A DNA stretch of 64,000 nt, from contig NZ_CP021422.1 of the NCBI RefSeq assembly GCF_002201475.1, forward strand, positions 1,612,001 through 1,676,000. The letters run 5' to 3'. Of this stretch, positions 1 to 64,000 are shown one piece after another. Below the pieces are notes generated by a model that had not been told where the DNA came from, ran no database searches, and saw only the letters and a list, made by a program, of their open reading frames with translations. Every line of letters starts with the position of its first letter. Positions within the stretch are counted from its first letter, which is position 1. Origin of the DNA: Acutalibacter muris. Its GTDB lineage: Bacteria > Bacillota > Clostridia > Oscillospirales > Acutalibacteraceae. The position numbers were made by a program, and so were the translations under genes.

Positions 1-1467
1 CAGGCCAGAGGCCTTGAGCCCGGCTTTGCCAGCCGCTGTGTGCGGGACAATATGGAGGGGATATATAGAGCCGTCAAGGCAGAGCGTGTTGACCTGCCGC
101 TGATACTGTATTATAATCTTCATAGGGACAATCTTGACGAGCGCTACGCCACCGCAGACATGATCTGCACCGAATCTCAGGACGTGTTGTCAAGGGGTTG
201 GCGTGACCTGCCGCCCCTATGGCACCCGGTGCTCTCCATGAAGTTCGGGTCCTCGGCTCCCGGCAGGCCCGCGCCCTTTGGCATAATCCACTCCTGCCCG
301 GGGATGGACTGGCGGCATACGGGCCTGCCCACGGCCGAGTACCTGTTCTGGATGAGCGGCGTGGCCGTCGGCGGCGGGAGTATTTGGCACAGTATTACTG
401 GCTTTTGCGGCACCATCAGCGATAAGAGGCTGTTAAAGGCGCTGACCGAGGTGAACCATAAGATAGCGAAGATAGAAGGGGACATGGACAGCGCAAGTCC
501 CCGCTCCGACGCGCTGCTGCTCTGGGGCGGCGGCAAAAGCGCCGAGGGCTGGGCGGATATCCTGATGAACAACCAGCTGCAGTTCGACCTTGCGGCCCCG
601 TATCAGGCCACCAGGGAGCGGCTGGCGGGATATCCCCTGGTCATAGTGCCGGAGGGTTTCCCGCTGGAGAACGGGCTGCCAAAGGTTTTGGAGGAATATG
701 TCAGTAAGGGCGGCAGGCTTATCTTTGAGGGCGCGGACAGAGAGCAGCTGGCGCCTGTGGCGGGGCTTCTGGGCATTTCAGAGTCAATAAGCGCCAGCGA
801 GTCCCTTACCGCCTGTTACTGGCAGTTTGAGCCGGAGGGCGCTCCTCTGCGCGGTGAGGAGTTCCAAAAGACGCCGCTATTGCCTCATAGAGGACGGACG
901 GCTTACTGTAAGCCCTTGCCGGGAACAGCGGTCCTGGCCACGCTGGTGCCGCCCTTCGCTCCGCTGAATTCGGTGGGTGCGCCGCCGGAGCGGGCCAGTA
1001 TGCTGGTGGAGCACACAGAGCTGCCCCTATGCCTTTACCGTCAGGAGGGGAAGGGTGCGGCGCTGACGCTGACGTTTATGCTGGGCAGGCTTATGGGCGA
1101 GTTTAGACTGGCAGAGCACAGCCGCCTTGGGAGGAACCTTGTTCGCTTTATGCTGGGAGAAAAACAGACCTTTGACATGAAGCCGGTGAACGGGCTGGAG
1201 GCCTTATGCTATGAGAAGGGGCGGGATATTCTTGTCCACCTGCTAAACGGCGTGGGCCAGCGCCCGCTGATGGACACCATAGAATACCACGGCGCAAAGT
1301 TCAGCGTCAGGCTGCCAAAAGGCAGCAGGGCGGAGGGGGTAGAGCTCAAGCTGTCCGGGGAGGAGCCTCTGTGGAAGCAGGAGGGTGAACGGCTTACTAT
1401 CGAGGTGCCCAGGCTTTCCTACTGGGATATGGTGAAGATAACGCTGGCAAAGAGGGGGGCAGAGTAA
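1..1467 (+). CDS. Putative glycoside hydrolase, C-terminal part (5' end outside window)
   Basis: The frame is open from base 1 with no stop, so the gene begins outside the window; 488 residues are visible. It resembles hypothetical glycosyl hydrolases with a beta-galactosidase-trimerisation-like middle. Roughly the first 150 residues look like the end of a TIM barrel ('TAEYLFWMSG'). Residues ~170-300 look like a Rossmann/amidotransferase-like fold ('LVIVPEGFPL', 'YVSKGGRLIF'). The last ~90 residues look like a small beta domain. A GTG at 40 could be called as a start but sits in an already open frame. The stop overlaps the next start by one base, so the two are co-translated. Substrate unknown. 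Confidence 0.6.
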   Translation, partial: QARGLEPGFASRCVRDNMEGIYRAVKAERVDLPLILYYNLHRDNLDERYATADMICTESQDVLSRGWRDLPPLWHPVLSMKFGSSAPGRPAPFGIIHSCPGMDWRHTGLPTAEYLFWMSGVAVGGGSIWHSITGFCGTISDKRLLKALTEVNHKIAKIEGDMDSASPRSDALLLWGGGKSAEGWADILMNNQLQFDLAAPYQATRERLAGYPLVIVPEGFPLENGLPKVLEEYVSKGGRLIFEGADREQLAPVAGLLGISESISASESLTACYWQFEPEGAPLRGEEFQKTPLLPHRGRTAYCKPLPGTAVLATLVPPFAPLNSVGAPPERASMLVEHTELPLCLYRQEGKGAALTLTFMLGRLMGEFRLAEHSRLGRNLVRFMLGEKQTFDMKPVNGLEALCYEKGRDILVHLLNGVGQRPLMDTIEYHGAKFSVRLPKGSRAEGVELKLSGEEPLWKQEGERLTIEVPRLSYWDMVKITLAKRGAE

Positions 1468-3416
1468 TGGCATGGTGGAGGGAAAATAATCTGCGCCTTG
1501 TGCAGATCAATATGCGGGACATAGACGGTGGTATGGACGTGGATAAGCTTATAGCGGAGCTCAAGGAGTTTTGCTGCAGCGTGGTGATGGTGGGGGCCGG
1601 GGGGATATCCGCCTTTTATCCCACAAGGCTTGAGTTCCAGCGCACGTCCCCATGGCTTGAGGACCGGGACCTTCTTGGGGAGATAATAGAAAAATGCCAC
1701 AGAGAGGGCATAAGGGTAATAGCCAGGTTTGACTTCAGCAAGACCCACCAGAGCTTCTTCCGCCGGCACCCGGAGTGGTACTACCGCTCTGAGGACGGCC
1801 GGGCCGTGCCCTATAACGACACGGTGGCCACCTGCGTCTGTGGCGAGTACCAGCAGGAGCGCGCACTGGAGATAATCGGGGAGGTGCTGCAAGGATACCC
1901 GGTGGACGGCATCTTCTTCAATATGTTCGGCTTCATTACCTGGGACTACAGCGGGAATTACTACGGCCCCTGCCACTGCGACTGCTGCAAAAAGCGCTTT
2001 GCGGAGTTCAGCGGCGGAAAGGAGCTTCCAAAGACCGAGGACCCCGGCGAGCCGGACTTTAGGGAATACCGGGCGTTTCAGGAGCAGGTGGTGGAGGAGC
2101 TGCTGGGGCGCGTCCACAGGCTGGTGAGGAGCTATGGCGACGATATAGCGGTCTGCACCTATCACCACAGCGACGTGGACATCATCCGGGACGAGAGCAA
2201 CAGCGCCGTGGACAGGCCCCTGCCCTTCTGGCTGTATAACTCCTCCTCCAACGTGGCAAAGGTGCGCTCAAGCTGGGACAATAAAATTATCAGCAACTGT
2301 GTGATAAATGCGGCGGACCTGTTCTACCGGTTCTCCGCCGTGCCCCCGGCACTTACAAGGCTGCGGCTGTATGAGAATATGGCGGAGGGCTCGGGACTGG
2401 ATTTCTGCATAATAGGCGTGTTCGAGGGCTACCCGGACCAGGACAGCGTCTCCGCCGCCAAGGAGGTATTCAGATACCACGCTGAGCACCAGGAGGTATA
2501 CGGACGGCTGGATTCCCTGGCGAAGCTCGCGGTGCTCCTGCCCCTTTCACGCCGGGAGAGTCCCGCGTACCGGGGGGTGTTCCGGGCGCTTAAAGAGCTG
2601 CACCTCCCCTTTGACTGTATTCTGGACGCGAGGGCGGCGGCGGAGCCGTCGCTCCTTGAGCGTTACACCACGGTGCTGGCCCCGGAGCTTGGGGAGGTGC
2701 TGCCGGAGGCTCTGGCGGCGGCCGAAAGCGCCAGTAAAAAACTGGTCCTGCTGGGGTCCGGCGAGATGGACGGTGAGATGCAAAAGCGGCTGGGTCTGTG
2801 CCGCACAGGAGAGATTACCGAGAACCGTTCCGCCTACCTTCAGGTGGAGCCCTCTAACGGGCTGGAGCCTCTGGAGGGCCGTGGATGGATATTGCTGGAC
2901 GGCTCCTTTGCCCGATATACCGGCTGGCCCGGGACACTGCCTAGAGTGGAGAGGGCATGGTTCGGTCCGCCGGAGCGCTGCTTCGGCCATAGGCTGACAG
3001 AGGACCGTGGACTGCTGCGCTCGCCGGGAGGTCATGTGCTGCTGCCCTGGGATCTAGGCGGACTGTACCACAGGCTGGGCTATTCGGAGTACCGGGAGAT
3101 GCTGGGCCTGGTACTTTCAGAGGTATCGCCGGAGACTCTACAGATAGGAGGAAACCTGCCGCCCCAGGTGGAGGCATTCTGGGACAGGTCAGGGGACGGA
3201 TTCCTTTTGCAGCTGCTGAACCTTACAGGCCACCATGGCGTGACGGTGGAGGAGCCGGTAAGCCTTTCCGGACTATGGGCGGAACTTCCCGGGCGGCTGG
3301 AGGTGGACAGGGTCCTTGCGGGGGGAGCCTTCACCGCAGAGGCCGGACAGGAGCGCACCAAGGTCTCCCTGGACAGGCTGGAGGAGTTCGCGGCGGTGCT
3401 GCTTAAGGAGATATAA
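1467..3416 (+). CDS. GHL6-like putative glycoside hydrolase
   Basis: A 649-residue protein with the look of the hypothetical glycosyl hydrolase 6 (GHL6) family. An N-terminal TIM barrel (about 1-340) carries the strand 'VDGIFFNMF' (146-154) and a Cys/His patch 'CHCDCCKKRF' (169-178), usual in this family. A Rossmann-like middle (~345-560) and a C-terminal beta domain follow. No signal peptide is visible, so it is probably cytoplasmic and acts on imported saccharide. The ATG overlaps the upstream stop and is preceded by a G-rich Shine-Dalgarno run in the end of gene 1. It is the sister of the upstream gene, which suggests two related hydrolases for one substrate. Activity is inferred only. Confidence 0.65.
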   Translation: MAWWRENNLRLVQINMRDIDGGMDVDKLIAELKEFCCSVVMVGAGGISAFYPTRLEFQRTSPWLEDRDLLGEIIEKCHREGIRVIARFDFSKTHQSFFRRHPEWYYRSEDGRAVPYNDTVATCVCGEYQQERALEIIGEVLQGYPVDGIFFNMFGFITWDYSGNYYGPCHCDCCKKRFAEFSGGKELPKTEDPGEPDFREYRAFQEQVVEELLGRVHRLVRSYGDDIAVCTYHHSDVDIIRDESNSAVDRPLPFWLYNSSSNVAKVRSSWDNKIISNCVINAADLFYRFSAVPPALTRLRLYENMAEGSGLDFCIIGVFEGYPDQDSVSAAKEVFRYHAEHQEVYGRLDSLAKLAVLLPLSRRESPAYRGVFRALKELHLPFDCILDARAAAEPSLLERYTTVLAPELGEVLPEALAAAESASKKLVLLGSGEMDGEMQKRLGLCRTGEITENRSAYLQVEPSNGLEPLEGRGWILLDGSFARYTGWPGTLPRVERAWFGPPERCFGHRLTEDRGLLRSPGGHVLLPWDLGGLYHRLGYSEYREMLGLVLSEVSPETLQIGGNLPPQVEAFWDRSGDGFLLQLLNLTGHHGVTVEEPVSLSGLWAELPGRLEVDRVLAGGAFTAEAGQERTKVSLDRLEEFAAVLLKEI

Positions 3417-3450
3417 TTTCTGTGATATCATTAAGAGAGGACATGAGTGT

Positions 3451-4356
3451 ATGAACGAACCTATATATGCCTATATGAAGCTTGGAACCATCGCCTTTAT
3501 GAGCTATCCAGATATCATGAAGGGCGAGGGGCCAATGCTGGAGACCATAAAAAAGCTGGCCAAAGATCCCTATTTTACGGCCATAGAATGCAGCTGGATA
3601 AAGGACGCTTCGGTCCGCGCAAAGGTGGCGGAGCTGCTTAAAGAGAGCGGCCTTACCGTCTGCTACGGCGCGCAGCCAAGATTTCTGACCACGGGGCTCA
3701 ACATAAACGACCTCAACGAGGAGGGCCGGCTTAGGGCCCTGGATTCCTTGAGGGAGGGCCTTTATGAGGCCCGGGAGCTGGGCGCCAAGGGGATAGCCTA
3801 TTTAAGCGGCAGGTACGAGGAGGAGACAAAGGAACAGTCCTATATGGCGCTGGTAAAGTCTACTAAGGAGATATGCCGCCTGGCCAGGGAACTGGACATG
3901 CAGGTGGAGCTGGAGGTGTTCGACTACGACGTGGACAAGAAAAGCCTTATCGGGCCGACCCCATACGCAAAGCGGTTTGCCAAGGAGATACGCCAGGAAT
4001 ACGATAACTTCGGCCTTTTAATAGACCTGTCCCACTTCCCGCTTATACACGAGGGGATAGAGGAGTCCGTCCTGCCTGTAAGGGACCTGATAACCCACGT
4101 ACATATCGGCAACGCTGTAGCTGACCCAGCCCTGGAGGCCTATGGGGACGCGCACCCCAGGTTCGGCTTCCCCGGCAGCGCCAACGGACAGGCAGAGCTT
4201 GTGCAGTTCCTGCGCACCCTGCTGGAGGTGGGGTTTCTCAACAGGGAGAACCCGCCGGTGCTCAGCTTTGAGGTGAAGCCCTGGAGGGAGGAGGACCCGG
4301 ACGTGGTGCTGGCCTCGTGCAAGCGTTTTCTGGACGAGGCATGGAGACTGGTATAA
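3451..4356 (+). CDS. Sugar phosphate isomerase/epimerase-like TIM-barrel protein
   Basis: A 301-residue protein of the AP-endonuclease-2/xylose-isomerase-like TIM-barrel superfamily. Candidate metal or acid residues fall at strand ends: 'ELEVFDYD', 'LLIDLSHFP', 'HVHIGN' and 'LSFEVKPW'. The frame is open further upstream, but the ATG at 3451 has GAGAGG about ten bases before it and begins the conserved part, so I use it. It lies 34 bases after the second hydrolase and 20 bases before a hydroxyacid dehydrogenase, so it is probably in the same operon. The family covers epimerases, isomerases, dehydratases and C-glycoside-cleaving enzymes; the exact reaction cannot be read from sequence. Confidence 0.75.
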   Translation: MNEPIYAYMKLGTIAFMSYPDIMKGEGPMLETIKKLAKDPYFTAIECSWIKDASVRAKVAELLKESGLTVCYGAQPRFLTTGLNINDLNEEGRLRALDSLREGLYEARELGAKGIAYLSGRYEEETKEQSYMALVKSTKEICRLARELDMQVELEVFDYDVDKKSLIGPTPYAKRFAKEIRQEYDNFGLLIDLSHFPLIHEGIEESVLPVRDLITHVHIGNAVADPALEAYGDAHPRFGFPGSANGQAELVQFLRTLLEVGFLNRENPPVLSFEVKPWREEDPDVVLASCKRFLDEAWRLV

Positions 4357-4376
4357 AAACGAAAGGAGAGAGCAGC

Positions 4377-5342
4377 ATGAAGACAGTTATTTTGGACGGC
4401 TACGCGGAGAACCCCGGCGACCTCAGCTGGCAGGGCTTTCAGGAGCTGGTGGGAGAGGGAAACCTTACAGTGTACGACTATACCCCGGCAGAGGAGATAC
4501 TGGCTCGGGTGGAGGAGGCGGAGATAGTCCTGACCAACAAGACGCCCCTGACCGGGGAGACCATCGCCCGGTGCACGAAGCTTAAATATATAGGCGTGCT
4601 GGCTACCGGCTATAACGTGGTGGAGGTGAAGGCCGCAAAGGCTCATTCGGTGGCCGTTACCAATATCCCTACCTACGGCACCTCCGCGGTGGCCCAGTAC
4701 ACCATGGCGCTGCTTCTGGAGCTGTGCCATCATGTGGGCGCCCACAGCGACAGCGTGCACAGGGGAGACTGGACAAAAAGCCGGGACTTCTGCTACTGGA
4801 ACTACCCGCTGATGGAGCTCGGAGGGAAGACCATGGGCCTTATCGGCTATGGACGCATAGGGCAGGCCGTGGGCAGGCTTGCGAAGGCCTTTGGGATGGA
4901 ACTTTTGGCGTACACGGAGCCCGCGCCCAAAGAGCCGGAGCCCGGCGTCAAATTTGTGGATCTAGAGGAGCTTCTAGGCCGGGCCGACGTGGTGTCTATG
5001 CATTGCCCGCTTTTCCCGGAGAATACCCGCATGATAAACGCCCGGCGGCTGGCGATGATGAAGCGCGGCGCATTTCTGCTGAACACTGCCCGCGGCCCGC
5101 TGATAGACGAGGAGGCTGTGGCAGAGGCGTTAAAGAGCGGCACACTTGGCGGCGCGGCGTTGGATGTGGTGAGTGTGGAGCCCATAAAAGCGGACAACCC
5201 GCTGCTGGGCGCGCCCAACTGCCTTATCACCCCCCATATCGCCTGGGCCGCCAAGGAGTCCAGGGCAAGGCTGATGGATATTGCTGTGGAGAACCTTCGG
5301 GGGTTCTTAAACGGCAAGCCGGTAAACGTTGTGAACCCATAA
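4377..5342 (+). CDS. D-2-hydroxyacid dehydrogenase, glycerate dehydrogenase-like
   Basis: A 321-residue NAD(P)-dependent D-2-hydroxyacid dehydrogenase. The nucleotide-binding motif 'GYGRIG' is at 157-162, the Arg motif is in 'NTARGPLID', and the C-terminal 'TPHIAWAAKESRARL' carries the catalytic His in the form typical of hydroxypyruvate reductase/glycerate dehydrogenase. The likely reaction is reversible reduction of a 2-keto acid such as hydroxypyruvate. The start is ATG 4377 with AAAGGAGAG eight to ten bases upstream; an earlier in-frame ATG lies inside the preceding gene and lacks a good site. It is paired with a second, divergent dehydrogenase 15 bases downstream. Confidence 0.85.
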   Translation: MKTVILDGYAENPGDLSWQGFQELVGEGNLTVYDYTPAEEILARVEEAEIVLTNKTPLTGETIARCTKLKYIGVLATGYNVVEVKAAKAHSVAVTNIPTYGTSAVAQYTMALLLELCHHVGAHSDSVHRGDWTKSRDFCYWNYPLMELGGKTMGLIGYGRIGQAVGRLAKAFGMELLAYTEPAPKEPEPGVKFVDLEELLGRADVVSMHCPLFPENTRMINARRLAMMKRGAFLLNTARGPLIDEEAVAEALKSGTLGGAALDVVSVEPIKADNPLLGAPNCLITPHIAWAAKESRARLMDIAVENLRGFLNGKPVNVVNP

Positions 5343-5357
5343 TCAGGAGGAATTTGT

Positions 5358-6311
5358 ATGAAAATTGTATTGGTAGAGCCCCTGGGCATAAGCTCTGAGC
5401 TGTTGGAAAAATATGCCGGAGAGATACGCGGCTTGGGCCATGAGTTCGTATCATATGCCGCGCGGCCTGCGGACACAGCGGAGCTCTGCGCCAGGGTCGA
5501 AGGGGCCGACGCGGTGATGGTGGCGAACCTGCCTTTCCCCAAAGAGGCGGTCGGGGCCAGCGGAAACTTAAAGTATATTGACATAGCCTTCACAGGCGTG
5601 GACCATGTTGATATCGCCGCCTGTAAGGAGCGGGGCATCTCTGTATCCAACGCCTCGGGCTATTCGGACGTGGCGGTGGCCGAGCTGGCCTTTGGGCTGA
5701 TGTTGGGGCTGTCGAGGAATATTGTGCCCTGCAACCAAGTGGTGCGCAGAGCCGGAACCAAGGACGGTCTTGTGGGAACGGAGCTTTTCGGCAAGACCCT
5801 GGGCGTGGTGGGAACCGGCAAAATAGGCGCAACGGTTATCCGTATCGCCTTGGCCTTCGGCATGAAGGTAATAGCCCACAGCCGCACGGTAAAGCCGGAG
5901 CTGGAGACCCTGGGGGTGAGGTTTACATCCTTGCCGGAGTTGATGGAGGAGAGCGATATCGTCACCCTGCATGTGCCACAGAACACCTCCACAAGCGGCA
6001 TGATAAGCCGGGAGCTTATCGGCCGTATGAAGCCGGGGGCAATACTCATAAACACCGCGAGGGGGCCGATAGTTGACAGCAATGCCCTTGCCGAGGCCCT
6101 GGAAAGCGGCAGGCTGAGGGGCGCCGGCATAGACGTGTTCGAGGCCGAACCGCCTATACCCGAGGACCACCCCCTGGTCAAAGCGCCCAACGCCCTGCTG
6201 ACGCCCCATGTGGCCTTCGCCACGGTAGAGGCTCTGGAGCGCCGGGCAGAGATCGTATTCGGCAACCTGAAGGCCTGGCTGGCCGGCACTGTCCAAAACT
6301 CAGTATGTTGA
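5358..6311 (+). CDS. D-2-hydroxyacid dehydrogenase (second, divergent copy)
   Basis: A 317-residue D-2-hydroxyacid dehydrogenase. The Rossmann motif is 'GTGKIG' (152-157), the substrate Arg lies in 'INTARGPIVD', and the acid/base His in 'LLTPHVAFAT'. It is clearly not a recent duplicate of the upstream dehydrogenase: the N-terminus, GxGxxG context and His motif all differ, so a different hydroxyacid is likely. AGGAGG precedes the ATG by about eight bases. It is the last gene of the operon; a strong hairpin follows within 35 bases. Possible substrates are phosphoglycerate-, glyoxylate- or sugar-acid-derived 2-keto acids. Confidence 0.8.
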   Translation: MKIVLVEPLGISSELLEKYAGEIRGLGHEFVSYAARPADTAELCARVEGADAVMVANLPFPKEAVGASGNLKYIDIAFTGVDHVDIAACKERGISVSNASGYSDVAVAELAFGLMLGLSRNIVPCNQVVRRAGTKDGLVGTELFGKTLGVVGTGKIGATVIRIALAFGMKVIAHSRTVKPELETLGVRFTSLPELMEESDIVTLHVPQNTSTSGMISRELIGRMKPGAILINTARGPIVDSNALAEALESGRLRGAGIDVFEAEPPIPEDHPLVKAPNALLTPHVAFATVEALERRAEIVFGNLKAWLAGTVQNSVC

Positions 6312-6342
6312 GCCGGTAGAGCTGAACACAATATCGGAGGAG

Positions 6343-6375
6343 AAACGCACTGTGCGGGGGCACGGTGCGTTTTTG
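6343..6375 (+). terminator. Rho-independent terminator of the carbohydrate operon
   Basis: The stem AAACGCAC (6343-6350) pairs with GTGCGTTT (6365-6372). An inner GTGC/GCAC pairing closes a four-G loop, and a run of T follows. Confidence 0.85.
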
Positions 6376-6474
6376 TTGGTTGCCTATCTTTAACTGTCCG
6401 AGGTCTTTAAAGGTTTCATATGTATATCGCGTACAAAAGATATGACAGTCCAATAAAAAATTATCATTTGTGCG

Positions 6475-6684
6475 TCATGAAGGATTTCAGTATATTAAGG
6501 ATAAGGAATCGAGCAGATTGTACGATAAGAATTTTCAGTCGAAAATATTCTTCTGCAAGGGTTTGTGTGGCTTAAGGATTTTATAGCCTTCTTTACGGAC
6601 TACAAGTTTATGGAGCTCTTGGCAAATACCCTGTCCTTGTCCGTTTTGAAGCTGCTTTCTGGTACAAGGCGGGGCCATGTATGA
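6475..6684 (+). pseudogene. Remnant of an LplB-type carbohydrate ABC permease
   Basis: This stretch has no intact gene but reads in pieces like the N-terminal part of sugar ABC permeases of the LplB type. One frame gives 'MKDFSI' near 6477. Another (6559-6684) gives 'GFVWLKDFIAFFTDYKFMEL' followed by 'LANTLSLSVLKLLSG' and then a stop. Family members have the order FKDFS...GLxxFxxFF...NTLxxSxxxLLFGFP, so the order and spacing fit a frameshifted, truncated gene. It lies directly downstream of a carbohydrate operon that now lacks its own transporter. Identification is by eye. Confidence 0.5.
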
Positions 6685-6781
6685 ATTTGCCCGGACGGCC
6701 TGCCCTTTTGGCATATTAATCTTTATGGCATAGAGTTTTCACAAATTTTGATATATCGTTTTCTTTGACGGTGGGATGTGA

Positions 6782-6866
6782 TATAATGTACGTAAAGGGT
6801 ACCTTCGGAGTTTCCCTCTCGCCCGAAGAGCTCGCCTTTTGCTTCGCAAAAGTATAGGAAAACTCC
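6782..6866 (+). promoter_or_regulatory. Extended -10 promoter and structured leader
   Basis: TGATATAAT (ending 6787) is an extended -10 without a convincing -35. The following leader can form CTTCGG/CCGAAG (6803-6808 with 6823-6828) or, exclusively of it, GGAGTTTCC/GGAAAACTCC (6807-6815 with 6857-6866). It also holds CTTTTGC-TTC-GCAAAAG (6836-6852). This resembles an attenuator-like leader, class unknown. Confidence 0.35.
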
Positions 6867-6911
6867 AAGCAGATTTGTGATATAAGGAGAAAAACATAGG
6901 GAGGCGATCAA

Positions 6912-7104
6912 ATGCAGACAACAGCCTTAGTGGAGGATACCGCCATAGACGGCCGCCTCGGCAGTGAGCATGGCCTGTCGCTTTATGTCCAGACCGGGGA
7001 GCGGAGACTTCTCTTTGATATGGGACAGACCGGGCTGTTTCTGCGGTTCCTACGGCTTTGGCAACGACATAATGCTAAAGCGCTACCAGACCATGCAAAT
7101 TTAG
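6912..7104 (+). pseudogene. Truncated MBL-fold metallo-hydrolase fused to unrelated tail
   Basis: An ATG with GGGAGGCG upstream opens a reading frame whose first ~45 residues match the start of metallo-beta-lactamase-fold hydrolases of the dihydropterin-phosphate-synthase-like group ('EHGLSLYVQTGERRLLFDMG'). All metal-binding motifs that should follow are missing. Around 7040-7050 the homology stops, and a different frame reads 'GSYGFGNDIMLKRYQTMQI' to a stop at 7104, apparently the C-terminus of another protein. I infer a deletion that joined two gene ends. The first frame itself stays open to 7202. Confidence 0.55.
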
Positions 7105-7125
7105 TCGGGAGCAAGGCGAGAAAAT

Positions 7126-7176
7126 GCGGAAAACAAAAAAGGTTTCTCCCCAGCAGAAACCTTTTTTGTTTTCCGC
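7126..7176. terminator. Perfect 22-bp inverted repeat, bidirectional terminator
   Basis: Bases 7126-7147 are exactly complementary to 7155-7176, with a 7-base loop. The arms contain an A run on one side and a T run on the other, so termination could act in both directions. It insulates the decayed region from the feo operon. Confidence 0.8.
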
Positions 7177-7198
7177 TGGTAAAAATTATTTTTCCCTC

Positions 7199-7227
7199 TT
7201 GACAAAAGAGGGGAGTTAGTGTAAACT
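7199..7227 (+). promoter_or_regulatory. feo operon promoter
   Basis: TTGACA (7199-7204), a 17-base spacer and TAAACT (7222-7227) lie 53 bases before feoA. Confidence 0.7.
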
Positions 7228-7253
7228 AATTAACGGAGTTAGGGAAGTCTAAC
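7214..7253 (+). promoter_or_regulatory. Two candidate iron-repressor boxes
   Basis: Two short dyads overlap and follow the -10: TTAGT-GTAA-ACTAA (7215-7228) and GTTAG-GGAAGT-CTAAC (7238-7253). The TTAG...CTAA form recalls DtxR/IdeR-family operators, which commonly control feo genes in Gram-positives. Their placement would block transcription. The regulator itself is not in this window. Confidence 0.45.
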
Positions 7254-7279
7254 AAATTGAGGACCAGGAGGGAGGCAAA

Positions 7280-7492
7280 ATGATGCCATTAACTATGGCG
7301 GCGGCCGGCGAGACGGTGACTATCCGCAGGATAACCGGGAAGGACGAGGTGCGCCAGCATCTGGCGGAGCTGGGGTTCGTGGTGGACAGCCAGGTGACGG
7401 TGGTCAGCGAGCTTGCCGGGAACCTGATACTGCAGGTGAAGGAAAGCCGTATCGCGCTGGATAAGACCATGGCGAACCGAATACAGATTTAA
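7280..7492 (+). CDS. feoA: Ferrous iron transport protein A (first copy)
   Basis: A 70-residue FeoA, an SH3-like small cytoplasmic protein thought to modulate FeoB. The conserved 'HLAELGF' and the C-terminal beta motif 'RIALDKTMANRIQI' are visible. AGGAGGGAGG sits just upstream of the first ATG; Met codons 2 and 6 are alternatives. It is followed after 19 bases by a second, different feoA and then feoB. Two separate FeoA proteins ahead of FeoB are common in Clostridia. Confidence 0.88.
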   Translation: MMPLTMAAAGETVTIRRITGKDEVRQHLAELGFVVDSQVTVVSELAGNLILQVKESRIALDKTMANRIQI

Positions 7493-7511
7493 CATCATGG
7501 AGGGATTAGGA

Positions 7512-7733
7512 ATGAGAACGCTGAAGGAGGCAAGGGTGGGTGACACCGTACATGTGGTGAAGCTCCACGGAGAGGGCGCTGTAAAGCGGCGCATTATGGA
7601 CATGGGCATTACCAAGGGAGTAGAGGTCTTGGTGCGCAAGGTGGCTCCCTTGGGTGACCCTATGGAGCTGTCCGTGCGGGGGTACGAGCTCTCCCTGCGC
7701 AAGGCTGATGCGGAAATGATAGAGATAGCATGA
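7512..7733 (+). CDS. feoA: Ferrous iron transport protein A (second copy)
   Basis: A 73-residue FeoA-domain protein with the typical 'RRIMDMGITKG' and 'RGYELSLRKADAEMI' elements. The frame also has an ATG at 7497, but the only good ribosome site, GGAGGG (7499-7504), lies inside that extension and seven bases before ATG 7512, so 7512 is the likely start. It differs clearly from the first FeoA, so the pair may have distinct roles or form a heteromer (inference). feoB starts 47 bases downstream. Confidence 0.88.
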   Translation: MRTLKEARVGDTVHVVKLHGEGAVKRRIMDMGITKGVEVLVRKVAPLGDPMELSVRGYELSLRKADAEMIEIA

Positions 7734-7780
7734 CCTTTTGCTCTATAGTTGGCACAAACTAATAATAGGAGGGATAAGAA

Positions 7781-10165
7781 ATGGAGATAAAAATAGCCCT
7801 TGCCGGCAACCCAAACTGCGGCAAGACCACGCTGTTCAACGCTCTGACCGGTTCCAGTCAGTATGTGGGCAACTGGCCCGGGGTGACGGTGGAGAAGAAG
7901 GAGGGCCGTTTGAAGGGGGAAAGGGATGTAATTATTCAGGACCTGCCGGGCATATATTCGCTGTCGCCCTATACCCTTGAAGAGGTGGTGGCAAGAAGTT
8001 ACCTTGTGAATGAGAGGCCTGACGCCATCCTCAACATAGTGGACGGCACCAATATCGAGCGCAATTTGTACCTTACCACCCAGCTTATAGAGCTTGGCCT
8101 GCCGGTAGTGGTGGCGGTGAACATGATAGACCTGGTGCGCAAAAACGGCGATACCATCGACCTGAAGAAGCTGGGCGGAGCCCTGGGCTGTGAGGTTGTG
8201 GAGATGAGCGCTTTGAAGGGCGAGGGCGGCACAGAAGCGGCCCGGCGTGCGGTGGAGGTGGCTAAACAGAAGCGCGCCGGCGAGCTGCCACATGTGTTTA
8301 CCGGCAGCGTTGAGCACGCCATCGCACATATTGAGGAATCCGTTTCCAACATGGTTAGTGAAGACTATCTGCGCTGGTACGCCATAAAGATATTCGAACG
8401 GGACGAGAAGGTTCTTGAGGAGCTGAACATAGGCAATGAGCTTAAAGCCCACCTGGAGGAGCACATCGCCGAGTGTGAGAAGGAACTGGACGACGACGCG
8501 GAGAGCATTATAACCAATCAACGGTACAGCTACATCAACACCGTTATGAACAAGGCGGTAAAGAAAAAGGCTGCTAAGCACAGCCTGTCCGTCTCCGACA
8601 AGATAGACCGTGTGGTGACAAACCGGGTGCTGGCCCTGCCTATCTTCGTGGTGGTGATGTTCCTGGTGTACGCCATAGCCATGGGCGGCTGGAGGGTATC
8701 TATCGGTACGGCCCTTACGGACTGGGCCAATGACGGCCTGTTCGGCGACGGCTGGCTGGTGCCCTTTGTCTCCGACGTGGACGGCTATGACGAGGCCGCC
8801 GGGGCCTTTGAGGAGGCCTCGTCCATCATAGAGGGCTACGAGGCCGGGGACAGCGAGATATATCTCTATGACGACGAGACCGGCGAGACGGAGACCGTTG
8901 CCCTGGACGCGGACCTCTATGCTGAGGCCCAGACCGTGGAGGAGCCGGACCCCCACAGCTACGGCGTATGGGTGCCGGGCTTCGGGGCCGTGGGCGGCTG
9001 GCTGGAGGAAATTGGCTGCGCCCCATGGTTGACCGGGCTTATCGCCGATGGTATAATAGGCGGTGTGGGGGCCGTGCTGGGCTTTGTGCCGCAGATGCTG
9101 GTGTTATTCCTGCTGCTGTCCCTCCTTGAGGATATCGGATATATGGCCCGGATAGCCTTTATCATGGACCGCATTTTCCGCAAGTTCGGCCTTTCAGGCA
9201 AGAGCTTTATACCCATGCTGGTGGGCACTGGCTGCGGCGTGCCGGGGGTAATGGCCTCCCGCACCATCGAGAACGAGCGGGACCGGCGTATGACTGTCAT
9301 GACCACCTGCTTTGTGCCCTGCGGCGCGAAGATGCCCATTATCGCCATGTTCGCGGGAGCTCTCTTTGCCGGCAGCACCTGGTCGAAAACACTGGTGACC
9401 GTTTCCGCATACTTTATCGGTGTGGCCGCCATAGTGATATCGGGTATAATATTAAAGAAGACAAAGATGTTCTCCGGCGACCCAGCTCCGTTTGTAATGG
9501 AACTGCCAGCCTATCACGTGCCCGCCGCCGGGAACGTGCTTCGGTCCACCTGGGAGCGGGGCTGGTCCTTCATCAAGCGCGCGGGGACAATTATACTGGC
9601 CTCCAGCATTATACTCTGGTTCCTCCAGGGCTTCGGCTTTGAGAACGGCGCCTTTGGCATGGTGGAGGACAATAACTCCTCTCTGCTGGCGGCTGTTGGC
9701 GGCGCGATTGCCTTTATATTCGCCCCCCTGGGCTTCGGCACCTGGCAGGCCACGGTGGCTACCATTACTGGCCTTATCGCAAAGGAGGAGGTGGTCAGCA
9801 CCTTCGGCGTGCTGTACCCCGGGAACCTGAGCGCAGAGGTGGCCCTGGCCTATACGCCCCTGGCGGCCTACAGCTTCATGATCTTCAACCTGCTCTGTGC
9901 TCCCTGCTTTGCCGCCATGGGCGCTATCAAGCGGGAGATGAACAACTGGAAATGGACACTGGGAGCTATCGGTTATATGTGCGGATTTGCGTATATCGCT
10001 TCCTTTGTGGTATACCAGATAGGCAGCGCCTTTATGGGCGGCTTTGGGGTTGGCACAGTGCTTGCGGCGGTGCTGTTGGCGGCTGTTGTCTACCTAATGG
10101 CCCGCAAAAATAAATACGACGACAATCATCTGGCGGTGAGCGCGGTGGCCGCCGCAGGGAAATAA
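7781..10165 (+). CDS. feoB: Ferrous iron transport protein B
   Basis: A 794-residue FeoB, the GTPase-coupled Fe(II) permease of the inner membrane. The G domain has G1 'GNPNCGKTT' (9-17), G3 'DLPG' (54-57) and G4 'NMID' (114-117), followed by a helical guanine-dissociation-inhibitor-like region to ~270. The membrane part starts near 285 and has the Cys motifs 'GTGCGVPGV' and 'FVPCGAKMP'. Unusual is an acidic insert, about residues 330-400, placed after the first membrane segment: it carries around twenty Asp/Glu and no Lys/Arg up to ~392. AGGAGGG precedes the start. It is the core of the feoA-feoA-feoB-small protein operon. Confidence 0.95.
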   Translation: MEIKIALAGNPNCGKTTLFNALTGSSQYVGNWPGVTVEKKEGRLKGERDVIIQDLPGIYSLSPYTLEEVVARSYLVNERPDAILNIVDGTNIERNLYLTTQLIELGLPVVVAVNMIDLVRKNGDTIDLKKLGGALGCEVVEMSALKGEGGTEAARRAVEVAKQKRAGELPHVFTGSVEHAIAHIEESVSNMVSEDYLRWYAIKIFERDEKVLEELNIGNELKAHLEEHIAECEKELDDDAESIITNQRYSYINTVMNKAVKKKAAKHSLSVSDKIDRVVTNRVLALPIFVVVMFLVYAIAMGGWRVSIGTALTDWANDGLFGDGWLVPFVSDVDGYDEAAGAFEEASSIIEGYEAGDSEIYLYDDETGETETVALDADLYAEAQTVEEPDPHSYGVWVPGFGAVGGWLEEIGCAPWLTGLIADGIIGGVGAVLGFVPQMLVLFLLLSLLEDIGYMARIAFIMDRIFRKFGLSGKSFIPMLVGTGCGVPGVMASRTIENERDRRMTVMTTCFVPCGAKMPIIAMFAGALFAGSTWSKTLVTVSAYFIGVAAIVISGIILKKTKMFSGDPAPFVMELPAYHVPAAGNVLRSTWERGWSFIKRAGTIILASSIILWFLQGFGFENGAFGMVEDNNSSLLAAVGGAIAFIFAPLGFGTWQATVATITGLIAKEEVVSTFGVLYPGNLSAEVALAYTPLAAYSFMIFNLLCAPCFAAMGAIKREMNNWKWTLGAIGYMCGFAYIASFVVYQIGSAFMGGFGVGTVLAAVLLAAVVYLMARKNKYDDNHLAVSAVAAAGK

Positions 10166-10177
10166 GGGGGTTATTAT

Positions 10178-10363
10178 ATGCCGTTAACCACAGCGGTAAA
10201 CCTGCCCACTATTATCATCGGGGCCATAGTCGCGGCTGTGTTCATCGTGATCATAGTCCGTGGCATACGCAGGCGAAAGCGGGGAGAGAGCGGCTGTGGC
10301 TGCGGCTGCTCGGGGTGTCCCAACAGCGCCCTGTGCCATGGAAAGAGTACAAATCAGAAATAG
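10178..10363 (+). CDS. FeoB-associated Cys-rich membrane protein
   Basis: A 61-residue protein with one N-terminal membrane helix (about 10-27), a basic stretch 'RRRKRG' and a Cys-rich tail 'GCGCGCSGCPNSALC'. This is the architecture of the small FeoB-associated Cys-rich membrane proteins found after feoB in Firmicutes, which may play the FeoC role or handle iron near the pore. It starts 12 bases after the feoB stop behind AAGGGGG, so it belongs to the operon. Confidence 0.85.
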   Translation: MPLTTAVNLPTIIIGAIVAAVFIVIIVRGIRRRKRGESGCGCGCSGCPNSALCHGKSTNQK

Positions 10364-10375
10364 GCTGATACGTTT

Positions 10376-10405
10376 GGAGGGCCGTCCTGAGAGGGGCGGC
10401 CCTCC
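10376..10405 (+). terminator. Probable feo operon terminator
   Basis: GGAGGGCCG (10376-10384) pairs with CGGCCCTCC (10397-10405). The tract after it is only weakly T-rich, so efficiency is uncertain. Confidence 0.55.
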
Positions 10406-10450
10406 TGATATTCTGATAAATCCGGTCTCAAAGGTGGATAAAAACGGCCC

Positions 10451-10479
10451 TTGTATTTTGTGGCGGAATATGTTAAAAT
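10451..10479 (+). promoter_or_regulatory. Promoter of the pseudokinase gene
   Basis: TTGTAT (10451-10456), a 17-base spacer and TAAAAT (10474-10479). Confidence 0.6.
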
Positions 10480-10549
10480 AACATGGAAATATGATATTCT
10501 GGGCGGAGTGTGCCGTTTCCGCCCGAAAAATGAGCAGTGGGGTAAGAAA

Positions 10550-12154
10550 ATGTCCGAGAGACTCTGTATGAATTGTTTTTCCGAATACCACCCGGATATG
10601 GGTACCGGCCAATGCCTGAACTGCGGCTGGGACAACGGGAAGCCACAGCCCCACGGGGCGCTTCCCTATGAGACAGAGATCGCCTCCCGGTATGTAGTGG
10701 GCCGCGTCAGAGCTGCCAACGGGGAGGGCTTTACTTACTGCGCCCTGGACAGGACCACACAGAAGGTGGTGGCGCTGCGGGAGTTTTTCCCCCGGGCCAT
10801 AGCCGGCAGAGATGAATTGGGCGCGGTGGTCCCAAGCCCGGACCACGCCCGGACCTTCCGCCAGTACAGCCAGGATTTTCTTGAGCTGTCGAAAAGCGTC
10901 AGCCGCCTTCGGGAGGTCACTGTGGTGGAGTCCGTGCTGGACATCGTTGAGGAGAACGGCACCGTCTATACCGTCTATGCCGACGAGGGGACCGTGTCCC
11001 TGCGCCGCTATGTGCGGGATTCCGGCGGGCGGCTCACCTGGAACGAGACCAGCCGCCTGTTTACCCCGGTCATAACGGCCCTAAGTCTGATAAACTCCCT
11101 GGGCGTCAGCCATCTGGCCCTTTCGCCTGAGACCCTTAGAGTCGATCGGGAGGGCAATATGGTGATAACCGGCTTTCACATCAACGCGGTGCACAGGGCC
11201 GGGTCCCTGCTGAACCTGGAGCTGCACCCGGGCTGCGCGGCCATCGAGCAGTACAGCGCCAAGGCCGCCTGCGGAGAGGTCAGCGACGTGTACGCCCTGG
11301 GGGCGTGTATGCTTTTCTGTATCTCCGGCCAGCTGCCCGGAGAGGCCACAAAGCGGCTGCACGACCAACGGCTTATGATATCCAAGGACGCGCTGAAAAC
11401 CGTGCCGCCCTTCGCGGTGACGGCGATAGCCAACGCCCTCCAAATAAAGCAGGCCGACCGTACCGGCAGCTTTGAGACCTTCCGCACAGAACTGAACTCC
11501 GCCCCGGCCCTGGTGGACGAGGTGGAGGAGACGGACGCTATCCGCCGCCTGCCGCCGGTCTCCCGGGACCTGCCCCGCCGCCGCTTCTATATGCCGCCGG
11601 TGATGTGGCTGATAGTATCCTGCGCGGCAACCCTGATAGTGCTGTTTGTGATAGCCTCCTCCTGGCTTGGGGACCAGGGTATGTCCTTTGGCGACTTGGG
11701 GGAGATTTTCGACAGCAGCGCGGCCGAGACGCCGGTGGATGTGCCGGATATGGTGGGCCAGAGCTATACCCAGTGGGAGAACCGCACCAAGAGCGGGGAG
11801 TTCAACTTTAAGCTGAATGTTAAGAGCAAGGAATATAACGATACGGTAGAAGAAGGCTATATAATAGACCAGACCCCGGAAAAGGGCGAGACGGTGGAGC
11901 CCGGCGGCACAGTTTCTGTGACGGTCAGCCAGGGCAAGGCGATACGCCCGCTGCCGGAGTATGAGGGGTTAAGCTTCGCCGAATTGCAGGGAAGGCTTCG
12001 GGACGAGGGCTTTGCCCCGGCCAAGGAGGACGTTTACAGCACCGAGGTGGAGCTGGGCTATGTCATCGGCTATAAGGACCATGAGCCGGGCGACGAGGTG
12101 GATTACGGCGAGACCATCACGGTGATTGTCAGCGCCGGACCCGAGGTGGAATAG
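10550..12154 (+). CDS. Zinc-ribbon PASTA pseudokinase, membrane-anchored
   Basis: A 534-residue protein. Order: zinc ribbon (C6-x2-C9, C22-x2-C25), Ser/Thr-kinase-like domain (~47-315), one membrane helix (~349-373), two PASTA repeats (~396-462 and ~465-530). Catalytic positions are changed: the VAIK Lys is Arg77; HRDxKPxN reads 'HLALSPET' (188-195), losing the Asp, Lys and Asn; DFG reads 'TGF' (207-209). The fold-supporting 'SDVYALG' is kept. It is thus probably a pseudokinase whose extracellular PASTA repeats bind peptidoglycan or muropeptides. Start ATG 10550 is chosen because the zinc ribbon begins there. An MreB paralogue follows, suggesting a cell-wall role (inference). Confidence 0.8.
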   Translation: MSERLCMNCFSEYHPDMGTGQCLNCGWDNGKPQPHGALPYETEIASRYVVGRVRAANGEGFTYCALDRTTQKVVALREFFPRAIAGRDELGAVVPSPDHARTFRQYSQDFLELSKSVSRLREVTVVESVLDIVEENGTVYTVYADEGTVSLRRYVRDSGGRLTWNETSRLFTPVITALSLINSLGVSHLALSPETLRVDREGNMVITGFHINAVHRAGSLLNLELHPGCAAIEQYSAKAACGEVSDVYALGACMLFCISGQLPGEATKRLHDQRLMISKDALKTVPPFAVTAIANALQIKQADRTGSFETFRTELNSAPALVDEVEETDAIRRLPPVSRDLPRRRFYMPPVMWLIVSCAATLIVLFVIASSWLGDQGMSFGDLGEIFDSSAAETPVDVPDMVGQSYTQWENRTKSGEFNFKLNVKSKEYNDTVEEGYIIDQTPEKGETVEPGGTVSVTVSQGKAIRPLPEYEGLSFAELQGRLRDEGFAPAKEDVYSTEVELGYVIGYKDHEPGDEVDYGETITVIVSAGPEVE

Positions 12155-12269
12155 CGGAATATAGTGATAAAAGGGATCAAGGCGGGCTGATTTATCCGGG
12201 CCGGATAGAACAGCTCGCTGTTGTTTGAAATATATAAATACCGGCCCAATATTTAGTACAGGTCTGCTC

Positions 12270-12298
12270 TTGCATTACGGCAGAAATTGTGGTATGAT
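12270..12298 (+). promoter_or_regulatory. Promoter of the mreB-like gene
   Basis: TTGCAT (12270-12275), a 17-base spacer and TATGAT (12293-12298). Confidence 0.65.
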
Positions 12299-12382
12299 AA
12301 AGGGAGAGTTTCTTTCTTTCCGCAGAGCGGGCCCCGGGGGCATATGGCTGCTGCGCGTAAAAGTGGAGGATGGGTTTTCACA

Positions 12383-13405
12383 ATGGGTAACGATATTGCC
12401 ATAGACCTGGGCACCGCCCGCTTTAAGGTCTATCAGGAGGGCAGGGGCATCGTCTTGAACGAGCCCGCTGTCATTGCCGTAGACAATATGACCGAGGAAA
12501 TAATAGCCATCGGCACGGAGGCCTATGGTATGCTTGGCCGCACCTCTGAACGGATAACGGTGGCAAAGCCGTTGTGCAACGGAGTCATCTCCGACCTGAC
12601 CCTTGCAGAGCACCTTATTGCCTACTACCTTCGCCGGGTAGGCCGCAGCCGTGTATTTATGCCCAGGGTGGTGGTAAGCGTCCCCTGCGGAATAACCGGG
12701 GTGGAGAAGCGGGCCGTGGTGGACGCCATCAGCGCCGCCGGGGTGCGCAAGGTCTGTCTTATCGAGGAACCCGTGGCCGCGGCCATCGGCGCCGGGGTGG
12801 ATATTGCCGCGCCCCACGGCTGCATGATAGTGGACGTGGGTGAGGGCACCACCGATATGGCGGTGATATCCCTCAACGGTATAGCCATTGCAAACTCCGT
12901 ACATATTGCCGGAAAGGATTTCAATGACGCCATTATAAAGTACGTCCGGCGGAAGTTTGGCCTTGTTATCGGCGACCGCATGGCAGAGGACGCAAAGATA
13001 GCCATAGGCTGCGCCTATCCCCGGCGGAAGCTTACCTCCTACACACTTAAAGGCCTGGATACGCTGAACGGCCTGCCGCGCACCACGGTTATGACCTCGG
13101 ACGACATGATAGAGGCCCTGATAGAGCCGGCCATTTCCATTGTGCGCATAGTCCAGGCCACCCTTGAAATGACCGCGCCGGAGCTGCTGGCGGATATTTT
13201 TACAGACGGCATATATTTGACCGGCGGTTCTGCAAATCTGTATGGCCTGTCCACGCTGCTGTCCAAAAAGACGAGGATACCAGTGGCGGTGGGGGAGGAG
13301 CCTGAGAACTGCGTGGTGAACGGCGCGGGCAGGGCGGTGAAGTTCATTGACAAGATGGACCGCACGGATCACGGCAAAATTAATCCGCTAATGGCCTATA
13401 ACTGA
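12383..13405 (+). CDS. MreB/Mbl-family actin-like protein (divergent paralogue)
   Basis: A 340-residue bacterial actin. Phosphate loop 1 is 'DLGTARF' (8-14); 'NEPAVIAVD' follows; phosphate loop 2 is 'DVGEGTTD' (151-158), with Glu where MreB usually has Gly; the adenosine motif is 'LTGGSANLYGL' (279-289). MreB forms membrane-bound filaments that position elongation-phase wall synthesis. The start at 12383 lies just after GTGGAGGA and begins the family N-terminus; a longer in-frame extension to 12287 overlaps the promoter and is rejected. mreC/mreD are not adjacent, so this is likely an extra paralogue, perhaps tied to the upstream PASTA pseudokinase (inference). Confidence 0.85.
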   Translation: MGNDIAIDLGTARFKVYQEGRGIVLNEPAVIAVDNMTEEIIAIGTEAYGMLGRTSERITVAKPLCNGVISDLTLAEHLIAYYLRRVGRSRVFMPRVVVSVPCGITGVEKRAVVDAISAAGVRKVCLIEEPVAAAIGAGVDIAAPHGCMIVDVGEGTTDMAVISLNGIAIANSVHIAGKDFNDAIIKYVRRKFGLVIGDRMAEDAKIAIGCAYPRRKLTSYTLKGLDTLNGLPRTTVMTSDDMIEALIEPAISIVRIVQATLEMTAPELLADIFTDGIYLTGGSANLYGLSTLLSKKTRIPVAVGEEPENCVVNGAGRAVKFIDKMDRTDHGKINPLMAYN

Positions 13406-13460
13406 AAAATTACGCGTATATTTTTGATAAATGACCGCATAACGGAGGACGACACCATAG

Positions 13461-14525
13461 ATGAAGGAAGCAAAGCCCGTAAAAAAAAGAAAGATACCCT
13501 GGGGTATGCTCTACATAGCTGCAACCATTATAGCCGTTATACTGTTCGGGGTGTTCAACCGGGAATTCGGAAACGTATTCTACACCATAACCCATCTGGC
13601 CCCTGGCTTCCTCACTGCGGGTGTGGTGGTTACTGTTATCTACTTTTTCTTTGAGGGAGGCATAATCCGGCTCCTGATGCACAGCCAGGGCATACCTATG
13701 TCCCTGGGCTCAAGTATGAAAATCGGGCTTATAGGTATTTATTACTCCTATATCACTCCAAGCTCTACCGGAGGCCAGCCCATGCAGGCGGCATACCTCA
13801 AGCGGGACAACGTGCCGGTGGGCTTGTCCACGGCGGTGCTGATAATGAAGTTCTTTTGTTTCCAGTGCGCCTTTGTGCTGTGCTCGGTGTTTGCCTTGAT
13901 ATTCATGCACGAGAAGCTCGCGGCGGAAAACCCCGGGCTCCTGCCGTTCATATATCTTGGCATGGCTATAAACGGCGGTTCCATTCTGTTCTTCGGCTCC
14001 ATGTTTTTCCGGCCGGTGCTGGGCGTGATATGCCGCTTTGCAAAATGGCTGACGGGGCGGTTTCCGAAGCTGTCGGAGCGCTTTCACGCCGTAGAGACCA
14101 TTGATAAGTTTGAGAGGGATTTTGACAGCTATACAGACGATTTTAAGGAGAAGAAAAAGAGCGTTATCTGGGGGATACTGCTGTCAGTACCACAGTTCCT
14201 CCTACAAATGAGCGTACTCTATTTTGTGTTTCGTTCCTTTGGCTACCATCAGGCAGGGTACCTGGAGATAGTGGCAGTCCAGAGCCTGCTCCAGTTATCA
14301 GTTTCCTTCATGCCCATGCCGGGGGCCTCAGGGGCACAGGAGATAGGCTTCTCGAATTTCCTGCGGCCATACTTTGTGAATAACGACCTTTATGCGGCGG
14401 TGATGGTATGGCGCTTCTTCACCTATTACCTGGTGGTGATAGCCGGGGCGCTGGTGGTGGTAGCGGATCAGTTCTTCTACGGAAGAAAAAAGCCGGCCCA
14501 GCCGCCGGATGGCGGGGAGAACTGA
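13461..14525 (+). CDS. Flippase-like membrane protein (LPG_synthase_TM/UPF0104 family)
   Basis: A 354-residue integral membrane protein with about eight hydrophobic segments and the family hallmark 'TPSSTGGQP', plus 'MPGASGAQE' later. This is the membrane domain seen in lysylphosphatidylglycerol synthases and in stand-alone flippase-like proteins. The catalytic aminoacyl-transferase domain of MprF is absent, so a role in lipid or glycolipid translocation is a guess from the family. GGAGGACG precedes the ATG. Its stop is two bases before a GTG-started phosphatase, suggesting translational coupling. Confidence 0.8.
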   Translation: MKEAKPVKKRKIPWGMLYIAATIIAVILFGVFNREFGNVFYTITHLAPGFLTAGVVVTVIYFFFEGGIIRLLMHSQGIPMSLGSSMKIGLIGIYYSYITPSSTGGQPMQAAYLKRDNVPVGLSTAVLIMKFFCFQCAFVLCSVFALIFMHEKLAAENPGLLPFIYLGMAINGGSILFFGSMFFRPVLGVICRFAKWLTGRFPKLSERFHAVETIDKFERDFDSYTDDFKEKKKSVIWGILLSVPQFLLQMSVLYFVFRSFGYHQAGYLEIVAVQSLLQLSVSFMPMPGASGAQEIGFSNFLRPYFVNNDLYAAVMVWRFFTYYLVVIAGALVVVADQFFYGRKKPAQPPDGGEN

Positions 14526-14527
14526 CA

Positions 14528-15118
14528 GTGGAAATATATTTGGTGCGCCACGGAGAAACAGACTGGAATGCCCAGGGAAAGCTTCAAGGCAGGGAGGACC
14601 TCCCGTTGAACGGTAACGGAAAGCGTCAGGCCATGGCCTGCGGCGTGGCTTTAAGCGAAGCCGGGTTCACGGCGATCTACAGCAGTCCCCTTAAGCGGGC
14701 CCTTGAGACCGCCGGGGAACTCGCCCTATACCACCCGTGTGGCGTCACGCCGGACCCCGCGCTGACAGAGCGGGACTATGGAAAGCTCTCGGGCTTGACA
14801 AAGGACCAGCGGGTGGCCTGGGAGGCAAGGGGCCTGCCCAGCGGGAAGGAGCACTGGCAGGCGCTGGCGGGCCGGGCTATGGCTGCGGTGGACAGGCGCG
14901 CCAGTGAGCACGGGGAGAACAGCCGCATAGCCATGGTGTCCCATGGGGCGTGGATAAACGCCGTCTTGGCTGTGCTGTCCCGGCACGAGATAGGGACCGG
15001 GAAGACACAGTTGAAAAATACCTGCATTTCGGTCATACGCAGGGAGGGAAAAGGAGCGGAGATAGTCTGTTATAACCTCTCGCCCGAGGAACACTCTCAG
15101 TGGGCGGCAGGCCGCTAG
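14528..15118 (+). CDS. Histidine phosphatase family protein
   Basis: A 196-residue phosphoglycerate-mutase-like histidine phosphatase. The catalytic His is in 'LVRHGETDW' (His8). 'SSPLKRALETA', 'LTERDYGKLSG' and the second His motif 'SHGAWINAV' supply the other active-site residues. The likely start is GTG 14528 with GGGGAG ten bases upstream; the frame is open further back only inside the preceding gene. The substrate could be a sugar phosphate or an alpha-ribazole phosphate; nothing nearby decides. Confidence 0.85.
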   Translation: MEIYLVRHGETDWNAQGKLQGREDLPLNGNGKRQAMACGVALSEAGFTAIYSSPLKRALETAGELALYHPCGVTPDPALTERDYGKLSGLTKDQRVAWEARGLPSGKEHWQALAGRAMAAVDRRASEHGENSRIAMVSHGAWINAVLAVLSRHEIGTGKTQLKNTCISVIRREGKGAEIVCYNLSPEEHSQWAAGR

Positions 15119-15121
15119 CCG

Positions 15122-15700
15122 TTACTGCTTTGCCACGTCGCACCCCAGCTCGTCTATTTTCTCTCTCAGCTTTAAGAAGTCCTCAAAGGCGGCGGGCTTC
15201 TGGCCGGGGTTGCGCAGCAGAGCGGCGGGGTGCAGCGTCGCCATCATCAGCGTACCGTTTTTGTCGATAAACTCGCCGTGCTCCTTGGTGATCTTGATGT
15301 CTGGCTTCATAATGCGCATAGCCGCCACCCGGCCCAGGCAGACAACGATTTTCGGGCGTATCAGCGCGAACTGGTTTCTGAGCCAGTCTATGCAGGCCTC
15401 CTGCTCTTCGGGCAGCGGGTCCCGGTTCTTAGGGGGCCTGCACTTGACGATGTTGCCGATATAGACATTCGTCTTTCGGTCCAAGTCAACAGCGGCCAGA
15501 TACTTGTCCAGCAGTTGCCCGCCCCGGCCCACAAAGGGCTCCCCCTGTAGATCCTCATTCTCGCCGGGGCCCTCGCCCACGAACATCACCTTGGACCTGC
15601 GGTTGCCCACGCCGAACACCACGTTATGTCTGCCGGAGCAGAGCCCGCACTTTTCGCACTGTAAACAGGCCTTTTCCAGATCGCTCCAGTTATTGTACAT
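15122..15700 (-). CDS. Type 4 uracil-DNA glycosylase
   Basis: A 192-residue family-4 (Fe-S) uracil-DNA glycosylase that removes uracil from DNA for base excision repair. The four cluster cysteines are spaced as in characterised members: C15-x2-C18, then C87 and C103. Motif A is 'GEGPGENEDLQGEPFVGRGG' and the distal His motif is 'HPAALLRNP' (His157). The start at 15700 follows GGAGGTGT; upstream in-frame Met codons fall in the promoter. It converges on the phosphatase gene with a 3-base gap. Confidence 0.9.
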   Translation of the reverse strand: MYNNWSDLEKACLQCEKCGLCSGRHNVVFGVGNRRSKVMFVGEGPGENEDLQGEPFVGRGGQLLDKYLAAVDLDRKTNVYIGNIVKCRPPKNRDPLPEEQEACIDWLRNQFALIRPKIVVCLGRVAAMRIMKPDIKITKEHGEFIDKNGTLMMATLHPAALLRNPGQKPAAFEDFLKLREKIDELGCDVAKQ

Positions 15701-15725
15701 ACCGACACCTCCAAATCTCCGTATG

Positions 15726-15754
15726 ATTTTACCATACATGGGATATAAAGTCAA
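15726..15754 (-). promoter_or_regulatory. Promoter of the uracil-DNA glycosylase gene
   Basis: On the minus strand: TTGACT (15754-15749), a 17-base spacer and TAAAAT (15731-15726). Confidence 0.65.
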
Positions 15755-15761
15755 ATTCCCA

Positions 15762-15790
15762 TTGATTTTTTCTTTTTGGGGGAGTATAAT
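15762..15790 (+). promoter_or_regulatory. Promoter of pduL with a long leader
   Basis: TTGATT (15762-15767), a 17-base spacer and TATAAT (15785-15790). About 190 bases separate it from the ATG. That leader holds the hairpin CAGCGT/ACGCTG and a 20-codon open frame from 15826; no known riboswitch class was recognised. Confidence 0.65.
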
Positions 15791-15979
15791 ATACAGCGTA
15801 TGGAACGCTGAGGGAATTCGATTCCATGGCAAAGGAGCATACCCGCCCTGACGGCATACATATCCTGCTGGCCGCCAGAAAGAAATGATACACAGTAAAA
15901 TCGCCGTGGCACGGTTGACTCCGGGGACGGCATTTTTCCATATTATTCATAATCTTAATTTTTTTAGGAGGAGATTCCA

Positions 15980-16546
15980 ATGAAAGTAATGGTCGAAACT
16001 TCCGCCCATCATGTACATGTGTCCGAGGCGGACCTTGCCACCCTGTTCGGGCCCGGCGCAATCCTCACCAACAAGAAGGACCTGTCCCAGCCCGGGCAGT
16101 TTGCCTGCGCCGAGAAGGTGGAGGTCATAGGCCCCAAGGGCTCCATGTCCATGTCCATTTTAGGACCCTGCCGCAAGGAGACCCAAGTGGAGATATCCCT
16201 GACCGACGCCCGCAAGCTGGGCGTTACCGCCCCCATACGCGAGTCCGGGGACCTGGAGGGCACCCCCGGCTGCACCCTGAAGGGCCCCGCCGGAGAGGTC
16301 ACCATCGAGAAGGGCGTTATCGCCGCCAAGCGCCACATCCACTTCAACCCCGATGAGGCCAGGGAGGCCGGGGTCACCGACAAGCAGATAGTCTCCGTTA
16401 AGGTGGACTATAACGGCCGCAGCCTGATCTTCGGCGACGTGGTCTGCCGGGTCAGCCCCAGCTATGCCCTCGCTATGCACGTAGACACCGACGAGTCTAA
16501 TGCCGCCGCTCTGCCGGGAACTGTGGACGGCGAGATAATTCTGTAA
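15980..16546 (+). CDS. pduL: Phosphate propanoyltransferase (PduL-type phosphotransacylase)
   Basis: A 188-residue PduL, which converts acyl-CoA and phosphate to acyl phosphate plus CoA and lets the cell make ATP through acetate or propionate kinase. Zinc-binding histidines are visible in 'HHVHVSEADL' (10-19), 'KRHIHFNPDEA' (118-128) and 'MHVDTDESNAA' (166-176). No N-terminal shell-targeting extension is present and no microcompartment genes are adjacent, so it is probably a housekeeping phosphotransacetylase. It is a single-gene unit with its own promoter and terminator. AGGAGGAG precedes the ATG. Confidence 0.92.
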   Translation: MKVMVETSAHHVHVSEADLATLFGPGAILTNKKDLSQPGQFACAEKVEVIGPKGSMSMSILGPCRKETQVEISLTDARKLGVTAPIRESGDLEGTPGCTLKGPAGEVTIEKGVIAAKRHIHFNPDEAREAGVTDKQIVSVKVDYNGRSLIFGDVVCRVSPSYALAMHVDTDESNAAALPGTVDGEIIL

Positions 16547-16571
16547 ACTACTGAGATACCGACAGCATAGG

Positions 16572-16613
16572 CGAAAGGAACCGGGAAAGCAGGCGCTTTC
16601 CCGGTTCCTTTCG
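16572..16613 (+). terminator. pduL terminator
   Basis: A perfect 19-bp stem (16572-16590 with 16595-16613) and a 4-base loop. It can also serve the convergent CotH operon. Confidence 0.85.
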
Positions 16614-16628
16614 TATAGGAGGGAGCAG

Positions 16629-16730
16629 ATGGGTGGCATTATCAACATCGGCATAGTGGCCCACGCGGACGCGGGGAAGACCACCTTGACAGAAGGGCTT
16701 CTCTTTGAAGCGGGGGAGCCCGCCCCTTAA
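16629..16730 (+). pseudogene. N-terminal stub of a Tet(M)-like/EF-G GTPase
   Basis: A 33-codon frame behind a good site (GGAGGGAGC) begins 'MGGIINIGIVAHADAGKTTL', the G1 region of ribosomal-protection (TetM-type) and EF-G GTPases. It then reads 'TEGLLFEAGEPAP' and stops. Nothing downstream continues the family in any frame, as the CotH gene begins on the other strand. I infer a deletion remnant rather than a functional microprotein. Confidence 0.6.
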
Positions 16731-16759
16731 CGACCGCCTTGGGCGCGTTATAGGGCGCA

Positions 16760-18583
16760 TCAGGCCTTCTTTTTATACAGCAGCATACCGGCTATAGCCG
16801 TGGCAAGGACGGCGGCGCAGACCAGAACCGTAATAAGCCCCTCTTCGTTTTGCGTATTGGTACTGTTCGATTCTCTGGTACGCACCGTCTCTAGGGGCCC
16901 GCCGGCCGGGGCCGCGCCCCCTTCAGATGGAGGCTGCTGACTGCTGTTGGCGTTATCGCCGGTCTCCGCTTTGTCCATCGGATCTTGTTGGTTCTGCTGT
17001 CTGTCCCGGCCCATGCCGCCAAAGCCGCCGTTGTTCATGGAGCCCATTGCGGATATATCCACATCAGAGCCGTCTATCAGCGCATCGGCGTTTTCCGCCT
17101 GCCCGGCCGAAGCGGCGGGTATGGAGCCGTCAAGCTGGCCGCTTACGCTCTCGGCCCGCAGCAGACAGAAATCCTTTAGCACCGAAACGCCCTCAAGAAA
17201 CTCCTCATAAGAGCAGAAGCTGGTGGGGTCCTTCTCCACATACGGAGATATCAGCGCCTGTACCCGCTCAAGCTCAGCTGAAAACGCGCCGCTGTCGAAA
17301 TAGCCCGAGATGAACTCCGCGAAATACTGGTGGTAGAGCTGGGTATATTCCTCGCTTGAGAATATCCAGGCCAGCATGGGGCGGCTGTCAACGGTCCCGC
17401 CGGACACCGGGGTATCTATGGGATAATTTATAAGGGCCGTGGCGTCCTCCTGTCCCATAAAGCCGCCGCAGGCCAGATTATAGTCCCAGGGGATCATGGA
17501 GAGCTGCCCAGCGTCTTCATAGAGGTAATAGTTGTGTATCATAGAGCCGGTATAGCTGTCGAAATTGCATACAAAGTTGTGTACCACGAAGTAGCGTATC
17601 ACACTCTCCACGTCCACGGTACTGTCAATATCCTCAAATGAGTTCAGCCTTTTCAGGGCGGCGACAAGCCTGTCCCTGTCCTCGTCAGTAATATCTGTCT
17701 TGGCGTTATTAAAGATATTCTCATAGCTGGAGTATTCGTCGTCGGTGTATATAAGGGACACATCGCTGCTACCGAAGCCGTTGAAGCCGCCAAAATCACC
17801 CCTGGGCTCTCCGCCGCCAAAATTGCCCATGCCAGGTGCGCCGCCCGCTTCCATGCCGCCCTCGGGCATATCAAGCATACGGTCTCCCTCTGGAAGCTCC
17901 GGCCCGTCCATACCGGGCTTTTCCATAAAGCCCTTTCCGTCCTCCATGTCCCCAGCGCCGCCGGAGCTCTGGCTGTCAGGCTTATACAGCTCGCCGTAGT
18001 CCCCGCCGTAATTGCGCTGCATGAAGGCCTCCTCCACACCCTCCACGGCCAGATAGAGCCCCCAGTCCTCACCGTTTACCCGGATATACACATAGCTGCA
18101 AAGGGGAGAAACCGCCCCAAACTCACCCATCATGCGGTAGGTGATATAGTCCTTCATGTATGTGTTGTCCTGGATAATATTGTTAAGGCTCAGCTTATCC
18201 AGGCCGTGATAGGTCTGCCCGCTCTCGTAGTGGTCGAACTCCAGCTTGAAGCTGTAGCGGTTATTGCCGTAGCTCTCCACCTGAGTCAGGGAGGTGTTGC
18301 CCTTGGCCCGGAGCCCCACGTTCCCGAAGGACTCGCCGTCTATCACAACGGAGCAGGGGGAGTATTCCTCATTTTTGCAGGTGCTGATAAAACTGTCCCA
18401 GTCGTCCATCACGAGGTCCAGGGTGTGGACTGTGCTGGTATCGAACAGCCGGTCCTCATAGCCCATGGCCCGGGGCGCGCTCTCTGAGCCGGCCCCGCTG
18501 GCGCTTACAAATACCACCGTCAGCATAAGGGTCAGGACCAAAATTACACAGCATACCCTGTCGATATATCTATGGGTTGACAT
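16760..18583 (-). CDS. CotH-family spore-coat-type kinase, secreted and membrane-tethered
   Basis: A 607-residue CotH-family protein. There is an N-terminal signal/anchor helix (~9-31). The CotH domain follows with 'VGLRAKGNTS', 'KLSLNNIIQDNTYMKDYI' and 'MIPWDYNLACGG', the family's nucleotide and metal-binding region. CotH proteins are atypical kinases that phosphorylate surface or spore-coat proteins. A Gly/Met/Glu-rich insert (~205-270) breaks the domain. A C-terminal helix and 'LYKKKA' suggest a wall- or membrane-anchored form. It is last in a VTC-DUF4956-CotH operon, 15 bases after DUF4956. An outer-surface kinase partnering polyphosphate chemistry is inference. Confidence 0.88.
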   Translation of the reverse strand: MSTHRYIDRVCCVILVLTLMLTVVFVSASGAGSESAPRAMGYEDRLFDTSTVHTLDLVMDDWDSFISTCKNEEYSPCSVVIDGESFGNVGLRAKGNTSLTQVESYGNNRYSFKLEFDHYESGQTYHGLDKLSLNNIIQDNTYMKDYITYRMMGEFGAVSPLCSYVYIRVNGEDWGLYLAVEGVEEAFMQRNYGGDYGELYKPDSQSSGGAGDMEDGKGFMEKPGMDGPELPEGDRMLDMPEGGMEAGGAPGMGNFGGGEPRGDFGGFNGFGSSDVSLIYTDDEYSSYENIFNNAKTDITDEDRDRLVAALKRLNSFEDIDSTVDVESVIRYFVVHNFVCNFDSYTGSMIHNYYLYEDAGQLSMIPWDYNLACGGFMGQEDATALINYPIDTPVSGGTVDSRPMLAWIFSSEEYTQLYHQYFAEFISGYFDSGAFSAELERVQALISPYVEKDPTSFCSYEEFLEGVSVLKDFCLLRAESVSGQLDGSIPAASAGQAENADALIDGSDVDISAMGSMNNGGFGGMGRDRQQNQQDPMDKAETGDNANSSQQPPSEGGAAPAGGPLETVRTRESNSTNTQNEEGLITVLVCAAVLATAIAGMLLYKKKA

Positions 18584-18598
18584 ACTAAGCCTCCTCTC

Positions 18599-19270
18599 TC
18601 AGCTCATATAGTCGCCGTTATAGCTCACCAGCACCGCGTGCTCCACGCCGTTCATCTCCGAGAGGATATTCACAAGCTCCGTGCCGCTGTCCTTCATGCG
18701 CACCTCAAGGTTCAGCTCTACAGACCCCTTCTGGGCGGTCTTGCTCTTTACCACACAGCGCTTTACCTGCCGCTGTACAAAGCCCATGGCCTGTCTCTCG
18801 CTCTCGTGGTCCTGGCAGTGCAGGACCAATATATATGGGTTCATATGGGGCTTGGTGTTGGCGAAGACCAGCAGCACCACGCCGATTATTACGCTGCCAA
18901 ACACCGCTAGGGGGATAAGCCCCGCTGCCAGGACTATGCCCGCGCCTATGGCCCAGAACAGGAAGGCGATATCCAACGGCTCCTTTATGGCTGCTCTGAA
19001 GCGCACGATGGACAGCGCGCCCACCATGCCCAAAGACAGCACTACGTTGGAGGTGACCGCCAGTATCACCAAGGTGGTTATCATGGTCATGGCCACCAGG
19101 GAAACTCCGAAACTTGAGGAGTACATTACCCCGGCGAAGGTCTTTTTGTAGACCAAGAAGATAAACATACCTGTGCCAAAGGCCAAGGCAAGGGCCAGCG
19201 CCATATCGAGTATACTCACACTTGAAATTTTTTCCAAAAAACTGGATTTGAATATATCCTGAAATGTCAT
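18599..19270 (-). CDS. DUF4956 membrane protein
   Basis: A 223-residue protein with about four membrane segments in residues 20-145, then a soluble C-terminal domain (~150-223) with a ferredoxin-like pattern. It matches DUF4956 proteins ('LGMVGALSIVRFRAAIKEP' is typical). This family is repeatedly encoded between VTC and CotH genes in Firmicutes; its function is not known. The start at 19270 follows an AAAGGAG-like site, and the longer frame runs back into the VTC gene. Gaps of 31 and 15 bases to its neighbours support one transcript. Confidence 0.82.
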   Translation of the reverse strand: MTFQDIFKSSFLEKISSVSILDMALALALAFGTGMFIFLVYKKTFAGVMYSSSFGVSLVAMTMITTLVILAVTSNVVLSLGMVGALSIVRFRAAIKEPLDIAFLFWAIGAGIVLAAGLIPLAVFGSVIIGVVLLVFANTKPHMNPYILVLHCQDHESERQAMGFVQRQVKRCVVKSKTAQKGSVELNLEVRMKDSGTELVNILSEMNGVEHAVLVSYNGDYMS

Positions 19271-19301
19271 ATATATGCTCCTTTTCTGTATTTGTTTTGA
19301 T

Positions 19302-19973
19302 CTAACCGTATACCCGGCAGGCCGCGTATTTTGAGAAGGCCCCAGTGTGGACGCCGGGGATCTGCACCAGGTCCCGGATAACAGAGGGGAGAAAGCTGTC
19401 CCACTTGACCTCCAGCACCGCCGCATTATTCGGGAGGGGTATGGTACAGCCGTCCGGGTCAAGAAACTCGCCGCAGTCAGTCCCGGCGCGTATATTATAG
19501 TCCAGTGTCACCCTTACGTTGCCCGGGGTATAAATAAACGGCTCTCGGGTATACCGCACAACGGTCCGGGGGCGTAGCCCCTGTGTGGCCATCTTCCCGT
19601 AAAGCTCCTGCAAAAGCGGCGGGCCGTCCCTGCTGAAAGCTTGGTATTCTCCCCGGACCAGAGCCATAGCCTCCTCCCTTGGAACGGCGGTCTGAAGCTT
19701 CGAGCACAGGCCGTCTATCTTCATTTTCTTTTCAAGGAGGACCAGCGACGTGTCGCTGTTATAATACCTGAGCCGGAACTTCTCCCTGCGGCTAACGCCG
19801 TTTATCTTCTCCCTCAGAGCCCTGCCGTCAGGCGTGTCAAAGTATAGGCTGCTTACGGTATACCTGCCGTCCCGGGCGTGGGGGTCTATGGCCATCACTG
19901 CGGACAGCCTTGCTCTAAGGGCCAGCACGTCCCCGGGGGATATTTCATGTTTCCCTTCGTGGCGGAAATCCAC
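19302..19973 (-). CDS. VTC-domain polyphosphate polymerase-like protein
   Basis: A 223-residue VTC-domain protein of the triphosphate-tunnel fold. Characteristic elements are 'RHEGKHEIS' at the N-terminus, 'SLYFDTPDG', 'KFRLRYY', 'LLEKKMKIDG', 'RTVVRYTREPF', 'RVTLDYNIRAG' and 'AVLEVKWDSFLP', supplying the basic and acidic tunnel residues. Eukaryotic Vtc4 makes polyphosphate from ATP; bacterial homologues are assumed to do so or to bind polyphosphate. It is first in the operon. The window also encodes Ppk1 and Ppx. Confidence 0.85.
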   Translation of the reverse strand: MDFRHEGKHEISPGDVLALRARLSAVMAIDPHARDGRYTVSSLYFDTPDGRALREKINGVSRREKFRLRYYNSDTSLVLLEKKMKIDGLCSKLQTAVPREEAMALVRGEYQAFSRDGPPLLQELYGKMATQGLRPRTVVRYTREPFIYTPGNVRVTLDYNIRAGTDCGEFLDPDGCTIPLPNNAAVLEVKWDSFLPSVIRDLVQIPGVHTGAFSKYAACRVYG

Positions 19974-20046
19974 GCTGCTTCACCTCTTCCGTTTTTACTT
20001 CGATAAAATAGTAACAGCCGAACCTTAGAGCTGGTTTAGAAAAGGA

Positions 20047-20077
20047 GAAGCGCCCCGTGAACTTTCCGGGACGCTTC
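20047..20077 (-). terminator. Terminator downstream of the sensor kinase
   Basis: GAAGCGCCCCG (20047-20057) pairs with CGGGACGCTTC (20067-20077) with one mismatch. On the minus strand a CTCCTTTTCT tract follows. Confidence 0.65.
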
Positions 20078-20097
20078 TGTGAAGCTTCTGTGAACGC

Positions 20098-21351
20098 CTA
20101 TTGCCTGAACCGCACAGTAAAGCGGACAAGGTTCGGCTGGATATACCTTGCCCAAATAGCGGCGCGGTTCGCCCCCGCCAAGGAACGGGCGATAGCCAGC
20201 CCCACGCCGTAGCCACCGCCCTTCTGGGTGCGGGCGGGGTCGGCCCGGTAGAAACGATCAAAGAGCTTATCCGGGGGGACCGCCGGCAGCTTCGGGCAGG
20301 TGTTTTCTATGGAGAGATCTATCCGGCTGTCGCTTTTTACCAGTGTGACCATGGCCCGGCCCCCGGGGTCCGCATACTTTACGCAGTTGTCCAGCAGTAT
20401 GGAGACAAGCTTTCGCACCTGCTCCCGGTCGGCGCGGATACTGACGTCCGCTGTGATATCCGCCGCAAGGTTAAGCCCCTTTGCGGCTATGGGCTGGGAA
20501 AACTCCCGGAGAGAGCTCTCAATAAGCCCGCTGAGTGAAAAATTCTCGGGCTCCCCTTGTATTGGGCTCTCGTCCATTCGGGCCAGCATTAGCAGCTCCT
20601 TTACCAGCCCCCCAAGCCTTGCGGTCTGTTCGCGGATATTCCGGCTCCATTTACTCTCGCCGTTATAGAGCTCCAGGGCCTCGGCGTTGGACTGTATGAT
20701 GGCAAGGGGAGTTTTGAGCTCGTGTCCGGCGTTGGTTACAAACTGTTTCTGGCGCTGGATATTTTCCGCGATGGGGCGTATGGCCCGCCGGGATAGGAGT
20801 ATCACAAAGACCAGCATAATCCCCCAGCAGAAAAACCCAACGGCAGCCGATAAAATAAGCACACGCCAGAAGGAGCCGCTTTCGCCGGAGGTGTCCAGGA
20901 ACACAGCCAGAGCACCGGGGCCAGGTCCCTCTCTTATAAGATAGCGAAAATGCCCGTATTCGCCGCGCTTATTGCCCTTCTCCAGGGCCTTGAGCGCAAG
21001 CTCTGCGGCCTGGTCCTCGCTGACGGAATAGGCGCGGCTAACGTCAACGAATACGGGCTCGTAATCCGGCCCGAAGCGCACCAGAAAGAAGCTCCCGGAC
21101 ACAAAAGCGCTATAGACCTCCCTGGGCCCGTCAGGAACACCGAAGGGGAAGGGCCTGCCAGAGGGCTTATCGGTGGGAGGCAGATTGCCGGGGTCACCGT
21201 CGGCGCTGCATAACAATTCCAGGGTTCGGTCCATACGCTGGCTTATCAGCATGAGGTTCGCGGCGTTTATGGCTCCAAGCAGCAGCAGTATCAGCCCGGT
21301 GATGGCGGCCATGGCGGCAATTACGAACCTTTTTTGCAGCGCCTTAACCAT
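20098..21351 (-). CDS. Two-component sensor histidine kinase
   Basis: A 417-residue membrane sensor kinase. Two membrane helices (~8-36 and ~163-187) flank an extracellular sensor region of about 125 residues. The H box is 'NAGHELKTPLA' (His210), followed by an N box ('LLDNCVKYADPG') and a G box ('GGYGVGLAIA'). The ATG at 21351 overlaps the response-regulator stop by 8 bases, so the pair is translationally coupled. The signal is unknown. The VTC-DUF4956-CotH operon lies just downstream on the same strand, past a terminator, and could be a target (inference). Confidence 0.92.
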   Translation of the reverse strand: MVKALQKRFVIAAMAAITGLILLLLGAINAANLMLISQRMDRTLELLCSADGDPGNLPPTDKPSGRPFPFGVPDGPREVYSAFVSGSFFLVRFGPDYEPVFVDVSRAYSVSEDQAAELALKALEKGNKRGEYGHFRYLIREGPGPGALAVFLDTSGESGSFWRVLILSAAVGFFCWGIMLVFVILLSRRAIRPIAENIQRQKQFVTNAGHELKTPLAIIQSNAEALELYNGESKWSRNIREQTARLGGLVKELLMLARMDESPIQGEPENFSLSGLIESSLREFSQPIAAKGLNLAADITADVSIRADREQVRKLVSILLDNCVKYADPGGRAMVTLVKSDSRIDLSIENTCPKLPAVPPDKLFDRFYRADPARTQKGGGYGVGLAIARSLAGANRAAIWARYIQPNLVRFTVRFRQ

Positions 21352-22021
21352 GGTGTTCCTCCAGGGTATAGCCAACATTCCTCCGGGCGGCGATGGTGAT
21401 ATCGGCCTTCAAGGCGGAGAGCCGACGGCGCAGGTAGGATATGTACACCCACACCACGCCGAGTTCCGCCTCTGTGTCATAGCCCCAGACCCGGCACAGT
21501 AGCTCCTCCGTGGAGAGGTATATGCCCCGGTTCAGCATCAGGAGCTCCATCAGCTGGTACTCGAGCCTTGGCAGCACAAAGGACTGGCTCCCGCAGGAGA
21601 GCTCGCAGCTTTTCTGGTTTAAGGTTATATTGCCGCAGCTTAAAAGGTTCGGCGTATACTCCTCCCGCCGCCGGAGCAGGGCCCGCACCCGGGCCAGAAG
21701 CAGCTCCATGGGGAAGGGCTTCGGGAGATAGTCGTCCGCGCCCAGGTCCAGCCCCTGGACCTGATCCTCGATCTCAGCCTTTGCCGTGAGCAGCAGCACA
21801 GGGGTCCGCCGCCCGGCGCTTCTTAACCTTTGCAGGACCTCAAGGCCACTGAGCCTGGGCATCATGACGTCTAAGATTATGCCGTCATACTGCCCGGAAA
21901 GGGCGTAATCCAGGGCCGCCTGGCCGTCGTATACCGGGTCAACGATGTACTTATGATAGGTTAGTATATCCACCACGGCCTCGGACATGGCGGGCTCGTC
22001 CTCGGCGTATAGGAGCTTCAT
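21344..22021 (-). CDS. OmpR-family response regulator
   Basis: A 225-residue response regulator. The receiver domain has the acidic pocket 'YAEDE' (5-9), the phospho-acceptor Asp51 in 'IILDVMMPRLSG', and 'LLLTAKAE'. A winged-helix DNA-binding domain ends in 'LGVVWVYISYLRRRLSALKA'. A GTG nine bases earlier is in frame but overlaps the ribosome site GAGGTG, so ATG 22021 is preferred. A TATAAT lies about 25-30 bases upstream without a good -35, suggesting activator-dependent expression. Confidence 0.92.
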   Translation of the reverse strand: MKLLYAEDEPAMSEAVVDILTYHKYIVDPVYDGQAALDYALSGQYDGIILDVMMPRLSGLEVLQRLRSAGRRTPVLLLTAKAEIEDQVQGLDLGADDYLPKPFPMELLLARVRALLRRREEYTPNLLSCGNITLNQKSCELSCGSQSFVLPRLEYQLMELLMLNRGIYLSTEELLCRVWGYDTEAELGVVWVYISYLRRRLSALKADITIAARRNVGYTLEEHHG

Positions 22022-22096
22022 AGTAATCACCTCATGGTTGTATTATAGGGCGCAGAGCTTAGTTTTACCTTAATTTATTCTACCAGATATGAGGGG

Positions 22097-22121
22097 TTAT
22101 TTCAACAAACAGTTGAAATAA
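22097..22121 (+). promoter_or_regulatory. 10-bp dyad over the tgt -35 element
   Basis: TTATTTCAAC (22097-22106) and GTTGAAATAA (22112-22121) form a perfect inverted repeat with a 5-base centre, overlapping the -35 at 22113. Its position suits a repressor site. Confidence 0.45.
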
Positions 22122-22141
22122 GCTTGGATAAAGTGTATAAT
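22113..22141 (+). promoter_or_regulatory. tgt promoter
   Basis: TTGAAA (22113-22118), a 17-base spacer and TATAAT (22136-22141). Confidence 0.75.
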
Positions 22142-22169
22142 ATTGGGAGAAAAATCTATGGAGGTTCAA

Positions 22170-23300
22170 ATGTACCGACTGATAAAAACCGAGGGCACTG
22201 CCCGCCGGGGAGAACTTGCCACCGTACACGGAATGGTGCAGACCCCGGGATTTATGAACGTGGCTACGGCCGGGGCCATAAAAGGGGCCGTCTCGGCCTA
22301 TGACCTTATGGAGCTGGGCTGCCAGGTACAGCTTTGCAATACCTACCACCTGCACCTGCGTCCGGGGGACGAAACTGTAAAGCGGCTGGGGGGCATAAGA
22401 AAATTTACCGGCTGGCAGGGCCCTGTACTTACCGACAGCGGGGGCTTTCAGGTGTTCTCGTTAGCAAAGCTCCGGGATATCAGGGAGGAGGGCGTTACCT
22501 TCTCCTCCCATATAGACGGCCGTAAGATTTTTATGGGCCCGGAGGAGAGTATGCGCATACAGTCGAATCTGGGCTCTACCATCGCCATGGCCTTTGACGA
22601 GTGCGTGGAGAACCCGGCCGAGTATGAATACGCAAAAATGTCCTGCGCCCGCACAGCCCGATGGCTGGAAAGATGCAAGGCTGAGATGGCAAGGCTCAAC
22701 AGGGAGGAGGGCACGCTGAACCCGAACCAGATGCTCTTTGGCATAAACCAGGGCTGCACCTATCACGACCTTCGCATAGAGCATATGAAGCGTATAGCGG
22801 AAATGGGCCTGGACGGCTACGGCATAGGGGGCCTTGCGGTGGGGGAGACCGCCGGGGAGATGTACTCGGTTATCGAGGCCATAGAGCCGCATATGCCAAA
22901 GGACAAGATACGCTACCTGATGGGTGTGGGCACGCCTGCAAACCTCCTGGAGGCCGTGCGCAGGGGCGTGGACCTGTTTGACTGCGTTATGCCCACCAGG
23001 AATGCCCGCCACGGGCACGCCTTTACAATGGAGGGGTGCAGGAATATGTTAAACGCCAAGTATGTCCTGGACGAGGCTCCCCTGGATGAGACCTGCGATT
23101 GCCCGGTCTGCCGGAGGTTTACCAGGGCCTATATCCACCACCTGTTCAAGGCTGGGGAGATGCTGGCCATGCGCCTTACGGTTATGCATAACCTGTACTT
23201 CTACAATCATCTGCTGGCAAAGATACGTGACGCTTTGGACGAGGGGCGGTTTGAGGCGTTTTACAAGGAGAATATCGAGACTGTCGGCCGGAGAATATAG
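22170..23300 (+). CDS. tgt: Queuine/preQ1 tRNA-guanine transglycosylase
   Basis: A 376-residue TGT, which exchanges guanine-34 of Asn, Asp, His and Tyr tRNAs for preQ1 in queuosine synthesis. The first Asp is in 'LTDSGGFQVFS' (Asp89), the nucleophile region is 'FDCVMPTRNARHG', and the zinc site is 'CDCPVC' with a later His ('MHNLYFYNHLL'). ATG 22170 has GGAGG five bases upstream and begins the family N-terminus 'MYRLIKTEG'; ATG 22158 and TTG 22143 in the same frame are alternatives. It is followed by yajC, a frequent neighbour in many bacteria. Confidence 0.95.
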   Translation: MYRLIKTEGTARRGELATVHGMVQTPGFMNVATAGAIKGAVSAYDLMELGCQVQLCNTYHLHLRPGDETVKRLGGIRKFTGWQGPVLTDSGGFQVFSLAKLRDIREEGVTFSSHIDGRKIFMGPEESMRIQSNLGSTIAMAFDECVENPAEYEYAKMSCARTARWLERCKAEMARLNREEGTLNPNQMLFGINQGCTYHDLRIEHMKRIAEMGLDGYGIGGLAVGETAGEMYSVIEAIEPHMPKDKIRYLMGVGTPANLLEAVRRGVDLFDCVMPTRNARHGHAFTMEGCRNMLNAKYVLDEAPLDETCDCPVCRRFTRAYIHHLFKAGEMLAMRLTVMHNLYFYNHLLAKIRDALDEGRFEAFYKENIETVGRRI

Positions 23301-23318
23301 CGCTGCGAAAATAAATGC

Positions 23319-23347
23319 TTGCAACTTCTCGGGTTTCCTGATATAAT
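23319..23347 (+). promoter_or_regulatory. yajC promoter
   Basis: TTGCAA (23319-23324), a 17-base spacer and TATAAT (23342-23347). Confidence 0.7.
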
Positions 23348-23383
23348 CAATAGTAATCATTTGAAGGGATGTGTTCACAAAAG

Positions 23384-23719
23384 ATGTACAATTTCAACTT
23401 GCTGGACGCTTCGGCGGCCCAGGGCGGCGGTGGCATGAGCCTTATCGTTATGCTTTTGGTATACGGCGTGTTCTTCGCGGCTCTGTACTTTATCTTCTTC
23501 CGCCCCCAGAATAAGAAGAAAAAGAAGGAGGCCGAGATGCGCAAGAACGCCCAGGTGGGCGACGAGATTACCACTATCGGCGGCATCTGCGGACGTATTG
23601 TGGCGGTGAAGGACGAGTCCGAGTCGGTCATTATCGAGACCGGTAGCGACAAATCAAAGCTGCGCGTGAAGCGCTGGGCCATCGGCAGCGTTGACACTGT
23701 GCACGAGGACGACGCCTGA
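23384..23719 (+). CDS. yajC: Preprotein translocase subunit YajC
   Basis: A 111-residue YajC, the small single-span accessory subunit of the Sec translocon (with SecDF). A membrane helix (~20-38) is followed by 'FFRPQNKKKKKEAE' and the conserved soluble core 'GDEITTIGGICGRIVAVKDE'. The frame also contains GTG 23369, but that sits only two bases from the AAGGGA site, so ATG 23384 is preferred. A Gly-rich 'AAQGGGG' precedes the helix. A very long hairpin follows the stop. Confidence 0.9.
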   Translation: MYNFNLLDASAAQGGGGMSLIVMLLVYGVFFAALYFIFFRPQNKKKKKEAEMRKNAQVGDEITTIGGICGRIVAVKDESESVIIETGSDKSKLRVKRWAIGSVDTVHEDDA

Positions 23720-23740
23720 TATAAGTAAAAATTCATGAAT

Positions 23741-23825
23741 AAAAGGACCTTGCGGCTCATAGGTATTTAATAGTAAGCACTTCTCTGTGCTTACTATTAA
23801 ATACTGATAGCTGCGAGGTCTTTTT
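23741..23825 (+). terminator. Very long hairpin terminator after yajC
   Basis: A perfect 18-bp core (23763-23780 with 23787-23804, 6-base loop) is extended at its base by nearly complete pairing of 23741-23762 with 23805-23825, allowing G-U pairs. It ends in a T run only a few bases before the next ATG. Confidence 0.8.
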
Positions 23826-23828
23826 GTT

Positions 23829-24206
23829 ATGAAATGGGTAAGAGCTTTGATACTTTCCACTGCCATTACCGCCGGCGCGGGTCTTGGGCTGCTGTCGGCA
23901 ATCGCCTTTTTCGTCTGCCGTTCAGAGTCCCTGCCAAGGGGTTCCGTTACCGTCGTCACAACCCTTGCCGCCTGCGCGGCGGTGTTTTTGGGCGGGCTGC
24001 TGTCCTCCATATCGGCGCGGGAGAAGGGGCTGCTGCTGGGAATTGGGGCAGGGGCGGTTTTTCTGGTGTGCGCGGGGTTGGTGTCTGTTCTGGCGTTCCG
24101 GATAGAGCCGGGCCCCGGGAGCGTTGGCAAGATTGCTGCTATACTCATAAGCGGGGCTATTGGCGGTGTGCTGGGCGCCAACCGTAAAAGCAAGGTGAAA
24201 TTTTGA
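23829..24206 (+). CDS. TIGR04086/DUF3792 family membrane protein
   Basis: A 125-residue integral membrane protein with four hydrophobic segments ('ALILSTAITAGAGLGLLSAI', 'VVTTLAACAAVFLGGLL', 'LLLGIGAGAVFLVCAGL', 'IAAILISGAIGGVLGA') and a basic end. It matches the TIGR04086 family that commonly lies next to yajC in Clostridia; no function is known. The ATG comes immediately after the T tract of the yajC terminator hairpin, with no clear Shine-Dalgarno site (GAGG is inside the hairpin). Translation may therefore depend on read-through and hairpin opening. Confidence 0.8.
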   Translation: MKWVRALILSTAITAGAGLGLLSAIAFFVCRSESLPRGSVTVVTTLAACAAVFLGGLLSSISAREKGLLLGIGAGAVFLVCAGLVSVLAFRIEPGPGSVGKIAAILISGAIGGVLGANRKSKVKF

Positions 24207-24232
24207 GACAGGCGCCATGGGGCTTACAATAT

Positions 24233-24293
24233 TGTAACCGCGGGTTACAGCTGTGAGATACTCATTGAAGTTCATGCCGCCTCCTGATATAAT
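24233..24293 (+). promoter_or_regulatory. Promoter with upstream 7-bp dyad
   Basis: TTGAAG (24265-24270), a 17-base spacer and TATAAT (24288-24293) drive the DUF4349 gene. Upstream, TGTAACC-GCG-GGTTACA (24233-24249) is a perfect dyad that could bind a regulator. Confidence 0.6.
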
Positions 24294-24329
24294 ATTGTAA
24301 AATATATGGACGGAACAGGAGGTTAGGAT

Positions 24330-25301
24330 ATGAAACGCACTGTAAAGAACGCTCTGGTTTTAAGCCTTGCTTTGCTGCTCCTATTCAGCTTTGGAGCCTG
24401 CGGCGGCAGCGGCGGGGATACGTACAAGAGTGAATCGGCCAGCAGCGCCGCCTCCCAGAGCGGGAACCAGTCGGCAGATATGGAGGATATGCCGGAGTCT
24501 GAGGCCGGCTTTGACGAGGGAGCCGAGACCGGCGGTACGGAGACGGTCCGCCCACAGGACCGCAAGCTTATAACCACGGTGAACCTTCAGGCTGAAACCA
24601 AGGAGTACGACACCTTCATGTCCTGGCTGGAGTCCCATGTGGCCGGGACAGGCGGGTATATAGAGTCCTCGGATATGTATGCCTACAACGAGCGTGAGCG
24701 CAGCTGTGACCTTACACTGCGCATTCCCGCGGACAAGCTGAACGGATTTTTGCAGGAAATGGGGGAGACCTGCAATATTTTACAGCGTTCTGTAACAGAG
24801 GAGGATGTTACCCTAAACTATGTGGACGCGGAGAGCTACCGCGATGCCCTGCTGGTGGAACAGGAGCGCTTGATGGAGCTTTTGGAAGAGGCAGATAATC
24901 TGACGGATATTATGAGCATCGAGGACCGGCTGACCACCGTGCGCTACCAGCTGCAAAACTACGAGTCCACCCTGAGGGTGTATGAAAACCAGATAAACTA
25001 CAGCACCGTGCATCTGTCCGTCCGCGAGGTGGTTGAGCTCACGGAGCCAGAACCTGAGAGCTGGGGCAGCCGGGCTGTACAAGGGATGAAGGACAACGCC
25101 AGGAGCATTGGCAGGTTCCTCCAGGAGCTTGGGCTGTTCCTCGTTACCCATATACCCACCCTTCTGTTGTTGGGGGTTATCGCCCTGATAATCCTGCTGG
25201 CTACCTCCAGACGCCGCCGCGAGGCCAGAGCGCGCCGCAAGCAGCAAAAAGAGCTGATACAGTCTATGCGTGACCAGAAGAACACGGAGGAGCAGAAGTA
25301 G
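24330..25301 (+). CDS. DUF4349 lipoprotein
   Basis: A 323-residue lipoprotein with a signal peptide and a lipobox ending at Cys24 ('FGAC'). A Ser/Gly/Glu linker follows to ~75, then the DUF4349 domain (~80-235) with 'RKLITTVNLQ', 'LTLRIPADKLNGFLQEM' and a coiled-coil 'LLEEADNLTDIMSIEDRL'. A membrane helix lies at ~272-290 with a basic cytoplasmic tail. Function unknown; the family is widespread in Firmicutes and may sense or organise the envelope. AGGAGG precedes the ATG, and it has its own promoter. Confidence 0.85.
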   Translation: MKRTVKNALVLSLALLLLFSFGACGGSGGDTYKSESASSAASQSGNQSADMEDMPESEAGFDEGAETGGTETVRPQDRKLITTVNLQAETKEYDTFMSWLESHVAGTGGYIESSDMYAYNERERSCDLTLRIPADKLNGFLQEMGETCNILQRSVTEEDVTLNYVDAESYRDALLVEQERLMELLEEADNLTDIMSIEDRLTTVRYQLQNYESTLRVYENQINYSTVHLSVREVVELTEPEPESWGSRAVQGMKDNARSIGRFLQELGLFLVTHIPTLLLLGVIALIILLATSRRRREARARRKQQKELIQSMRDQKNTEEQK

Positions 25302-25351
25302 GAGAAATAAGGTATGCCCCTTGGGCATATCAACCTATACGTCGTAAGCAT

Positions 25352-25380
25352 TTGCATTTTCCGATAAAGTGGAGTATAAT
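25352..25380 (+). promoter_or_regulatory. Promoter of the DUF3737 gene
   Basis: TTGCAT (25352-25357), a 17-base spacer and TATAAT (25375-25380). Confidence 0.7.
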
Positions 25381-25431
25381 GGTAGACATTAAAGGGTAAA
25401 GACCCGCTTATGACGTAAAGGAGTATGGAAT

Positions 25432-26280
25432 ATGACAATAGTAGAGAACAAGACCTTTGACGAAGAGCGCGCACTGTACGGCAGCGTGAATCTTGTTGTA
25501 AAAAACTGCCGCTTTGACGGGCCGGCGGACGGAGAGAGCGCTTTTAAGGAATGCCGGGATATCCGGACTGAGGACTGCTTTTTTAACCTGCGCTATCCCT
25601 TCTGGCACGACGAAGGGGCGGTTATCAACAGCTGTGAAATGACCGAGCTCTGCCGCGCCGCCCTCTGGTACTCCCATCATGTGGAGATAACTGGCAGCAA
25701 GCTCCACGGCATAAAGGCCCTTAGGGAGTGCGCGGAGGTTAAAATGCAGGACTGCCACATTGTGTCGCCGGAGTTTGGCTGGTCTGTCCATGGCCTTGAG
25801 ATGCGGGACTGCAAGGCCGAGAGCGAGTATTTTATGATGCGCTCAGATAAGCTGAATTTTGACAACGTGACGCTTAAGGGGAAATACTCCTTCCAGTACC
25901 TCGAGGACTCCGTGTTTGAAAACTGCAATTTCGACACCAAGGACGCTTTCTGGCACGCAAAGAACGTTACCGTAAAAAGCAGCGTTATAAAGGGCGAATA
26001 CCTGGCCTGGTACTGCGAAAACGTCACCTTTGTGAATTGCAAGATAATCGGCACCCAGCCCCTATGCTACTGTAAGGGCCTAAAGCTTGTCGACTGCGAG
26101 ATGATTGATACAGATCTCAGCTTCGAGCGCTCAGAGGTAGAGGCCACGCTGACCGCGCCCATTGTAAGCATAAAGAACCCACTTTCCGGCCATATATATG
26201 TTCCGTGCGTTGGGGAGATTATCCGGGATGACCCCAAGTCCATGGGGGAGGTCATAGTCACAAAGTGCCGTTGTGCATGA
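25432..26280 (+). CDS. DUF3737 right-handed beta-helix protein
   Basis: A 282-residue cytosolic protein matching DUF3737. It is built of about ten 20-25 residue coils of the type 'xxxVxxxNCxF', for example 'NLVVKNCRFDG', 'VEITGSKLHGI', 'VFENCNFDTKDAFWHAKN' and 'VTFVNCKIIGTQPLCYCKG', which indicates a right-handed beta-helix. It is rich in Cys and aromatic residues. No enzymatic activity is established for this family. AAAGGAG precedes the ATG; it has its own promoter and no signal peptide. Confidence 0.85.
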   Translation: MTIVENKTFDEERALYGSVNLVVKNCRFDGPADGESAFKECRDIRTEDCFFNLRYPFWHDEGAVINSCEMTELCRAALWYSHHVEITGSKLHGIKALRECAEVKMQDCHIVSPEFGWSVHGLEMRDCKAESEYFMMRSDKLNFDNVTLKGKYSFQYLEDSVFENCNFDTKDAFWHAKNVTVKSSVIKGEYLAWYCENVTFVNCKIIGTQPLCYCKGLKLVDCEMIDTDLSFERSEVEATLTAPIVSIKNPLSGHIYVPCVGEIIRDDPKSMGEVIVTKCRCA

Positions 26281-26383
26281 TATGCACAGCGCATAAATGC
26301 ACCGCATAAAGAGTATATCCCATATAAAACAGGCAAAACTACACGTAAATAATCGGCCGGCTTTGCCAACAAGAGCGTGAGAT

Positions 26384-27115
26384 ATGGAGACTTCGTATTT
26401 TTGGGAGACTGAATATACTATGCCGCCTGACGCCCCGGGCTTTTCCCATTTTTGCCCGGGGCATCTTGTTTGGCTGGGGTCCGCTTTGGCTCTATGCGCT
26501 GCCTTGTGGATATTCTACAGCAGGTGGGGCGCGGGTAAAAGGCGGCTCTGCCGCAGGATATTGGCGGCTCTGCTGGTGTGCGATGAACTGTTCAAGTATG
26601 GCATAGCCCTTCACAGCGGCCAGTTCAGGCCATCGTTTCTGCCGCTGCACCTGTGCAGCATAAATATCTTCCTTATCGCAGCCGACGTCATACGTCCAAA
26701 CCAGCGGCTTCGGGAGGTGCTGTACGCTGTCTGCCTGCCCGGGGCGTTTTTCGCTCTGTTGTTCCCGGGGTGGAATTACCTGCCCCTTTGGAACGCACTT
26801 TGCATACACAGCTTCACGGCCCATCTCCTGCTGCTTTTGTACCCGCTGCTGCTGATAGCCGGCGGGTTCCGGCCTGATATCCGCCGGTTTGCCGGGACCC
26901 TTCCGGCGGCGCTGGCGGTAGTGGGGCTGGTATATTGCTTCAACCGGGTCTTTGGCACCAACTTTATGTTTCTCTCAAGGGCTGGGGAGGGCAACCCCCT
27001 GAGCTGGTTCGAGAGCTTTCTGGGCAGCCCGGGGTATCTTCTGGGCATACCTGCGATAGCGGCAATATGCTGGGGGCTGCTGTATGGTGTTCCGGCCCTG
27101 AGAAAAAAGGCTTGA
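26384..27115 (+). CDS. TIGR02206/YwaF-family membrane protein
   Basis: A 243-residue membrane protein with six to seven hydrophobic segments. Family elements seen are 'FSHFCPGHLVWLG' at the start, 'LPLHLCSINIFL' and 'NRVFGTNFMFLSRAGEG', as in B. subtilis YwaF. The function is unknown. The ribosome site is weak. The stop codon lies inside the -35 of the next promoter, so the gene end and that promoter overlap. Confidence 0.82.
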   Translation: METSYFWETEYTMPPDAPGFSHFCPGHLVWLGSALALCAALWIFYSRWGAGKRRLCRRILAALLVCDELFKYGIALHSGQFRPSFLPLHLCSINIFLIAADVIRPNQRLREVLYAVCLPGAFFALLFPGWNYLPLWNALCIHSFTAHLLLLLYPLLLIAGGFRPDIRRFAGTLPAALAVVGLVYCFNRVFGTNFMFLSRAGEGNPLSWFESFLGSPGYLLGIPAIAAICWGLLYGVPALRKKA

Positions 27116-27140
27116 CAGGGCGCGGCAATGGTGCTATAAT
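27112..27140 (+). promoter_or_regulatory. Consensus promoter of a short RNA unit
   Basis: TTGACA (27112-27117), a 17-base spacer and TATAAT (27135-27140): a perfect sigma-A promoter. Confidence 0.85.
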
Positions 27141-27146
27141 GTAGAA

Positions 27147-27333
27147 AACCAACATCAGGAGCGATTCCCATGACGTCACTCACGGCAAAACTGAACGCGA
27201 TATTTGCTTGGCCTACCTTTACCTATTGGTACAAGGGTAGGTCTGCGTTGCTGTGTATGCCATCGTAAGGGTGATTTTCTCCGGGCAAAGTAAAGCAGTG
27301 CAGACAGGGTATACACCCGCTGCACTGTTTTTT
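27147..27333 (+). ncRNA. Candidate small structured RNA (about 190 nt, class unknown)
   Basis: A consensus promoter and a terminator (CAGTGCA 27296-27302 with TGCACTG 27321-27327, then six T) bound a ~190-base transcript. It folds as an irregular rod. AGAAAA near the 5' end pairs with TTTTCT near 27272-27280; CGAT..CAT pairs with ATG..ATCG; AACGC pairs with GCGTT; and a terminal hairpin joins GGCCTACC with GGTAGGTC. A rod with a central open region recalls 6S RNA, but I did not recognise conserved 6S sequence. A 32-codon frame overlaps it. Confidence 0.45.
27170..27268 (+). CDS. Possible 32-residue small protein or leader peptide
   Basis: An ATG with AGGAG eight bases upstream opens a 32-codon frame starting 'MTSLTAKLNAIFAWPTFTYW', rich in aromatic residues. 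It lies wholly within the short promoter-terminator unit. It may be a real small protein, a leader peptide or chance within a structured RNA. The strong base pairing across the same bases argues more for RNA function. Confidence 0.25.
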   Translation: MTSLTAKLNAIFAWPTFTYWYKGRSALLCMPS

Positions 27334-27362
27334 GTTGGTTAAAATTTTTAGGAGGCGGTAAT

Positions 27363-28160
27363 ATGCAGGCAAAAGACTATCTGGCCCAATACTACGGCGG
27401 CTATGACGAGGACGGCAGGCTGCTCTCAAAGCACGGCATGGTGGAGTTTATCACCACCATGAAGTACATCAAGAAGTACCTGCGCCCCGGTATGCGCGTA
27501 CTGGAGATCGGCGCGGGCACGGGCCGCTACAGCCACGCCCTGGCCCGGGAGGGGTATACAGTGGACGCGGTGGAGCTGATCGAGAGCAATATTGAGGCGT
27601 TCAAGCGGAACACTCAGCCGGGAGAGAAAGTGACAATCGCCCAGGGCGACGCGAGACAGCTGGATATGTGCGGCGAGGATACCTATGACATTACTCTACT
27701 GCTGGGGCCCATGTACCACCTGTTCACCCGCGGGGACCAGGAGCGGGCCCTTTCTGAGGCCGTGCGGGTGACAAAGCCCGGCGGCGTGATATTCGCGGCC
27801 TACTGCATGGGGGACCCCAGCATTGTGGCCTTCGGGTTCATTAAGGGGAATATCATGGAGCTTATGAGGGAGGGGATGCTGGACGAGGAGACCTTCAAGC
27901 CCCACAGCGACCCTTGGAACATCTTTCAGCTCTACCGCACGGAGGACATCGACAGTCTGCGCGAAACGCTGCCTGTGGAACGGCTGCACTTTATAGCGGC
28001 GGACGGCTTCACTCAGCATATGCGCGAGACCGTGGACGCAATGGACGACGAGACCTATGAGCTGTATGTTAAATATCATCTGGCCATCTGCGAGCGTCAG
28101 GACATGACCGGCTGGTCCCACCATACGCTGGAGGTGTTCAGGAAGCTCCGGGAGCTGTGA
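27363..28160 (+). CDS. Class I SAM-dependent methyltransferase
   Basis: A 265-residue methyltransferase. Motif I is 'VLEIGAGTGRYSHAL' (46-60), followed by the acidic 'VDAVELIESN', the motif II region 'GDARQLD' and 'YDITLLLGPMYHLF'. The C-terminal part is of the type found in uncharacterised Firmicutes methyltransferases. AGGAGGCGG precedes the ATG. The upstream terminator implies it has little transcription of its own unless there is read-through from the small RNA unit. The substrate is unknown. Confidence 0.85.
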   Translation: MQAKDYLAQYYGGYDEDGRLLSKHGMVEFITTMKYIKKYLRPGMRVLEIGAGTGRYSHALAREGYTVDAVELIESNIEAFKRNTQPGEKVTIAQGDARQLDMCGEDTYDITLLLGPMYHLFTRGDQERALSEAVRVTKPGGVIFAAYCMGDPSIVAFGFIKGNIMELMREGMLDEETFKPHSDPWNIFQLYRTEDIDSLRETLPVERLHFIAADGFTQHMRETVDAMDDETYELYVKYHLAICERQDMTGWSHHTLEVFRKLREL

Positions 28161-28174
28161 AGCATAAAAATGTG

Positions 28175-28203
28175 TTGACATCGGGCGCAAAATAGAATAT
28201 TAT
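28175..28203 (+). promoter_or_regulatory. Promoter of the lysine riboswitch unit
   Basis: TTGACA (28175-28180), a 17-base spacer and TATTAT (28198-28203). Confidence 0.8.
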
Positions 28204-28212
28204 AGATACCAG

Positions 28213-28440
28213 CATGATAGAGGCGCGGAGGACATGAGTACGGCTGCTGTAAGCCCAGGGCATGGGGAGCGGCCTGAAAGGGGATTCCGCCGAGGCGGGG
28301 AGGCCTGTGCCCAGGCTCCTTTTGCCGGGCCCCGGGAGAAGATCCCGGGGACTGTCGCCCCATATTCCGGGGCGGAGCGCTGTCTATGATTTTTCATACC
28401 GCATATATGGAGTCATGGCAGAGTTATGTCATGACTTTTT
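28213..28440 (+). promoter_or_regulatory. Lysine riboswitch (L box) with terminator platform
   Basis: The conserved L-box landmarks appear in order: GATAGAGGCGCGGAGG near the 5' end (28216 on), GAGTA, CCTGAAAGGGGATTCCGCC (28273-28291), GCCGAGGC, GGGGACTGTCGCC and the closing GGAGCGCTGTCTATG (to 28388). The expression platform holds AGTCATG (28411-28417) pairing with CATGACT (28430-28436) followed by T5. Lysine binding would be expected to favour termination and switch off the NhaC-type gene. Confidence 0.9.
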
Positions 28441-28460
28441 GCATTGAGAGAGGGAAAAAC

Positions 28461-30071
28461 ATGAAGAGATCAAACCTTATCAAGGGCGTGCTGCTGGCGG
28501 TTATTCTGCTGGCGGTGTTCCTGGTCCCGCTGTTTATGGGCAGCGGCGAGTCCGCCGAGGAGGGCGGCGGCTTCTATGGCACAGGCTGGGCCCTGCTGCC
28601 GCCGGTGGTGGCCATAGCCCTGGCCCTTATCACCAAGGAGGTCTATTCCTCCCTGTTCGTGGGCATTTTGATGGGCGGGCTGCTCTATTCCGGCTATAAC
28701 TTCGAAGGCACCGTCCTCCACGTGTTCCAGGGGGGCATTGTCAGCGTGCTGTCCAGCGCCAGTAATATAGGCATACTGGTGTTCCTGGTTATCCTTGGGG
28801 CTATGGTGGCCCTGATGAACAAGGCGGGCGGCTCCGCGGCCTTCGGGCGCTGGGCGGCCAAGCACATCAAAAGCCGGGTGGGGGCTCAGCTGGCTACTGT
28901 GGCTTTGGGCGTACTCATTTTTATTGACGACTACTTTAACTGCCTCACCGTGGGCTCGGTTATGCGCCCGGTGACGGACAAGCATAAAGTGTCCCGGGTG
29001 AAGCTGGCATACCTTATCGACGCCACGGCGGCCCCGGTATGCATCATAGCGCCCATTTCCTCCTGGGCTGCGGCGGTGGCAAGCTACGTAGAGGAGGGCA
29101 ATGGGCTTAGTGTGTTTATTCAGGCAATACCCTTTAACTTCTATGCCATCTTAACCATAGTCATGATGGTGGGCATGGCTCTGATGAAGCTGGAATTCGG
29201 CTCTATGGCCAAGTTCGAGCATAACGCCGAGACTAAGGGTGATCTCTGGGGCGGCAAGAACCCCTATGCGGGAGCGGAGGAAGAGGAGGACGGAAAGGGA
29301 ATCGTGCTGGATCTGGTGCTGCCCGTGGCCGTGCTCATACTTTCCTGCGTCATCGGCATGATATACTCCGGCGGTTTCTTTGAGGGCGCCTCCTTTATCG
29401 AGGCCTTCTCCAATTCCGACGCGTCCCTGGGGCTTATGCTGGGCTCTGCCTTTGCCCTGGCGTTCACCCTCCTGTACTACTGCCTGAGAAAAACTATGAC
29501 CTTCCGGGAGACCATGGGCTGTATTCCCGAGGGCTTCAGGGCCATGGTTCCTGCCATACTTATCCTGACCTTCGCCTGGTCTCTGAATACCATGACCGGC
29601 TCCCTTGGGGCAAAGGAGTTTGTGGCCGGCATAGTTAAGAGCTCTGCCGGGGGTTTCCAGTCCCTCCTGCCGGCGGTGGTGTTCCTTATCGGCTGTTTCC
29701 TGGCCTTTGCAACGGGCACAAGCTGGGGTACCTTCGGCATACTTATCCCCATCACACTGAGCGTCTTCCCGCTGACGAATCCTCTTGGTGTGGTATGCGT
29801 GTCCGCCTGTATGGCCGGGGCCGTCTGCGGCGACCACTGCTCGCCTATCTCAGACACCACCATCATGGCCTCTGCTGGGGCCCAGTGCGACCACGTGGAC
29901 CATGTTTCCACCCAGCTGCCCTATACCGTGGTGGCGGCGGCCGTCAGCTTTGTGGCATATATCGTCGCTGGCTTTGTCCCAAATGCGCTGATAGCTCTGC
30001 CCATAGCTATAGTTCTGATGGTGGCGGCGATCTTTGGCATAAAGCTTGTGGGAGCGAAGAAAGCGGTGTAA
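28461..30071 (+). CDS. NhaC-family transporter, probable lysine transporter (LysW type)
   Basis: A 536-residue NhaC-family (Na+/H+ antiporter superfamily) membrane protein with about twelve hydrophobic segments. Family motifs include 'FIDDYFNCLTVGSVMRPVTD', 'IDATAAPVCIIAPISSWAA', 'ATGTSWGTFGILIPI' and 'GDHCSPISDTTIMASAGAQC'. By sequence alone it would be a sodium/proton antiporter, but the lysine riboswitch directly upstream predicts lysine import, as proposed for riboswitch-controlled NhaC homologues. ATG 28461 follows GAGAGAGGG; in-frame upstream Met codons lie in the riboswitch platform and are rejected. Confidence 0.88.
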   Translation: MKRSNLIKGVLLAVILLAVFLVPLFMGSGESAEEGGGFYGTGWALLPPVVAIALALITKEVYSSLFVGILMGGLLYSGYNFEGTVLHVFQGGIVSVLSSASNIGILVFLVILGAMVALMNKAGGSAAFGRWAAKHIKSRVGAQLATVALGVLIFIDDYFNCLTVGSVMRPVTDKHKVSRVKLAYLIDATAAPVCIIAPISSWAAAVASYVEEGNGLSVFIQAIPFNFYAILTIVMMVGMALMKLEFGSMAKFEHNAETKGDLWGGKNPYAGAEEEEDGKGIVLDLVLPVAVLILSCVIGMIYSGGFFEGASFIEAFSNSDASLGLMLGSAFALAFTLLYYCLRKTMTFRETMGCIPEGFRAMVPAILILTFAWSLNTMTGSLGAKEFVAGIVKSSAGGFQSLLPAVVFLIGCFLAFATGTSWGTFGILIPITLSVFPLTNPLGVVCVSACMAGAVCGDHCSPISDTTIMASAGAQCDHVDHVSTQLPYTVVAAAVSFVAYIVAGFVPNALIALPIAIVLMVAAIFGIKLVGAKKAV

Positions 30072-30123
30072 GGAAGCCTGATATGAATATTTTTACAGTA
30101 TAGCATAGAAAGAGGTGCGTCAT

Positions 30124-30201
30124 ATGGCGATTCCACGAATTAACCCCCCGGTACGGCTTGAGCTGGGCTGTGCCGGGGTCAAGCGGGTACCCCGCCGCTG
30201 A
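30124..30201 (+). CDS. Possible 25-residue leader peptide ahead of an ABC exporter
   Basis: AGAGGTGCG about seven bases before ATG 30124 opens a 25-codon frame beginning 'MAIPRINPPVRLELGCAGVK' and ending in basic residues. It overlaps CCCCGGTAC/GTGCCGGGG and GCGGG/CCCGC hairpins. Two more perfect dyads follow before the ABC gene: ACAGCT-AA-AGCTGT at 30201-30214 and CTATGAAA/TTTCATAG at 30219-30242. That arrangement fits a translated leader controlling the exporter, or a small exported peptide. Neither is proven. Confidence 0.35.
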   Translation: MAIPRINPPVRLELGCAGVKRVPRR

Positions 30202-30258
30202 CAGCTAAAGCTGTACCGCTATGAAAAGCAAATATTTCATAGAAAAGAGGTACAGAAA

Positions 30259-31938
30259 ATGAAGTACGCAAAAGAAGTAATAAGAAAGAACAGGGTTCTT
30301 CTGGCGGCCAGCCTATCCCTGGGAGTGTTCAACTCCTTCATGGCCATATTCAAGGTGGGCTTTTTCCAAAGACTGGTGGACGGCCTGGCGGAGGGATCGC
30401 TGGTCCTTGGGACCATTCTGCTGTACGGCCTGATACTGGCGGTCCTATATGTCATGAACTACGTGGACAACTATCCCTATGAGAAGCTGAGACACGGCAT
30501 TTTTCTGGATTTCAAGCTGCTGGCCCTGAAAAAGTGCGGCACAATAACCTATGCCGAATATCTGAAGACAGGCACCGGCAAGCTGGTGCAGCTTATAGAG
30601 AACGGAGCCCGGGCCGGGCAGAGCATACTTGAGGGCTTTTGGCTGAAGGTCCTCAGGGAGCTTGCACCCACAGTGGCGTTCAGCATATGGTTCATCTGGC
30701 GGACAAGCCCACTAGTTACTGGCATTCTGCTCATAGGCTATGTATTTATTTTTATCGTCACAAACCTCCTGCTAAAGTCCCTGTACCGCATAAAGGACAG
30801 GATACTGGACAACGAAGAGCTTTTGAACCACTTTCTGGTGCGGGGGCTTATGGAGATGGCCACATTCCGACTGGCCCGGCAGTTCCCGAAGGAGCTGGAA
30901 AAGGCGGAGAGGGCAAAGGGAGAGATAGTCTCCTCAAAGGTGAAGATGACGCTGATACACGAGGCGTTCTTTACTATATTTGTGCTGCTGGTGTCGGTTT
31001 TGGACGTGACTATACTGATCTTTGCCTGGCGGACACAGACCCTGACCGTGGGCGAAGTGGTGGCGCTGCTGTCGCTTATCGAGAACGCCTATATGCCCAT
31101 AGCCATATTCAATGTGCTGTTTGTGCAGTACAAGCTTGACAAGTCAGCCTTTGCCCGTTATCAGCGTTTCCTCTGCGCGGAGGACGACCGGCAGCTGGAG
31201 GAGGGTCAGGCGGTCAAAGGGCTGCGCGGAGGGATAGAGATAAAGGAGCTTGTCTTTTGCTATGAAAACAGCCTTTTGTTCTCGGGGCTGACTATGGACG
31301 TTAAGCCCGGGGAAAAGGTTGCCCTTGTAGGAGAGAGCGGCTCGGGTAAGTCTACCCTTGTTAAGCTTATATTAGGGCTTTTGAAGTATTCCTCCGGCAG
31401 CATAAGGCTGGACGGCAGGGAGCTCAGGGACCTAAAGCTGAACGACCTGTACCGCTGGGTATTTTACTGCTCTCAGGAGCCGCCGGTATTTGACGGCACC
31501 CTTAGGGAGAACCTGACGCTCGGCCAGAGCTTTACGGAGGAGCAGCTCCAGACCGCGCTGGAAAAGGCGCGGCTTCCCGAGTTGGCGGGGAGCCTTGACC
31601 GGGATATCGGGGAGCGGGGCGCCGGTCTGTCCGGCGGGGAAAAGCAGCGGCTTGCTTTGGCACGGCTCTGGCTGAATAAGCCCCAGATAGCCCTTCTGGA
31701 CGAGGCGACCTCAGCCATGGACAACATAACCGAAACAGCCGTAATGCAGGGGCTGGTGGAGCGGCTGGAGGGGTGCACCGTTATTGCCATAGCCCACCGG
31801 CTGAGCTCCGTGGCGGGCTTCGACCGGCTGATAGTTTTCCGGGAGGGCAGGATAGTATGCCAGGGGAGGTATCATGAGCTGAGGGAGAATAACGCCTATT
31901 TTGCGGAGCTTGCCCGGCGTGGACAGGAGACTCAATAA
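30259..31938 (+). CDS. ABC exporter, fused membrane and ATPase domains
   Basis: A 559-residue type-IV ABC exporter half-transporter. Six membrane helices lie in ~1-300; the ATPase has Walker A 'GESGSGKST', Q loop 'CSQEPP', signature 'LSGGEKQR', Walker B 'IALLDEATSAMD' and H loop 'AIAHRLSS'. It should act as a homodimer, since no partner subunit is adjacent. The start follows AGAGGTAC, which lies immediately after a perfect 8-bp hairpin in the leader, so translation may be controlled. The substrate is unknown (drug, lipid or peptide). Confidence 0.92.
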   Translation: MKYAKEVIRKNRVLLAASLSLGVFNSFMAIFKVGFFQRLVDGLAEGSLVLGTILLYGLILAVLYVMNYVDNYPYEKLRHGIFLDFKLLALKKCGTITYAEYLKTGTGKLVQLIENGARAGQSILEGFWLKVLRELAPTVAFSIWFIWRTSPLVTGILLIGYVFIFIVTNLLLKSLYRIKDRILDNEELLNHFLVRGLMEMATFRLARQFPKELEKAERAKGEIVSSKVKMTLIHEAFFTIFVLLVSVLDVTILIFAWRTQTLTVGEVVALLSLIENAYMPIAIFNVLFVQYKLDKSAFARYQRFLCAEDDRQLEEGQAVKGLRGGIEIKELVFCYENSLLFSGLTMDVKPGEKVALVGESGSGKSTLVKLILGLLKYSSGSIRLDGRELRDLKLNDLYRWVFYCSQEPPVFDGTLRENLTLGQSFTEEQLQTALEKARLPELAGSLDRDIGERGAGLSGGEKQRLALARLWLNKPQIALLDEATSAMDNITETAVMQGLVERLEGCTVIAIAHRLSSVAGFDRLIVFREGRIVCQGRYHELRENNAYFAELARRGQETQ

Positions 31939-31963
31939 GGAGGTAATAACCCACAAATTTTGC

Positions 31964-31992
31964 TTGCATTTTTAGAAATTCCATTGTATAAT
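31964..31992 (+). promoter_or_regulatory. Promoter of the nfeD-SPFH pair
   Basis: TTGCAT (31964-31969), a 17-base spacer and TATAAT (31987-31992). Confidence 0.75.
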
Positions 31993-32032
31993 ACAGATAG
32001 AAACCGCATATCGCGGGAGAGGGGGAAGGCTT

Positions 32033-32467
32033 ATGGATATAATAGACGTGATCTGGCTGGGGGTAACTATCCTTGCCGCGATCGTCGAGGCGGCGGTCCC
32101 GGCCCTGGTCTCCATCTGGTTCGTGCCTGGCGGTCTCCTTGCCTTGGTGGCTAGCCTGGCGGGAGGATCGCTGGCGTTGCAGGTGGTCCTGTTCTTTCTG
32201 GGCTCGGCGGCGGCCCTGGCGCTGACACGGCCCCTGGCCCGCCGTCTGCAAAGGCCCGGACCCACGTCTACCAACGCCGACAGGGTAATAGGCGCTACGG
32301 CGGTAGTTACCGAGGCCGTCGACAACCTGCAGGGGGCCGGGCGGGTGTCGGTGATGGGCAACAGCTGGGCTGCACGCAGCGAGCGGGCCGGAGAGACAAT
32401 ACCCACGGGGGAGACAGTTACCGTTGTGCGCATTGAGGGCGTGAAGCTGATAGTGGCGCGCCCGTGA
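32033..32467 (+). CDS. NfeD-like membrane protein
   Basis: A 144-residue short NfeD protein: two membrane helices ('LGVTILAAIVEAAVPALVSI' and the segment around 40-65), then an OB-fold domain (~82-142) with 'VIGATAVVTEAVDN', 'GRVSVMGNSWAARS' and 'GETVTVVRIEGVKLIV'. NfeD proteins partner SPFH/stomatin proteins in membrane microdomains, and the next gene is indeed an SPFH protein 42 bases away. It lacks the ClpP-like protease domain of long NfeD. Confidence 0.9.
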   Translation: MDIIDVIWLGVTILAAIVEAAVPALVSIWFVPGGLLALVASLAGGSLALQVVLFFLGSAAALALTRPLARRLQRPGPTSTNADRVIGATAVVTEAVDNLQGAGRVSVMGNSWAARSERAGETIPTGETVTVVRIEGVKLIVARP

Positions 32468-32509
32468 GCCGGTAGGGTGCACCTAATTTAGAGAGGAGAT
32501 ATTAAAGTT

Positions 32510-33457
32510 ATGAATTCATTCGCGTTATTGTCGTCCATGCCGAATTTTGGAGCCATTGGCGGTGTGCTGGTTCTTGTGGTGCTGATAGTATTTCTATTGC
32601 TGGTGATAATCTCCAATATCAAGATAGTGCCCCAGGCCCACGCATATGTAGTGGAGCGCCTGGGAGCTTTCCACGCGGCTTGGAACACTGGGCTGCATAT
32701 CACCATACCCTTCATTGACCGCATAGCGAAGAAGGTCAGCCTTAAGGAACAAGTAATAGACTTCCCTCCCCAGCCGGTTATCACAAAGGACAACGTGACA
32801 ATGCAGATAGACACGGTGGTATATTTCCAGATAACCGACCCGAAGCTTTACGCATACGGTGTGGAGAACCCCATCTCCGCCATTGAGAACCTGAGCGCCA
32901 CCACTCTCAGGAATATCATCGGCGAGATGGAACTGGATCATACCCTGACCTCTCGTGACGTTATCAATTCCAAGATAAGGGTCATCCTGGACGAGGCCAC
33001 GGACCCCTGGGGAATCAAGGTGAACCGGGTAGAGCTGAAGAATATCATCCCGCCCAGGGAGATACAGGACTCCATGGAGAAGCAGATGAAGGCTGAGCGT
33101 GAACGCCGGGCGAAGATACTGGACGCTGAAGGTGAAAAGCGCAGCGCCATACTGATTGCCGAGGGCGAAAAAGAGTCGGCGGTGCTTAGAGCCGAGGCTG
33201 TGAAGGAGACCAAGATCCGGGAGGCCCAGGGCGAAGCGGAGGCTATCCTCTCGGTGCAGCGGGCCATGGCCGATGCCATCAAGCTGATGAATGAAGCCAA
33301 TCCCAGCGAACAGGTCATTGCCCTAAAGAGTCTGGAGGCGTTCCAGACCGCAGCGGATGGGCGCGCAACAAAAATTATTGTGCCGTCAAATATCCAAAGC
33401 CTAGCCGGACTGGCAACGTCGGTTAAAGAAATATTCGATAGTGAAACATCTAAATAA
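32510..33457 (+). CDS. SPFH/Band 7 (stomatin-like) membrane protein
   Basis: A 315-residue QmcA/stomatin-like protein. An N-terminal helix (~15-36) precedes the Band 7 domain ('VVERLGAFHAAWNTGLHI', 'DNVTMQIDTVVYFQI', 'TTLRNIIGEMELD', 'WGIKVNRVELKNI'). A long charged coiled coil (~190-250) with 'AEGEKRSAILIAEGEKESA' follows. Such proteins oligomerise as rings or lattices in membrane microdomains and modulate membrane proteases. It forms a two-gene operon with the NfeD-like gene, ended by a strong terminator. Confidence 0.93.
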   Translation: MNSFALLSSMPNFGAIGGVLVLVVLIVFLLLVIISNIKIVPQAHAYVVERLGAFHAAWNTGLHITIPFIDRIAKKVSLKEQVIDFPPQPVITKDNVTMQIDTVVYFQITDPKLYAYGVENPISAIENLSATTLRNIIGEMELDHTLTSRDVINSKIRVILDEATDPWGIKVNRVELKNIIPPREIQDSMEKQMKAERERRAKILDAEGEKRSAILIAEGEKESAVLRAEAVKETKIREAQGEAEAILSVQRAMADAIKLMNEANPSEQVIALKSLEAFQTAADGRATKIIVPSNIQSLAGLATSVKEIFDSETSK

Positions 33458-33467
33458 TAATTTTATT

Positions 33468-33502
33468 GCAAGGCCCCTTGTTTACTGGGGGCTTTGCTTT
33501 TT
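33468..33502 (+). terminator. Terminator of the nfeD-SPFH operon
   Basis: GCAAGGCCCC (33468-33477) pairs with the GGGGCTTTGC region (33487-33497), followed by a T run. Confidence 0.85.
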
Positions 33503-33585
33503 CCCTATTTTTTAATCAACCGTATAATGAAGCGGCCATGAAGGGCATAATATAAAAGTAAATTACCCGAAAGAGAGGGCTTTCC

Positions 33586-34611
33586 ATGGATAAGATTAAG
33601 GTTGTACAGTATGGCTGCGGTAAGATGGCAAAATATGCCCTGCGGTATCTCTATGAAAAAGGCGCGCAGATCGTGGGGGCTATCGATGTAGACCCCAATA
33701 TAGTGGGTATGGATGTGGGCGATTACGTTGGTCTGGGCGTTAAGACCGGCGTTGTTATCTCCGGCGACGCGGACAAGGTGCTGGACGAGTGCGACGCCGA
33801 CGTGGCTATTGTTACGCTTTTCAGTTTCATCAGTGATATTTATGACCATGTGGAAAAATGTGTGCGCCGGGGTATTAACGTAATCACTACCTGTGAAGAG
33901 GCCATTTACCCATGGACTACCTCCGCTGCGCAGATAAACCGGCTGGACGCTCTGGCAAAGGAGACCGGCTGCACCATCACAGGTTCTGGTATGCAGGACA
34001 TCTTCTGGATAAACATGGTGGCTATGGCCGCCGCGGGCTGCCATAAGCTCGAAAAAATTAGAGGGGCTTACAGCTATAATGTAGACGAGTACGGCATGGC
34101 TCTGGCAAAGGCACACGGCTGCGGACTCTCCCTACAGGAGTTTGAGAAGGAGATAGCCCCTCCTGCCGGATTCGAGCCCTCATATGCCTGGAACGCCGCC
34201 GAGGCCATATGCAATAAGCTGGGGCTTACCATAAAGTCCATTGATCAGAAGCACGTGCCATGCGTAATCGATAAAGATATCTATTCAGATACGTTGGACA
34301 GGACCATTGAAGCGGGAAAATGTATCGGCATGTCCGCCGTGGTGACTATCGAGACTATGCAGGGTATCACGGTGGAGGAGGAGACTATTGGCAAGGTCTA
34401 TGGCCCCGGCGACGGAGACCAGTGCGACTGGTGGTTCACCGGCGAACCCGACGCCGAGTACCATGTGGTAAAGCCGGCTACGGTGGAGCACACCTGCGCC
34501 ACGGTGGTAAACCGCCTGCCCTCGCTGCTCCGTGCTCCTGCGGGCTTCGTGAGCGCCGACCAGTTGGAGCCCGTAACCTATTTGACCTATCCTATGGAGT
34601 ATTATCTGTAA
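33586..34611 (+). CDS. DapB-like/2,4-diaminopentanoate dehydrogenase-family NAD(P) oxidoreductase
   Basis: A 341-residue dehydrogenase with a Rossmann N-terminus ('[14 protein letters not shown]', 6-19) and a C-terminal domain typical of the dihydrodipicolinate-reductase-like family that includes 2,4-diaminopentanoate dehydrogenase of clostridial ornithine degradation ('[13 protein letters not shown]', '[16 protein letters not shown]'). The rest of the ornithine pathway is not in the window, so the substrate may be another amino or imino compound. GAGAGGG precedes the ATG. It is a single-gene unit ended by a strong hairpin. Confidence 0.75.
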
Positions 34612-34633
34612 CAAACTAAAAAACCAAAGCTTG

Positions 34634-34670
34634 AAGCGCCGGGAGGGGTCTATCGTCTCCCGGCGCTTTT
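34634..34670 (+). terminator. Terminator after the DapB-like gene
   Basis: AAGCGCCGGGAG (34634-34645) pairs with CTCCCGGCGCTT (34657-34668) and is followed by T. It probably also serves the convergent regulator gene. Confidence 0.85.
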
Positions 34671-34687
34671 GTGATCGAGCCGGCGCG

Positions 34688-35308
34688 CTATACCAGCTGG
34701 TACTGGCCCTTTCCAAGCTTTTCAAGCACACCCTGCTCACAGAGCTTGCGCACCACTCTTTGCAGCTGGCTGCGGCTGCAATGAAGCTGCAGGATTCCAA
34801 CCTTCATCCCATGCAGTGTGTGGTCCGGCTGAAGATCCCGGAGAAATGCCACCAGCTTTTCCTCCACCGGCTGGGCGGGGTTGCCCATCTGGAAGAACAT
34901 ATGAAATTTATCTGCCACGCTGTGAAGAAGGAAGTTTAGGAACCTGACGTCCTTCTCCAGCGACTCCCTGTGCCGTGTTGTTGAAAGGGACACACAGAGC
35001 ACCTCCTCCAGCGCCTCAGTGTAAAAGGGAAGGGGCTCTTTTCTGATAAACTCAACGTCGCCCAGAAGTACGGAATGTCCGGCCAGGTATACGGAAAAGC
35101 TGCTGCCGTCCTCTCGCAGTCCATAGATGCTGACCCTGCCGCGCGCCAGGAACAGAAGCTGATCCATAGGCTTGAAGGGGGCCACTAGCAGCTCGCCCTT
35201 ATGGTATTCGACCAGATGGAACTGCAGCCCCAAAGAATCAAAATGGCCGGAAATACCCATTTTCTCTAATGTGGTTTTTAATAATTCCCGGTCGGATATA
35301 TACTCCAT
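34688..35308 (-). CDS. Crp/Fnr-family transcriptional regulator
   Basis: A 206-residue Crp/Fnr regulator. An effector-binding beta barrel (~15-130; 'LLFLARGRVSIYGLREDGSS', 'GHSVLLGDVEF') is joined by a dimerisation helix to a C-terminal winged helix-turn-helix ('LQLHCSRSQLQRVVRKLCEQ'). The cAMP-contact motif RxS is not evident, and no FNR-type cysteines are clustered, so the ligand is unknown. ATG 35308 has AAGGTG seven bases upstream; a GTG nine bases earlier overlaps that site. It is divergent from the C-glycoside cluster, with a near-perfect palindrome between them. Confidence 0.88.
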   Translation of the reverse strand: MEYISDRELLKTTLEKMGISGHFDSLGLQFHLVEYHKGELLVAPFKPMDQLLFLARGRVSIYGLREDGSSFSVYLAGHSVLLGDVEFIRKEPLPFYTEALEEVLCVSLSTTRHRESLEKDVRFLNFLLHSVADKFHMFFQMGNPAQPVEEKLVAFLRDLQPDHTLHGMKVGILQLHCSRSQLQRVVRKLCEQGVLEKLGKGQYQLV

Positions 35309-35330
35309 TTTTATCACCTTTTTTGATTTA

Positions 35331-35348
35331 TTGTAGCATATGATACAA
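35331..35348 (+). promoter_or_regulatory. Candidate Crp-like operator between regulator and C-glycoside cluster
   Basis: TTGTAGCATATGATACAA is an 18-bp palindrome with one mismatched pair. The -10-like TATTAT at 35369-35374 has no -35; with a start near 35381, the palindrome centre falls about -41.5, the class II activator position. Confidence 0.55.
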
Positions 35349-35428
35349 CCAAAAGCAAGGGGTTATGGTATTATTATATAAATCAGGTGGAGAGATCCAC
35401 AAATCGGAAAAACATAGGAGGAACTATT

Positions 35429-36535
35429 ATGAGCAAACTGAAGATCGGGGTCGTGGGCTGCGGTGGTATTGCAAACCAGAAGCACTTCCCGGCCATGAAG
35501 GCAAACAGCGACCTGTGCGAGATCGTGGCCTTCTGCGACATTATCAAGGAGCGGGCCGAGAAGGGCGCTGCGGAATACGGAGCAGAGGGGGCAAGGATAT
35601 ATGAGGACTACCACGACCTGCTGGCCGACAGCGAGGTTGAAGTTGTTCACGTGCTTACCCCCAACGTGGCCCACTGCCCGATAACCGTGGCGGCTTTCGA
35701 GGCCGGTAAGCATGTCTACTGCGAGAAGCCCATGGCCCACAATACAGACGACGCCAAGGCCATGCTGGAGGCATGGAAGAAGTCCGGCAAGCAGTTTACC
35801 ATCGGCTATCAAAACCGTTTCCGGCCCGAGGTACAGAACCTGAAGAAGGCCTGCGAGGCCGGGGAACTGGGCGACATCTACTATGGCAAAGCCCATGCCG
35901 TGCGCCGGCGTGCTGTACCCACCTGGGGCGTGTTCCCGGATAAGTCCAAGCAGGGCGGCGGGCCGCTGATTGATATCGGCACCCATGCCCTGGACTTGAC
36001 CCTGTGGATGATGGATAACTATGAGCCGCAGAGCGTTTCCGGCAGTGTGTTTTACAAGCTGGGAAATCTGCCTCAGGCTACCGAGGGTAACCTCTTCGGC
36101 CCCTGGGACCCGGAGACCTACGAGGTGGAGGACAGCGCCATGGGCTTTATCAAGATGAAGGATGGTACTGCTATCGCTCTCGAGGCTGCATGGGCCATCA
36201 ATATGACCGAGTCCAGGGAGGCCAGCACCACTCTCTGTGGTACCAAGGCAGGCGCGGAGATCTACTCCGGCATGAGCTATCCCGACAACAAGCTGGTCTA
36301 TAACCGGGGCCGTCACGGCCAGCTGATGAACGAGGAGATTGCTGGCGGCGGTTCTATAGCCTACTTTGAGGGCGGCGCTTCCGCTCCGGGGGTGGTGGAT
36401 AACCGTCAGTGGCTGGAGGCCATTATTAACGGCACCGAGCCGGTGGTGAAGCCCGAGCAGGCCTTTGTGGTGACTCAGATACTTGAGGCAATCTATCAGT
36501 CCGCAGAGTCCGGGAAGGAAATTATCCTTGGCTAA
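35429..36535 (+). CDS. Gfo/Idh/MocA oxidoreductase, DgpA-like (C-glycoside 3-oxidation)
   Basis: A 368-residue Gfo/Idh/MocA NAD-dependent oxidoreductase. The Rossmann motif is '[14 protein letters not shown]' (7-20), the catalytic 'EKP' is at 99-101 (Lys100), and '[14 protein letters not shown]' (177-190) supplies Asp182 and His186. In gut C-glycoside degradation, DgpA-type enzymes oxidise C3 of the glucosyl group so that the C-C bond can be broken. The two genes downstream encode the expected cleavage subunits, which supports this role. ATG 35429 follows TAGGAGG by seven bases; an earlier in-frame start overlaps the promoter. Confidence 0.82.
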
Positions 36536-36546
36536 GGGGGAGAACC

Positions 36547-37419
36547 ATGTATCAGTACGATAAAGAGGGGCCCAAGCGTGGCGTGGCGTTGTACAGCTAC
36601 TCTGCGGAGTTCGGTCTGACAAAGACCTTGGAGGACTGCTTTGAGGATATACACGATATGGGCGCCCACGGCATAGAAATTCTGGCCAACACACACATTG
36701 AAAACTATCCGTATCCCACTGAAGAATGGGTCGAGAAGTGGCGGCGGCTCTGTGACAAGTATGAGCTGGTGCCAGTGGAGTACGGCCACTGGATAGACAG
36801 CCATGTGCTGGGCGGCCGGGAGTTGACCACAGAGGAATCCGTTGAAATGCTGGAGCGCGACCTGCGCCTGGCTCATAGGCTGGGCTTTACGGTATTGCGC
36901 ACCAAGATGCCCGTCATCAACGACGCTTTGGAACCGGTGGAGAATTGGCGGGAGATAATAAAGGCCGCGCTGCCCCTAGCGGAGAAGCTGGGCCTGGTGA
37001 TGTGTCCGGAGATCCACACGCCGTCTAACCTAAAGGGCAAGATGGTCCAGGACTATGTGGAGTTTATCCAGAAGACCGGCACCAAGAATTTCGGGCTGAA
37101 TATCGACTTTTCCGTGTTCCGCAATCGCTTCGCCGATGGCGAGTGGCGCAGCCCGGATTTTCATCCCAACGAGCCGGAGGACATTGTGCCGCTGCTGCCC
37201 TACATAGCCTGCTGCCACGCCAAGTTCAACCACATGAGCGACGAGTTTGAGGAGACCACCCTCCCATATCCGAAAATCATCAAGCTGTTGCAGGACAATG
37301 AGTGGGACGGCTATCTCCTAAGCGAATACGAGGGCGCGGACAAGTACGACCCCGGCTATGAGGTGGGGCAGACTCTGCGCAAACAGCATATCATGCTGAA
37401 AAATCTCTTGGGCGACTGA
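36547..37419 (+). CDS. C-glycoside deglycosidase alpha subunit-like TIM-barrel protein (DgpC/DfgA type)
   Basis: A 290-residue xylose-isomerase-like TIM-barrel protein. Candidate metal ligands are Glu155 with His157 ('CPEIHTPS'), Asp187 ('LNIDFSVF'), His224 ('CCHAKFNHM') and Glu260 ('LLSEYEG'). On its own it would be called a sugar phosphate isomerase. With the small subunit following 13 bases downstream, it fits the alpha subunit of the C-glycoside deglycosidase, which eliminates the aglycone from a 3-oxo-C-glycoside. It starts 11 bases after the oxidoreductase behind AAGGGGGAG. Confidence 0.8.
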
Positions 37420-37432
37420 GGAGGGCAGATTT

Positions 37433-37873
37433 GTGGAGAGAGAAGTTATTCAGTCCGTTGGATTCCGAAATATAGTGGAAAACGGTGAAGTTATAGGCTT
37501 TCAGCTAAAGCTCCGTCTGCCCTATTATAGGGGCGTATTCCTCAGCCAGCTGCGCCCGGGCACACTGACGGTGGACGGGGAGAACTTTACAAAGGAGCAG
37601 ATCACCTGGTGCCTCCAGGGCGAGGAATACACCGCCGAAGAAATGGCGGAGGATTTCAAGACCCACTGGAACCCCACTGAAACAGCGGTGCTAAAGGTGA
37701 AGAAGCCCGGCGGGCTTACCCAGGGTTATCACGATCTGAAGTATGGGTTCTGCTTCACCTCCAGCTATATGCCTCCCGTCATGCAGGCCGCGCTGGACCC
37801 GGATAAAGAGAGCTTTGTGTTTATGCCTGAGTTTGGACATCATGTGAACGAGCGGAGACTGATTATAGTCTAA
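37433..37873 (+). CDS. C-glycoside deglycosidase beta subunit-like protein (DgpB/DfgB type)
   Basis: A 146-residue beta-rich protein matching the C-glycoside deglycosidase beta subunit family (formerly a DUF). 'GFQLKLRLPYYRGVFLSQL', 'VDGENFTKEQITW' and the C-terminal 'PEFGHHVNERRLIIV' are the recognisable parts. In characterised systems it forms a heteromer with the TIM-barrel subunit and is needed for C-C bond cleavage. GTG start at 37433 with GAGGAGGG upstream. This gene is what separates the cluster from ordinary inositol or sugar oxidation operons. Confidence 0.8.
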   Translation: MEREVIQSVGFRNIVENGEVIGFQLKLRLPYYRGVFLSQLRPGTLTVDGENFTKEQITWCLQGEEYTAEEMAEDFKTHWNPTETAVLKVKKPGGLTQGYHDLKYGFCFTSSYMPPVMQAALDPDKESFVFMPEFGHHVNERRLIIV

Positions 37874-37888
37874 GCTGCAATAAATTGG

Positions 37889-37915
37889 AAAGAGGAGGGA
37901 GCCCTCCTCTTTTTC
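37889..37915 (+). terminator. Terminator of the C-glycoside cluster
   Basis: AAAGAGGAGGG (37889-37899) pairs with CCCTCCTCTTT (37902-37912), followed by more T. Confidence 0.8.
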
Positions 37916-37919
37916 ATGC

Positions 37920-38090
37920 TCATTTGTCCGGGTGTTCAAACAGCCGCATTAGCAGTTCTTTGCCGGCGGTAACGGCGGTCTCACAGGTCTTTGTGTCCTC
38001 CTTCCAGATCGTTTCCGCGCCCCACATACACTCGAACCACAGCTTTCCAAAAGGAGTAAACGTGAGCTTTTGCTCGTTGCGTAGAGATAT
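37920..38090 (-). pseudogene. 3' remnant of an unidentified gene
   Basis: On the minus strand a ~57-codon frame ends at TGA (37920-37922). It reads like real protein: 'NEQKLTFTPFGKLWFE', then 'CMWGAETIWKEDTKTC', ending 'LLMRLFEHPDK'. It has no start codon or ribosome site and meets a stop upstream near 38150. I take it as the surviving C-terminus of a deleted gene; the family was not recognised. The rest of the 37874-38271 gap holds only the terminator and the promoter below. Confidence 0.4.
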
Positions 38091-38174
38091 TTTCTGATTT
38101 TTGGGCCTTATATTTCCATTTTTACTTTGCAGTACCGATTTTTTGCGTTATATTTGTCAAGGCAAAAATATTAC

Positions 38175-38203
38175 TTGACAAAATTATTGGTTTATAGTAT
38201 ACT
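38175..38203 (+). promoter_or_regulatory. Promoter of the secreted hypothetical gene
   Basis: TTGACA (38175-38180), a 17-base spacer and TATACT (38198-38203) in AT-rich DNA. Confidence 0.75.
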
Positions 38204-38271
38204 TATTTTGTTCAAATCATAGAGATGGGTAGTGCCTTATCTCACACAGATTAGGAAAGGAGGTGAAATCG

Positions 38272-38823
38272 ATGAAAAAGCGGGTGAAAATCATCTTAGC
38301 GGCATATGCGGCGTTCAATGTGCTGCTGGTAGCTGTGGCAGGAGGGCTGTTTGCAGAGGCCAGCGAAAAGGCCAAGTGGGGTCCGCCGCTTCGGCTGGAG
38401 GTACCGCAGCATATAAACGTGGGGTATTTGCGGATGGATCCAAAGTTCTCGGAGGACGAATATTGGCTTCCTAAAGATTATGTGGAGTACGAATTCCTGG
38501 AACATGTCCCCGACGGGCGGCCCAAACAGAAAGAAGATGTGATAAGAGTCAAACGGACTGTTTCTGAAACAGCACCGGTTGACAGGTTGCGCGACCCGCA
38601 GCCGGAAGGGGTATATGAAGCCTTATATTGGTTCTGCGAAGAGGACGGATATTGGTACTTGGTCTGTGACCCCGATTTCGTGGTGCAAGCCAGCGCTTCC
38701 CCCCTAACACCCGGTGAAAGGATTATTGAGTATGGCGTCCCTTCCGCCATCGTGTCCCGGCCGGGCTTGTACAAGCTTGTCATGCTAAATGAATTGGGCT
38801 CTTTCGACTTTGAGGTGAAGTGA
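38272..38823 (+). CDS. Secreted or membrane-anchored hypothetical protein
   Basis: A 183-residue protein with an N-terminal hydrophobic helix (~5-27) after 'MKKRVK', ending 'GLFAEASEKA', a plausible signal cleavage region. The rest is soluble and rich in Pro and aromatic residues ('YWFCEEDGYWYLVCDPDF'), and ends in a beta-like 'PGLYKLVMLNELGSFDFEV'. No family was recognised. AAAGGAGGTG lies seven bases before ATG 38272; GTG 38263 in frame overlaps that site. Lower GC than the flanks. It sits ahead of a broken trypsin-like protease and may have been its partner. Confidence 0.65.
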   Translation: MKKRVKIILAAYAAFNVLLVAVAGGLFAEASEKAKWGPPLRLEVPQHINVGYLRMDPKFSEDEYWLPKDYVEYEFLEHVPDGRPKQKEDVIRVKRTVSETAPVDRLRDPQPEGVYEALYWFCEEDGYWYLVCDPDFVVQASASPLTPGERIIEYGVPSAIVSRPGLYKLVMLNELGSFDFEVK

Positions 38824-38858
38824 CACTAAAAACAATTAAAGAAAGGATGGATCAGATA

Positions 38859-39535
38859 ATGAAAAAAGCACCTGCCTTCTTGGCGACCGTTTTAACGATA
38901 CTGACGTAGAAAAAGGGACTGGATTTCTGATAAATAATAGGTACCTATTCACTGCGACGCATATAGTTTACAAACCAGAATATGCACAGAACGGAAGAAA
39001 CGGATACGCGAAACATGTGGCAGTGTATCCAGGCGCTTCAAACGGAGATAGGCCGGTCTATAGAAAAGCCACACGCTATTGGATAGGTGGGGATTACAAA
39101 GACAATTGCTCTGTTGATAATGGCGATTATCTAAACTTAGGGATGTTTGACGATTGGGCTGTGATTGAACTGGAATCAAGTCTTTCACTTAACATAAGCT
39201 GCCTCAATGTGCGAGCAACCAACTCTTTTTCCGACATGAAAGGGAAAACCTATAAGAGCCAGGGATATCCAGAGGAATTGCAAACTGCCGCCGGATGGGG
39301 TAGTTGGACTATGTATAAGACTTCAGGGACCATCTATCAAGTTATGTCTGCTCCGCGCTTTTTACCCGTAGCGTGTTCGGAAAACATAAAAATCACCCCA
39401 GGGCAGAGCGGTTCACCATTATATCGAGACGGGGCCGCGGAAGCAATAGCTGTGGCCAACAGTCCAACTATCAGTTGTTTCATTCTCATCAACGACTGGC
39501 TATATAACGAAGTCCAAGAGAGGTGGTCCGTATAG
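38859..39535 (+). pseudogene. Trypsin-like serine protease, frameshifted near the signal peptide
   Basis: An ATG at 38859 (or 38847) behind AAAGAAAGG begins a signal-like 'MKKAPAFLATVLTILT' that runs into a TAG. The mature domain continues in another frame. 'GTGFLINNRYLFTATHIVY' holds the catalytic His, 'DDWAVIELE' the Asp and 'PGQSGSPLY' the Ser, so the S1-type triad is intact. It ends at 39535. The prodomain seems deleted, and no start with a ribosome site exists in the protease frame. Homologues are secreted V8-like endopeptidases. Probably a recent pseudogene; a sequencing error is the alternative. Confidence 0.65.
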
Positions 39536-39673
39536 ACTTTCGGAAGACCTGCTGATATAGATGCTGTCTGCACGGCTTTTTGGCACCTTTTTTGAGGACA
39601 GGCATATACTAAAATTAGGCCCGGCTTTATGTACGAGAGCTGGAGCCACACGAATTTTGGAGGTAATCCAAGC

Positions 39674-40906
39674 ATGAAAATGAAGATCTATTCGGGTTCC
39701 TCGTATCCTTACGGCAACGGCTGCTGTGAGCCGCTGCCCTGTCCGCCTGTCTGCTGCCCGCCGCCATGCCCGCCCTGTCCGGCCGGCGGCCCCACTGGCC
39801 CGACCGGGCCTACCGGCCCAACAGGTCCTACCGGGGCAACAGGCCCGACGGGGGCCGCCGGAGAGACTGGACAGATCGGGCCTACCGGGCCCACCGGAGC
39901 TAACGGCAATACCGGCCCGACGGGAGCCGTTGGCCCCACCGGGGCGAACGGTCTTGCAGGCCCTACTGGCCCTAGAGGTGACACAGGCCCGGCGGGCGCT
40001 CCCGGTGTAGATGGAGCTACAGGTCCCACCGGCCCCACTGGAACGGCGGGTGCGACAGGCGCTACCGGTGCCGCAGGAGCAGCCGGAGCTACAGGTCCCA
40101 CCGGCCCGACAGGCGCGGCGGGAGCCACCGGGGCGAATGGTGTAACCGGCCCCACAGGCCCCACCGGTGCCGCAGGAGCAGCCGGAGCTACAGGTCCTAC
40201 CGGCCCGACAGGTGCGGCGGGAGCTACCGGGGCGAATGGTGTAACCGGCCCCACAGGCCCCACCGGTGCAGCAGGAGCAGCCGGAGCTACAGGTCCCACC
40301 GGCCCGACAGGCGCGGCGGGAGCTACCGGGGCGAATGGTGTAACCGGTCCCACCGGGGCTACTGGAGCCACCGGGGAAAACGGAGCCACAGGCCCCACAG
40401 GCCCCACCGGTGCAGCAGGAGCAGCCGGAGCTACAGGTCCCACCGGCCCGACAGGAGCGGCAGGAGCCACCGGGGCGACAGGGCCCACAGGTCCCACTGG
40501 GGAAGCTGTTACAGCGGCGTCCATGAGCGCGTCAAATACCACCGGGCAGACCTTAACAGTGATCCTGGGCGGCACGCCTGTGCCGCTGCCAAACGCCCAG
40601 AGCCTTGACGGATTCACTGCTAACGGTGCAAACACGGTGTTCACTGTGCCGCAGACCGGGACTTACCTGATCACTTATCATGTGAACCCCACGGTGGCTG
40701 TAGCGATGACGTCTCAGGTGCTCCGAAACGGCACGGCTATTCCGGGCTCAGTACGTTCACCTGTAGCCACCGTAAGCTATGAAGCCACGGTTATCACTCC
40801 ACTGACAGCAGGCGATACTTTAACACTCCAGTTGTCAGGAGTTGCCGCGGCGGTAGTCTTGCAAGGCGGGTCAGGCGCTTCGCTGACAGCGGTTAGGTTG
40901 GCTTGA
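39674..40906 (+). CDS. Collagen-like (GPT-repeat) BclA-type surface protein
   Basis: A 410-residue protein with three parts. A Cys/Pro-rich head carries '[20 protein letters not shown]' (17-36). About 79 Gly-X-Y triplets, mostly GPT, GAT and GAA, run from ~39 to 276. A C-terminal ~134-residue domain, '[18 protein letters not shown]' to the end, resembles the BclA C-terminal jelly roll that trimerises. BclA proteins form hair-like filaments on exosporium surfaces, and the Thr residues are glycosylation sites. ATG 39674 follows GGAGG by ten bases. The Cys-rich head could anchor it to the spore crust. The next gene is a glycosyltransferase. Confidence 0.88.
40085..40381 (+). repeat. 99-bp tandem repeats within the collagen-like gene
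   Basis: A 99-base (33-codon) unit beginning GGAGCTACAGGTC recurs at 40085, 40184 and 40283 with few changes. A fourth, displaced copy begins near 40427 after 144 bases. Such repeats allow length change by recombination. Confidence 0.85.
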
Positions 40907-40928
40907 CAGACCGCTTTTCCCATGCTGG

Positions 40929-40956
40929 AAAGCCTCCTATCTTTTGGAGGCTTTTC
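40929..40956 (+). terminator. Terminator of the collagen-like gene
   Basis: AAAGCCTCC (40929-40937) pairs with GGAGGCTTT (40946 on), followed by T. Confidence 0.8.
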
Positions 40957-40991
40957 TGCATTTATTCACTGTTATGAAATGGGGGAGGACA

Positions 40992-42065
40992 ATGGGCACT
41001 ATAAGCCTTTGTATGATAGTTAGGGATGAAGAGGACGTATTGGCTCGCTGTCTTAGTTCGGCGGCAGACCTGGTGGAGGAGATTATTATTGTAGATACGG
41101 GCTCGAAGGACCGCACTAAAGAGATAGCAAAAAGCTTTACGGATAAGCTTTTTGATTTTACATGGAGGGAGGATTTTGCGGCGGCCAGGAACTTTGCTTT
41201 TTCTCATGCTGCCGGCGATTACTGCATGTGGCTGGACGCGGACGATGTGATAGCGCAGCCGGACCGGGAAAAATTCCCGGCGCTGAAGGAGAGCCTTGAC
41301 GGCAATACGGATGTAGTCATGATGCCGTACTACACAGGATTTGACAGCAATGGAAGGGTCACATTTTCATATTATAGGGAGCGCATTATAAAAAATGGAG
41401 CCGGTATGGTCTGGAAGGGGAAAGTGCATGAGGTAATTGAGACGCGAGGGAAGGTGATTTACTCTGATTGTGGCATAACGCACAGCAAACTGCGGCCCTC
41501 TGACCCGGACAGGAATCTGCGGATTTTTGAGAAGATGCTGGAAGAGGGGGAGGTCCTGGACCCACGCCAGCAGTATTATTACGGCCGGGAGCTTTATTAT
41601 CATGGGCGTTATCTGGAGGCTCTGGAGGTATTTGGCAAATTTTTGGAGGAGGGACGCGGCTGGCTGGAAAACAACATAGAGGCCTGCCGGCAATGCGCAT
41701 ACTGCTGGTACGCCTTGAACCGCGAGGATAGGGCGCTGACGGCGCTGTTTTCCAGCTTTGCATATGATGTTCCCAGGGCGGAGATATGCTGTGACATCGG
41801 CCGGCACTTCTTTGACCGTCAACTCTGGGAACAGGCCGCGTATTGGTACAGCCGGGCGTTAGCTTGTGAGCGCAGGGACGGCAGGGGAGGCTTTGTTCAG
41901 CCTGAGTGCTACGGTTTCCAGCCCTGTATACAGCTCTGCGTCTGCTATAGCAGGCTTGGGCGGCAGGAGGAGGCCAGGGCGTATAATGAGCGTGCCGCCA
42001 TATTCCAGCCTGATTCCCCTGCGGTGGCATATAATAGGGCCTATTTTGAGAGCTTGGAAAAGTAA
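40992..42065 (+). CDS. Family 2 glycosyltransferase with TPR-like C-terminus
   Basis: A 357-residue protein. A GT-A domain (1-~220) starts 'MGTISLCMIVRDEEDVLARC' and carries the metal-binding 'WLDADDV' (80-86). A helical, TPR-like region from ~215 ('QYYYGRELYYHGRYLEALEV') runs to the end. Such glycosyltransferases are common beside surface-protein genes. Lying 85 bases after a collagen-like gene rich in Thr, it is a good candidate to glycosylate that protein (inference). ATG 40992 follows GGGGGAGGAC; the longer frame overlaps the terminator. Confidence 0.85.
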   Translation: MGTISLCMIVRDEEDVLARCLSSAADLVEEIIIVDTGSKDRTKEIAKSFTDKLFDFTWREDFAAARNFAFSHAAGDYCMWLDADDVIAQPDREKFPALKESLDGNTDVVMMPYYTGFDSNGRVTFSYYRERIIKNGAGMVWKGKVHEVIETRGKVIYSDCGITHSKLRPSDPDRNLRIFEKMLEEGEVLDPRQQYYYGRELYYHGRYLEALEVFGKFLEEGRGWLENNIEACRQCAYCWYALNREDRALTALFSSFAYDVPRAEICCDIGRHFFDRQLWEQAAYWYSRALACERRDGRGGFVQPECYGFQPCIQLCVCYSRLGRQEEARAYNERAAIFQPDSPAVAYNRAYFESLEK

Positions 42066-42081
42066 CGTCAGGATAGAGTTA

Positions 42082-42116
42082 AGCTCCGGCGCAGTCTCTA
42101 TGACCGTGCCGGAGCT
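42082..42116. terminator. Shared terminator between convergent genes
   Basis: AGCTCCGGC (42082-42090) pairs with GCCGGAGCT (42108-42116) with a 17-base loop, between the glycosyltransferase and deoC. Confidence 0.6.
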
Positions 42117-42134
42117 CTATAATGCAGCGATTAT

Positions 42135-42818
42135 TTATTCAACAAAGCCCTCAACAATGGCGACCCCGTTGCTCGTGCCGATACGCGATGCGCCGGCCTC
42201 CAGCATATTGAGGGCTTGCTCAGTTGTGCGTATGCCGCCGGAGGCCTTTATCAGCACTTCATCGCCGACGCAGCGCTTCATCAACCAGATATCCTCTATA
42301 GTCGCGCCGTTCGGGACCCCGGGCGCGGGGGTCCCGAAGCCGGTGGAGGTCTTAATAAATGTGGGGTGCACGCGGCAGGCTATCTCGCATAGACGCTCCT
42401 TTTCTTCGTCGGTAAGATAGCAGGTCTCGAAGATGACCTTACAGCCCGCCCCAAGCTCCCGGCAGGTGGAGGTTATCCTATACATCTCGTCCTCCACATA
42501 GGCCCAGTCGCCGCTCTTTATGGCCACCAGGTCCACCACATAGTCTATCTCGCCTGCGCCGTTCTTGATAGCGTCCCGGGTCTCGAAGACTTTACTTTCA
42601 ACACTAGTCTGTCCAAGAGGGAAACCTACCGTGGCGTCGCAGACCACCGGACTGTCCCCGAGAGTTTCACGGCAGAGGGACACAACGGCACTGTTTATGG
42701 CCACGGAGTGGAACCCCCAGCGCATAGCAGTCCGGCAGAGCTCTGTGAGGTCTTCGCGAGTGATATTGGCGCGCAGAAGGGTGTGGTCGAGGGTATTTGC
42801 AAGCTGGCTTTTATTCAT
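42135..42818 (-). CDS. deoC: Deoxyribose-phosphate aldolase
   Basis: A 227-residue class I aldolase that splits 2-deoxyribose-5-phosphate into glyceraldehyde-3-phosphate and acetaldehyde. The Schiff-base Lys156 is in 'FIKTSTGFG', the conserved Asp92 in 'EIDYVVDL', and the second Lys in 'IKASGGIRT'. AAGGAGCTT precedes the start. It is last of a three-gene minus-strand run with an oxidoreductase and a hypothetical gene; no nucleoside phosphorylase is nearby. Confidence 0.93.
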   Translation of the reverse strand: MNKSQLANTLDHTLLRANITREDLTELCRTAMRWGFHSVAINSAVVSLCRETLGDSPVVCDATVGFPLGQTSVESKVFETRDAIKNGAGEIDYVVDLVAIKSGDWAYVEDEMYRITSTCRELGAGCKVIFETCYLTDEEKERLCEIACRVHPTFIKTSTGFGTPAPGVPNGATIEDIWLMKRCVGDEVLIKASGGIRTTEQALNMLEAGASRIGTSNGVAIVEGFVE

Positions 42819-42835
42819 ATGATAAAGCTCCTTTT

Positions 42836-43462
42836 TTATTCTGTTTTCAGACTGCCATTATCCAGCAGAGCCCGATAAATGTCCTCAAAGCCGCCGTCGA
42901 AAGCGCCGTCACCTTTACAGTATTGACATAGGTGCAGCACATACTCCGGGCCCGCCTGATATATCTGAAGGGTGCTGTCAACAGGCAGCGACTCCTCTGG
43001 CACAGTAACGGTATATTCCGCGTTTGTGCCGTGGTAGAACCAGTCCGACCGGCCTATCTGTACCGGGGCGAATTTCCAGTTTTCCGTGTGAGTCATGGTG
43101 TCCGACATATCAAAGGGGTCATAGCCGTACTGAAAGCCATAGGCGGGCGCAGAGGACACAGTGATATATTCCAGATCCTCATATTTGCCCTCAAGGCCGT
43201 CTGCGGCCCTAGGCAGGCCCCAAAATCCCAGGAACCCCTGCTCCATAAGGGCAAGCCGGTTCACGCCGTCCTTCTCGGCCAGGAACACCCGCCAGCGGAC
43301 AGGGCTCTGGGTATAGTTGACGCCCTCCTCAATGACTACGGCATCGCCCTTGTACCCGCCCAGGGCCAGAGAGAGGGACACACTGTTTGCCCGGGCAATC
43401 ATGCCCGCCGCGGCGATAATTATCAGCACTATGGTGGCAATCTTGATAACTCGCTTCTTCAT
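42836..43462 (-). CDS. Membrane-anchored hypothetical protein
   Basis: A 208-residue protein with one N-terminal membrane helix (~7-25) and an extracytoplasmic domain of about 180 residues. That domain has many aromatic and acidic residues ('FGFQYGYDPFDMSDTMTHTE'-like region near 110-130) and ends near 'CQYCKGDGAFDGG'. No family was recognised. AAAGGAGAA precedes the ATG. It starts one base after the stop of the upstream oxidoreductase and lies 17 bases before deoC, so it is probably in one transcript with both. Confidence 0.6.
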   Translation of the reverse strand: MKKRVIKIATIVLIIIAAAGMIARANSVSLSLALGGYKGDAVVIEEGVNYTQSPVRWRVFLAEKDGVNRLALMEQGFLGFWGLPRAADGLEGKYEDLEYITVSSAPAYGFQYGYDPFDMSDTMTHTENWKFAPVQIGRSDWFYHGTNAEYTVTVPEESLPVDSTLQIYQAGPEYVLHLCQYCKGDGAFDGGFEDIYRALLDNGSLKTE

Positions 43463-43463
43463 G

Positions 43464-44462
43464 CTATTCTCCTTTATCACTTGGGAACAGAACGCCGCAC
43501 TCTCTACGCACCTGCTCCATGAACTCAGCCACCTCAATGCTCAGCCGGGTGCACAGGGCGTATTCCTCCCGGCTTTCATCGGGCTTGGTGATAAAGCGGT
43601 AAAAATCCCGGGCTTCGTGGCCCATGAGCAGGTGCTTCTCCTCACGCCCGAAAAGTGTCTCCACAGAGCCGTCCTTCATGCGCAGGGACATATTCCCGAG
43701 GGTGGAGATGGACTCCACGGCCACCGTGCCGTCCACCCCCTGGAGGTCGGACCCGGCTCCCGCCTGGCCTACCTTGGAGTAGGTGATGTTCACAAGCTTG
43801 TCCGGATACTCCATAATTATGGCCCCGGACTGGTCCGCGCCGGTCTCCATGAGCACGCTTCTTGCCGACCATTTTTCCGGCCTTTCGAAAAGGTACAGCG
43901 CCGGGTACACACAGTATACCCCCAGGTCCATCAACGCCCCGGTCTCCATTTTGGGGTTGAAGATATTGGGAAGGCTGCCGGAGAGGTAAGCGTCCAGCTT
44001 CGAGGACCGCTGGCAGAAGTCCAGCTTCACCATGTTTATCCGCCCTATCCGGCGGAGAGCCTCCTCTAGAATTTTCCGCTGCGGCAGGTGCAGGAACATG
44101 ATGGCCTCCATGAACACCACGCCCTTTTCGGCGGCAAGTTCTGCCAGCTCCCGCACTTTATCAGCCTGGGCGCAGAGAGGCTTTTCGCAGATAATATGCT
44201 TGCCCCGGGTCAGAATAGCCTTGCACTGTTCATAGTGAAGGGCGTTGGGGCTTGCCACGTACACCGCGTCCACTTGGGGACATCCGGCCAGGGCTTCAAT
44301 ATCAGTGAAAGTGTGCTCTGCGCCGTGCTTCCGCGCGAACTCCTCTGCCCGGGCCTTATCCCGGGAGTACACGGCGGAAAGCCGCCAAAGGCCTGTGGAT
44401 TTTGCGCCGCGTATATACTCCTCGCATATCCAGCCGGAGCCGACGGTACCAAAATTAAGCAT
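43464..44462 (-). CDS. Gfo/Idh/MocA family oxidoreductase
   Basis: A 332-residue NAD(P)-dependent oxidoreductase. The Rossmann start is 'LNFGTVGSGWICEEYIRG' and the catalytic 'EKP' is at 93-95. The later motif reads 'LMDLGVYCVYPALYLF', keeping the Asp but with Tyr where inositol-dehydrogenase-type members have His, as in the dimeric dihydrodiol dehydrogenase-like branch. The start at 44462 follows AAGGAGAA. It likely oxidises a sugar or cyclitol; the substrate is unknown. Confidence 0.85.
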   Translation of the reverse strand: MLNFGTVGSGWICEEYIRGAKSTGLWRLSAVYSRDKARAEEFARKHGAEHTFTDIEALAGCPQVDAVYVASPNALHYEQCKAILTRGKHIICEKPLCAQADKVRELAELAAEKGVVFMEAIMFLHLPQRKILEEALRRIGRINMVKLDFCQRSSKLDAYLSGSLPNIFNPKMETGALMDLGVYCVYPALYLFERPEKWSARSVLMETGADQSGAIIMEYPDKLVNITYSKVGQAGAGSDLQGVDGTVAVESISTLGNMSLRMKDGSVETLFGREEKHLLMGHEARDFYRFITKPDESREEYALCTRLSIEVAEFMEQVRRECGVLFPSDKGE

Positions 44463-44518
44463 AGCATTTCTCCTTTTTGCGTGATATAATTTTGAAAAAC
44501 AGAAAGGTCGTTCTGAAA

Positions 44519-45004
44519 ATGGACATAAAAGAGCTGAATGAATTTTATTACAAGCTTCAAATGAGGTGCAATGTCCTAATGCTGGGCCTACAGCACAGGA
44601 TATTGGAAACCGAAGGGGGAGGGTACAATGGACACTATTATAAAGACAGTGAAGGCATGTACGAGCGCGCGGAATACCCAATACCAGTAATCACCGTCAA
44701 GGGCTTATGCGATATAGAGGTAAACCTTGACTCGGTCAGTGTGACGGCAAAACGAAATAGGCTTAATACGCTGGACTATTCCTTCAGCAGGTTTTCCGGG
44801 GTTCCCTTCGAGGTGTTCAGCATAGAGCAGTACCTGGACGAGGATTACTATGCCCCGGGTATGAGCATGGAAACCTTCAGGGAGAATATGAGAAAATCCC
44901 AGGAGAAGGAACTGGGATTTTCCTTTCAGTTTGATAGGGAGGTGGGCAGGGACAAAATGTACGAGTTTGTCAGGCTGCTAAGAGAGGAGGGCTTCTACTA
45001 TTAG
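44519..45004 (+). CDS. Hypothetical protein
   Basis: A 161-residue cytosolic protein without a recognised family. It is rich in charged and aromatic residues, has no membrane helix, and ends 'FVRLLREEGFYY'. AAAGG lies about twelve bases before ATG 44519; a TTG at 44477 in the same frame is possible but weak. A TATAAT at 44483-44488 is too close to that TTG, which favours 44519. Its last four bases overlap the convergent isomerase gene. Confidence 0.55.
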   Translation: MDIKELNEFYYKLQMRCNVLMLGLQHRILETEGGGYNGHYYKDSEGMYERAEYPIPVITVKGLCDIEVNLDSVSVTAKRNRLNTLDYSFSRFSGVPFEVFSIEQYLDEDYYAPGMSMETFRENMRKSQEKELGFSFQFDREVGRDKMYEFVRLLREEGFYY

Positions 45005-45870
45005 GCCTCGTCCCAATACTTCTTCAGGTTTGCAAGGCCAATGCGTATGGCCGTCAGCGCCGGCTCCATGCCCTCAAACTCGATGGCGATGGTGTCGTCG
45101 TACCCTGCCCGCTTGAGTATGCTCAGGCACTGCTTCACCGGCACGTTGCCGTGGCCTATGACTGTGCCCCGCAGATAGTTGCCCGCCCGGGTCTGGAACG
45201 CGCCCTCGCCGGGGTCGTTGTCATAATAGCTCTTGATGATGAAGTCTTTTGCGTGGACATAGCGGGTGTAGGGGGCCACCCTGGCTACAGCCGTGGCCGG
45301 GTTCTCGTCGGCACAGGTGAAGTTGCCGATGTCGCATAGCAGGCCGAAGTTCGGGTGGTTCACGGTGTTATACAGCAGCTCCACCCGCTCTGAGTCCTGA
45401 GAGAAGAACCCGTGGTTCTCTGTCATGGTGACTATGCCCTTCCCGGCGGCATACTCGGCTATCTCACGCACGGCCTCGGCCAGCTCCGGCACCAGGGCGG
45501 CGTAGCTCTTGGGGGAGTCCTTCTGGCCCATGGTGATGTCGTGGCGCATACGGGGCGCACCCAGTACCTCCGCTATATCCACCATGCGCTTCACCCGCTC
45601 TATCTCGGCTTTCCTGTCGCCGTCTGAGCCGTTCAAAAGGTCCGCGCCCACGGCGAAGGAGGAGATGGGCATACCCTGTCTGTCCGCCTCCTCTCGGAGC
45701 TTTCTTGCTACCTCGGGCATTTCCTCCGGGGAGGAGGCACCCATCACGAAATCCACCGCCTCAATAGCGTCGAAGCCGAACTCTTTGGCCTTTGCCACGC
45801 ACTCTATGGGGGTTATCTCCCCGCTGCGGATGGCGCTGAAGAAGCTGTAAAGACTTACTGAGAATTTCAT
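45001..45870 (-). CDS. Sugar phosphate isomerase/epimerase-like TIM-barrel protein
   Basis: A 289-residue xylose-isomerase-like TIM-barrel protein. Likely metal ligands are in 'MTENHGFF', 'LLCDIGNF', 'YVHAKDF', 'IGHGNVPVKQ' and 'IAIEFEGME'. These are the Glu, Asp, His and Glu positions of the superfamily. It is distinct from the other two members in this window. It lies near a Gfo/Idh/MocA gene but is separated from it by a gene on the other strand. The reaction cannot be fixed from sequence. Confidence 0.8.
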   Translation of the reverse strand: MKFSVSLYSFFSAIRSGEITPIECVAKAKEFGFDAIEAVDFVMGASSPEEMPEVARKLREEADRQGMPISSFAVGADLLNGSDGDRKAEIERVKRMVDIAEVLGAPRMRHDITMGQKDSPKSYAALVPELAEAVREIAEYAAGKGIVTMTENHGFFSQDSERVELLYNTVNHPNFGLLCDIGNFTCADENPATAVARVAPYTRYVHAKDFIIKSYYDNDPGEGAFQTRAGNYLRGTVIGHGNVPVKQCLSILKRAGYDDTIAIEFEGMEPALTAIRIGLANLKKYWDEA

Positions 45871-45931
45871 AAAAATGTTCCTTTCTAAAAAATAATATAT
45901 TTTAATATAATAAATTTAATGGGATAACGAA

Positions 45932-46399
45932 TCAGTTTTCCCTGAGCTTTACAGGAACGTAGCACTCCATCACGGCATAGCCCCGGGCCTTTATAAGCTT
46001 CGGCGGGGTTATAATATGGCCCATAGAGTAGTGCCCGGGGCGCTCGTCCAACTCGAGAACCTTGCCTTTCTCTATATACTCGAGAGCTTCCTGATACAGT
46101 TTATTGTTGGCCTCCTCGTCGTGGTCGCGGTAGGTGTAGGTGAGGTACATCCCACCGTCAAACCCAACCCTATTATAGCCGCCGTCGGGCATACTGTCGT
46201 TTATAGCGTACCACCACTCCAGCCCGCCGGCTTCCTTATTAAAGAACAGGAAATCCCTGGGAGGGCAGTTGTCGGGGCTTATGGCGCTGAAATATGCGTT
46301 GAATCGGCCAAGTACGCCCTCGGGCGAGAAGTCAAACTCAGGGTCCGGGCCGGAGGTGACCGCGGTAAAGGGCGGAAGGGCGATAATGCGGAAATCCAT
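45932..46399 (-). CDS. GyrI-like/effector-binding-domain protein
   Basis: A 155-residue protein resembling stand-alone GyrI-like (AraC effector-binding) domains: 'RIIALPPFTAVTSGPDPEF' at the start, a central 'GLEWWYAINDS' and a C-terminal 'RGYAVMECYVPVKL'. Such domains bind small molecules and can hydrolyse some cyclopropanoid drugs. AGGAGG precedes the start. Assignment is by pattern only. It lies downstream of pfk on the same strand with a 42-base gap. Confidence 0.55.
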   Translation of the reverse strand: MDFRIIALPPFTAVTSGPDPEFDFSPEGVLGRFNAYFSAISPDNCPPRDFLFFNKEAGGLEWWYAINDSMPDGGYNRVGFDGGMYLTYTYRDHDEEANNKLYQEALEYIEKGKVLELDERPGHYSMGHIITPPKLIKARGYAVMECYVPVKLREN

Positions 46400-46441
46400 A
46401 ATAAACCTCCTCTGAATTTTTATATGGCGAACAGTCCGGAG

Positions 46442-47518
46442 TTAATCTCCGAAGCTGATACCAATCTGTCTGGCGGCCTGTATCTCCCCACAGTCCACCG
46501 GCACGGACTTGAGCTTTCCGGCCACCTCCTCCAGGGGCACCGGCACGCACTGGCCGTTTACCATACCCACCATCACGCCGAAGGTCTTTTCCTTCACGAA
46601 CTTAGCCGCAGTTGCGCCCAGGCGGGTGCAGAGCACACGGTCATAGGCGCAGGGGCTGCCGCCGCGCTGGAAGTGCCCAGGGACGCAGACGCGTATCTCG
46701 TTGTCGATCTTATCCTGGAGCTCTTCAGCGATGCGATATACGATAGAGGGGTAGTTCTCCTCGGCCCGCTTCTTCTTGAACTCCTTTTTGGAGAGCTTTG
46801 CCTCCTCCTTGGAGATAGCGCCCTCGGCAACGGCCAGAATGGAGAACTTCTTGCCGTTGTCAATGCGGCTGTTAAGGGTCTTTGCCACCTTATTGATGTC
46901 GTAGGGGATCTCCGGCAGCAGTATAACGTCCGCGCCGCCGGCAATGCCGGCGGACAGGGTCAGCCAGCCTACCTTATGTCCCATGACCTCCACGATGAAG
47001 ATGCGCCCGTGGGAAGTGGCGGTGGAGTGCAGGCAGTCGATGACGTTTGTAGCCACCTCCACCGCGCTGTGGTAGCCGAAGGTAATGTCCGTGCCCCAAA
47101 CGTCGTTGTCGATGGTCTTGGGCAGATGTATGACGTTCAGCCCCTCCTCTCGGAGGAGGTTGGCGGTCTTCTGGGTGCCGTTGCCGCCTAAAATCACCAG
47201 GCAGTCCAGCTTCATCTTCTTATAGTGGGACTTCATGGCCGCCACCTTGTCCACGCTGTTCTCGTCGATGACTCTGATGGTCTTGAAGGGCTGGCGGGAG
47301 GTACCAAGGATAGTGCCACCCTCCGTCAGGATGCCGGAGAAGTCCGAGGGCTCCATCAGCTTGTACTCCCCGAAGATGAGTCCCTTATAGCCGTCCTTGA
47401 TGCCGTAAATCTCCACATTCTTGCCGAACTCCTCATAGAGCCCCTTGGCAACGCCCCTTATGGCCGGGTTTAACCCCTGGCAGTCGCCGCCGCTGGTCAA
47501 AATGCCTACTCGCTTCAT
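46442..47518 (-). CDS. pfkA: 6-phosphofructokinase
   Basis: A 358-residue phosphofructokinase of the PfkA superfamily. The nucleotide loop is 'TSGGDCQGLNPAIR' (8-21), the catalytic motif 'PKTIDND' (133-139), and the substrate motif 'VEVMGHKVGWL' is further on. The second phosphate-binding motif reads 'GGNGT' (111-115), where ATP enzymes have GGDGS and PPi enzymes GGDD, so the phosphoryl donor is uncertain. GAAAGGATG precedes the ATG. It is 35 bases downstream of ppk, an unusual neighbour that might tie sugar phosphorylation to polyphosphate (inference). Confidence 0.9.
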   Translation of the reverse strand: MKRVGILTSGGDCQGLNPAIRGVAKGLYEEFGKNVEIYGIKDGYKGLIFGEYKLMEPSDFSGILTEGGTILGTSRQPFKTIRVIDENSVDKVAAMKSHYKKMKLDCLVILGGNGTQKTANLLREEGLNVIHLPKTIDNDVWGTDITFGYHSAVEVATNVIDCLHSTATSHGRIFIVEVMGHKVGWLTLSAGIAGGADVILLPEIPYDINKVAKTLNSRIDNGKKFSILAVAEGAISKEEAKLSKKEFKKKRAEENYPSIVYRIAEELQDKIDNEIRVCVPGHFQRGGSPCAYDRVLCTRLGATAAKFVKEKTFGVMVGMVNGQCVPVPLEEVAGKLKSVPVDCGEIQAARQIGISFGD

Positions 47519-47553
47519 AATATATCATCCTTTCAAAATAATATCCTGATGCT

Positions 47554-49707
47554 TTACCGTACCTCCTCAGCGGAGTGTATGGGGATAAGCGGACTGTCAT
47601 GCTCCACATGCTGTAAGGCCTTTAGCCTCTCCTGAGCCTGCTTATAGAAGGTCAACTGGCTGCTGAAGGCCGACCGGCCCCTGCGGTTCACGTGCTGATA
47701 GCTGGTGTCCGGCTGCATTATCCGGGCGTTGGTGTTATCCGAGAGCAGGGTGTCCAAAATCCCAAAGGCCCGCTCCTTCAAATCGGCGTCCTCGATGGGG
47801 AAGACCAGCTCCACCCGGCGGTCCAGATTCCTGGGCATCCAGTCGGCGCTGCCCATATATATCTTCGGGTCGCCGCCGTTTTCAAAGCGGAATATGCGGC
47901 TGTGCTCAAGAAGCTGGCCCACTATGCTGATTATCTGTATATTCTCGCTGACCCCGGGCAGCCCCGGTATCAGGCAGCAGATACCCCGCACTACGACCTT
48001 TACCGGCACACCGGCCGAGCTTGCCTCATAGAGCAGGGAGATTATCTCCGGGTCCACCAGGGAGTTCACCTTGGCGGTAATGCCACAGGGCAGGCCCTTT
48101 TTCGCGTTCTCCGTCTCGATTTTAATGCGCCGAACAAAGAAGCTCCGAAGCCCGTGGGGCGCCACTGCGAAGTGCTGGTACTCCGGCGGGCGGGAATAGC
48201 CGGTTATCACATTAAAGAGGGAGGAGGCGTCCGCGCCGTACTGGCTGTTGCAGGTAAAGAGCCCTACGTCCGTGTATATCTTGGCGGTGGAGTCGTTGTA
48301 GTTGCCTGTACCCAGGTGCAGGTAGCGGCGTATGCCGTCCTCCTCCCGGCGCACCACCAGGGCTATTTTGCAGTGGGTCTTTAAACCGTGGAGTCCGTAT
48401 ATAACGTGGCATCCGGCCTTCTCAAGCTTCTGGGCCCAGTTGATGTTGTTCTCCTCGTCGAAGCGGGCTTTAAGCTCCACCAGCACCGTCACCTGCTTGC
48501 CGTTCTCTGCGGCGCGTATGAGGGCGGCTATGATGGGGGAGTTGCCGCTGACCCGGTAGAGGGTCTGCTTGATGGCCAGCACGTCTTCGTCCTCGGCGGC
48601 CTGCTCAATAAACTTAACCACACAGTCGAAGCTCTCATAGGGGTGGTGCACCATCCTGTCCTTGTCCCGTATGGCGGCGAAGATGTCGTCATACCCCCAG
48701 AAGTCCGCCGGGGCGACCGGGATAATAGGCTTGAAGCACATACCCTCGCAGCCCTTTATGCCCGCAAACTTTGAGAAGAAAGTCAGGTCCAGGGGGCCGG
48801 CCAGCTGGTATATCTCGTTTTTCTTTATTTTCAGTTGGTCTATAAGGAAACTGCGCAGGTCCTTGTCGCATTTTTGCAGCAGCTCCAGGCGTACTGGACG
48901 TCCGCGCTTGCGGCGCTTGATGGACTTCTTCACCTCGCTCATGAAGTCCTCGGCCTCCTCGTCTATCTCCAGGTCCGAATCCCTGGTGACCCGGAAGGGG
49001 CAGGCGGCTTTTATGCTGTGCAGCTCAAAGAGCTCCGAAAGGTTGTCAATTATAATATCCTCCAAAAGGGTAAAGGCCCGGCCCTCGTTAGAGGGCAGTT
49101 CCAGGAACCTGGGAAGGATGGCGGGCACCTGGACAATGGCAAACTGCTTGTCCCTGTCCTTATCCTTGGCTTTTTCCTTCTCCCTTTCTTTAGTATCCTT
49201 GCTCTCAAGCCGCACGGCGATGTTCAGGGACTTGTTGGCAAGCTGGGGGAAGGGCCTGCTGCCGTCCACGGCCAAGGGGGTGAGAACCGGGAACAGCACA
49301 TTCTTAAAGTATTTGTCTACGCATTCCTTCTGCCTATTATCCATGGCGTCCAAATTTAAAAAGCGTATACCGCTGCGCTCTAAGGCGGGCAGTATGGAAC
49401 GGTGAAGACAGGAATACTGCCGCTCCATAAAGTGGTGGGTTTTTTCCTCCAGAGCAGCTAAGAGCTCTTGGGGCGAGAGGTCAAAGCTCTCCTTGGGTTT
49501 ATACCCTGAGTTGACCTGAGCCTTGACTCCGGCCACGCGCACCATAAAGAACTCGTCCAGATTGGAGCCGGTTATAGCCAGAAAGCGCAGCCGCTCCATC
49601 AGTGGATTCTCCTTTTTGGTGGCCTCCTCCAGCACACGGCCGTTAAAGTCCATCCAGCTCAGCTCACGGTTATAATAGGGCATCTTTTTTTCAGCCACAC
49701 GAAACAC
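47554..49707 (-). CDS. ppk: Polyphosphate kinase 1
   Basis: A 717-residue Ppk1, which reversibly polymerises the ATP gamma-phosphate into polyphosphate. The N-terminal domain starts 'YYNRELSWMDFNGRVLEEA'. The catalytic region has 'LVELKARFDEENNINWA', then 'GLKTHCKIALVVRR' with the autophosphorylated His near residue 442, and 'LHLGTGNYND'. The C-terminal 'IYMGSADWMPRNLDRRVEL' carries the second conserved His-region signature. A Lys/Glu-rich insert (~165-180) is extra. It begins one base after the ppx stop. Confidence 0.95.
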   Translation of the reverse strand: MFRVAEKKMPYYNRELSWMDFNGRVLEEATKKENPLMERLRFLAITGSNLDEFFMVRVAGVKAQVNSGYKPKESFDLSPQELLAALEEKTHHFMERQYSCLHRSILPALERSGIRFLNLDAMDNRQKECVDKYFKNVLFPVLTPLAVDGSRPFPQLANKSLNIAVRLESKDTKEREKEKAKDKDRDKQFAIVQVPAILPRFLELPSNEGRAFTLLEDIIIDNLSELFELHSIKAACPFRVTRDSDLEIDEEAEDFMSEVKKSIKRRKRGRPVRLELLQKCDKDLRSFLIDQLKIKKNEIYQLAGPLDLTFFSKFAGIKGCEGMCFKPIIPVAPADFWGYDDIFAAIRDKDRMVHHPYESFDCVVKFIEQAAEDEDVLAIKQTLYRVSGNSPIIAALIRAAENGKQVTVLVELKARFDEENNINWAQKLEKAGCHVIYGLHGLKTHCKIALVVRREEDGIRRYLHLGTGNYNDSTAKIYTDVGLFTCNSQYGADASSLFNVITGYSRPPEYQHFAVAPHGLRSFFVRRIKIETENAKKGLPCGITAKVNSLVDPEIISLLYEASSAGVPVKVVVRGICCLIPGLPGVSENIQIISIVGQLLEHSRIFRFENGGDPKIYMGSADWMPRNLDRRVELVFPIEDADLKERAFGILDTLLSDNTNARIMQPDTSYQHVNRRGRSAFSSQLTFYKQAQERLKALQHVEHDSPLIPIHSAEEVR

Positions 49708-49708
49708 C

Positions 49709-51250
49709 TCATATCATATTGAATTTAACTGAAAGCTCAGGCGATAGGCCAAAAACTTCCTTAAAGAACCTGGCGGCATACTCGAAATCCCACCGCTCTA
49801 AGAGCGTGTTGGCGGAGGACTGGGCCTTGATGAGCACCCGGTCCTCCTCCAGGCTCATCTTCACATTCTTCAGCTTTTCCAGATGGGACTTATCCATGGC
49901 GTTGGCCAGCTGGAAGATGGCGGAGAGCTTGGAGACCACTATCTGTTCCCGGACAGGAAGGGCGGCGAATTCAGGGTCATTCAGGTTGTTGGAGATGCTG
50001 CCCGCCACAAGGGCCACCTCTAGCACCTCTTTAGAGGACAGCCCGAAGATATCCATGCCGCGGATAATGTCAAAGGTGCACCGGCTGTGCTGCCGGGCGC
50101 TGACGAAGCTTCCGCAGCTGTGCAGCGTTGCGGCAAGCTCCAGTATAAGCCGCTTGGAGGGCTCAAGTCCGTGGACTTTTTTCAGCTTGTCAAACAGCTT
50201 TCCTGCATACTCGCCGATAAGCCGGCTATGGTTCTTATCACAGTGGAAGGCTCCGGCCATTGTCCCGGCGCAGGCCAAGGCGTTCTCCCGAAGGAAGTCT
50301 GCCCATTCGCTGTCGGCCTTGGGGCTCAGCATATAGCGGAGGACAGCCTGGGTAAGATCCACCGGGGGGGAGAGTATCTCTTGAACGTCCGGGGAGAAGC
50401 GTATCATACCCCTATAGATGAACAGCGCGGTATACAACAGCGCGGCACGGCCCTCCGTTATGCCATAGCGCAGAGCTATACCCTCGGCGGTCATGGCCCG
50501 TACTGAGTCATACAGCCCCTGCAGCTTCTGCACTTCTATGTGGAACACAGGGCCTATTTGCCTGCCGCCGCAGAGCTTTGCTATAAGGTTTATCTGGGTG
50601 CCGGTGAGCACCAGGCTGCGTATGGGGAAGCCGGACAGGTTCATGCGGCCCAGGACCGTATCCATATATTCCTCCAGGATATAGTGGAAATCCTCGGCCC
50701 CCCGCCGCAGGTCGCCCATAACATCGTGGAGCTTCAGCGCCCCTATGGGTATGTTCTGGAAGTAGACGATCTTACCGTCGTCCAGCACCGCCAGACCTAC
50801 GCTTCCCGCGCCGATATAGGCTGCCAAAGTACAGCCGGTTTTGACAGACGGCTCACCGGCAAGGCTTTTTTTCAGCTCCGAAAAGATATACGCCTTCTCT
50901 TGGCTGCCGTCCAGCACCGATACGTCCAGGTTGTTACGCACCTTCAGCTGGTCCACTACCAGGGAGCGGTTGCGTGCCTCCAACAGAGCAGTGCTGGACA
51001 CCACCCGTGGTTTCTCCACCCCATAGGACAGCAGCGCCTCTGAAAACTTGTCCAGCGCGCCCGAGAGCTGCCTCAGGCCATTAAAACTGATAGCCCCGGT
51101 TTCGAACACGTCGTGGTCCAAGCTGACGGGGTATTTTAGGTAATCTAGGGTGCGGACCTCTCCTTTTGAAAGCTGAGCCACACGCATACTGATATTGTTG
51201 GTGCCTATCTCAATGACCGCCGCAGCGTTGGCAGCGCCTTTTTTGTTCAA
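49709..51250 (-). CDS. ppx: Exopolyphosphatase/GppA-type phosphatase
   Basis: A 513-residue Ppx/GppA phosphatase with actin-like ATPase fold. Motif 1 is 'IEIGTNNISMRV' (13-24); the catalytic Glu lies in 'GSQEKAYIFSEL'; glycine-rich 'AYIGAGSVGLAVLDDG' follows. A C-terminal HD-like helical domain carries 'HSCGSFVSARQHSRC'. It removes terminal phosphate from polyphosphate or hydrolyses pppGpp. GGAGGG precedes the ATG. It shares a transcript with ppk, so polymer synthesis and degradation are co-expressed. Confidence 0.92.
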   Translation of the reverse strand: MNKKGAANAAAVIEIGTNNISMRVAQLSKGEVRTLDYLKYPVSLDHDVFETGAISFNGLRQLSGALDKFSEALLSYGVEKPRVVSSTALLEARNRSLVVDQLKVRNNLDVSVLDGSQEKAYIFSELKKSLAGEPSVKTGCTLAAYIGAGSVGLAVLDDGKIVYFQNIPIGALKLHDVMGDLRRGAEDFHYILEEYMDTVLGRMNLSGFPIRSLVLTGTQINLIAKLCGGRQIGPVFHIEVQKLQGLYDSVRAMTAEGIALRYGITEGRAALLYTALFIYRGMIRFSPDVQEILSPPVDLTQAVLRYMLSPKADSEWADFLRENALACAGTMAGAFHCDKNHSRLIGEYAGKLFDKLKKVHGLEPSKRLILELAATLHSCGSFVSARQHSRCTFDIIRGMDIFGLSSKEVLEVALVAGSISNNLNDPEFAALPVREQIVVSKLSAIFQLANAMDKSHLEKLKNVKMSLEEDRVLIKAQSSANTLLERWDFEYAARFFKEVFGLSPELSVKFNMI

Positions 51251-51283
51251 GAATATCCCTCCTAAAAGAAACTCTATGTCCTG

Positions 51284-51312
51284 ATTATACCAAATTGCGC
51301 AGAAATATTCAA
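51284..51312 (-). promoter_or_regulatory. ppx-ppk promoter
   Basis: On the minus strand: TTGAAT (51312-51307), a 17-base spacer and TATAAT (51289-51284). Confidence 0.7.
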
Positions 51313-51362
51313 ACCCATTTTCGGAACTTTTTATATTTTTTCAAAGGTCAGGCCTGCGGCGC

Positions 51363-51392
51363 TTGACGGTCAAACCGGCTGTATGGTATAAT
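51363..51392 (+). promoter_or_regulatory. Promoter of the GNAT gene
   Basis: TTGACG (51363-51368), an 18-base spacer and TATAAT (51387-51392). Confidence 0.65.
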
Positions 51393-51424
51393 CGCGGCAA
51401 TAATCTCATATTGGAGGCATGAAT

Positions 51425-51883
51425 ATGGAGACCGAAAGGCTTTACATACGCAGGTACACCAAGGAGGATTTCCCCGGCTTTTGCGAGCTCATAAGGGATA
51501 AGATGGCCTCTCCATACGCAAAATACGACCATACCTTTCCAACGGAGGATGCGGCCCTAATGGAGGTTTTAAATTTTTTCGCAATCTCGGACGAGTTCTG
51601 GGCCCTTGAGGAAAAATCGGAGCATAAAATCATCGGATTTGTCAGTCTGAATTACGTGGACGAAGCTTCCCGAAATCTCGGCTACTGCCTGCACACCCAT
51701 TGGCACGGGAAGGGGTACGCTTCAGAGGCGGCGAGACGCATAATTAGATATGCCCGAGAGGAACTGGGGCTTGAAAAGCTGGTTACCGGCACGGCTGAGG
51801 AAAACCTTCCGTCAGTTAGGCTGCTGGAGCGGCTTGGGTTTACCCGGCTGTGTGAGGGCAGCTTTGAACTACATTTTCATTGA
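51425..51883 (+). CDS. GNAT family N-acetyltransferase (RimJ/RimL-like)
   Basis: A 152-residue acetyltransferase of the RimJ/RimL type: 'METERLYIRRYTKEDFPGF' at the start, 'NLGYCLHTHWHGKGYASEAA' forming the acetyl-CoA-binding loop, and 'ENLPSVRLLERLGF' at the end. An ATG at 51419 is in frame, but GGAGG (51413-51417) is only one base from it and seven bases from ATG 51425, so 51425 is preferred. The acceptor is unknown. Confidence 0.88.
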   Translation: METERLYIRRYTKEDFPGFCELIRDKMASPYAKYDHTFPTEDAALMEVLNFFAISDEFWALEEKSEHKIIGFVSLNYVDEASRNLGYCLHTHWHGKGYASEAARRIIRYAREELGLEKLVTGTAEENLPSVRLLERLGFTRLCEGSFELHFH

Positions 51884-51907
51884 CCTGAAATTTTTTGCAA
51901 AAAACTC

Positions 51908-51936
51908 TTGATTTTTTTCTCAGGATAAGCTATAAT
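51908..51936 (+). promoter_or_regulatory. tRNA-Ser promoter
   Basis: TTGATT (51908-51913), a 17-base spacer and TATAAT (51931-51936). Confidence 0.75.
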
Positions 51937-51953
51937 AATCGAGCCGGGGATAC

Positions 51954-52040
51954 GGAGAGGTATTCTAATTGGTAAGGAGCCACATTGGAAATGTGGTGTG
52001 CCGCAAGGCATTGTGCGTTCGAGTCGCATCCTCTCCGCCA
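51954..52040 (+). tRNA. tRNA-Ser (anticodon GGA)
   Basis: The acceptor stem GGAGAGG (51954-51960) pairs with CCTCTCC (52030-52036), then G and an encoded CCA. The anticodon stem CCACA/TGTGG encloses TTGGAAA with anticodon GGA, reading UCC and UCU. The long variable arm TGTGCCGCAAGGCATT is type II, as expected for serine. The T loop TTCGAGT is present. Confidence 0.95.
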
Positions 52041-52047
52041 ACTAAGA

Positions 52048-52080
52048 GAGCGTCGGAGCTTTTCCGGCGCTCTTAATCTT
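52048..52080 (+). terminator. tRNA-Ser terminator
   Basis: GAGCGTCGGA pairs with TCCGGCGCTC with one G-U, followed by TTAATCTTTT. Confidence 0.7.
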
Positions 52081-52096
52081 TTGGGAGGTCAGAGCT

Positions 52097-52555
52097 ATGT
52101 CCAGAAAAGTGCAGGCTGAGCTTGTGACCATGTGCATGGTGTACGAAGGGGACAGGGTGCTGGTGCAGGACCGAGTAGACCCCGGCTGGCCGGGCGTAGC
52201 CTTTCCCGGGGGTCATGTGGAGCCGGAGGAGACCTTCACCGAGGCGGCGGCCAGGGAGGTCTATGAGGAGACCGGGCTTAAGATAGTCAGCCCGAAGCTG
52301 TGCGGGGTGAAGGAGCGGCTGGACCGGGACGGGTCGCGGTACATTGTGTTCCTCTATAAGTGCGACGAGTTCTCCGGGGAGCTCCGCTCCTGCGACGAGG
52401 GCGAGAACCGCTGGGTAGAGAGGGCGGACCTGGAAAGCATGAAGCTGGCCGACACCATGTATGAGCTGCTGCCGGTGTTTTTTGAGGATAGCTACAGTGA
52501 GTTTTTCTTAAGGCGCGGCGATAACGGAGAGGTACAGGAATTAAGGCTTTTGTAA
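52097..52555 (+). CDS. Nudix hydrolase (8-oxo-dGTPase-like), copy 1
   Basis: A 152-residue Nudix pyrophosphohydrolase. The full Nudix box reads 'GGHVEPEETFTEAAAREVYE' followed by 'ETGL'. The N-terminal 'MCMVYEGDRVLVQDRVDPGW' is of the MutT/8-oxo-dGTP diphosphatase-like type common in Firmicutes. GGGAGG precedes the ATG. First of three tandem paralogues with gaps of 20 and 16 bases. Confidence 0.9.
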   Translation: MSRKVQAELVTMCMVYEGDRVLVQDRVDPGWPGVAFPGGHVEPEETFTEAAAREVYEETGLKIVSPKLCGVKERLDRDGSRYIVFLYKCDEFSGELRSCDEGENRWVERADLESMKLADTMYELLPVFFEDSYSEFFLRRGDNGEVQELRLL

Positions 52556-52575
52556 ACATAAGGGATGGGGTATAA

Positions 52576-53037
52576 ATGGCCAGAGAGATAAAAGCTGAGC
52601 TTACGAATATGTGCATGATATACCGGGGCAATGAGGTGCTTGTCCAGTGCCGCACCCCTGAAAAGGGTTGGCCGGGAGTCACTTTCCCGGGCGGTCACGT
52701 AGAGCCGGGAGAGAGCATAACCCAGTCGGTGATACGTGAAGTCCGGGAGGAAACCGGGCTTACACTTGACCACCCGGTACTCTGCGGCATAAAAGACTGG
52801 ATAGAGGACGATGGCTCACGCTATATCGTATTTCTATATAAGTGCAGTACATTTTCCGGGGAGCTAAAATCTTCGGAGGAGGGGGAGGTATTTTGGGTAA
52901 ATCGTGCCGGTTTGCCCGGTATGAATCTCTCCAGCGGCATGGAGGAGACCTTTGAGGTGTTCTTCAACGACGGTATCAGCGAGCTCTCCTATTTCCGGGA
53001 GGACCCCGATAACGACTGGCGAATAGTGCTGGAGTAA
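52576..53037 (+). CDS. Nudix hydrolase (8-oxo-dGTPase-like), copy 2
   Basis: A 153-residue paralogue of the upstream gene. The Nudix box is complete: 'GGHVEPGESITQSVIREVRE' then 'ETGL'. The flanking 'NMCMIYRGNEVLVQCRTPEK' and 'DGSRYIVFLYKCSTFSGEL' align along their length. GATGGGG precedes the ATG weakly. Divergence from copy 1 is considerable, so the duplication is not recent. Confidence 0.9.
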   Translation: MAREIKAELTNMCMIYRGNEVLVQCRTPEKGWPGVTFPGGHVEPGESITQSVIREVREETGLTLDHPVLCGIKDWIEDDGSRYIVFLYKCSTFSGELKSSEEGEVFWVNRAGLPGMNLSSGMEETFEVFFNDGISELSYFREDPDNDWRIVLE

Positions 53038-53053
53038 ACTTTGGAGGTGTGCT

Positions 53054-53335
53054 ATGACTACACAGGCGGAGCTGACAAACATGTGCATGATATGTGATGG
53101 CAGTAAAGTTCTGGTACAAGACCGCATAGACCCCAAGTGGTCGGGCATTACATTTCCTGGCGGACACATTGAGCCGGGTGAATCCTTCGCTGACGCAGTT
53201 ATTAGAGAAGTCTGGGAGGAAACCCTGCGGGTCTTTCTTGACGACAATATTAGTGAGTTGTCCTACTCGCCTAAAGATACAGCTAATATGGGTTCAGATT
53301 GGCGTTATGAAGACTGGACATATAGCTTGAATTGA
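53054..53335 (+). CDS. Truncated Nudix hydrolase, copy 3 (internal deletion)
   Basis: A 93-residue derivative of the tandem Nudix genes. It keeps 'AELTNMCMICDGSKVLVQDR' and the box up to 'GGHIEPGESFADAVIREVWE' plus 'ET'. It then jumps in frame to the C-terminal region 'LRVFLDDNISELSYSPKD', so around 60 central residues including the end of the Nudix helix are missing. The reading frame and an AGGTG ribosome site are intact, but hydrolase activity is unlikely. It is best seen as a decaying copy. Confidence 0.75.
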   Translation: MTTQAELTNMCMICDGSKVLVQDRIDPKWSGITFPGGHIEPGESFADAVIREVWEETLRVFLDDNISELSYSPKDTANMGSDWRYEDWTYSLN

Positions 53336-53363
53336 TAATTTTATTATATAAGGAGCAAACACA

Positions 53364-54755
53364 ATGAAACATCAGGACATATCGGCATTTTATAAGGACC
53401 TGGACGCGTACGCCGGTAAGACCGTTACCGTGTGCGGCTGGGCGCGGTCTATTCGTGACTCGAAGACCCTGGGCTTTATCGACATGAACGACGGCACCTG
53501 CTTCAAGGGCGTGCAGGTGGTGTTCGAGGACGGCAAGATCGACAATTTTAAGGAAATAGCCGCCCAGAACGTGGGTGCGGCTCTTATCGTCACTGGAGAG
53601 CTGATCGTCACCCCGGAGGCCAAGCAACCCTTTGAGATTCACGCACATGAGATAAAAGTCGAGGGCGCGTCAACGCCGGAGTATCCCTTACAGAAGAAGC
53701 GGCATACCGTTGAGTACCTGCGCACCATACCGCACCTTCGGCCCCGAACCAATCTGTTCAGCGCGGCCTTCAGGGTCCGCTCGGCGGCGGCTTTCGGTAT
53801 GCATAAATTCTTCCAAGAGAACGGCTTTGTGTATATCCACACCCCGGTGATAACCACCACCGACTGTGAGGGTGCGGAGATGTTCCAGGTCACCACTCTC
53901 GACCAAGAGGACCTTCCAAGGAATGAGGACGGCAGCGTGGACTACCGCCAGGACTTTTTCCAGAAGAAGGTATTTCTCTCCGGCTCCGGCCAGCTACAGG
54001 TGGAGTGTACGGCTCAGGCTTTCTCGAAGGTGTACACCTTCGGGCCAACATTTCGGGCCGAGCGCTCTAATACCCCCCGGCATGCCTCGGAATTCTGGCA
54101 TATTGAGCCGGAGATGGCCTTTGCGGACCTCTCTGACGATATGGACGTGATTGAGGCGGCGGTGAAGTACGTGATAAACTATGTGCTGGATACCTGTCCC
54201 CAGGACATGGAGTTCTGCAACCAGTTTGTGGATAAAGGCCTTCTTGAGCGTCTGCGCCACGTGGCCGGGTCTGACTTCGCCCGGGTGACATACACTGATG
54301 CTATAAAGATACTTGAAGAGCATAACGGAGAGTTTGAATACAAGGCTGTATGGGGTGAGGACATCCAGACAGAGCACGAGCGTTTCCTGGCCGAAAAGCA
54401 CTTCGGCCGGCCGGTATTCGTTACAGACTACCCCAAGGAGATAAAGTCCTTCTATATGCGTCAGAACGACGACGGCAGGACTGTCGCCGCCACGGACCTG
54501 CTGGTGCCGGGCATCGGCGAGTTGGTAGGCGCCAGCCAGCGCGAAGAGCGCTATGATGTGCTGCGGGCCCGGATGCGGGAGTTGGACATGAGCGAGGAGG
54601 ATATGTATTGGTATCTGGACCTGCGCCGCTTTGGTACCACGGTTCACTCAGGGTTCGGCATCGGCTTCGACAGGCTGGTGATGTACCTTACCGGCATAAG
54701 CAATATCCGGGATGTGCTGCCCTTCCCGCGTACTACTGGTGTTGCGGAGTTCTGA
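53364..54755 (+). CDS. asnS: Asparaginyl-tRNA synthetase
   Basis: A 463-residue class IIb synthetase charging tRNA-Asn. The N-terminal OB fold (~15-105) has '[20 protein letters not shown]'. The catalytic core has motif 2 around '[20 protein letters not shown]' and motif 3 '[18 protein letters not shown]'. AAGGAGC precedes the ATG. An asnS gene implies direct Asn-tRNA charging rather than only the amidotransferase route. A strong bidirectional hairpin follows. Confidence 0.96.
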
Positions 54756-54772
54756 CATCTAATATAAAACGA

Positions 54773-54800
54773 AACCTCCGGGTAGCCCCGGAGGTTTTTG
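54773..54800. terminator. Bidirectional terminator between asnS and murC
   Basis: AACCTCCGGG (54773-54782) pairs with CCCGGAGGTT (54787-54796) with a 4-base loop, with A/T tracts on both sides. Confidence 0.85.
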
Positions 54801-54806
54801 CATATC

Positions 54807-56177
54807 TCATTTTTTTGCCTGATACCGTTCAACTATCAGGTTTGCGCATTTGTATATGTCCCCGCCGCCCAGCGTGAGTATCAGGTCACCAGCTTGGGCT
54901 TCCTTCATCACATACCCGGCGATCTCCTCAAAGCTTTGGAACCATACGCTCCCGGGCACCTTTGCGGCCAGGTCGCTGGTCTGTATACCGTAGATATTTT
55001 CCTCCCGCACGGCCAGTATCTCCGTCATGACCAGGTGGTCGGGAAGGGACAGGGCCTTGGCGAAGTCGTTCAGGAATGTGTAGGTGCGGGAATAGGTGTG
55101 GGGCTGGAACACAGCCCAGACCTGCCTATAGCCCATACGCATGGCCGAGGACAGCACGGCGGTGAGCTCGGTGGGGTGGTGGGCGAAGTCGTCCGCTACG
55201 GTGACCCCCTCAAACTGCCCGAGTATCTCAAAGCGCCTGTGCACGCCCCCGAAATGCTCCAGCGCGGAGCATATTTTCTCAGCTTCAATGCCCAGGGAGT
55301 GGGCTGCTGCTGCGGCGGCCAGGGCGTTGAGCATATTGTGCCTGCCCGGGACAGCCAGATTTACCCGGCCCAAGGCCCTACCCCTATGCATGAGGGTGAA
55401 ATCCTCGCAGGCACTGGGCTCCTCGTTGAGCTCGGCCGGGTAGTAGTCGCAGCCCTCCCCCAGGCCAAAGGTGACTATCTCTTTATTAAGCCCGGCCACG
55501 GCCTTCATAACGCTTTCGTTCCCGGCGTTCACCACCAGCAGCCTGTCGGTCTGCATAGCAAACTGCCGGAAGGACTTGACAATATTCTCAAGGGTCTTGA
55601 AATAGTCCAGGTGGTCCGGCTCAATATTCAGCAGCAGCGACACCGCCGGGTGCAGCTGCAAAAAGGTGTCCACATATTCACAGGCCTCACAGATGATGGT
55701 ATCGCTGCCGCCCACACGACAGTTGCTGTTGATAAGAGGCAGCTTGCCGCCGATAATGGCGCTGGGGTCCGCACCGGCTTCGATGAATATCTGGGTGAGC
55801 ATGGAGGTGGTGGTGGTCTTACCGTGGGTGCCGGATACCGCTAAAAGACGAGGGTACTTGGCCGTTAACATCCCTAGCATTACAGAGCGCTCTAAGGTGG
55901 GCACGCCCCTCTCCCTGGCGGCAACAAGCTCCTGGTTGTCGGCCCGACAGGCTGCAGTATACACCACTGCTTCCGCATCCCCAATATTCCCGGCGCTATG
56001 CCCCATAAACACTGGAATACCCCAGCCCTTCACACGGTCAAGGGTGTCCGACTCGTTCATATCCGACCCGCTTATCTCATAGCCCTTATTCATAAGCAGC
56101 TCGGCCATAGGGCACATGCCGGAGCCACCAATGCCCACAAAGTGCAGCCTTTTCACGCTGTCCAGTATATTATCCAT
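54807..56177 (-). CDS. murC: UDP-N-acetylmuramate--L-alanine ligase
   Basis: A 456-residue MurC, the cytoplasmic ligase adding the first L-Ala to UDP-MurNAc in peptidoglycan synthesis. It shows 'FVGIGGSGM' (13-21), the ATP loop 'SGTHGKTTTT' (115-124), 'NIEPDHLDYF', 'VPGRHNMLNALAA' and 'VFQPHTYSRT'. An ATG three codons earlier (56186) is in frame but has no spacing from AAAGGA; ATG 56177 has eight bases, so it is preferred. It stands alone rather than in a dcw cluster. Confidence 0.95.
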   Translation of the reverse strand: MDNILDSVKRLHFVGIGGSGMCPMAELLMNKGYEISGSDMNESDTLDRVKGWGIPVFMGHSAGNIGDAEAVVYTAACRADNQELVAARERGVPTLERSVMLGMLTAKYPRLLAVSGTHGKTTTTSMLTQIFIEAGADPSAIIGGKLPLINSNCRVGGSDTIICEACEYVDTFLQLHPAVSLLLNIEPDHLDYFKTLENIVKSFRQFAMQTDRLLVVNAGNESVMKAVAGLNKEIVTFGLGEGCDYYPAELNEEPSACEDFTLMHRGRALGRVNLAVPGRHNMLNALAAAAAAHSLGIEAEKICSALEHFGGVHRRFEILGQFEGVTVADDFAHHPTELTAVLSSAMRMGYRQVWAVFQPHTYSRTYTFLNDFAKALSLPDHLVMTEILAVREENIYGIQTSDLAAKVPGSVWFQSFEEIAGYVMKEAQAGDLILTLGGGDIYKCANLIVERYQAKK

Positions 56178-56269
56178 TCCAAGCATCCTTTCGGCAGATG
56201 ATTTTTTATTATTATATTACAAATCGTGCGCAAAATAAAGGGGTTTGGGAGCTTTTTCCAATTTTTATC

Positions 56270-56298
56270 TTAACTTTTTCAGAGGGGTGTGGTATGAT
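56270..56298 (+). promoter_or_regulatory. Promoter directly ahead of the hairpin element
   Basis: TTAACT (56270-56275), a 17-base spacer and TATGAT (56293-56298). The predicted start falls at about the first base of the hairpin. Confidence 0.6.
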
Positions 56299-56303
56299 AA
56301 TTT

Positions 56304-56416
56304 TGCGACACAACTTAATACTTTAGACTAACCAAGGGAAGAATATCTGTATTACCTTTCGGTAAAAATGCAGACTCTCTTTCGCTTCCCTATGGTTAGT
56401 CGAAAGTTGTGTCGCA
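56304..56416 (+). ncRNA. Large structured hairpin element, class unknown
   Basis: The ends pair perfectly (13 bp, 56304-56316 with 56404-56416). Inside, GACTAACCA pairs with TGGTTAGTC, GGGAAG with CTTCCC, and a tip TTACC-TTTC-GGTAA is bracketed by CTG/CAG. The order of helices and internal loops gives one 113-base rod starting at the predicted transcription start. It may be a small RNA, a 5' leader for the SLH protein or a MITE-like repeat. I recognise no known class. Confidence 0.45.
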
Positions 56417-56443
56417 GCAATCGGAGTCAAGCATTTTTCGTGC

Positions 56444-57131
56444 GTGGCTTTCGGGCTGCGCACTTTTTGTTTGATTGTCGGGTTTTGCCCTATTTTTGTT
56501 TCTGCTGGTGGGAGAGGGGCATACCTTGTTGATATGGATGGAACCGTTCATGAGCTTACAGTATACAATGGAGATAATGGCGATGGAAAGACGTGGACCT
56601 ATGACCGGAGAACAGAAACACTAACCTTGAAGGGCTATCATGGAAGATGCGTGTATGGGATATTGCAAAAGGTAGTCCTTGAAAAAGGGAGCATAAACAG
56701 TCTGGCTGGTATGTATATTTCATACCCATATTCTTATCTAGTCCATAAGGCTTCTATCGGATTATACTCGCGCAGAACTTTCTATAGAAGATGGCTTAGT
56801 TTTAACAGGCGGAACCAAAGAGGACGATGATTTCCCATTAGAGCTATGCAAATCAGAAACAAAATATGATTTTTTTCAAATGCCCAAAACATCGTCAGGA
56901 GATAAGGCCACCTATGTTTGCATAGCCCCCTCGGAGCCCAATCCTCCCACCCCTCCAACCTCCTTCACCTCATTTACCGATGTAAAGCCTGGGGCATATT
57001 ACGCCGAGCCGGTGAACTGGGCCGTCGAAAGCGGCATAATTGCTGGAACCGGCAACGGCAAATTCAGCCATGAAAAGACCTGCACGCGCGGGCAGATCGT
57101 CACGTTCCTGTATAACGCCAGGAATCTGTAA
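56444..57131 (+). pseudogene. Secreted S-layer-homology protein, frameshifted
   Basis: A first frame (from about GTG 56444) has a hydrophobic start and 'VDMDGTVHELTVYNGDNGDG' with beta-rich continuation to about 56750, then drifts out of phase. A second frame continues from ~56770 ('LSIEDGLVLTGGTKEDDDF') through 'PNPPTPPTSFTSFTDVKPGA' to an SLH domain, 'YYAEPVNWAVESGIIAGTGN' and 'CTRGQIVTFLYNAR', ending at 57131. SLH domains bind secondary wall polymers. Only one SLH repeat remains, so it is likely a decayed surface protein. Confidence 0.6.
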
Positions 57132-57150
57132 GTTGACGTAACTTTATAGA

Positions 57151-57181
57151 AAACCCGTCCCTTCAGTTGGGCGGGTTTTTG
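57151..57181 (+). terminator. Terminator after the SLH pseudogene
   Basis: AAAACCCGTCCC pairs with GGGCGGGTTTT with one bulge, and a T tract follows. Confidence 0.75.
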
Positions 57182-57182
57182 C

Positions 57183-57211
57183 TTTACAACTTTAGCGCGT
57201 TATGATATAAT
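57183..57211 (+). promoter_or_regulatory. Promoter of the solute-binding lipoprotein
   Basis: TTTACA (57183-57188), a 17-base spacer and TATAAT (57206-57211). Confidence 0.7.
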
Positions 57212-57252
57212 AGTACCGATCGGAAAACTATAATTGAAAGGACGTGAAGCTA

Positions 57253-58839
57253 ATGAAAAAACTTACTGCGCTTCTATTGGTCACGCTGGTGCTGGTAAGC
57301 TTGTTTTCGTGCGCAAAGCCAAAGGAGCCCGAGGTAAGCGAGACCCCGCCGGAGCCCAGGGCGGAGGAAAGCGAGCTGAAAGGCACACTGAAAGTGTTAA
57401 GCGAGCGGTTCTGCTGGAACAGTCCCATGAGTAACGTGAATTCCAACAACTTTTCGCCGGTGCGGGACAATATTGCAAACGTCATGTTTTACTTCCAGGA
57501 ACTGTACCCTGACGTGAAGATTGATATTGAATATCTCCCCACGGACCAGGAGGAGCGGGAGGCCAATATTAAGCAGCGCCGGACAGCTATGATGGCTGGA
57601 AAGGAGGTGCCGGATATCTATCTGATGCCCACCTCCAGTCTTGCAGAGATAAGCTATGAGCCAATGGAGCCCCTTTTTAAGGATGTGGCCCAGGCCATGA
57701 GCAATAACTGGTTTGCGGACATCAGCGGGCTTTATAACGGCGACACGGAGCTGCACACTGAGGAGCTGAATAAAGCCGTGATGGACGCGGGGACCATCGG
57801 TGGGGCAAGGTATGTGCTGCCCCTTGGGTATGAAATGCCGGTATACATAACCCGCAAGGACCTGCTGGAGGACGCGGGCATAGACCGGGAGCGGCTTAAC
57901 GCCGGGGTGGACAGCATGATGGATACCTTTATGGAACTGCGCGAGCAGGGGGACTCACGTTGGGCTGCCAGTTCGTATTTTGGTTATGGTCTGGACCTTT
58001 CGTTGCTGCCGAAGGCCTGCGACTATGAGAAAGAGGAGGCGCTGATAGACAGCAAGCAGGTGGAGAGCCTTCTGCTGGACTTGGCCGAGTGTACGAGGAT
58101 AGTCGATGAGGAGTGGCAGAAAAAGCTGAGTGCTGGCGAGACAATCCCTGGCCGGACCTTTCATGCTGAGTCATACTTGTATTCATCCCCGAAGGACACC
58201 AGCGTGGCGTTTGCGGTTGGGGAGGATTATCCGGGCAGTTGTTCCTCCATGAGCGAGGTGATCGATGCCGTAGGCTGCGGCAAGTCTATGGGCCATGAGA
58301 TGGAGATAATACCTGTCCGGGCTATAGACGGGACCCTGAACGCGGAGATAACCTACTGGGGGGCCATAGGCGCGGGGTGCGAGAACAAAAAGCTTGCCTA
58401 TGAGTTCCTGCGGCTTTTCCTTACGCCGGAGGTGCAGCATGAGGGACAGTTGAAAACCCCTGCAAAGACATATAATATGAACTTTGAGTGGGCGAAGGAG
58501 AGTATTCATGGAGGTCCGTTCCCTGGCTGGCCGGTGAGGTATAAGGGCTTCGCCGAGAGTAGGTGGAACAGTACGCTGGAGGGTTTCAAGGCGACAGATG
58601 GCGGGAACAGCCAGAGGAAAGAGGCGCTGCTGAGCGTTACCGTGGAGGACAGCGATCTGCCCTTCCTGGAGGTGCCCATCGACAATGCGCGGTTTATTTC
58701 GTCGATAGACGAGGAATTTTACCAGTATACCAGAACCGTGGGGAACACTATCGAAGTGCAGGACTATAGCCAGGCCGACGCGGCAAAGGCTGCAAATGAG
58801 TTTATACGCAATGTGAACTACCACTTGGCAGAGGGATAA
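57253..58839 (+). CDS. Extracellular solute-binding lipoprotein (sugar ABC type)
   Basis: A 528-residue lipoprotein with the lipobox 'LFSC' (Cys20), then a family 1-like solute-binding fold: 'DVKIDIEYLPTDQEEREANI', 'PDIYLMPTSSLAEI', 'YVLPLGYEMPVYITRKDLLE' and a C-terminal 'KKLAYEFLRLFLTPEVQ'. Such proteins deliver carbohydrates to ABC permeases, but no permease or ATPase lies nearby, so it is an orphan. GAAAGGA precedes ATG 57253; GTG 57244 in frame is too close to that site. Its own promoter and terminator bound it. Confidence 0.85.
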   Translation: MKKLTALLLVTLVLVSLFSCAKPKEPEVSETPPEPRAEESELKGTLKVLSERFCWNSPMSNVNSNNFSPVRDNIANVMFYFQELYPDVKIDIEYLPTDQEEREANIKQRRTAMMAGKEVPDIYLMPTSSLAEISYEPMEPLFKDVAQAMSNNWFADISGLYNGDTELHTEELNKAVMDAGTIGGARYVLPLGYEMPVYITRKDLLEDAGIDRERLNAGVDSMMDTFMELREQGDSRWAASSYFGYGLDLSLLPKACDYEKEEALIDSKQVESLLLDLAECTRIVDEEWQKKLSAGETIPGRTFHAESYLYSSPKDTSVAFAVGEDYPGSCSSMSEVIDAVGCGKSMGHEMEIIPVRAIDGTLNAEITYWGAIGAGCENKKLAYEFLRLFLTPEVQHEGQLKTPAKTYNMNFEWAKESIHGGPFPGWPVRYKGFAESRWNSTLEGFKATDGGNSQRKEALLSVTVEDSDLPFLEVPIDNARFISSIDEEFYQYTRTVGNTIEVQDYSQADAAKAANEFIRNVNYHLAEG

Positions 58840-58853
58840 ATCACAGAACATCA

Positions 58854-58890
58854 AAATACCCGCCCAGTTACCCGGGCGGGTATTTCTTAT
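58854..58890. terminator. Terminator between solute-binding protein and nifJ
   Basis: AAATACCCGCCC (58854-58865) pairs perfectly with GGGCGGGTATTT (58874-58885); probably used in both directions. Confidence 0.85.
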
Positions 58891-58913
58891 GCTATTTCAC
58901 TGTTCTCGGAAAA

Positions 58914-61900
58914 TTACTCAGCCATCTTCTTCAGCTTGGCGTACTTCTCCTCGGCAAACTTCTCGGCATTGGCGAACAGCTTTTCAGCGCGCTCCGGGAA
59001 AGCCCGGGTCAGACTATTATAGCGCACCTCGCCCATGATGAAGTCGCGATAGGAGGCAGTGGGCTCCTTGCTGTCCAGCTGGAAGGGGTTCTCGCCAGCG
59101 TCAGCCCTGCGGGGGTCGAAGCGGAAGTTGTGCCAGTAGCCGGCCGCAACAGCCTTCTTCTCCTCAAGCTGGGAGATGCCCATGCCACCCTTGATACCAT
59201 GGTTGATACAAGGGGCGTAAGCCAGGATAATGGAGGGGCCCTGATAGCTCTCGGCCTCGGCGAAGGCCTTGATGCACTGGTTCATGTCGGCGCCCATAGC
59301 GACCTGGGCCACGTACACATAACCGTAGCTCATGGCGATGGCTGCCAGATCCTTCTTCTTCTGGGCCTTGCCGGTGGCGGCGAACTGTGCCACGGAGCCG
59401 CAGGGAGTGGACTTAGAAGCCTGACCGCCGGTGTTGGAGTACACCTCGGTGTCGAAGACCAGCACGTTGATGTTCTCGCCGGAGGCAAGGGCATGGTCCA
59501 GACCGCCGAAGCCGATATCATAGGCCCAGCCGTCGCCGCCCAGGATCCAGACGGACTTCTTGGCAAGGTAATCCTTGTCCTTCAGTATCTCGTTGCACAG
59601 ATGGCAGGCCTCGCAGTCACAATACTTGTCGCCGGCAGCCTTGCGCTCCTCGTGATGGGCCAGCATCTTGTCGGCGGCTTCACGGCTGCCAAAGACTTCC
59701 ACGGCCTTATCGGACTTGGCAAAGTCGATGACCCAGTCGATGGACGCGCGGCTGTACTCCAGCGCGGCGATATACGCTTCGGCAGCGGCCTCGTTGGCCT
59801 TGGAGTCGTTCATGGTCTCCAGCCAGGCCTTGCCGGTATCTTTAACTTCCTGCTCCACATAGTCAACAGCGATGAGCTTCTCGGTGAGCTCGGCCAGCCT
59901 GCCGCGCACGGCGTTCTGAGCCAGGCACATGCCAAGGCCGAACTCGGCGTTGTCCTCGAACAGGGAGTTCTCCCAGGCGGGACCGTGGCCCTTCTTGTTG
60001 ACGGTGTAGGGAGTGGCGGGAGCGGAGCCGCCCCAGATGGAGGAGCAGCCGGTGGCGTTGGCGATGAACATCTTGTCTCCGAACAGCTGGGTAGCAAGCT
60101 TCGCATAGGGAGTCTCGCCGCAGCCGCCGCAGGCGCCGGAGAACTCAAGCAGAGGCTGCTTGAACTGGCTGCCCTTGACGGAGGTCTCCTTGAACTTCTC
60201 AGCCACAGCCTCCTTTGCGGGCAGGTCAATGCCATAGTTGAACACGGCCTGCTGGGGACGCTGGGAGTCGATGGAGGCCATCTGCAGGGCCTTCTGCTTG
60301 GCGGGGCAGGTGGTGACACAGCTGCCGCAGCCGGTGCAGTCCAGGGTGGAGATGACCATGGCGAAGTTCATGCCGGGCACGCCGGTCATGGGCTTACTCT
60401 TTGTGCCCTCGGGAGCGTTCTTCAGCTCCTCGTCGGTCATGGCAATGGGACGGATGACCGCATGGGGACACACATAGGAGCACTGGTTGCACTGTATGCA
60501 GTTCTCGGGTATCCACTCGGGAACGTCCACTGCAACGCCGCGCTTCTCGTAGGCAGCGGTGCCCTGGGGAGAGGTGCCGTCGGCATACTTTTCAAAGGTA
60601 GAAACTGGCAGGTCCTTGCCGTGGAAGGTGTTCACGGGGAACACCACGTTGTTGACATAATCCACCAAATCCTGACGGGTGCCGGTGGCGACCTTCTTCT
60701 GAGAGTCGTCCACGGTGTCCTTCCAGGCGGCGGGCACGTCCACCTTCACATAGCCGTTGGCACCCCGGTCGATAGCGTCGTGGTTCATCTTGACCACGGC
60801 CTCGCCCTTCTTGCCGTAGGACTTGGTGGCGGCATCCTTCATATACTTGATGGCGTCCTCTTCGGGGATTATCTTGGCGATGGAGAAGAAGGCGGACTGG
60901 AGCACCGTATTGGTGCGGGTGCCAAGACCCAGTTCCTTGCCGATGGCGAAGGCATCGATGGTGTAGAAGTTGATCTCATTGTCGGCGATGAACTTCTTGA
61001 CCTTGCCGGGCAGGCGCTTGTCAAGCTCCGCCGCGTCCCAGGAGCAGTTCAGAAGGAAGCTGCCGCCCTTCTTCAGATCCTGCACCATATCATAGGTGTC
61101 AAGGTAAGCCGGATTGGAGCAGGCCACGAAATCGGCCTTGGAGATATAGTAGGTGCTCTTGATGGGGGTGTGGCCAAAGCGCAGGTGGCTGATGGTCAGA
61201 CCGCCGGATTTTTTGGAGTCATAGTCGAAGTAGCCCTGGGCATACATGTCGGTGTGGTCGCCGATGATCTTGATGGAGTTCTTGTTGGCGCCCACAGTGC
61301 CGTCGGAGCCGAGGCCCCAGAACTTGCAGCTGGTGGTGCCGGCGGGAGCGGTGTCGGGATCCTCCTTCACGTCCAGGGACAGGTGGGTCACGTCGTCCAC
61401 GATGCCGATGGTGAAGCGCTTCTTGGGCTCTGCGCTCTCCATGTTGCGGTAGACGGCGATGATGTCGCTGGGCTTGGTGTCCTTGCTGCCCAGGCCATAG
61501 CGGCCGGTGTAGACGGGGCACGCGCCGAAGCTGGTGCCGTTGATGGCGGCCAGCACGTCCAGGTACAGGGGCTCGCCGATGGAGCCGGGTTCCTTGGTAC
61601 GGTCCAGGACAGAGATGGTCTTGACAGTCTCCGGCATAACGTTCAGCAGGTACTTGGCCACGAAGGGGCGGTACAAGTGGACCTTCACAAGGCCCACCTT
61701 CTCGCCGGCGGCCACCAAGTAGTCGATGACCTCCTCGATGGTCTCGCAGGCGGAGCCCATGGCGATGATGACCTTGTCCGCATCGGGAGCGCCGTAGTAG
61801 TTGAAGGGCTTATAGTCGGTGCCCAGTTTCTCGTTTACCTTGTTCATGTACTCGACGGCCACCTCGGGTACGGCGTCATAGTACTTGTTGCAGGCCTCTC

Positions 61901-62585
61901 GGGCCTGGAAGAAGATGTCGCCGTTTTGGGCCTGGCCGCGAAGCACGGGATGCTCGGGGTTCAGGGCATGACGGCGGAACTCGTCCACAGCGTCCCAGTC
62001 CAGCATCTCGCCCAGGTCCTCATAGTCCCAGGTCTCGATCTTCTGTACCTCGTGGGAGGTGCGGAAGCCGTCGAAGAAATGCAGGAAGGGCACCTTGCCC
62101 TTGATAGCGGCCAAATGGGCTACCGCGCCCAAGTCCATGACCTCCTGAGGGGAGTTGGAGCACAGCATGGCGTAGCCGGTCTGACGGCAGGCGTACACGT
62201 CGGAATGGTCGCCGAAGATGTTCAGAGCGTGGGTGGCCACTGTGCGGGCGGAAACATGTATGACGCTGGGCAGCAGCTCGCCGGCGATCTTGTACATATT
62301 GGGGATCATCAGCAAGAGACCCTGGGAGGCGGTGTAGGTGGTGGTCAGCGCACCTGCGGCCAGTGAGCCGTGGACAGCGCCGGCGGCGCCGGCCTCAGAC
62401 TGCATCTCGGTGACACGCACCTCGCGGCCAAACAGGTTCTTGCGGCCTGCGGCAGCGTACTTATCGGTCTCGTCGGCCATCACGGAAGAGGGCGTGATGG
62501 GGTAGATGGCGGCAACGTCCGTGAACGCGTATGAAACATGCGCGGCGGCGTTGTTGCCATCCATGGTCTTCATTTTTCTTGGCAT
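58914..62585 (-). CDS. nifJ: Pyruvate:ferredoxin (flavodoxin) oxidoreductase
   Basis: A 1223-residue single-chain PFOR that converts pyruvate and CoA to acetyl-CoA, CO2 and reduced ferredoxin. Domains: pyrimidine-binding domain I ('PITPSSVMADETDKYAA'); a CoA-binding/transketolase-C region; two [4Fe-4S] motifs near 690-705 ('CIQCNQCSYVCPHAV') and ~750 ('CTGCGSCVTTCPAK'); 'CGGCGETPYAKL'; and the TPP domain near 1010-1050 ('GGDGWAYDIGFGGLDHAL', 'NTGGQASKSTPCG'). Very biased codon use suggests high expression. AAGGAGG precedes the ATG; Met5 is an alternative. Together with pduL it fits acetate or mixed-acid fermentation. Confidence 0.97.
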   Translation of the reverse strand: MPRKMKTMDGNNAAAHVSYAFTDVAAIYPITPSSVMADETDKYAAAGRKNLFGREVRVTEMQSEAGAAGAVHGSLAAGALTTTYTASQGLLLMIPNMYKIAGELLPSVIHVSARTVATHALNIFGDHSDVYACRQTGYAMLCSNSPQEVMDLGAVAHLAAIKGKVPFLHFFDGFRTSHEVQKIETWDYEDLGEMLDWDAVDEFRRHALNPEHPVLRGQAQNGDIFFQAREACNKYYDAVPEVAVEYMNKVNEKLGTDYKPFNYYGAPDADKVIIAMGSACETIEEVIDYLVAAGEKVGLVKVHLYRPFVAKYLLNVMPETVKTISVLDRTKEPGSIGEPLYLDVLAAINGTSFGACPVYTGRYGLGSKDTKPSDIIAVYRNMESAEPKKRFTIGIVDDVTHLSLDVKEDPDTAPAGTTSCKFWGLGSDGTVGANKNSIKIIGDHTDMYAQGYFDYDSKKSGGLTISHLRFGHTPIKSTYYISKADFVACSNPAYLDTYDMVQDLKKGGSFLLNCSWDAAELDKRLPGKVKKFIADNEINFYTIDAFAIGKELGLGTRTNTVLQSAFFSIAKIIPEEDAIKYMKDAATKSYGKKGEAVVKMNHDAIDRGANGYVKVDVPAAWKDTVDDSQKKVATGTRQDLVDYVNNVVFPVNTFHGKDLPVSTFEKYADGTSPQGTAAYEKRGVAVDVPEWIPENCIQCNQCSYVCPHAVIRPIAMTDEELKNAPEGTKSKPMTGVPGMNFAMVISTLDCTGCGSCVTTCPAKQKALQMASIDSQRPQQAVFNYGIDLPAKEAVAEKFKETSVKGSQFKQPLLEFSGACGGCGETPYAKLATQLFGDKMFIANATGCSSIWGGSAPATPYTVNKKGHGPAWENSLFEDNAEFGLGMCLAQNAVRGRLAELTEKLIAVDYVEQEVKDTGKAWLETMNDSKANEAAAEAYIAALEYSRASIDWVIDFAKSDKAVEVFGSREAADKMLAHHEERKAAGDKYCDCEACHLCNEILKDKDYLAKKSVWILGGDGWAYDIGFGGLDHALASGENINVLVFDTEVYSNTGGQASKSTPCGSVAQFAATGKAQKKKDLAAIAMSYGYVYVAQVAMGADMNQCIKAFAEAESYQGPSIILAYAPCINHGIKGGMGISQLEEKKAVAAGYWHNFRFDPRRADAGENPFQLDSKEPTASYRDFIMGEVRYNSLTRAFPERAEKLFANAEKFAEEKYAKLKKMAE

Positions 62586-62658
62586 TTTAACGATTTCCTC
62601 CTTTTAGGATGCTCGGTGTGCCGGGCGGCCAGAGCCGGACCTTCGCACTTACCAATAT

Positions 62659-62687
62659 ATTTTACCATTAAATTTGGCTTCTGTAAA
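62659..62687 (-). promoter_or_regulatory. nifJ promoter
   Basis: On the minus strand: TTTACA (62687-62682), a 17-base spacer and TAAAAT (62664-62659). The 62586-62917 gap otherwise holds only the forward promoter below. Confidence 0.7.
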
Positions 62688-62814
62688 GGACAAAATCGCC
62701 ATTTTGCGATTTTTTTGTGCCCAAAAAGAATCAGTGCAGGAGCGTCTGAGGGTAATCTGAACGCTACTTTCTCTATTAATAGGCCACCGATAGGGAGCAC
62801 TTAACAAATGCGGC

Positions 62815-62844
62815 TTGACAATCAGTCCATGCCTGCAGTATACT
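62815..62844 (+). promoter_or_regulatory. Promoter of the frameshifted acetyltransferase
   Basis: TTGACA (62815-62820), an 18-base spacer and TATACT (62839-62844). Confidence 0.65.
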
Positions 62845-62917
62845 GTGAAAACTATTAAAAGTCAGCAATTTGGGATTAGAACCCGTACAAACGGATTAGT
62901 TGAGAGAGGAATCTTGC

Positions 62918-63419
62918 ATGAATAAAGTAGAGCTTAAACTATATGAAAACGCCCACAAGGAAACTATGCTGGAGGATATTGCAGCTTTCTGGAGCACCCA
63001 TTACCAGACTGTTACTCCAGCTCAGGCGGCGGGCAATAATAGAAGAATGGACATCAGAGGGGCACGCACTGTACGCTATCTTTTCCAATGGTTTGGAGGT
63101 GGGTTTCCTTCATATGGGAAGTCGGGGCGATGCCTGTGACTGGCTGGAGGAGGTGTTTGTCCGGGAAGACTTCCGCAGACAAGGTATTGGGAGTACGGCC
63201 ATTGAGGCGGCTTGGGCTATGCTGCGGGAGAAGGGGCTGGAAACCATGTATCTGGAGGTAGTTCCTGCTAACGAAGGGGCTATCCGGCTTTACCATCGGC
63301 TGGGTTTCACCAATCTAAACACTCTGACGCTGAACCGTTCGGTAAAAGAGAAACGACAGTTGGGTACACAGAATATTGGTGGGCTGGAGTTTCGGACTTA
63401 TCGGCCCAATAATGGATAA
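62918..63419 (+). pseudogene. GNAT acetyltransferase with a frameshift
   Basis: ATG 62918 behind AGAGAGGA starts 'MNKVELKLYENAHKETMLED' and stays in family register to about 63030. There, in a GGCGGCGGG stretch, the coding frame changes. The other frame continues 'AIIEEWTSEGHALYAIF', then 'EEVFVREDFRRQGIGSTAIE' (acetyl-CoA loop RRQGIG) and 'NEGAIRLYHRLGF' to the stop at 63419. Joined, this is a complete ~166-residue GNAT. It is either a single-base frameshift mutation or a sequencing error in a G/C repeat. Confidence 0.7.
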
Positions 63420-63521
63420 TATCGATTTGTCAAGGGGGTTCATCTTTTGGGTGAATCCCTTTGATAAACCTTCTCTTTCATAGGTATAAGGTGTCTTCCA
63501 AAGCCTAAAACGACTTTATGA

Positions 63522-63550
63522 TTGACAATGCGGCCCCTTTACTGTAAAAT
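63522..63550 (+). promoter_or_regulatory. Promoter of the CNNM-type gene
   Basis: TTGACA (63522-63527), a 17-base spacer and TAAAAT (63545-63550). Confidence 0.75.
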
Positions 63551-63600
63551 AAGAAATAATTTACCGAATTTTCCTATTCAAGAAAGGAGTTTCCACAGCC

Positions 63601-64000
63601 ATGCCAGAAGACCCTGACGGTACTGCCGTCATACCGATTATACTGACCGTCATATTCATGCTCCTCTCTGCGCTCTACGCAGCGGGGGCCTCGGCGGTTT
63701 CCGCCCTGTCAGTTTCCCAGGTGAAGCGAGAGGCGGATTCCGGCGGGAGGAGGGCAAAGGCCCTATTGAAGATCATTGAGGCCCAGGAGACCGTGGTATC
63801 GCCTCTGCAATCGGGCCTGCTTCTCTGCGGGCTTCTGGGGCTCGCCTGCTGTATCACGGCCCTGCAGCGCCCTATAGCTTCGCTGTTCCCGGATACAATA
63901 GGGGCCGGGCTGCGCCTGGCCCTTGGCAGTCTGCTTGCCGCGCTGGGGTACATCGTTCTGTTTTTCCTGCTGTGCGACCTGCTGCCGAAGAAGGCCGCAA
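63601..64000 (+). CDS. CNNM/HlyC-CorC-type membrane protein, N-terminal part (runs off window)
   Basis: From ATG 63601 (AAAGGAG about ten bases upstream) the frame is open to the window end: 133 residues. It shows the DUF21 pattern of CNNM/CorC-type transporters: a first helix 'IILTVIFMLLSALYAAGASA', 'AVSALSVSQVKREADSGGRR' with 'AKALLKIIEA', then more helices and 'LLCDLLPKKAA' (the family's 'ELxPK' position). CBS domains would lie beyond the edge. The family is linked to magnesium or cobalt efflux. Confidence 0.75.
   Translation, partial: MPEDPDGTAVIPIILTVIFMLLSALYAAGASAVSALSVSQVKREADSGGRRAKALLKIIEAQETVVSPLQSGLLLCGLLGLACCITALQRPIASLFPDTIGAGLRLALGSLLAALGYIVLFFLLCDLLPKKAA

Follow-up and report, generated by a model that had tools for sequence, protein, structure and literature searches.

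The three genes at positions 35429 to 37873 of the window, the 64,000-nucleotide stretch of Acutalibacter muris DNA analysed here, very probably encode a system that removes C-linked glucose from plant flavonoids, as judged by their similarity to characterized enzymes. We regard it as highly probable that the genes form a regulated operon for C3'' oxidation and metal-assisted C-C cleavage of 6-C-glucosyl flavones, and that the operon is governed by a regulator with a single target. On the basis of sequence comparisons a Dgp-like oxidase is paired with a Dfg-like lyase in one operon; the chemistry is already known, and it is the combination of genes together with the regulator that looks new. 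The class proposed in a preliminary description of this DNA, C-glycoside deglycosylation, was upheld by identities of 74%, 82% and 75% to DgpA, DfgA and DfgB of solved structure. The Dgp label used in that description stood for the oxidase, which is DgpA-like (74% to 7xr9), but not for the lyase pair, which is DfgA/DfgB-like rather than DgpC/DgpB-like. The description also raised the possibility that gene order and a linked regulator mark out a variant, and this stands, mainly through the mixed Dgp/Dfg composition. We count the divergent regulator and its putative operator, at 34688-35348, as part of the functional unit.

The placement of the three genes, with intergenic gaps of 11 and 13 bases, was confirmed from the list of open reading frames. 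Final gene calls were made with a codon-usage caller, and the genome consists of a single 3,802,813-base contig. The first gene (35429..36535, forward strand) encodes a predicted glucoside 3-oxidoreductase of the DgpA type belonging to the Gfo/Idh/MocA family (Pfam GFO_IDH_MocA, 8.4e-29). The frame as mechanically listed begins upstream at a GTG, and the length of 368 residues is counted from the ATG. The second gene (36547..37419, forward strand) encodes a predicted C-glycoside deglycosidase alpha subunit of 290 residues, assigned to the DfgA/EuCGD type by its identity to 7bvs chain A; its match to Pfam AP_endonuc_2 (4.8e-20) agrees with the earlier view of the middle gene as a xylose-isomerase-like barrel. 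The third gene (37433..37873, forward strand) starts with GTG and encodes a predicted beta subunit of 146 residues and of the DfgB/EuCGD type, with a match to PF19906 (CGDB, DUF6379) at 2.8e-39. A purine-rich stretch was seen by eye ahead of each start in the operon. The G+C content of the operon was 56.6% compared with 55.9% for the window, and the operon is thus not an outlier. The first gene called past 37873, at 38263-38823, had no Pfam match, and no further dfg genes (C, D, E) follow the alpha and beta genes. No transporter gene lies within the operon. No match to the phloretin-hydrolase family was obtained in the genome, although the controls likewise gave no match.

Alignment of the oxidase with DgpA (7xr9) revealed 268 identical residues of 361 (74%), and alignment with DgpA1 of W974-1 (9m3d) revealed 214 of 362. 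The Lys/Asp/His triad previously ascribed to this Gfo/Idh/MocA oxidoreductase was located at Lys100 in the sequence EKP and at Asp182 and His186 in the sequence DIGTH, motifs shared with DgpA of strain PUE and D3dgpA of Dorea sp. MRG-IFC3. The protein sequence of D3dgpA is exactly that of DgpA according to the available text of PMC11239390, which further states that D3dgpA oxidises both isoorientin and puerarin, with host cells that do not metabolise isoorientin, and that many O-glucosides are oxidised by the DgpA-type enzyme to 3''-oxo products that mostly decay to aglycones. Since DgpA oxidises isoorientin too, a pair comprised of a Dgp oxidase and a Dfg lyase would be chemically coherent. 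Two more relatives of the oxidase are encoded in the genome at E ≤ 1e-60, with identities of 59% and 54%.

The alpha subunit aligned without gaps to DfgA (7bvs chain A) with 237 of 290 residues identical (82%) and a score of 579 bits. Among the other solved relatives the next best scored 226 bits, DgpC (the alpha subunit of PuCGD) 142 bits and 7dnm 75 bits. The beta subunit aligned end to end with residues 1-147 of 7bvs chain B (DfgB) with a single one-residue gap and a score of 253 bits, as opposed to 72 bits for DgpB. The PF19906 model, named 'C-glycoside deglycosidase beta subunit', has a cut-off of 27.6 bits and gave a score of 133.8 bits, and 888 of 1097 candidate proteins were related to the beta subunit at E ≤ 1e-20. 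A search of the 37433-37873 product against beta-subunit families had been set beforehand as a refuting test, and similarity to DfgB and CGDB was present; the family match and the identity to DfgB at 110 of 146 positions (75%) confirm that the small protein is of the C-glycoside deglycosidase beta type. The alpha and beta genes are each single-copy in the genome. Among 61 loci with a relative of alpha, 54 extend 460 bases or more beyond it, and in all of these a beta gene was found within 200 bases past alpha on the same strand; the other 7 run out of sequence. Since beta follows alpha in 54 of 54 loci, the pairing is not due to chance.

All seven metal and acid-base residues are kept in the alpha subunit (E155, H157, D187, H224, K226, E260 and E262), as mapped to AgCGD2 by motif and spacing and supported by the alignment to DgpC. 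For AgCGD2, the portion of PMC8563793 available to us assigns metal binding to Glu147, Asp179, His269, Lys271 and Glu305, the role of base to His149 and that of its partner to Glu307. The shift in numbering from AgCGD2 to alpha is +8 before the lid and -45 after it, and the spacing within residue pairs is kept. The step from D187 to H224 spans 37 residues versus 90 between D179 and H269 of AgCGD2, with 53 residues missing at the lid. The same portion of PMC8563793 describes EuCGD as without a lid and as active on C6- but not on C8-glycosylated compounds tested, and the DfgA-DfgB complex as solved in the form alpha4beta4. The identity of alpha to DfgA at 237 of 290 positions suggests by analogy that an alpha/beta interface is present here. 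The comparisons place the lyase in the DfgA/DfgB (EuCGD) type and not in the DgpC/DgpB type, and for this reason 6-C-glucosyl flavones are predicted as substrates rather than puerarin. A puerarin-type (PuCGD) assignment was rejected on the missing lid and the far lower scores (142 vs 579 bits for alpha and 72 vs 253 bits for beta).

The closest known system is DfgA-DfgB of Eubacterium cellulosolvens (EuCGD; 7bvs, 7dre, 7exb), which has subunits of near-identical length, the same loops, no lid and the same catalytic residues. The marks of the EuCGD subtype, that is the absence of a lid, a longer M121-N133 loop in alpha and an extended beta7-beta8 loop in beta, were all found in the window proteins. 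The E. cellulosolvens cluster has been published as dfgABCDE. The alpha subunit of a Pseudobutyrivibrio locus (L012) is the tree neighbour of EuCGD, and in this locus the genes after alpha and beta encode another barrel, a pair of Gfo/Idh/MocA proteins and a transporter of the MFS type, an order that fits dfgABCDE; the second Gfo protein would be DfgE by our own reading of its position. The two Gfo proteins are identical to the window oxidase at 27% over 288 residues and 31% over 210 residues. Assignment of the window oxidase to the DfgE type was rejected on the latter value, obtained with the protein in the DfgE position, which was used in place of DfgE of E. cellulosolvens itself. A 39% relative of this L012 protein is encoded elsewhere in the A. 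muris genome. For the MFS protein of L012 no relative was found in the genome at E ≤ 1e-20, an empty result that is weak as proof. In contrast to the dfg-like cluster of L012, a single DgpA-type oxidase precedes alpha and beta in the window and none of the other L012 genes follow. The partners of DgpA are DgpB-DgpC, which are lid-bearing and of the C8 type, whereas the lyase here is of the C6 type and the order is oxidase-alpha-beta. DgpB-DgpC (PuCGD; 7bvr) form the same superfamily pair with the same chemistry but are distant in sequence (72 and 142 bits), and the PuCGD alpha has a four-helix lid domain not present in the alpha subunit here. More remote in sequence are CarB-CarC and AgCGD1/2 of soil actinobacteria, in which the same alpha/beta principle and the metal ligands are conserved. 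These lyases are heterodimers according to the available text of PMC8563793, and the CarA oxidase belongs to the GMC family and not the Gfo family according to that of PMC11239390.

In only 5 of 56 loci (L003, L004, L005, L006 and L011) does a gene for a DgpA-type oxidase (at least 60% identity) end no more than 200 bases ahead of alpha. The trait is patchy, since only 10 of 118 genomes gave a PF19906 match, and 8 of the 10 are the A. muris genome or others of its genus (a set of 29 genomes including its own). Oxidase genes also occur apart from the lyase. In two genomes without a PF19906 match (G001 and G011) such a gene stands next to a divergent gene for a related regulator, and a scan of ten proteins encoded past the oxidase at oxidase-only loci revealed no common partner. 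The genes in this position encode DUF3784, GNAT and PHP proteins in G001, RecA and an AP_endonuc_2 barrel in G011, a carboxylesterase in G009 and a ThuA-like protein in G006, the lyase being located elsewhere in the last two genomes; in G026 they encode a radical SAM protein and one without a match, with an enolase-like gene on the other side. Several Catenibacillus species have dgpA not adjacent to dgpBC, as stated in the available part of PMC11170127.

Trees of the oxidase and of alpha were compared. The oxidase tree contained 26 rows, 6 labelled as beside a Dfg-type lyase, 6 as beside a Dgp-type lyase and 14 unlabelled and uncounted, and its long branches near the root were flagged. Oxidases beside Dfg-type lyases occupied two places kept apart by well-supported branches, one with L003, L006, G004 and G017, and the other with the window, L011/G120, the G009 oxidase located away from the lyase and the G016 oxidase of a remote CGD cluster. 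In the alpha tree, which is only partly resolved, L011 grouped with L003, L006, G004 and G017 (support 91, with the fork inside unresolved). The conflict between the trees is consistent, at moderate strength, with repeated assembly or with exchange of the oxidase. At the G024 locus (L102) the gene for the regulator lies directly before alpha, and between them is what looked by eye like the short leftover of the start of an oxidase gene. Identities of alpha were compared with those of RecA in a set excluding G006, G017 and G077. The values for alpha were 82% with Pseudobutyrivibrio (RecA 65%), 75% with C. scindens (RecA 62%), 84% with G100 of another family (RecA 69%) and 77-86% with G004, G009 and G024 of the same genus (RecA 76-80%), a pattern that would fit horizontal transfer or strong constraint.

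Divergent from the operon lies a gene (34688..35317, reverse strand) for a protein of 209 residues counted from a GTG, which is a probable dedicated activator of the CRP/FNR family. The protein matched Pfam cNMP_binding (1.6e-9) with no separate HTH Pfam match, and matched NCBIfam YeiL at 5.5e-13 and 49 bits, under the model cut-off of 180. Residues 35-203 aligned to the Crp-family protein 1o5l and residues 25-203 to Vfr with weak scores, the best being 22 bits. These results place the protein in the CRP/FNR family, with the C-terminal helix-turn-helix located by the 1o5l and Vfr alignments. The cNMP_binding domain and the CRP-type C-terminal alignment are common to YeiL and Vfr, and the operator here has a CATATG core and TTGTA arms. 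The database copy of the regulator (P0121) has 206 residues. A regulator of this close type is divergently encoded in six further loci, with the oxidase in L003, L004, L005, L006 and L011 and without it in L102; identities were 59-65%, the two pieces of the split L011 gene giving 47% and 61%. The regulator appears dedicated to the operon. Of 55 loci, 13 have a CRP-like gene in the 2.5 kb upstream of alpha, 6 with the close type and 7 with a distant type (28-29%). The 61 loci together span 807,653 bases and gave only 17 CRP-like matches, 14 of which come from these upstream regions. The distant type stems from MAGs labelled Ruminococcaceae, Oscillospiraceae, Clostridiales or Clostridia, several of which are near-copies of one another; L032, L045 and L058 share another palindrome, a separate one is present in L036, and only weak ones were seen in the remaining three. 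Database proteins of Acutalibacter caecimuris include a beta subunit (P0005) with 86% identity and a regulator (P0152) with 66% identity; the longest contig measures 258,895 bases for both, and the two genes therefore probably lie together. Among open-licence papers on the subject, a phrase search with 'transcriptional regulator' found no regulator for C-glycoside deglycosylation, and no paper joining 'Acutalibacter' with 'C-glycoside' was found. The available part of PMC8398226 reports accessory genes in the PUE cluster.

An 18-bp palindrome, TTGTAGCATATGATACAA, located at 35331..35348, is proposed as the operator on the basis of its symmetry (16 of 18 positions), uniqueness and conservation; the opposite strand reads TTGTATCA. 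A perfect match was found nowhere else in the genome. With two mismatches allowed there were two places, the same count as for the reversed control, and a second strong regulator site was rejected on this ground. In all seven loci with the regulator and lyase, one or both arms of the palindrome are of the form TTGTATCA and the core is CATATG or CACATG. When the seven intergenic regions were aligned, 15 of 18 operator columns were identical versus 13 of 93 other columns, a conservation partly due to common descent. A putative -10 hexamer, TATTAT, is located at 35369..35374 on the forward strand with its first base 29 nt past the operator centre. The best -10 begins at this distance outright in 6 of 7 loci; for the window, offsets of 29 and 32 tie, a tie broken by the script toward 29.5, and the rival hexamer lies 3 bases downstream. 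A spacing of 29 nt is that expected for a CRP-type protein at -41.5, and the distance from operator to -10 is consistent with a class II CRP-type activator. The transcript would then be expected to begin near 35381, or 3 bases later if the rival hexamer is used. A search for similar patterns returned one place each in G004, G024 and G120, a single weaker one in G017 and none in the controls, the genomes of G024 and G017 being incomplete in this search.

The system-linked regulators were also compared with paralogues of 40-50% identity from seven loci, of which L096 and L098 are nearly identical. The paralogues neighbour lone oxidases in G001 and G011 and a MatE gene in the A. muris genome (L089, identified by Pfam); those of L096, L098, L099 and L100 face genes that are MATE-like by eye. 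The palindrome at L089 reads TTATGCCA and those at the other six loci read TTGTGCCA, and the best -10 offset is 29 in two loci, 30 in four and 32 in one. The recognition helix reads CSR-S/A-QLQR in all seven system-linked regulators and CSR-R-QLQR in all seven paralogues. Residue 183 aligns with the Glu following Ser-Arg in Vfr and is presumably the position equivalent to Glu181 of CRP. Glu181 of CRP reads the base pair matching one that differs between the operator classes. Regulators with Ser or Ala at position 183 pair with TTGTATCA-type sites and the Arg183 paralogues with TTGTGCCA-type sites, a correlation across related proteins. Tentatively, and with somewhat less than even confidence, we propose that the regulator is a one-target CRP/FNR sensor of a C-glucoside or a 3-oxo-sugar intermediate, that its Ser/Ala helix binds TTGTATCA-type palindromes while Arg paralogues at efflux-like or oxidase-only genes use the TTGTGCCA type, and that the operon under its control joins a broad DgpA-type oxidase to a C6-specific Dfg-type lyase, a combination that arose at least twice.

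On the model of DgpA, oxidation of C3'' of the C-linked glucose would be carried out by the 35429 product using its bound NAD, and the NADH of the oxidase would be re-oxidised by 3-oxo-glucose. On the model of EuCGD, the 36547 and 37433 products would form an alpha/beta lyase with the active site where the two subunits meet. E155, D187, H224, K226 and E260 would bind a divalent metal, and H157 would serve as the base, aided by E262, in a reaction in which the ring is dearomatised, the C2'' hydrogen removed and the sugar expelled as 1,5-anhydro-D-erythro-hex-1-en-3-ulose, leaving the aglycone. The preferred substrates would be 6-C-glucosyl flavones (isoorientin/homoorientin and isovitexin), a preference carried over from one 82% homologue. 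In a third step, inferred here, the CRP/FNR-family protein would bind the 35331-35348 palindrome, which is apparently its only strong site in the genome, and exert class II activation in response to a substrate-linked signal.

The enzymes could alternatively constitute mainly a C8-glucoside (puerarin-type) system, in line with the oxidase being closest to DgpA of a puerarin degrader. This alternative is very improbable, since specificity is set by the lyase, the DgpC/DgpB scores of which trail those for EuCGD, the PuCGD lid is absent in alpha, and EuCGD did not act on the C8 compounds assayed in the available part of PMC8563793. It is a less remote prospect, although still improbable, that the oxidase functions chiefly in removal of O-linked glucose with the lyase as an accessory for occasional C-glucosides. 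The oxidation of many O-glucosides by the DgpA-type enzyme to products that mostly fall apart (PMC11239390, in the text available) and the presence of the oxidase with a related divergent regulator but no lyase in G001 and G011 agree with such a role; however, the window oxidase ends 11 bases ahead of the lyase genes, and the window operator is of the lyase-locus class, unlike those of the two oxidase-only loci. As to the deglycosylation reading itself, the two further DgpA-kind oxidases and the 39% DfgE-position relative could serve instead of the window oxidase, and the latter may have another job, given that DgpA-like oxidases act on O-glucosides and stand alone in G001 and G011.

The main substrate may be a different C6-type C-glucoside, either a xanthone (mangiferin) or a non-flavonoid aromatic, a proposal we consider unlikely but deserving of some weight. 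EuCGD took compounds 3-5 of the C6 group according to the available part of PMC8563793, with mangiferin in the panel and among these by our own reading, whereas the segments corresponding to the EuCGD pocket loops are nearly unchanged in the alignments, with no sign of a shifted pocket. There is also a minor chance that the divergent protein acts as a repressor or regulates genes globally, or that its gene is a neighbour with no relation to the operon, consistent with 49 of 55 testable alpha loci being without a close-type regulator within 2.5 kb upstream. Against it, the genome has no second perfect match to the operator, 6 of the 55 testable loci have the close type and 13 have a CRP-like gene of any type, and the operator columns are conserved far above the remaining intergenic region.

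C-glucosyl flavones resist ordinary glycosidases, and to our knowledge their cleavage is known from only some gut bacteria. The operon as interpreted here would separate the choice of oxidase, which is broad and DgpA-like, from the choice of lyase, which would be C6-specific. Acutalibacter muris KB18 (CP021422) is a member of the Oligo-MM12 mouse community (PMC5646386). If the interpretation is true, cultured A. muris KB18, of this 12-strain gnotobiotic mouse community, would be a C-deglycosylator, and the fate of isoorientin and isovitexin would be testable by omitting one strain from the community. The results also provide a candidate regulator and operator for C-deglycosylation chemistry that may be usable as a C-glycoside sensor.

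The CRP/FNR-family regulator gene divergent from the operon is faced on its other side by an adjoining gene (33586-34611) encoding a 2,4-diaminopentanoate dehydrogenase-like protein, the score being 144 bits against a model cut-off of 400. No match to this protein above 60 bits was found in the other related loci searched. The window also contains a second Gfo/Idh/MocA-like gene (43464-44462, minus strand; 26% to the DgpA-type oxidase) and a second xylose-isomerase-like barrel gene (45001-45870, minus strand). A genome search revealed no second gene for the CGDB-family (PF19906) lyase beta subunit in A. muris. Genome G006, from the same genus, contains three CGDB genes (L063, L073 and L074), one in a close Dfg-type pair and two in remote sets with the order oxidase-beta-alpha.

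Elsewhere in the window, a lysine riboswitch (28210-28390; 95.2 bits) immediately precedes a membrane-protein gene (28386-30071) that appeared antiporter-like by eye. Inspection by eye also showed that 39629-40906 encodes long Gly-Pro-Thr repeats in a protein that looks collagen-like, ahead of which lies a protease-like open frame (39017-39535).

The oxidase seems to have been lost at L102 of genome G024. Examined by eye, this locus has, between positions 2780 and 2975, a short remnant that resembles the oxidase N terminus, with the regulator on one side and lyase alpha on the other. At L011, from a metagenome-assembled genome, the regulator gene matches as two pieces in different frames (1112-1730), which reflects either gene disruption or misassembly.

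The A. muris genome encodes a paralogue of the regulator (48-49%) at G000:C1:440224-440841 (L089 9207-9839), with a TTATGCCATATGTCACAA site, that faces a gene assigned to the MatE family by family search. Judged by eye, the layout at L096, L098, L099 and L100 is the same, with a regulator paralogue facing a MATE-like gene. The Dfg-type lyase genes in L032, L045 and L058 are preceded upstream by a distant CRP-like regulator and a palindrome around AAGTGACACGTGTCAC.
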